Assembly (NCBI GenBank): GCA_016302005.1
Contig: JAEDOK010000020.1
Coordinates: 1 to 17,688 of the forward strand
Source: Oscillospiraceae bacterium
Lineage (GTDB): Bacteria; Bacillota_A; Clostridia; Oscillospirales; Oscillospiraceae
Length of the DNA stretch: 17,688 bases
Direction: 5' to 3'
In this document: piece after piece, positions 1 through 17,688 of the stretch
Numbering within the stretch: the stretch's first letter is position 1
Layout: each line of letters starts with the position of its first letter
The notes under the pieces: model-generated
Told to the model about the DNA's origin: nothing
The model's database searches: none
The model's input: only the letters and a program-made list of their open reading frames with translations
Made by a program: the position numbers and the translations under genes

Positions 1-1
1 T

Positions 2-2077
2 GCACCGTCGGAGGTGCTGCGCGGCGGCACGGCGGTGAAGGACGAGACGCTGACGGAAGCCCTGCGCGAACGCTTAAGCTGCTGCGCGGATATGGGCGCA
101 AACGAGCTGTTTGACCCGAACGACACGGCGGCGCTCGTTACGGCGCAATTCGGCAAGTCTCTGGAAGCCCTCGGACTGGTGAAATATGAAGAGGTCTGGC
201 GCAGTGCCGGTGCCCTCCTGCGGACGCTGCGGGAGCTGCAAAAGGTCAGCCTGACGCATGTGCGCAATTTGGAATTTTATGTGCACGGGCGTTTTTTGGA
301 GCTGGATCTCTCCGCCCGGCGCAATTTGGAGCTGACCGAGACGCTGCGCGGCGGCGAAAAGCGCGGCAGCCTCCTGTGGGTGCTCGACCATACCAAGACC
401 GCCATGGGCAGCCGTATGCTCAGAAGCTGGCTGGAAAAGCCGCTCTTAAGCCCCAAACGCATTTCCATGCGGTTAAATGCGGTGGAGGAGCTGACGAAAA
501 ACACGCCGGAGCGGGACGGCTTGCAGGAGCTTTTGCGCACCGTATCCGATTTTGAGCGCGTGATGGCAAGGATCGTCACCGGCGCCGCCAACGCCCGGGA
601 CCTGTTATCCCTGCAATACGGCTGCGAACCGCTGCCCGCATTGAAAGCCGCCCTTGCGCAGTTTCAAAGCCCGATGCTCGGTGTCGTGCAGGACGAAATC
701 GACGATTTGCAGGATATCTGCAAGCTGCTCGCCGCTGCCATTGAAGAAAAACCGCCCTTTACTGTCCGCGAGGGCGGCATCATCCGCGCGGGCTACTCCG
801 GGGAGCTGGACGAGCTGCGGGATATTGTCTCCGGCGGCAAGGGCACCTTGGCGCGCATTGAGGCGGAGGAGAAGGAAAAGACCGGCATCAAGAACCTGCG
901 CGTGGGCTACAACCGCGTGTTCGGTTACTATATTGAGGTCGCGAAGGGGCAGGTCGACCTTGTCCCGGAGACTTACATCCGCAAGCAGACCCTTGCCAAT
1001 GGAGAGCGCTACATCACGCCGGAGCTGAAGGAGCTGGAATCCACCATCCTGACGGCGAAGGATCGCATTACGGCGCTGGAATATGACTTATTCACCCAAA
1101 TTCGCGAGCATTTGGCATTGCAGGCAGAGCGGGTGCAGCGCACGGCGCAGGCGATCGCCTGTCTCGACGTGCTGACGAATTTCGCGGCGCTTGCCGTGCG
1201 GCAGAATTACTGCAAGCCCGAGGTGGATGTCTCGGAGGAGATCGTCATCCGTGAGGGGCGGCATCCCGTGGTGGAGCAGGTGCTGAAATCCAGTCTGTTT
1301 GTCCCGAACGACACCGTCCTCGACTGCGGCGAGAACCGTACCGCGATCATCACGGGCCCCAATATGGCGGGGAAGTCCACCTATATGCGGCAGGTCGCGC
1401 TGATCGTGCTGATGGCGCAGATCGGCTCCTTCGTGCCGGCAAAGTCCGCGCATATCGGCATCGTGGACCGCATTTTCACCCGCATCGGCGCGTCGGACGA
1501 CCTCTCCATGGGCAAATCCACCTTTATGGTGGAGATGTCGGAGGTTGCGGAGATTTTATCCCACGCCACGGCGCGGAGCCTGCTGATCCTCGACGAGATC
1601 GGGCGCGGCACCTCCACCTTTGACGGCATGGCGATCGCCCGTGCGGTGGTGGAGTATGTCACGGACAAAAAGCGCCTCGGGGCGAAGACCTTATTTGCGA
1701 CGCATTACCACGAGCTGACGGATATCGAGCGGGAGATCGGCGGTGTGAAGAATTATAATATCGCGGTCAGAAAGCGCGGCGGGGACATTGTGTTCCTGCG
1801 CAAGATCGTCCCCGGCGCGGCGGACGACTCCTACGGCGTGGAGGTCGCGAAGCTGGCGGGACTGCCGGAGAAGGTCGTCTCCCGTGCGCGGCAGCTTTTG
1901 CATGATTTGGAGAGCGGCGCACCCGTGCGGACGGTCGAGGTGGCGGCGAACGACCAGCTCTCGATTATGAGCATGGAAAACGACGCCCTGCGCAAGCGGT
2001 TGGAGTCGATGTCCGTCGAGACAATGACCCCGATCGAGGCGATGAACGCTTTGTTTGAATTGAAAAAGATGGTTTGA
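2..2077 (+). CDS. mutS: DNA mismatch repair ATPase MutS (5' truncated by window)
   Basis: MutS recognises mismatches and recruits MutL. The reading frame is open from base 2, so the gene starts upstream of the window. The 691 visible residues begin in the connector domain, and the N-terminal mismatch-binding domain (about 180 residues of a normal 860-880) is outside. Lever/core and clamp domains follow. The ATPase domain has a Walker A motif GPNMAGKST at about 1355-1381, a Walker B motif LLILDEIGRGTSTFDG at about 1579-1626, and the FATHYHEL switch at about 1693-1716. The domain is intact to the stop codon at 2075-2077. Eight bases after the stop begins a palindromic repeat, followed by a CPBP protease gene and then mutL, so the usual mutS-mutL pair is interrupted. 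The family assignment is secure. Confidence 0.97.
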   Translation, partial: APSEVLRGGTAVKDETLTEALRERLSCCADMGANELFDPNDTAALVTAQFGKSLEALGLVKYEEVWRSAGALLRTLRELQKVSLTHVRNLEFYVHGRFLELDLSARRNLELTETLRGGEKRGSLLWVLDHTKTAMGSRMLRSWLEKPLLSPKRISMRLNAVEELTKNTPERDGLQELLRTVSDFERVMARIVTGAANARDLLSLQYGCEPLPALKAALAQFQSPMLGVVQDEIDDLQDICKLLAAAIEEKPPFTVREGGIIRAGYSGELDELRDIVSGGKGTLARIEAEEKEKTGIKNLRVGYNRVFGYYIEVAKGQVDLVPETYIRKQTLANGERYITPELKELESTILTAKDRITALEYDLFTQIREHLALQAERVQRTAQAIACLDVLTNFAALAVRQNYCKPEVDVSEEIVIREGRHPVVEQVLKSSLFVPNDTVLDCGENRTAIITGPNMAGKSTYMRQVALIVLMAQIGSFVPAKSAHIGIVDRIFTRIGASDDLSMGKSTFMVEMSEVAEILSHATARSLLILDEIGRGTSTFDGMAIARAVVEYVTDKKRLGAKTLFATHYHELTDIEREIGGVKNYNIAVRKRGGDIVFLRKIVPGAADDSYGVEVAKLAGLPEKVVSRARQLLHDLESGAPVRTVEVAANDQLSIMSMENDALRKRLESMSVETMTPIEAMNALFELKKMV

Positions 2078-2084
2078 AAAACGT

Positions 2085-2237
2085 TGTAGGGCGGGGACAT
2101 AAATTTGCGCGCGGACGGGAGTTGCTGCACGAGATTGCCACGACCAGTGTGCGCACTGATCTCGCAATGACATGCTTGGGAAGATTGTACGCAGCTGGTA
2201 GTTCCTGCACCGGCTTAGGACATGTCCCCGCCCTACA
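2085..2237. repeat. Modular palindromic repeat, A-type with nested B hairpin (copy 1)
   Basis: A 153-bp element lies between mutS and the CPBP gene. Its termini are a perfect 16-bp inverted repeat, TGTAGGGCGGGGACAT at 2085-2100 and its complement at 2222-2237. Inside lies a B hairpin (2131-2171, ATTGCCACG ... CTCGCAAT with inner arms CAGTG/CACTG). The right half carries the shared core GGTAGTTCCTGCACCGGC near 2200-2217. No transposase and no obvious target-site duplication is seen. It looks like a non-autonomous MITE-like or palindromic element. It would lie in the mutS-CPBP transcript if these genes are co-transcribed. Confidence 0.85.
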
Positions 2238-2267
2238 GAGTATGAAGAAATTTGGAAGGAAATACGG

Positions 2268-2996
2268 ATGCGCGAGACGTTTCGGGAGCGCGATATTGTT
2301 GCGCCGACTAAAATAGAACTGCTTTGCGGCTTGGGGTGCTGGCTCCTTTATCTGTCCGGTATCCCGGAGCTGCTGCGTTGGCTGCTTCCGCTGCTCGGTG
2401 TTGACCTTAGCAGCGTGCGGGGCGCGAGTCTTGCGCAGATCGCGGCTTTTGTGCTGGATTTTATTTTGCTTGTGCTTGTTTTCCGCAAATTCCTCTGGCG
2501 ATCTACACAGCCGCTAAAGGGGAACGGGAGACGCCTGCTTTCCACCATCCTGCGCGGATTCGCCTTTTATTGGCTGCTGGCGTATCTCGTCTCGCTGCTG
2601 ATCATGTTCCTCAGCGCCGGAATGAATGTGACGCTCGAAAACCGCAACAACGAGGCGATCGGCACCATCCTGACGAATTACACGCTCCCGATGGCGATCA
2701 GCACGGTCGTTTTTGCGCCGATCACGGAGGAATGTCTTGTGCGCGGCGTGCTGTTCGCGCCGATTTGCAGGCGTAAGCCGTGGGTCGCCTATCTTGTGAC
2801 GACGGTGCTGTTCGGGCTGCTGCATACGTTTCAGTATATTGGGGTGCAGCCGTGGAGCGTGCTTGCCCTTTCCTTTCTGCAATATCTGCCCGCCGGGATC
2901 ACGCTCGGCTGGGTTTATCAGCGCACGCGCAGCATCTGGGGCGCGATCGCGCTGCACAGCCTGATCAATTTGGTCGCCGTCGCGGCGATGCTCTGA
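2268..2996 (+). CDS. CPBP family intramembrane glutamic endopeptidase
   Basis: This is a polytopic membrane protein of 242 residues with the three CPBP (Abi/CAAX protease) motifs: EExxxR at E154-E155-R159, FxxxH at F182-H186 and HxxxN at H230-N234. Hydrophobic segments lie around residues 18-45, 55-75, 95-117, 138-153, 172-190 and 196-216. Family members cleave peptides within the membrane; in bacteria roles include bacteriocin self-immunity and processing of signalling peptides, but this protein's substrate cannot be told. The ATG at 2268 is preceded by AAGGA at 2256-2260. The gene sits between mutS and mutL, 13 bp ahead of mutL, so it is probably co-transcribed with mutL. The family call is strong, the biological role unknown. 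Confidence 0.9.
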   Translation: MRETFRERDIVAPTKIELLCGLGCWLLYLSGIPELLRWLLPLLGVDLSSVRGASLAQIAAFVLDFILLVLVFRKFLWRSTQPLKGNGRRLLSTILRGFAFYWLLAYLVSLLIMFLSAGMNVTLENRNNEAIGTILTNYTLPMAISTVVFAPITEECLVRGVLFAPICRRKPWVAYLVTTVLFGLLHTFQYIGVQPWSVLALSFLQYLPAGITLGWVYQRTRSIWGAIALHSLINLVAVAAML

Positions 2997-3009
2997 CGGA
3001 GGTGAGATC

Positions 3010-5055
3010 ATGCCAAAAATTCAACAGCTTTCGCCCCATGTGGCGGATCTGATCGCAGCGGGCGAGGTCGTGGATCGTCCCGCAGGCGCGGCAAAGGAGC
3101 TGGTCGAAAACGCCATTGACGCGGGGGCGAAAAATATTACCGTGGAAATACAAAACGGCGGCATGACCTTTTTGCGGGTGACCGACGACGGCTGCGGCAT
3201 GAGCGCCGAGGACGCGCCCACCGCCTTTTTGCGCCACGCGACCAGCAAGCTCCGCGAGGCGAGCGACTTGGAGGCGATCCACACCCTCGGCTTTCGAGGT
3301 GAGGCGCTGGCGGCGATCTCTGCCGTTTCCAGAGTCGATCTGATGACGAAAACCGCCGATGCGGAATTCGGCACGGGGCTGCATTTGGACGCCGGTATCG
3401 TGACCGAACAGGGCGAGGTCGGCTGCCCGAACGGGACGACGATCATCGTCCGGGACCTGTTTTATAACACGCCTGCGCGCATGAAGTTTATGAAGCGCGA
3501 TACTGTGGAGGCGTCTGCGGTTCTGAGCATGATGCAGCGTCTCGCCCTCGCGCACCCGGAGATCGCCTTCCGCGTCCTGAGAGACGGAGAGGAGCAGCTT
3601 CACACGGCGGGGGACGGGCGGCTTTACAGCGCGGTCTATGCCGTGATGGGCAGAACGACCGCCCAGGAGATGACCGAGGTGGACAGCCGCTATGAGAAAT
3701 ACGCGCTCTCAGGTTATGTTTCCAAGCCGAACGCCTCCCGGGGCAACCGCAGCAATCAGATATTCTTTGTCAACGGACGCCATGTGCGCTCAAAGTCCAT
3801 GACCGCCGCCCTTGAGGAGGCGTACCGCAACGCGCTGATGGTCGGACGCTATCCGTCCTGCGTGCTGCATCTGACGATGCCGGAGCATTTGGTGGATGTC
3901 AATGTCCATCCCGCCAAGACCGAGGTGCGGTTTTTGAACGAGCGCGATGTGTTTGACTGCATCCGGTACGGCGTACAGGGCGCTTTGGAGCGGGCGAGCG
4001 GACGGGTGCCGCTGCAGCTGCCCCACTCTGAAAAGCCGAGGACGCAGACGACTGCCGTGCCGAAGCAAAATTTTTTCCGTCAGATGAGCGCCGAGGATTA
4101 CCGCGCCTTCGCCGCCGTGATGCAGGACAGCGCAAGGGCTTCCGTAAATGCAGACAAGATTGCTGCGCAGTCTCGCAATGACAACGTAGGGCGGGGACAT
4201 GTCCCTGCCGTCCGCGAAGCGGCAGACGGTACGGGGAAACAAGCTCGTACAGATGCGGCAGTTCCTGCACCGGCTTATGACTGTCCCCGCCCTACAGTGG
4301 AGGGTGACGATGTAGGGGCGGCTATCAGCCGCCCGCGAGGAACGGAAGGCATCGCTGCAACGGATGAGATTGCCACGGCGCAAGCGCCTCGCAATGACAG
4401 TATAGGGGCGGATGAGATTGCCACGGCGCAAGCGCCTCGCAATGACAGTGTGGAAGCGGAAGCGCAGCAGGAGCTGCCGTTGCAGACGCAATCTTACCGC
4501 GTGGTTGGCGAGGTGTTGGACACCTATATTATTGTCGAGCAGGACAGAGAGGTCTTGCTCATCGACAAGCACGCGGCGCATGAGCGGATTCTCTTTGAAA
4601 AGCTCCGCAGAAGCACGGAACCCATTATGTCCCAGCTTCTGCTGGAACCAATATTATGTCAACCAGAGCGGGAGGAGGCGGCGATCCTGACGGAAAACGC
4701 CCGTCTTCTGAACGAGTGCGGCTTTGAGGTCAGCGACTACGGCGACGGGACGCTTGCCGTGCGCCGCATTCCCGCAGAGCTGGACGCAGCCGACGCGGAG
4801 AGCGCCCTCAATCAGCTTGCGAGCAACCTTTTGAACGGCAAGCGCACCGACCCCGCCGCCCTGCGGGACACGCTGCTGCACACGGTGGCTTGCAAAGCCG
4901 CAATCAAGGGCGGCAGGCACACCGATGCCCGCGAGCGGGAGGTCTTGGTGAAGCAGGTGCTCTCCGACCCGTCGCTCAAATACTGCCCCCACGGCAGACC
5001 GATCGTTGCCGTGTTGACCGCTTCGCAGTTGGAGCGGAGCTTTAAGAGGGCGTGA
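3010..5055 (+). CDS. mutL: DNA mismatch repair protein MutL (endonuclease type) with repeat-derived linker
   Basis: MutL links mismatch recognition by MutS to strand incision. The N-terminal GHKL ATPase shows ELVENAID (catalytic E30), DDGCGM (59-64) and GFRGEAL (94-100). The C-terminal domain has the nicking-endonuclease motif DKHAAHERILFE from D519 (family pattern DQHAxxExxxxE), ACKAA near C628, CPHGRP near C659 and a terminal FKR. It should therefore nick DNA itself, as expected where MutH is absent. The start is fixed by GGAGGTGA just before ATG 3010. Residues about 380-480 are encoded by palindromic repeats, including a 16-codon tandem duplication (ADEIATAQAPRNDS repeated). All of them keep the frame, and the conserved domains on both sides are intact, so the protein is probably functional. 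At 681 residues it is not clearly outside the family range. The stop overlaps the translation start region of miaA. Confidence 0.97.
   Translation: MPKIQQLSPHVADLIAAGEVVDRPAGAAKELVENAIDAGAKNITVEIQNGGMTFLRVTDDGCGMSAEDAPTAFLRHATSKLREASDLEAIHTLGFRGEALAAISAVSRVDLMTKTADAEFGTGLHLDAGIVTEQGEVGCPNGTTIIVRDLFYNTPARMKFMKRDTVEASAVLSMMQRLALAHPEIAFRVLRDGEEQLHTAGDGRLYSAVYAVMGRTTAQEMTEVDSRYEKYALSGYVSKPNASRGNRSNQIFFVNGRHVRSKSMTAALEEAYRNALMVGRYPSCVLHLTMPEHLVDVNVHPAKTEVRFLNERDVFDCIRYGVQGALERASGRVPLQLPHSEKPRTQTTAVPKQNFFRQMSAEDYRAFAAVMQDSARASVNADKIAAQSRNDNVGRGHVPAVREAADGTGKQARTDAAVPAPAYDCPRPTVEGDDVGAAISRPRGTEGIAATDEIATAQAPRNDSIGADEIATAQAPRNDSVEAEAQQELPLQTQSYRVVGEVLDTYIIVEQDREVLLIDKHAAHERILFEKLRRSTEPIMSQLLLEPILCQPEREEAAILTENARLLNECGFEVSDYGDGTLAVRRIPAELDAADAESALNQLASNLLNGKRTDPAALRDTLLHTVACKAAIKGGRHTDAREREVLVKQVLSDPSLKYCPHGRPIVAVLTASQLERSFKRA
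4153..4452. repeat. Cluster of palindromic repeats inside mutL (A, B and C modules)
   Basis: In order this holds: a degenerate B hairpin (about 4157-4192); an A-type element from GTAGGGCGGGGACA near 4186 to TGTCCCCGCCCTAC at about 4282-4295, with the core AGTTCCTGCACCGGC; a C-type half element (4311-4335, stem GGGCGGCT/AGCCGCCC); and two B hairpins (4366-4398 and 4414-4446). The last two lie in a perfect tandem repeat of 41 bp with a 48-bp period (4361-4401 and 4409-4449). All are read in frame as MutL linker. The A element is translated in the same phase in which the ileS-upstream copy is open (VGRGHVPA.REAADGT in both). Confidence 0.88.
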
Positions 5056-5057
5056 GG

Positions 5058-5984
5058 ATGGAGTTGCTTTGTATCGTCGGCCCCACCGCCACGGGGAAAA
5101 CCCGCCTCTCGGTCGCCTTGGCGCAGCAGCTCGGCGCGGAGATCGTCTCCTGTGATTCCATGCAGCTCTACCGAGGCATGGACATCGGCACGGCGAAGCC
5201 CACGGCGGCGGAGACGAGCGGTGTAAGGCACCATATGCTGGATTGCATTGACCCGCAGGAGGAGTTTTCCGTTAGCCGCTATGTTGAGCTGGCAGACGCC
5301 TGCGTGCAGGAGATTTTATCGCGGGGCAAGCCCGTGATCGTCGTCGGCGGCACGGGGCTGTATGTGGATTCCTTCGTCGCGGGGCGGGAGTTCGCGCCCT
5401 TTCCGCAGACGGGCATACGGGAGGCGCTGACCCTTCGGGCGCAGAGAGAGGGGATCGAGCCGCTGATGGAGCAGCTTCGCGCGGTGGATCCCGAGGCGGC
5501 GGCAAGCATTCACCCGTCGAATCAAAAACGCGTCATCCGCGCGTTGGAGGTCTATTTGGAGACGGGCAAGACCATCACCCGGCACAACCGGGAGACGCAG
5601 AGCCGACCGCCGAAATACCGACCGATTTGGATAGGTCTGGATTATGTCAACCGCTCCGCCCTCTATGCCCGCATTGACGCCCGCGTAGACGAGATGTTTG
5701 CACAGGGTCTGGTCGGGGAGGTGCGGCGGCTGCTGGAAAGCGGTGTCTCCCCGACGGCGACGAGTATGCAGGCAATCGGCTACAAGGAGCTGACGGCGTT
5801 TTTGCGCGGGGAAGACACCGAGGACGCGGCGCGGGAGAAGATCAAGCTCGCCTCCCGCCGCTACGCCAAACGGCAGCGGACATGGTTCCGCCGCAATGCG
5901 GACATCCACTGGATCGAATTGCCCGACGCACCCGACTTTGACGCGGTTTTGCGGCAGGCAGCGGAGATTTGCGCGGGGCAATAA
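5058..5984 (+). CDS. miaA: tRNA dimethylallyltransferase MiaA
   Basis: MiaA transfers dimethylallyl from DMAPP to N6 of A37 in tRNAs that read codons beginning with U. The 308-residue protein starts with the P-loop GPTATGKT (residues 8-15), followed by SCDSMQLYRGMDIGTAKP (catalytic Asp near D33) and VGGTGLYVDSF. The C-terminal half has QAIGYKEL and RRYAKRQRTWFRR, typical of the family. ATG 5058 is chosen over an in-frame GTG at 5052 because AAGAGGG (5044-5050) is correctly spaced only for the ATG. The gene begins 2 bp after the mutL stop, which suggests translational coupling. mutL-miaA-hfq is a common order in Firmicutes. Confidence 0.96.
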   Translation: MELLCIVGPTATGKTRLSVALAQQLGAEIVSCDSMQLYRGMDIGTAKPTAAETSGVRHHMLDCIDPQEEFSVSRYVELADACVQEILSRGKPVIVVGGTGLYVDSFVAGREFAPFPQTGIREALTLRAQREGIEPLMEQLRAVDPEAAASIHPSNQKRVIRALEVYLETGKTITRHNRETQSRPPKYRPIWIGLDYVNRSALYARIDARVDEMFAQGLVGEVRRLLESGVSPTATSMQAIGYKELTAFLRGEDTEDAAREKIKLASRRYAKRQRTWFRRNADIHWIELPDAPDFDAVLRQAAEICAGQ

Positions 5985-6327
5985 AATCGCGGATTTACTC
6001 TAAGGGAATTAGCCCAATGGATTGCCACGGGCGCATGCGCCCTCGCAATGACACGGAAAGGAAATTGGTACGCAGTCGGTAATTCCTGCACCGGCGCGCC
6101 GAGTCGTCGCGCCCTACGGAGGGGTGCGGTTGATGGATTTTGAATCCGTGCGAAGCACACCACAGTCATTCACCCTTAGCCCTTAGTCCAATCAATTGAC
6201 GCGCATATTCGCCCCATATAGCGGGCAAAAATTATTTCATGGTTTCCGACGGGAGATTCGGGAATTCGACAAGGACAAGCCATTACAATAGGAGTATCCC
6301 GAAAACAAGAAAAGAGGTACTCAAAAA
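5985..6327 (+). other. miaA-hfq intergenic region (343 bp)
   Basis: No gene is seen here. The first third is the composite repeat described separately. The remaining 200 bases become AT-richer toward hfq. Weak promoter-like sequences occur: TTGACG at 6196-6201 with TATAGC at 6217-6222 (spacer only 15), and a TACAAT hexamer near 6283-6288 without a good -35 box. hfq may therefore have its own promoter, but neither candidate is convincing. No clear terminator follows miaA. Confidence 0.5.
6014..6118. repeat. Modular palindromic repeat, B hairpin fused to A-type right half (copy 3)
   Basis: The left part (6019-6052) is a B hairpin with ATTGCCAC/CTCGCAAT and a perfect 14-bp inner palindrome GGGCGCATGCGCCC at 6029-6042. 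The right part carries GTACGCAGTCGGTAATTCCTGCACCGG, cut here to its core TAATTCCTGCACCGGC, and ends in GTCGCGCCCTAC near 6115, the usual A-type right terminus with a changed inner sequence. The matching left A terminus is absent, so this is a composite or eroded copy. It lies in the miaA-hfq gap. The outer limits are approximate. Confidence 0.75.
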
Positions 6328-6549
6328 ATGGCAAACACAGAAAATTTGCAGGATCTGATCTTAAACGAGGTACGCAAGGAGCATATTCCCGTGACGATGT
6401 TCCTGATGAACGGCTTTCAGATGAAAGGCATCATTACGGGCTTTGACAGCTTTATCGTCGTCTTAAGCTCTGAGGGCAAACAGCAGATGATCTACAAGCA
6501 CGCGATCTCCACGCTTGTGCCGCTGCAGCCCGTGCGCGTCCCGCTGTAA
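6328..6549 (+). CDS. hfq: RNA chaperone Hfq
   Basis: Hfq is a hexameric Sm-like protein that binds small RNAs and mRNAs. The 73-residue protein matches the family core: NLQD (Q8) near the N-terminus, [21 protein letters not shown] (Sm1, with the proximal-face F42) and [11 protein letters not shown] (Sm2, with Y56-K57-H58). It ends soon after the Sm fold at VPL, so it has almost no C-terminal tail, as is usual in Firmicutes. GAGGT about 9 bases upstream of ATG 6328 supports the start. It follows miaA as in many bacteria, though separated here by 343 bp. A long palindromic element begins a few bases after the stop. Confidence 0.97.
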
Positions 6550-6553
6550 GCTT

Positions 6554-6715
6554 GGGAACCTCTGAATCAATCGACTGCGGCGTTCGGCGGATCTTTTGCC
6601 GCAACTTTTCGGTTTGAAAACCTTGAAATACACAAAGTATTCCTGCGGTTTTCAAACCTCAGTTTGCAGCAAAATCCCTCGCTGACCGCTCTTGTAGATT
6701 CCTTCAGAGCTTCCT
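6554..6715. repeat. Large imperfect palindromic element downstream of hfq
   Basis: About 160 bp fold back on themselves along nearly the whole length. The outer arms are GGAACCTCTGAA (6555-6566) and TTCAGAGCTTCC (about 6703-6714), with one mismatch. The arms continue imperfectly through ATCTTTTGCCGCAA and TTTGCAGCAAAATCCC. The inner arms are a perfect 12-bp inverted repeat, GGTTTGAAAACC (6611-6622) and GGTTTTCAAACC (6647-6658), and a small AATAC/GTATT stem sits in the loop. It carries no ORF. It differs in sequence from the A, B and C repeats in this window. It could be a MITE-like element or a structured 3' end of the hfq transcript. Confidence 0.75.
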
Positions 6716-6767
6716 TAGATCGTCCTGCGTGCCGACTCCCGTAGGGGAGCCGTAATAGGAGGACCCA

Positions 6768-7982
6768 ATGAGAAAGCAGGGCGAATTTTACTTAAAGCTC
6801 ATTTCCATACTGCTGGCGGTCGTGATCGCGGCGTATGTGCTGTTTTCGGTGATTCTGAACTCCGGCAGCAGCTATGCGCTTGAGACGGCTGTCTACTGCG
6901 AAGTCGGCGACGGGGTGACCGTTTCCGGCTTTGTGGTGCGTTCTGAGGAGGTGCTGGTGAGCAATGCTCCGATCATCGTATGCGAGCTGACCGAGGGCGA
7001 ACGCGTCGGCGGCGGTCAGCGCGTGGCGACCGGCTATCAGTCCGGCAGCGCACGGGAGAACCGAGAGGAGTTGAATTCGCTGAAAAAACAGCGCGACCAG
7101 CTTGCCTATGCCGCAGAGGGGTCGGACAGCAGCAATGCAGCCGCCTTAGACGGCGAGATTTCCAATATGATCGTCAGCCTCGCGGTGCAGACCTCGCAGC
7201 AGCGCTTCAGCGCCGCGCGCGCCACCGCTTCGGAGCTGGAGCCGTTGGTTTTGCGGCGCAGCGTATCGGGCGGCGACACCAAACTGATACAAAGGCGTAT
7301 AGCGGAGATCGACCAACGTATTTCTGCCCTTTCGGCGCAGACCACGACCGGCGCGACCGCCATCACGGTGGCGGAATCGGGCTATTTCTCGGAGCAGGCG
7401 GACGGGCTGGAGCGTGTTTTAACCCCGGAGCGTGTGCAGACCATGACCCTCTCGGAGCTGCGCGCTTTGGAAGAAGGGGAATACAGCGCGCCCGATAGCG
7501 CCATCGGCAGGCTGATTCAAGGACAGAAATGGTACTTTATTGCGGAGATCCCACAAGAACGCGCTGAACAGTGCGAAGAGGGCGACCGCCTGACCGTCAA
7601 TTTTGCCGACGGCGCGCTGCAGGGGCTGCGAATGCGCGTGGAGCGGATCGGCGCGGCGGAGGACGGGAGCTGCGTGATCGTCCTCTCCTGCGAAAAAAAG
7701 CTGCAAAATGTTACGGCGCTGCGGCGGCAGACCGTGGATATCGTGTTTGACACCTACGAGGGTCTGCGCGTACCGAAGACGGCGATCTATTATGTGAACG
7801 GCGAGACGGGCGTTTATATTTTGGAGGGTGCCCGAGCCGACTGGAAAACGGTCGAAATTATTTTTGAATACGGCAATGACTATCTCGTCCGCTGGGACGA
7901 CAGCGATACGGACAACCTCTGGCCGAAGGATGAGATCATTTTGACGGCGGAGGATATTTCGGATGGGAAGGTGATGGAATGA
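6768..7982 (+). CDS. HlyD-like membrane-anchored protein
   Basis: The protein has 404 residues with one N-terminal membrane segment (about 9-29) and no clear cleavage site, so it should be anchored with the rest outside the cell. Residues about 95-200 are rich in charged and Ala/Leu positions and likely form a coiled-coil hairpin (for example NREELNSLKKQRDQLAYAAE). The C-terminal third resembles the beta-barrel domain of HlyD/RND adaptor proteins, with LRVPKTAIYYVNGETGVYIL typical of that region. The sequence shows no partner transporter. It is followed by yggS with a 4-bp ATGA overlap, then sepF and divIVA, which suggests a cell-envelope or division-linked role (inference). AGGAGG before ATG 6768 fixes the start. 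The specific function is unknown. Confidence 0.75.
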   Translation: MRKQGEFYLKLISILLAVVIAAYVLFSVILNSGSSYALETAVYCEVGDGVTVSGFVVRSEEVLVSNAPIIVCELTEGERVGGGQRVATGYQSGSARENREELNSLKKQRDQLAYAAEGSDSSNAAALDGEISNMIVSLAVQTSQQRFSAARATASELEPLVLRRSVSGGDTKLIQRRIAEIDQRISALSAQTTTGATAITVAESGYFSEQADGLERVLTPERVQTMTLSELRALEEGEYSAPDSAIGRLIQGQKWYFIAEIPQERAEQCEEGDRLTVNFADGALQGLRMRVERIGAAEDGSCVIVLSCEKKLQNVTALRRQTVDIVFDTYEGLRVPKTAIYYVNGETGVYILEGARADWKTVEIIFEYGNDYLVRWDDSDTDNLWPKDEIILTAEDISDGKVME

Positions 7983-8680
7983 TAGCCGAAAACATCGCGG
8001 CGATCCGCGCAAGAATGGAGGAAGCCGCGCGCCGCGCAGGAAGGGACCCGAAGGAGATCCTTCTGTGCGCAGCGACCAAGATGAACGACGCGAGCCGCGT
8101 GCGCGAGGCGATCGCGGCAGGCGTGGACTGCTGCGGGGAAAACCGTGTGCAGGAGCTGGTGCAGAAGAGCACCGAACACGCCTATGACGGCGCGCCTGTG
8201 CATTTTATCGGGCACTTGCAGACCAACAAGGTCAGGCAGGTCGTGGGAAAGGTGGCGCTGATCCAGTCCGTAGACCGGCTGCCCCTGCTCGAATGCATTG
8301 AGAAGGAGGCGGCGCGGCAGGGCATCGTGCAGGACATCCTGCTGGAGGTCAATGTCGGGCAGGAGGAGAGCAAATCCGGCTTCACCCCGGAGGAGACGCC
8401 GGACATCGCCGTTTCCATGGCGCAGTATCCGCATTGCCGCCTGCGTGGATTGATGGCAATTCCTCCCGTCAGCGAAAAAAGCGGCGATAATTGCAGATAT
8501 TTTGAAAAAATCCGCAGAATTGCTGTTGACATAACAGCGAAAAAACAGCATAATAGTCTTATGGATATTTTGTCGATGGGGATGACGGACGATTTCGAGG
8601 ACGCCATTGCCTGCGGCAGTACGATGGTGCGCGTCGGCACTGCCATTTTCGGCGCAAGATATTACCACAATAATGGATAA
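7979..8680 (+). CDS. YggS/PROSC family PLP homeostasis protein
   Basis: This is a 233-residue pyridoxal-phosphate-binding protein of the YggS/YlmE/PROSC family, a single-domain TIM barrel without known catalytic activity that controls free PLP and amino-acid balance. The PLP-binding lysine is K34 in LCAATKMN. Other family features are GENRVQEL (53-60), HFIGHLQTNKVR, SVDRLPLL, LLEVNVGQEESKSGF, RGLMAIPP, LSMGMTDDFEDAIACGSTMVRVGTAIFG. The start ATG overlaps the previous stop (ATGA), so it is probably translationally coupled. Location upstream of sepF matches the ylmE-sepF-divIVA cluster of Gram-positives. The segment around 8500-8570 is markedly more AT-rich than the rest of the gene and holds a promoter-like sequence. 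Confidence 0.95.
   Translation: MIAENIAAIRARMEEAARRAGRDPKEILLCAATKMNDASRVREAIAAGVDCCGENRVQELVQKSTEHAYDGAPVHFIGHLQTNKVRQVVGKVALIQSVDRLPLLECIEKEAARQGIVQDILLEVNVGQEESKSGFTPEETPDIAVSMAQYPHCRLRGLMAIPPVSEKSGDNCRYFEKIRRIAVDITAKKQHNSLMDILSMGMTDDFEDAIACGSTMVRVGTAIFGARYYHNNG
8526..8554 (+). promoter_or_regulatory. Candidate sigma-A promoter inside yggS, upstream of sepF
   Basis: TTGACA (8526-8531), a 17-bp spacer, then CATAAT (8549-8554): 11 of 12 consensus positions at ideal spacing. It lies in an AT-rich patch of the otherwise GC-rich yggS coding sequence, about 150 bp upstream of sepF, so it could drive sepF-divIVA separately from the upstream operon. Function is inferred from sequence alone. Confidence 0.65.
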
Positions 8681-8700
8681 CATAACGGAGGAATGTACTC

Positions 8701-9174
8701 ATGGGCTTCATGGATGAAATCAGAAAGCTGACCCACCCTTATTCCGATCAGGAGGAAGAATATGACGATTACGACGAGGAAGAGGAGCTGCCCGAAGAAG
8801 CGCCCGCTCCCTCCCCCCGCCGCAGCTATAGCCGCACGCCCGCACCCGAAGCGCCCCGCTCCAGCGCAACGAGCCGCGTTGTGAATATCAACGCGACCAC
8901 GCAGCTTCAGGTCGTGCTGGTCAAGCCGGAACGCTTTGATCAGGTTTCCGAAATTGCGGATCATCTGCGCGATAAGAAGGCGGTCGTGCTGAATCTGGAA
9001 ACGACCAACAAGGATGTCTCCCGCCGCCTGGTGGACTTCCTCTCCGGCTGCGCCTATGCGCTGGACGGCAAGATCAAGAAGGTTGCGATCTCCACCTATT
9101 TGATTACTCCGTATAATGTCGGCGTGGTCGGCGATCTGGTAGAGGAGCTGGAATCGAGCGGTATGCGTTTTTAA
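8701..9174 (+). CDS. sepF: Cell division protein SepF
   Basis: SepF binds FtsZ and the membrane and organises the Z-ring in Gram-positive bacteria. The 157-residue protein has the family architecture: a short N-terminal segment (MGFMDEIRKL, a likely membrane-binding amphipathic helix), a low-complexity acidic/proline linker (about 15-60), and the C-terminal SepF domain (about 65-157) with VVLVKPERFDQVSEIADHL, VVLNLETTNKDVSRRLVDFL, GCAYALDG and YLITPYNV. GGAGGAATGTACTC precedes ATG 8701. It sits between yggS and divIVA, the classical order of this division cluster, but without the ylmG and ylmH genes often found there. Confidence 0.96.
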   Translation: MGFMDEIRKLTHPYSDQEEEYDDYDEEEELPEEAPAPSPRRSYSRTPAPEAPRSSATSRVVNINATTQLQVVLVKPERFDQVSEIADHLRDKKAVVLNLETTNKDVSRRLVDFLSGCAYALDGKIKKVAISTYLITPYNVGVVGDLVEELESSGMRF

Positions 9175-9225
9175 GGCTGTCCGCGATAAAGAAATAACAA
9201 CGGCAAAGAGAAGGAGTAGAGAACG

Positions 9226-9981
9226 ATGCTGACACCGCAGCAGATACAGGAAGTTAGCTTTGAAAAGGCTTTGTTCGGCGGATATGATATGGACTCGGTC
9301 GATGATTTTTTGGAACCACTGACGGATGATTATATCACGCTGTATAAGGAAAACTCCGTTCTGAAAAGCAAAATGCGGATCCTTGTGGATAAAATTGAGG
9401 AATACCGCAAGCATGAGGCCTCCATGCAGAATGCGCTGCTCGCCACGCAGAAGACCTGCGACCAGATGATCGCGGAGGCGGAGAAGAAGTGCGCGAAAAT
9501 GCTCCACGACGCTGAGGAGACTGCTTCCGCGAAGGCGCAGAATGTGGATGCCTTGGTCGGCGAAGAAAAGGATCGCTTAGAGGCGGCACGGACTGCCACC
9601 GCCCAGTTCATTGACGGTATGGAAAAACGCATCCGCCGTCAGCTGGAGCTTTTGGAGGAGCTGCGCAAAAAGGAGCTTTCCGCCCCGAAGCAGGAGGAAA
9701 GGACGAAGGTCTTCGGAAAGCGCGAGCCGGTCGAGGAGACACCGAAGCGGGCATATGATTACGACAGGGAGCCGTCCGCCCCTACCACCCAGGAGAAGGC
9801 AGACGCGCTGATTGAGGAGATCGGACTGCGCATTGAGGAGAGCCTCGGCGGGCCGACCCTCGGCGACATGGCAGCCGAAAAGCCGGAGCATTCGACCCAC
9901 GGCGAGCTGCCTCCCGCAAAGCAGAAGCTCTTTGACGAGCTGAAATTCGGCAGAAATCCCGAACCGAAGAAGAAAGGATAA
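9226..9981 (+). CDS. divIVA: DivIVA domain protein
   Basis: This is a coiled-coil protein of 251 residues that should bind negatively curved membrane at septa and poles. The N-terminal DivIVA motif is clear: MLTPQQIQEVSFEKALFGGYDMDSVDDFL, with the FGGY/D turn at about 17-21. A long coiled coil runs from about 38 to 175 (rich in Lys, Glu, Ala), followed by a more disordered acidic/proline region and a basic end EPKKKG. AAGGAG upstream of ATG 9226 supports the start. It is the last gene of the yggS-sepF-divIVA cluster. The next DNA is the T-box leader of ileS, with no strong terminator in between. It could be named SepIVA-like or divIVA; the domain call is certain, the exact ortholog less so. 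Confidence 0.92.
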   Translation: MLTPQQIQEVSFEKALFGGYDMDSVDDFLEPLTDDYITLYKENSVLKSKMRILVDKIEEYRKHEASMQNALLATQKTCDQMIAEAEKKCAKMLHDAEETASAKAQNVDALVGEEKDRLEAARTATAQFIDGMEKRIRRQLELLEELRKKELSAPKQEERTKVFGKREPVEETPKRAYDYDREPSAPTTQEKADALIEEIGLRIEESLGGPTLGDMAAEKPEHSTHGELPPAKQKLFDELKFGRNPEPKKKG

Positions 9982-10014
9982 TCACGGCAGCCGCAGAGCT
10001 GCGTTGATGTCCAA

Positions 10015-10267
10015 AACCGAATAGCATGATGCGTCGATGGGGACGAGTAGCCCGTTTGCCGCGTGCAGAGAGCTGTCGCTTGGTGCGAGACAGCCGCGGC
10101 GGCGTGTGAATATCACCCCGTAGCACCCCGCCTGAAGTTATTTCGTAGGGTGGGACGGCTTGCGCCCGTTACCGCGCACGAAAGTGCCCTCTCCGCAAAA
10201 GGAGGGGGAACAAGAGTGGTACCGCAGAGCGCGTCTCTGTCTCTTGATGAGACAGAGACGTTTCTTA
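10015..10267 (+). promoter_or_regulatory. T-box riboswitch, isoleucine-specific (upstream of ileS)
   Basis: This is a leader RNA that senses uncharged tRNA-Ile. Stem I contains GGGACGAGTAG near 10040-10050, an AGAGAGCTG ... GGTGCGAGACAGC distal region at about 10068-10094, and the specifier loop GTGAATATCACC. The specifier codon is ATC (Ile, 10112-10114), followed by the usual purine. The T-box sequence AAGAGTGGTACCGC is at 10212-10225, one change from the usual AGGGTGGNACCGC. Its TGGT (10217-10220) can pair with the ACCA end of tRNA-Ile, whose discriminator base is A. The terminator follows at once. The Ile specifier matches the ileS gene downstream. The 5' limit is approximate and the promoter was not identified. 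Confidence 0.93.
10232..10267 (+). terminator. T-box intrinsic terminator
   Basis: A perfect 12-bp stem, CGTCTCTGTCTC (10232-10243) with GAGACAGAGACG (10249-10260), a 5-base loop, and the tail TTTCTTA. It directly follows the T-box sequence. Binding of uncharged tRNA-Ile should favour the competing antiterminator and allow ileS transcription. Confidence 0.92.
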
Positions 10268-10283
10268 TTTTGTGGATATTTGC

Positions 10284-10397
10284 TGTAGGGCGGGGACATG
10301 TTCCCGCCGACCGCGAAGCGGCAGACGGTACAGACGAACAGGTTTGTACGCAGTCGGTAGTTCCTGCACGCGGCTTATGACATGTCCCCGCCCTACA
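10284..10397. repeat. Modular palindromic repeat, A-type (between T-box and ileS)
   Basis: This is the cleanest A-type copy, 114 bp. The terminal inverted repeat TGTAGGGCGGGGACATGT (18 bp) is perfect at both ends (10284-10301 and 10380-10397). Inside are a CCGC-GAA-GCGG mini hairpin near 10311 and the core GGTAGTTCCTGCAC near 10353. It lies 17 bases after the T-box terminator tail and about 35 bases before the ileS ribosome binding site, so it becomes part of the ileS 5' leader when the terminator is read through. No TSD is evident. Confidence 0.88.
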
Positions 10398-10441
10398 GAG
10401 GTCATGACAAAATTTTAAAATCAATTCTCATGGAGGATCTT

Positions 10442-13237
10442 ATGGATTACAAGAACACCATTATCACACCGAAAACCGATTTTCCCATGCGTGCGGGGCT
10501 GCCCACGCGGGAGCCGCCGATGCTGGAGCATTGGAACAAGATCGACATCTATGCCCTTTTGCTCGAAAAGAATAAGGGCAAGCCCGCCTTCGTCCTGCAC
10601 GACGGCCCTCCCTTCTCCAACGGCGACATCCACATGGGTCACGCGCTGAACAAGACCTTGAAGGACTTCATTGTCCGATCCTACGCCATGCGCGGCTACT
10701 ACACGCCCTTCACGCCCGGCTGGGACAACCACGGTATGCCCATTGAGTCCGCGATCATTAAGAAAAACAAGCTCAACCACAAGACCATGCCCGTGACGGA
10801 GTTCCGCTCCGCGTGCGAAGCCTTTGCCGAGGATTTTATCCAGCGGCAGATGGCAGGCTTCCGCCGCTTGGGCGTCATTGGCGACTGGGCGCATCCCTAC
10901 CGCACGATGGACAAGCATTTCGAGGCCGAGGAGGTCAAGGTCTTCGGCGAGATGTACCGCAAGGGCTATATCTACAAGGGCTTAAAGCCCGTCTACTGGT
11001 GCCCGAAGGACGAGACGGCGCTGGCAGAGGCAGAGATCGAGTATCAGGACGATCCCTGCACCTCCATCTATGTCAAATTCGCCCTTAAGGAAACGCAGGG
11101 CAAAATGAACACCGAGAACACCTATGTTGTCATTTGGACGACGACCCCCTGGACCCTGCCCGGCAACCTCGCCATCGCCTTAAACGCCAACGAGAGCTAT
11201 GTTCTCGTGGACGCGAAGAACGGCGAGCGCTATATCGTCGCGGAGGCGCTGCTGGAAAAAACGATGAAAGCGGGCGGCATCGGGGAATATGAAATTCTCG
11301 AGCGTCACGAGGGCAAATTCTTCGAGTATATGACCGCGCAGCATCCCTTCCTGGAGCGAGACTCGCTGCTTGTCTGTGCGGACTATGTTACGATGGACTC
11401 CGGCACGGGCTGCGTCCATACCGCTCCCGGCTTCGGCGCGGACGACTATCAGACATGCCGCCGCTACAAGATCGACCTCATCGTCCCCGTCGACGACCGC
11501 GGCATCCAGACCAAGGACGCGGGCAAGTATGCGGGCATGCGCTATGATGTCTCCAACGAGCAGATCGTCACCGACCTGAAGGAGTCCGGCGCACTGTTCG
11601 CCTCCGAGGTCTTTACCCACAGCTATCCGCACTGCTGGCGCTGCAAGAGCCCGATCATTTTCCGCGCCACGCCGCAGTGGTTCTGCTCCGTCGAGTCCTT
11701 CAAGGACGAGGCGGTCGCCGCCTGCGAAAATGTCCAGTGGCTGCCCGCCTGGGGCAAGGACCGCATGGTCGCCATGATCCGCGACCGCGCCGACTGGTGC
11801 ATCTCGCGCCAGCGCCGCTGGGGTCTGCCGATCCCCGTGTTCTACTGCAAGGACTGCGGCAAGCCCGTCTGCACCCCCGATACGATTGCGCATATCTCAA
11901 AGCTCTTTGACGAAAACGGCTCGAACATCTGGTTCGACAAGGACGCGATGGAGCTTGTGCCCGAGGGTCTTTCCTGCCCGCACTGCGGCGGCAAAGCCTT
12001 CGACAAGGAGACGGACACCCTCGACGGCTGGTTCGACTCCGGCTCGACCCACATTGCCTCCCTGCGCCGCGAGCAGCCCGACCTCTGGCCGTCTACGATG
12101 TACCTCGAGGGCGCGGATCAGTACCGCGGCTGGTTCCAGTCGAGCCTGCTGACAAGCGTCGGCGCACTGGGACAGGGCGCACCCTTTGCCAAGTGCCTCA
12201 CCCACGGCTGGACGGTGGACGGCGAGGGCAAGGCGATGCATAAGTCCCTCGGCAACGGCGTCGATCCCGCCGACCTCATCCGCGATTTCGGCGCGGACAT
12301 CGTGCGCTTGTGGGCGGCTTCGGCGGACTACCGCGCGGATGTGCGCTGCTCCAAGGAGATCTTCAAGCAGCTCTCGCAGAACTATCTGAAATTCCGCAAC
12401 ACCGCCCGCTACTGCCTCGGCAACCTTGACGGCTTCGACGCGAATCAGCTTGTCAAGCCGGAGGAAATGCTCGAGCTTGACCGCTGGGCGATGACCAAGC
12501 TGAACGGCCTCATTCGCACCGCGTTTGAAGCCTACGACAATTACGAATTCCATGTTCTGACCCACGCGATCAACGATTTCTGCGTGGTGGAGCTGTCGAA
12601 TTTCTATCTGGATATCCTCAAGGACCGTCTCTACTGCGAGGCAAAGGACGGGCTGAAGCGCCGCAGCGCCCAGACTGCGCTGTTCCTGATCGTGGACGCG
12701 ATGGCGAAGATGTTCGCGCCGATTCTGCCCTTCACCTGCGACGAGATCTGGCAGGCGATGCCCCACCGTGACGGCGACGACACGCGCAACATCGTCCTCA
12801 ACGAGATGGCAAAGCCCTATGACGCGTATGCCCTCAGCGACGCGGAAATGGCGAAGTGGGACACCCTCATCGCCCTGCGCAGCGACGTCAACGGCGTTTT
12901 GGAGACCGCCCGCGCCGACAAGCGCATCGGCAAGGCGCTGGAAGCCCATGTCGCCCTGTATCCGACGGACGAGACTGCAAAGACCTGCCTTGAGACGGTC
13001 AAGGACATGAATCTTGCGGAGCTGTTCATCGTCTCGGATGTACTGCTCGAAAGCGAGAAGCCGCAGGAAGCAAGCGTCTGCGCCCATGGAGAGAACTTCC
13101 CCGGCATGCTGATCGAGGTCCGCAACGCCGAGGGCGTCAAGTGCCCGCGCTGCTGGATGCACTCGACTGAGGCGAACGAGGAAGGACTCTGCCCGCGCTG
13201 CGCGGCAGTTGTCGCGGAGATGGATCTCGGCGAATGA
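10442..13237 (+). CDS. ileS: Isoleucine--tRNA ligase IleRS
   Basis: This is a class I aminoacyl-tRNA synthetase of 931 residues that charges tRNA-Ile. The HIGH motif is HMGH (64-67) in GPPFSNGDIHMGHALNKT. The KMSKS motif is present as AMHKS at about 598-602, followed by LGNGVDP. The editing (CP1) domain lies between and includes TTTPWTLPGNLA and GTGCVHTAPGFGADDY. A C-terminal zinc finger has CPRCW and CPRCA. The start is ATG 10442, preceded by GGAGG at 10432-10436; an upstream in-frame ATG at 10382 lies inside a repeat and lacks a ribosome binding site. The T-box with an Ile specifier supports both identity and regulation. The stop overlaps the next gene by 4 bp (ATGA). Confidence 0.98.
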   Translation: MDYKNTIITPKTDFPMRAGLPTREPPMLEHWNKIDIYALLLEKNKGKPAFVLHDGPPFSNGDIHMGHALNKTLKDFIVRSYAMRGYYTPFTPGWDNHGMPIESAIIKKNKLNHKTMPVTEFRSACEAFAEDFIQRQMAGFRRLGVIGDWAHPYRTMDKHFEAEEVKVFGEMYRKGYIYKGLKPVYWCPKDETALAEAEIEYQDDPCTSIYVKFALKETQGKMNTENTYVVIWTTTPWTLPGNLAIALNANESYVLVDAKNGERYIVAEALLEKTMKAGGIGEYEILERHEGKFFEYMTAQHPFLERDSLLVCADYVTMDSGTGCVHTAPGFGADDYQTCRRYKIDLIVPVDDRGIQTKDAGKYAGMRYDVSNEQIVTDLKESGALFASEVFTHSYPHCWRCKSPIIFRATPQWFCSVESFKDEAVAACENVQWLPAWGKDRMVAMIRDRADWCISRQRRWGLPIPVFYCKDCGKPVCTPDTIAHISKLFDENGSNIWFDKDAMELVPEGLSCPHCGGKAFDKETDTLDGWFDSGSTHIASLRREQPDLWPSTMYLEGADQYRGWFQSSLLTSVGALGQGAPFAKCLTHGWTVDGEGKAMHKSLGNGVDPADLIRDFGADIVRLWAASADYRADVRCSKEIFKQLSQNYLKFRNTARYCLGNLDGFDANQLVKPEEMLELDRWAMTKLNGLIRTAFEAYDNYEFHVLTHAINDFCVVELSNFYLDILKDRLYCEAKDGLKRRSAQTALFLIVDAMAKMFAPILPFTCDEIWQAMPHRDGDDTRNIVLNEMAKPYDAYALSDAEMAKWDTLIALRSDVNGVLETARADKRIGKALEAHVALYPTDETAKTCLETVKDMNLAELFIVSDVLLESEKPQEASVCAHGENFPGMLIEVRNAEGVKCPRCWMHSTEANEEGLCPRCAAVVAEMDLGE

Positions 13238-13833
13238 CGGTGCTTCTTGCCGTCGCGGCAGGTCTTGCGGCGCTGCTCCTCGGACGCGCCGCCGTGAGCG
13301 CGGTCAATCTGCGGAAAAACCGCAGGGTCGTGGCAGAGGGACTTCTCCTCGACCAGCGCGCCGCGCCGTGTTCCGCGTTGCGTTACGGCTGTTTCCGCGC
13401 AAGCTATAACGGCTGCGGAGTCGTTGCGACCTATAATGCGGCGCGGCTCCTCGGTATGAGCGTCCACCCGGCAGAGATCGTCCGCAGCTTTGAGCTGCGC
13501 GGCGCATTGCTGTTTGGGGCGTTCGGGACGCTCCCCTTTGCCCCGCGCCGCTTTCTGCGCAAACGCGGCTGCAGGGTCATAACGAGCCGACGACAAAAGG
13601 ACTTTGACCGCCTTGCAAAGCTGCACAAGGTGTCGATCCTGTGGTATTTCCACCGCCGTGGGGCGCATTTTGCCGCGATCCGATGGGACGGTACCGGTTT
13701 TGTCGGATACAATGTCTTTTCCGACAAAGGCACACCCGTCCTGCTCGGCGCGTCGCTGTCTGACTTCCTGCAAAAGCGCCGCTATTTCCTTCCGCTGCTG
13801 TTTTGTGTTGATCCGCGCTCGAATAGAATATGA
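13234..13833 (+). CDS. Putative membrane-anchored C39-like cysteine peptidase
   Basis: This is a 199-residue protein with an N-terminal hydrophobic segment (about 2-18), probably a membrane anchor or uncleaved signal. The soluble part carries a papain-like triad pattern as in the C39/C39-like fold: C61 in YNGCGVVATYNAARLLG, H145 in GAHFAAIRW and N160 in GYNVFSDKG, with DFLQKRRYFLPLLF at the end. C39 domains cleave leader peptides at double-glycine sites, but many stand-alone C39-like proteins have no known substrate, and no bacteriocin or transporter gene is visible here. The start ATG overlaps the ileS stop (ATGA), so translation is probably coupled to ileS and transcription controlled by the Ile T-box. 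It is followed by a terminator. The family call rests on motif order and is moderate; no function is proposed. Confidence 0.6.
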   Translation: MTVLLAVAAGLAALLLGRAAVSAVNLRKNRRVVAEGLLLDQRAAPCSALRYGCFRASYNGCGVVATYNAARLLGMSVHPAEIVRSFELRGALLFGAFGTLPFAPRRFLRKRGCRVITSRRQKDFDRLAKLHKVSILWYFHRRGAHFAAIRWDGTGFVGYNVFSDKGTPVLLGASLSDFLQKRRYFLPLLFCVDPRSNRI

Positions 13834-13857
13834 TCTGCGAGGATTCGGCAGGTTTTT

Positions 13858-13895
13858 CCCCCTTCGGAGGCGTATGCTTTCGAGGGGGGCTTTTT
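13858..13895 (+). terminator. Intrinsic terminator overlapping the RBS of the next gene
   Basis: Arms CCCCCTTCGGA (13858-13868) and TTCGAGGGGGG (ending at 13889) can pair over about 11 bp with G-U pairs, with a loop of about 10 bases, then C and a run of five T (13891-13895). It ends the ileS-peptidase transcript. The next start codon (13896) follows the T run directly, and the GAGGGGGG of the right arm is the only ribosome binding site candidate. Confidence 0.75.
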
Positions 13896-14393
13896 ATGAA
13901 GCATGAGAAGCGATATTTTCTGTTTGCATGTTTGGGCGCGATCATCGGCGGCAGTGCGCTGCATTTTCTCTATACCGCGCTGCCAAATCCGCTGACGGCA
14001 TTGATCGCGCCGGTCAATGAGAGTGTTTGGGAGCATCTGAAGCTGCTGTATTATCCGACGCTGCTGACGGCATATCTGCTCTCAAAATGCACCATGGAGC
14101 GTCAGCGCCTTTGGAGCGGGTTCCTGATCGCGGTGCTTGCTATGCCGCTGTTTCTTGTGGGTGTATATTATCTGCTCGTCTGCGGCTTTGGGGTGGAGGG
14201 ATTGCTTGCGGATATCGGGCTGTATGTTGTTACGATGGCGGGCGGCTTCACGCTTGCCTATGTGTTTTACCGCAAGGAGGCTGCCGTGCGTGGGGCGGGT
14301 GTGCTGGCAATGCTTGTGATCTTATACGGCGCGTTTTTGATCGTTTTCTCGTTTGCCGCGCCCCATCTCGGCATTTTTCTTCCACCGCAATAA
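13896..14393 (+). CDS. DUF6512 family membrane protein
   Basis: This is a small polytopic membrane protein of about 165 residues. The N-terminal region, with HFLYTALPNPLTALIAPVNESVWEHLKLLYYPTLL (cut here at its key part PVNESVWEHLKLL), matches the DUF6512 family found in Clostridia. Four to five hydrophobic segments can be seen, at about 6-24, 41-57, 69-88, 95-120 and 127-150. The function is unknown for the family. The start is set at ATG 13896. An earlier in-frame ATG at 13830 overlaps the previous stop but would translate through the terminator hairpin and lacks the hydrophobic start. The Shine-Dalgarno lies in the terminator arm, which may limit translation from read-through RNA. The gene is convergent with arcA, with a C-type repeat in between. 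Confidence 0.8.
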   Translation: MKHEKRYFLFACLGAIIGGSALHFLYTALPNPLTALIAPVNESVWEHLKLLYYPTLLTAYLLSKCTMERQRLWSGFLIAVLAMPLFLVGVYYLLVCGFGVEGLLADIGLYVVTMAGGFTLAYVFYRKEAAVRGAGVLAMLVILYGAFLIVFSFAAPHLGIFLPPQ

Positions 14394-14423
14394 AGGTTTG
14401 TACGCACGAGCCGAAACTGCAGT

Positions 14424-14508
14424 TGTAGGGGCGACTATCAGCCGCCCGTCGGTACGAACAAACATTTCGGTAGTTCCTGCACGCTGGCGGCTGATAGCCG
14501 CCCCTACG
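14424..14508. repeat. Modular palindromic repeat, C-type
   Basis: An 85-bp element between the convergent DUF6512 and arcA genes. The arms begin GTAGGGGCGACTATCAGCC (14425) and end GGCTGATAGCCGCCCCTAC (to 14507): a 22-bp inverted repeat with one mismatch. The right half contains the same core GGTAGTTCCTGCACGC (about 14469-14484) seen in the A-type copies, which links the two types. Sequence just upstream (TTTGTACGCACGAG, 14397-14410) also resembles an A-type interior, so the element may be a composite. A half copy of the C arm lies in mutL at 4311-4335. Confidence 0.82.
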
Positions 14509-14527
14509 ACATGGAGGAGAGATATAT

Positions 14528-14557
14528 AAAAAATCTCCCCTCGTTCGGAGGGGAGAT
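14528..14557 (-). terminator. Intrinsic terminator of arcA
   Basis: On the minus strand, a perfect 10-bp stem ATCTCCCCTC/GAGGGGAGAT with a GAAC-type loop is followed by a run of T (plus-strand A run ending at 14532). It begins 5 bases after the arcA stop. The plus strand has no T run after the stem, so it should act only on arcA. Confidence 0.9.
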
Positions 14558-14562
14558 GGTGG

Positions 14563-15780
14563 TTATTCTCGAATTAAGGGCATACTCATGCAGCGGGGGC
14601 CGCCTCTGCCCCGGCTCAGCTCGCCGCTGGGGATTTTTAAGACGGTGATCCCCTCCGCCTCCATCAGCGCGTTGGTGACATAGTTACGGTCGTATGCGAT
14701 CACCGTGCCGGGGCGAATGCACAGGGCGTTCGAGCCGTCGTTCCACTGCTCGCGCTGCGCCGCGATCTGGTCGCCGCCGCCGCAGCGCAGTAAGGTCACC
14801 TGTTCTGCGCCGACCGCGTCGGCAAGCACCTTTTCAATCGGGGCGTCCAAACGCCGCGCCTTCGGTGTCCCATGGGCACCCGGTGTCAGCTCGAAGATCT
14901 GCAAAGAGTCTAAAATGGTCGGATGGATCAGGAACTTGTCCGCGTCGATCTGCGTCAGCACGGTATCCAGATGCATAAAGGCGCGGCGGCTCGGGATATC
15001 AAATGCCAATACCCGCCGGATCTGTGCCGTCTCGTCGCGGAAGATGTTATTGGCCAGCCGCTCGACCGCCTCGGGCATCGTGCGTTGGGAAATGCCGACG
15101 GCGATGGTCTCGGCGCTCAGGTTGAGAATGTCGCCCCCCTCTAAGCTGAAAGGCTCCTCCGGCGTATAATAAAACGGTACCTTCCCCGCGTAATCAGGGT
15201 GGTAATGCAGGATATAGTCGCTGTAGATCGTCTCGCGGTTGCGGGTGTCGGAGTACATATGGTGCAGGGAGACGCCGTGCCCGATGCTGGCAAAGGGGTC
15301 GCGCGTGAAATAGAGGTTCGGAATGGGGTCGAGAACAAAATGGGTGCGGTCGCTGCGCAGCGCGGCAAGAGAGGCGGCGCCGCGGATAGGCAGCTCGTCA
15401 AAGCAAACGCCGGACATTGTCTTATGCACCAGCTCGGCAGCGTTGCGGGAGGCAAGCAGCACCTCTGTGAGCGGTTCGCGGTAGCTGTCGGCGACGGGGC
15501 CGCTGCGATGGATGAAATCCGCGACGAACTGCTCCTGCAAAGCCTTGCTCTTGGCTAAGGTCTGCGCGGTCAGCGCACTCAGGTAGACGACCTCCACGCC
15601 GTTGTTGCGCAGGGTTTGGGCAAAGGCATCATGCTCCGCCTGCGCACCGAGGAGATACGGGATGTCGTCAAACAGGAGCTGCTGGAGGGAGTTCGGCACA
15701 AGCTGCTCCAGCTCGCTGCCGGGGCGCTGCAAAAGTACCTTTTTCAGCGGTCGGACTTCACTTCTAACATGGATAGACAT
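14563..15780 (-). CDS. arcA: Arginine deiminase
   Basis: The enzyme hydrolyses arginine to citrulline and ammonia, the first step of the arginine deiminase pathway. The 405-residue protein has the full guanidino-modifying catalytic set: D161 in FTRDPF, E214 in LEGGDI, H270 and D272 in HLDT, and the nucleophile C397 in RGGPRCMSMP. It also has NDGSNALCIRPGTVIAYDRN. ATG at 15780 is preceded by AAGGGGAG on the minus strand (about 15787-15794). No arcB (ornithine carbamoyltransferase), arcC (carbamate kinase) or arcD antiporter is in the window, so the rest of the pathway would have to be elsewhere. It has its own terminator and promoter, so it is probably monocistronic. Confidence 0.97.
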   Translation of the reverse strand: MSIHVRSEVRPLKKVLLQRPGSELEQLVPNSLQQLLFDDIPYLLGAQAEHDAFAQTLRNNGVEVVYLSALTAQTLAKSKALQEQFVADFIHRSGPVADSYREPLTEVLLASRNAAELVHKTMSGVCFDELPIRGAASLAALRSDRTHFVLDPIPNLYFTRDPFASIGHGVSLHHMYSDTRNRETIYSDYILHYHPDYAGKVPFYYTPEEPFSLEGGDILNLSAETIAVGISQRTMPEAVERLANNIFRDETAQIRRVLAFDIPSRRAFMHLDTVLTQIDADKFLIHPTILDSLQIFELTPGAHGTPKARRLDAPIEKVLADAVGAEQVTLLRCGGGDQIAAQREQWNDGSNALCIRPGTVIAYDRNYVTNALMEAEGITVLKIPSGELSRGRGGPRCMSMPLIRE

Positions 15781-15812
15781 GGTGTTCTCCCCTTATTTGT
15801 ATTCGGTGTCGA

Positions 15813-15865
15813 AATGAAAACATTTCATTAAGTGTATCATACTTTCTACGGAAAGGCAATCACAA
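15813..15865 (-). promoter_or_regulatory. arcA promoter with palindromic operator candidate
   Basis: On the minus strand: TTGTGA (15865-15860), an 18-bp spacer, then TATGAT (15841-15836). Seven bases downstream, at the expected transcription start, lies a perfect inverted repeat AATGAAA-ACA-TTTCATT (15813-15829). A repressor bound there would block initiation. It resembles an ARG box (TGAAT-N4-ATTCA) in its TGAA...TTCA arms but has a different centre spacing, so the regulator is not assigned. Confidence 0.6.
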
Positions 15866-15933
15866 TTCGGCGCTTTCCGGAGAGGATTTTAGTGATATTG
15901 CTTCGCATTGATATTTGCTGAAGCTGTTTTGGG

Positions 15934-17226
15934 TCATGGGAGCGGAGCGCCGAGGACGGCGTCGGGGAGGAGGGCTTCGATTTTGACCCGGCGGAGGGTA
16001 TTCTGCTCCATCGGTGCGCGGACGCAGACCTTTACGCCGTTCGGCGCGTGTCCGGTGAAAAATTCGCCTTCCGGCTGCTCAAACAGCACCTCCTGCACCG
16101 TGCCGATGAGGGCGCGGTCGTAGCGTTCCCGCAGCATTGCGGCGGTCCGTCCGGCTCTTGCAGCCCGCGCTGTCTTGACCGCCTTAGGGATCTGGTCCGG
16201 CATGGCATCGGCAGGGGTGCCCGCGCGGCGGGAATAGGGGAAAATGTGCATCGCCGCGAAGCCGCATTTTTCGGCAAATGACAAGGATTCCTCCAGCTCT
16301 GCCTCCGTCTCGCCGGGGAAGCCGACAATCAGGTCGGTCGTCACAGCGCAGCCGGGGAAAGCGTCGTTCAGCAGGCGCACGCTTTCATAATAGCGGGCGG
16401 TGTCATATTTGCGGTGCATCCGTTTTAAGACGGTATCGCTGCCGCTTTGCAGGCTGAGATGGAACTGCGGGCAGAGGTTCGGCAGTATGGACAGGCGCTT
16501 GCAGAATTCCTCGTCCACCACTCTCGGTTCGAGCGACCCAAGGCGGATGCGCAGCGTGGGCGCGGCAAGGCAGAGCGCTTCGGCAAGCTCGACAAAGCGG
16601 CTGCCGCCCTTAAAATCCCAGCCCCACGAGGCGATCTCGATGCCTGTGACCACGATCTCACGGTAGCCTGCCGCAGCCAGCGCCTTAGCTTGCTCCACCG
16701 CCTCCGCAAGGGGCAGAGAGCGGACGGGACCGCGGGCATAGGGAATGATGCAGTAGGTGCAGAAATTGTTACAGCCGTCCTGCACCTTGAGCATGGCGCG
16801 GGTGCGCTCAAACAGACCTCCTGCGGGCAGAACCTCATAACTGCGCCGCCGCAGTGCCTCATCCACGGAGACGAGGGGCTTGCGCTCCTTCTGTGCGCAC
16901 GCCTGCAAAAGAAGCTGCACGAATTCCTCTCTGCCGCCGCTGCCGCTGATGACATCCACGCCCATCTCCCGCACTGCGTCGGTGCTGACCTGCGCATAGC
17001 AGCCGCATACGCCGAGTACCGCGTCGGGATGCTCACGGCGCAGACGGTGGATCAGTGTGCGATTCTTCCGATCCGCGACCGCAGTGACGGTGCAGGTGTT
17101 GACGATCAAGGCGTCACTCTCCGCTTCCGGCGCGAGGGTGTGCCCCAATGCGATGAGCTGCTGCTCCATCGCCTGTGTTTCGTACTGGTTGACCTTACAG
17201 CCAAGGGTAAAACAATGAAATTTCAT
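15934..17226 (-). CDS. mtaB: tRNA t6A37 methylthiotransferase MtaB
   Basis: MtaB converts N6-threonylcarbamoyladenosine 37 of tRNA to the 2-methylthio form (ms2t6A) using two iron-sulfur clusters and SAM. The 430-residue protein begins FHCFTLGCKVNQYET, typical of MtaB rather than MiaB or RimO. Cluster-binding cysteines of the N-terminal MTTase domain are C10, C45 and C74. The radical SAM motif CxxxCxxC is C152, C156, C159 in DGCNNFCTYCIIPYARGP. A TRAM domain lies at about 370-430. TGGAGA precedes the start on the minus strand. Together with miaA this gives two tRNA position-37 modification genes in the window. It is divergent from the HPr-like gene. Confidence 0.96.
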   Translation of the reverse strand: MKFHCFTLGCKVNQYETQAMEQQLIALGHTLAPEAESDALIVNTCTVTAVADRKNRTLIHRLRREHPDAVLGVCGCYAQVSTDAVREMGVDVISGSGGREEFVQLLLQACAQKERKPLVSVDEALRRRSYEVLPAGGLFERTRAMLKVQDGCNNFCTYCIIPYARGPVRSLPLAEAVEQAKALAAAGYREIVVTGIEIASWGWDFKGGSRFVELAEALCLAAPTLRIRLGSLEPRVVDEEFCKRLSILPNLCPQFHLSLQSGSDTVLKRMHRKYDTARYYESVRLLNDAFPGCAVTTDLIVGFPGETEAELEESLSFAEKCGFAAMHIFPYSRRAGTPADAMPDQIPKAVKTARAARAGRTAAMLRERYDRALIGTVQEVLFEQPEGEFFTGHAPNGVKVCVRAPMEQNTLRRVKIEALLPDAVLGAPLP

Positions 17227-17245
17227 ATATTATCTCCAAAAATCC

Positions 17246-17273
17246 TTTATAAAAGCTTTGAAAAATTGAACAA
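17246..17273 (-). promoter_or_regulatory. Candidate mtaB promoter
   Basis: On the minus strand, TTGTTC (17273-17268), a 16-bp spacer and TATAAA (17251-17246), about 20 bp upstream of the mtaB start. The -35 box is weak. It lies in an AT-rich divergent region just next to the promoter of the HPr-like gene, so the two promoters are back to back. Confidence 0.4.
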
Positions 17274-17281
17274 AAGATGCA

Positions 17282-17311
17282 TTGCAATTTTGTGCAAAAG
17301 GACAGTATAAT
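17282..17311 (+). promoter_or_regulatory. Promoter of the HPr-like gene
   Basis: TTGCAA (17282-17287), an 18-bp spacer and a perfect TATAAT (17306-17311). Transcription would start near 17318 and give a leader of about 100 bases before the start codon at 17417. Confidence 0.7.
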
Positions 17312-17350
17312 GTGCATGTTATTATTTTAACAGGGTTTAGAGAAAAAGTA

Positions 17351-17384
17351 CAGCCCAAACTTGCGCGAAAAGCGATTTGGGCTG
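17351..17384 (+). promoter_or_regulatory. Leader hairpin upstream of the HPr-like gene
   Basis: A perfect 9-bp stem, CAGCCCAAA (17351-17359) with TTTGGGCTG (17376-17384), and a further CGC/GCG stem closing a GAAAA loop. No T run follows, so it is not a simple terminator. It ends about 20 bases before the Shine-Dalgarno AAGGAGA (17404-17410) and may act as a leader control element or RNA stabiliser (inference). Confidence 0.55.
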
Positions 17385-17416
17385 CCCTGCGCCGCAGAGG
17401 CAGAAGGAGAACATGT

Positions 17417-17638
17417 ATGACTGTAAGATTCGAGTCGCTGGGTGATGTCAAGGAATTTGTTGGGCTTGCGACCTTACAGCCCTATGCCGTACAGGTACAG
17501 GACGGCGACCGCATGGTGAACGCAAAGAGCTTCATGGAGATGTTCACCATTAATTTTACGCAGCCGCTGCTCGTCGAGGTCGCCGGGAAGGAGAACGAAG
17601 CGGATTTTGCCCGTGCGGCAAAGCGGTTCCTCGTCTGA
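17417..17638 (+). CDS. HPr-like domain protein lacking the active-site histidine
   Basis: This is a 73-residue protein that fits the HPr (PTS phosphocarrier) fold. The second half, DRMVNAKSFMEMF ... LLVEVAGKENEADFARAAKRFL, matches the HPr NxKS(I/F)M helix and the C-terminal helix. The N-terminal HARP loop with the phosphorylated His15 is missing; the equivalent stretch is VGLATLQPYAVQV with no histidine at all in the protein. A serine at the HPr Ser46 position (S38) is kept. It therefore cannot pass phosphate as normal HPr does and may be a regulatory relative, comparable in principle with Bacillus Crh, which lacks His15 but keeps Ser46. The start ATG 17417 has AAGGAGA six bases upstream; an upstream in-frame extension lacks support. 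It is apparently monocistronic. Confidence 0.75.
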   Translation: MTVRFESLGDVKEFVGLATLQPYAVQVQDGDRMVNAKSFMEMFTINFTQPLLVEVAGKENEADFARAAKRFLV

Positions 17639-17641
17639 TAC

Positions 17642-17679
17642 TGAAAACCGATTAAAATATTCATTTCAATCGGTTTTCA
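17642..17679 (+). terminator. Intrinsic terminator after the HPr-like gene
   Basis: A perfect 12-bp inverted repeat, TGAAAACCGATT (17642-17653) and AATCGGTTTTCA (17668-17679), with a 14-base loop, starts 3 bases after the stop codon. The T-rich part lies within the right arm rather than after it, so termination strength is uncertain, and it could act in both directions. Confidence 0.6.
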
Positions 17680-17688
17680 ACGCCGTAC

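Follow-up and report, generated by a model that had tools for sequence, protein, structure and literature searches.

Palindromic repeats read in frame within the MutL linker of a Faecousia-like clade of Clostridia, and their probable origin as inserted mobile elements

The window, by which we mean the whole stretch of 17,688 nt of DNA that was analysed, contains a gene for an endonuclease-type MutL of 681 aa, in a neighbour order that we take to be mutS, a CAAX-protease-like membrane gene, mutL, miaA, hfq and, further on, ileS; Pfam backs the identities of MutL and the tRNA synthetase only. The protein has the GHKL ATPase, DNA_mis_repair and MutL_C domains and the endonuclease motif of a MutL, with Pfam matches to HATPase and DNA_mis_repair extending up to residue 326 and the match to MutL_C covering residues 500-637. 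Between these domains lies a run of palindromic repeats in the order B-A-C-B-B, at 4156-4447 of the window (MutL residues ~383-480), through which the frame is open with no stop. An earlier note on this DNA had placed repeats in frame within mutL at 4153..4452, which is borne out with the edges correct to within a few bases, and it had also described A, B and C modules between the genes of the window, where they are now found in four places. The features, all on the plus strand, are listed here with the evidence for each.

2086..2236, plus strand: intergenic A element with a nested B module, between mutS and the next gene (repeats, core sites, alignment)
3010..5055, plus strand: mutL, endonuclease-type MutL, 681 aa (ORF; Pfam PF01119, PF08676, PF13589, PF02518)
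4156..4183, plus strand: B module 1, in frame, 9 bp shorter than the copy in the sister genome G020 (alignment to G020 mutL)
4186..4295, plus strand: A module, a head-head dimer of GTAG-tagged palindromes, GTAGGGCGGGGACATGTCCC...GTCCCCGCCCTAC, round the common core GTTCCTGCAC
4312..4334, plus strand: C module, a single GTAG-tagged palindrome, GTAGGGGCGGCTATCAGCCGCCC, predicted translation VGAAISRP (repeat search, 16-mers)
4366..4399, plus strand: B module 2, predicted translation (D)EIATAQAPRND (repeats, 16-mers, motif scan)
4414..4447, plus strand: B module 3, a tandem copy of module 2 with a 48-bp period; G020 has other sequence here
4564..4599, plus strand: DKHAAHERILFE, intact, which we take to be the MutL endonuclease motif (alignment)
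6020..6117, plus strand: intergenic B module, core and a tagged end of a different hairpin type, between miaA and hfq
10285..10396, plus strand: intergenic A element of 112 bp, upstream of ileS (repeats, alignment, folding)
14425..14507, plus strand: intergenic C head-head dimer with core (repeats, core sites, folding)

Preservation of the frame and of the catalytic motif, which had also been claimed, can be confirmed, as the ORF has no stop and an alignment of 29 MutLs keeps DKHAAHERILFE (residues 519-530) with 11 of 12 positions invariant and I527 almost invariant. A repeat search pairs the A copy in mutL with an intergenic one (4186-4270 and 10285-10369, 82% over 85 nt) and the C copy with another (4311-4335 and 14424-14448, 96%), and it finds the B tandem at 4361-4408 and 4409-4456 (48 bp, 92%). 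The predicted translation of the A module runs VGRGHVPA...CPRPT. When 16-mers with at least four copies in the first 1.1 Mb of G020 are counted, their starts within mutL are confined to 4185-4433, and every 50-base bin of mutL outside 4160-4459 has a count of two or less.

A GTAG REP is recognised by a terminal unpaired GTAG adjoining a stem-loop of 5-13 bp; in its predicted fold C has an unpaired GTAG and an 8-bp stem, and the ends of A consist of GTAG and a near-perfect 20-nt palindrome. Both are often found as head-head pairs about one common core (...GGTAGTTCCTGCAC), to which, at the 70 of 272 core sites inspected, the hairpins A, C, E and B are variously joined. The window and G020 together have 50 head-head dimers with core, made of opposite REPs with their tags outward as in REPIN/BIME elements; two of these are in mutL and the other 48 are 85-131 nt long. 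To judge from sequence, A and C are constructed like the GTAG-tagged REPs of Di Nocera et al. (2013, PMC3733652), often as REPIN/BIME dimers, and the finding is richer than the earlier note both in this and in the whole-module linker differences between near-identical proteins that are described below. The A module of mutL is predicted to fold at -62 kcal/mol (z -7.0, as for its intergenic counterpart), the intergenic C dimer reaches z -8.5 and the single C in mutL z -3.2, whilst for the two B copies folded the z values, +0.4 for module 1 and -0.95 for module 2, show no gain over shuffled sequence. In the mutL RNA the predicted A hairpin could slow translation. The TGTC tag and AT-starting stem of B fit those of CGTC REPs, which have a CGTC/TGTC tag, an 8-9 bp stem starting AT, a loop of 4-5 bp and a CCA-like tail, but the length of B varies between 33 and 42 nt, its tail is CTC, and the inner stem and tail do not fit cleanly, so that B is a candidate for this class. 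Upstream of ileS a T-box leader (Rfam RF00230, 120.9 bits) occupies 10025-10247, and the intergenic A element then follows at 10285.

G020 is a close sister genome of ~2.1 Mb, of which 1.83 Mb (non-N) was covered; it aligns with the window in long pieces of 86-93% nt identity, and MutL residues 1-379 are 98% identical. These 1.83 Mb hold 1,181 motif matches (B 497, core 347, A 227, C 101 and E 9) against a single match in reversed G020, so that the modules cannot be put down to chance, and the matches form 368 clusters, 288 of which have more than one. The modules in mutL are thus identical in kind to hundreds of copies elsewhere in the sister genome, and A and C are high-copy and mostly intergenic there, their intragenic copies in G020 being found only in mutL and transposase genes. 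When 300 family genomes were drawn, G020 being left out of the draw, the A hairpin (at most one mismatch) was found in one, G001, with 19 matches and none in the control; and of the 15 genus genomes in which a MutL was matched, only G001 and G020 match the linker elsewhere as well, at 10 and 30 places. The window and G020 also differ after ileS, where a 199-aa ORF at 13234-13833 has no counterpart in the aligned G020 stretch, which has ~96 bp instead.

The linkers of 120 listed MutL homologs were compared by tblastn with G020 DNA in which mutL had been masked. In the closest rows, P0001-P0034, 24 of 34 linkers match between 5 and 70 dispersed places and the other ten match none; the P0001 linker matches 30 places, which cover 96% of it, and P0014 and P0016-P0019, which have no match, retain VGAD-type peptides by eye. 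Only 14 of the 86 linkers of P0035-P0120, mostly proline/alanine-rich ones, match G020 at all, each at 1-4 places, and the MutL domains gave no matches to the masked genome in the 70 rows shown. The earlier note had named conservation of this linker in distant MutLs as the observation that would speak against its proposal, and this was looked for and not seen, P0035-P0120 reaching at most 4 places. The shorter linkers that it asked for were found: the spacing of the conserved motifs MSAEDYR and QQELPL has a median of 107 aa (66-174) in all 34 closest rows, against 43.5 aa (26-81) in 20 of the 25 rows of P0036-P0060, the other five being without QQELPL as written. In 35 of the 60 rows of P0061-P0120 the median is 106, and linker length alone is therefore not diagnostic. 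Both motifs flank the repeats and are kept, hence the modules sit in the free middle of the linker.

In a tree of the domains (61 rows, the truncated P0034 being excluded) all recognisable module-bearing rows fall in one clade of 33 with support 100/99, and MutLs outside it are without the modules. Within the clade 23 rows have modules, seven have decayed or few, and three that are nested in it (P0020-P0022) gave no match in tblastn, although a C-like peptide persists in P0022; four changes of the label 'modules' are required on this tree, which means that gain and loss are both in play, and no clean empty site with a target duplication was seen. One could suppose the reverse direction, namely that an ancestral MutL linker gave rise to the repeats, pieces of it having escaped and spread between genes. 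No supporting point was found for this, and we regard it as scarcely credible: palindromic dimers with conserved ends occur outside genes, transposase genes have GTAG REPs in and around them, MutLs outside the clade lack the sequence, and B halves are plentiful in genus genomes with MutL linkers that are, by eye, free of modules (60 matches in G017, 115 in G022). Since genomes with 60-115 B halves have such linkers, we likewise rejected the view that such repeats must inevitably settle in mutL.

Proteins whose domains are identical or nearly so differ in their linkers by whole modules. P0014 and P0019 have no difference in 514 domain positions, yet their linkers are 142 and 112 aa long, exactly 30 aa apart; P0008 and P0012 again differ at 0/514, with linkers of 175 and 128 aa; P0012 and P0013 differ at 1/514, with linkers of 128 and 184 aa; and P0001 and P0003, also at 1/514, have A in opposite orientation and differ in the absence of B1. 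The linkers of the window and G020 have a common skeleton, on which G020 has an extra C, B1 differs by 9 bp, A has the opposite orientation, the C hairpin letters are exchanged at the same site, and B is duplicated in the window; at the ileS site an A element in the window is matched by a C-type element in G020. Since A carries the same palindrome at either end, inverting it leaves a good part of the terminal peptides in place and can leave the frame open whilst the inside is replaced; on inversion the window copy as it stands would hit a stop and the G020 copy would not. The head-head dimers are not specially built for insertion: among the 48 outside mutL, 31% combine a length that is a multiple of three with some open frame, shuffled sequences doing so in 29% of cases, and for the frame used in MutL the values are 17% and 21% against 8% and 10%.

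Such differences could in principle be produced by the assembly of high-copy repeats, a known hazard, through mis-joining inside mutL in metagenomes, and the loci do come from draft assemblies, many of them metagenomic. We nevertheless consider an artefact very improbable. In the window, in G020 and in G001 alike the frame stays open, when random joins would presumably break it about two times in three. P0001 is present on two contigs, whilst P0007, P0015 and P0033 represent clusters with 14, 20 and 18 members, formed at 90% identity and so not necessarily alike in their exact linkers; the A copy in mutL, moreover, is just 82% like the closest copy in the window.

The proposal that other ORFs might contain the same translated modules met with a nearly negative answer, in that mutL stands alone in the 1.83 Mb of G020 once transposase genes are set apart. 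ORFs of G020 and the window that read through each cluster with at least 30 codons on either side were collected, and codon usage was scored on both sides; of the 113 read-through ORFs, which cross 97 clusters, only mutL has a codon signal on both sides, in G020 (0.20/0.23) and in the window (0.20/0.26), the next-best ORF reaching 0.04 without a Pfam match. The survey can miss genuine cases, as a Y1 transposase frame that reads through a C REP scored -0.03, and the claim is limited accordingly to there being no other non-transposase gene, by codon signal, in 1.83 Mb. Several candidate hosts were considered and set aside. An AsnA gene, a PUA/methyltransferase gene and others had come from loose matches (up to 4 mismatches or a short B pattern) attributable to chance, and they are absent from the listed read-through ORFs obtained with stricter motifs. 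Three long open frames of G020 and G001 match the A peptide: one of 395 aa (searched as 381 aa) has no Pfam match, one of 1096 aa runs off the contig end and is antisense to ORFs on the other strand, one of which is presumably RsgA-like, and one of 722 aa is not among the best 22 of the 113 read-through ORFs. L228 (698 aa) and L232 (238 aa) have no Pfam match, and read-through ORFs of MatE, PNPase and phage-portal type have a codon signal on one side only, for which a repeat upstream of the true start is the simplest explanation.

Transposases of Y1 type (PF01797) are found in 9 of 17 genus genomes, with three matches in G020 (one under the cut-off); G001, whose genome is incomplete, yielded none. 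In G020, GTAG REPs lie in frame in two of the three, one of these being a frame of 136 aa and the other a copy containing a stop; the REP is of C type in C110 and C-like, with the same stem and a different loop, in C10, and the strongest transposase (C92) has no modules within 1.5 kb. A 269-aa frame of G014 has three such REPs in frame (VGADDSVRP twice, and GGQSRPPL after the HUH motif), which likewise have the C stem in common and a different loop, and in these transposases the REP is read in the frame that C uses in MutL (VGAAISRP, VGADIIRP). REP-bearing RAYT genes have C-type or C-like elements, an A module having been seen at none of the transposase genes. RAYT transposases are the likely mobilisers of the repeats, and presumably supplied the copies in mutL. 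The Y1/RAYT-type frames with a GTAG REP in frame include L122:1414-2220 and L132:16534-17112, both on the minus strand, and L194:7028-7435, the peptides being VGADDSVRP before and GGQSRPPL after the HUH motif, and VGADIIR and CGRIISAPT in L194. Homologs of the G014 protein match the REP peptides by regular expression in 114 of the 120 listed (3035 found), a list biased by the presence of these peptides in the query itself, and the in-frame REP is possibly an undescribed feature of Firmicutes RAYTs.

The domains of MutL are under strong purifying selection and the comparable repeat stretch, C and B2, is not: between the window and G020 dN/dS is 0.026 in the N-terminal domain (330 codons) and 0.088 in the C-terminal domain (187 codons), 0.072 in linker residues 331-380, 0.28 in the 12 codons that follow the repeats and 0.79 in C and B2, where 34 codons are collinear. 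The repeat stretch is predicted to be disordered, AlphaFold2 giving a pLDDT below 50 for residues 380-492; the model, built from 29 sequences and with a mean of 66, is only moderate, because values below 50 are also given to residues 1-22 and 74-103 and to shorter parts of the ATPase domain. It is very likely, in our judgement, that mobile palindromes were inserted in the MutL linker of one Faecousia-like clade of uncultured gut Clostridia and have been tolerated and reshuffled there. GTAG-tagged REPs (A and C, often as REPIN/BIME-like dimers) and a TGTC-tagged palindrome (B) would have entered the middle of the linker in an ancestor of this clade, where a disordered linker that tolerates changes in length and sequence would have let frame-keeping copies survive. 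Frame preservation in the protein database is partly survivorship, in that frame-broken MutLs would rank below the 120 listed. The modules would since have been reshuffled by duplication, loss, exchange of hairpin variants and reversal of A between the palindromes at its two ends, presumably through recombination or gene conversion, whilst the ATPase and endonuclease domains would have stayed under strong purifying selection.

The repeats may instead have made the linker a selected contingency site, where gain, loss or inversion of modules tunes mismatch repair by altering the length and chemistry of the linker. The presence of modules across the clade, in mutL alone in the genome portion read and with faster change than in the domains, would suit this, as would the importance of the linker in other MutLs: yeast MutL-type linkers shortened or scrambled in both subunits ablate repair (PMC6393296), and a shortened linker in E. 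coli MutL loses roadblock bypass in vitro (PMC6902014). Against it, the comparable repeat stretch looks almost neutral next to conserved domains, and E. coli MutL minus 40 of its 100 linker residues has no mutator phenotype (PMC6902014), and we think it unlikely. The same doubt attaches to the fuller proposal that the linker is a dedicated, self-renewing variable region of one host gene, into which a RAYT/REP system, with palindromes that are also read as protein within the transposase gene itself, would keep feeding in-frame modules, linker length and charge thus varying from strain to strain and tuning mismatch repair and hence the mutation rate. Neutral tolerance, in which the encoded peptide is presumably put up with and not selected, is favoured over tuning as the best reading.

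This kind of event is not new, as in-frame REPs, in repair genes among others, are already known from other phyla. Intragenic GTAG/CGTC REPs have been described in frame in genes of DNA repair and synthesis (uvrABCD, recBCD, DNA polymerase I and dnaE2), encoding stretches that reach 43-82 aa, with flexible linkers named as tolerant sites and a tuning or mutator role speculated upon (Di Nocera et al. 2013, PMC3733652); the main text of that paper makes no mention of MutL, MutS, Firmicutes or Clostridi*. The repeats described here are like those in their GTAG tag, hairpin, head-head dimers, clusters and in-frame insertion in a repair gene; they differ in being in one gene, mutL, in place of several gene classes, and in a strain-level turnover at that one gene which is absent from the sections of PMC3733652 compared. 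The parallel with Rickettsia palindromic elements (RPEs) drawn in the earlier note is upheld by the in-frame presence of repeats in mutL of the window, G020 and G001, both being palindromic repeats in frame in housekeeping genes, and RPE-4/6 are CGTC REPs (PMC3733652), to which module B is similar in tag. RPEs number 44 copies in R. conorii, almost half within ORFs of unrelated genes (PMC10969869), whereas here mutL alone is the host, and of a composite array. Their effect on protein evolution is called unexplored in a 2024 MITE review, which finds a similar process conceivable for other prokaryotes (PMC10969869), and a palindromic coding repeat in other microbes is the subject of PMC2996958. 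REPIN/BIME and RAYT systems share with the present one the genome-wide head-head palindromic dimers and the Y1 transposases in the genome, but here several hairpin types are freely combined on one common core and some transposases contain a REP read in frame within their own gene.

Our literature search found no report of MutL with translated palindromes, nor of such repeats in Clostridia, nor of such exclusivity or turnover; what is new in the literature searched is therefore the gene (mutL) and the group (Clostridia), with an unusual exclusivity and speed. The interpretation of the repeats as a source of protein sequence in a Clostridial MutL linker, offered in the earlier note, gains support from the clade restriction and the module-level differences, and mobile palindromes would, on this sequence evidence, have become protein in Clostridia within a gene that guards the genome. 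Since modules differ between proteins with identical domains, there is a natural series of MutLs in which nearly only linker length and composition vary, and what the linker needs (length, composition or neither) is thereby directly testable, as is the earlier conjecture that mutators arise from REPs in repair genes. The nesting of repeats goes further in some members of the series, with an additional unit, DLLNQRLCQRGQ...PPQAALANVP, inside the MutL A module of P0033 (the L001 mutL linker), P0025 and P0031, and a similar peptide, PPQAALANVP, in the G020 ORF L130:4937-6388.
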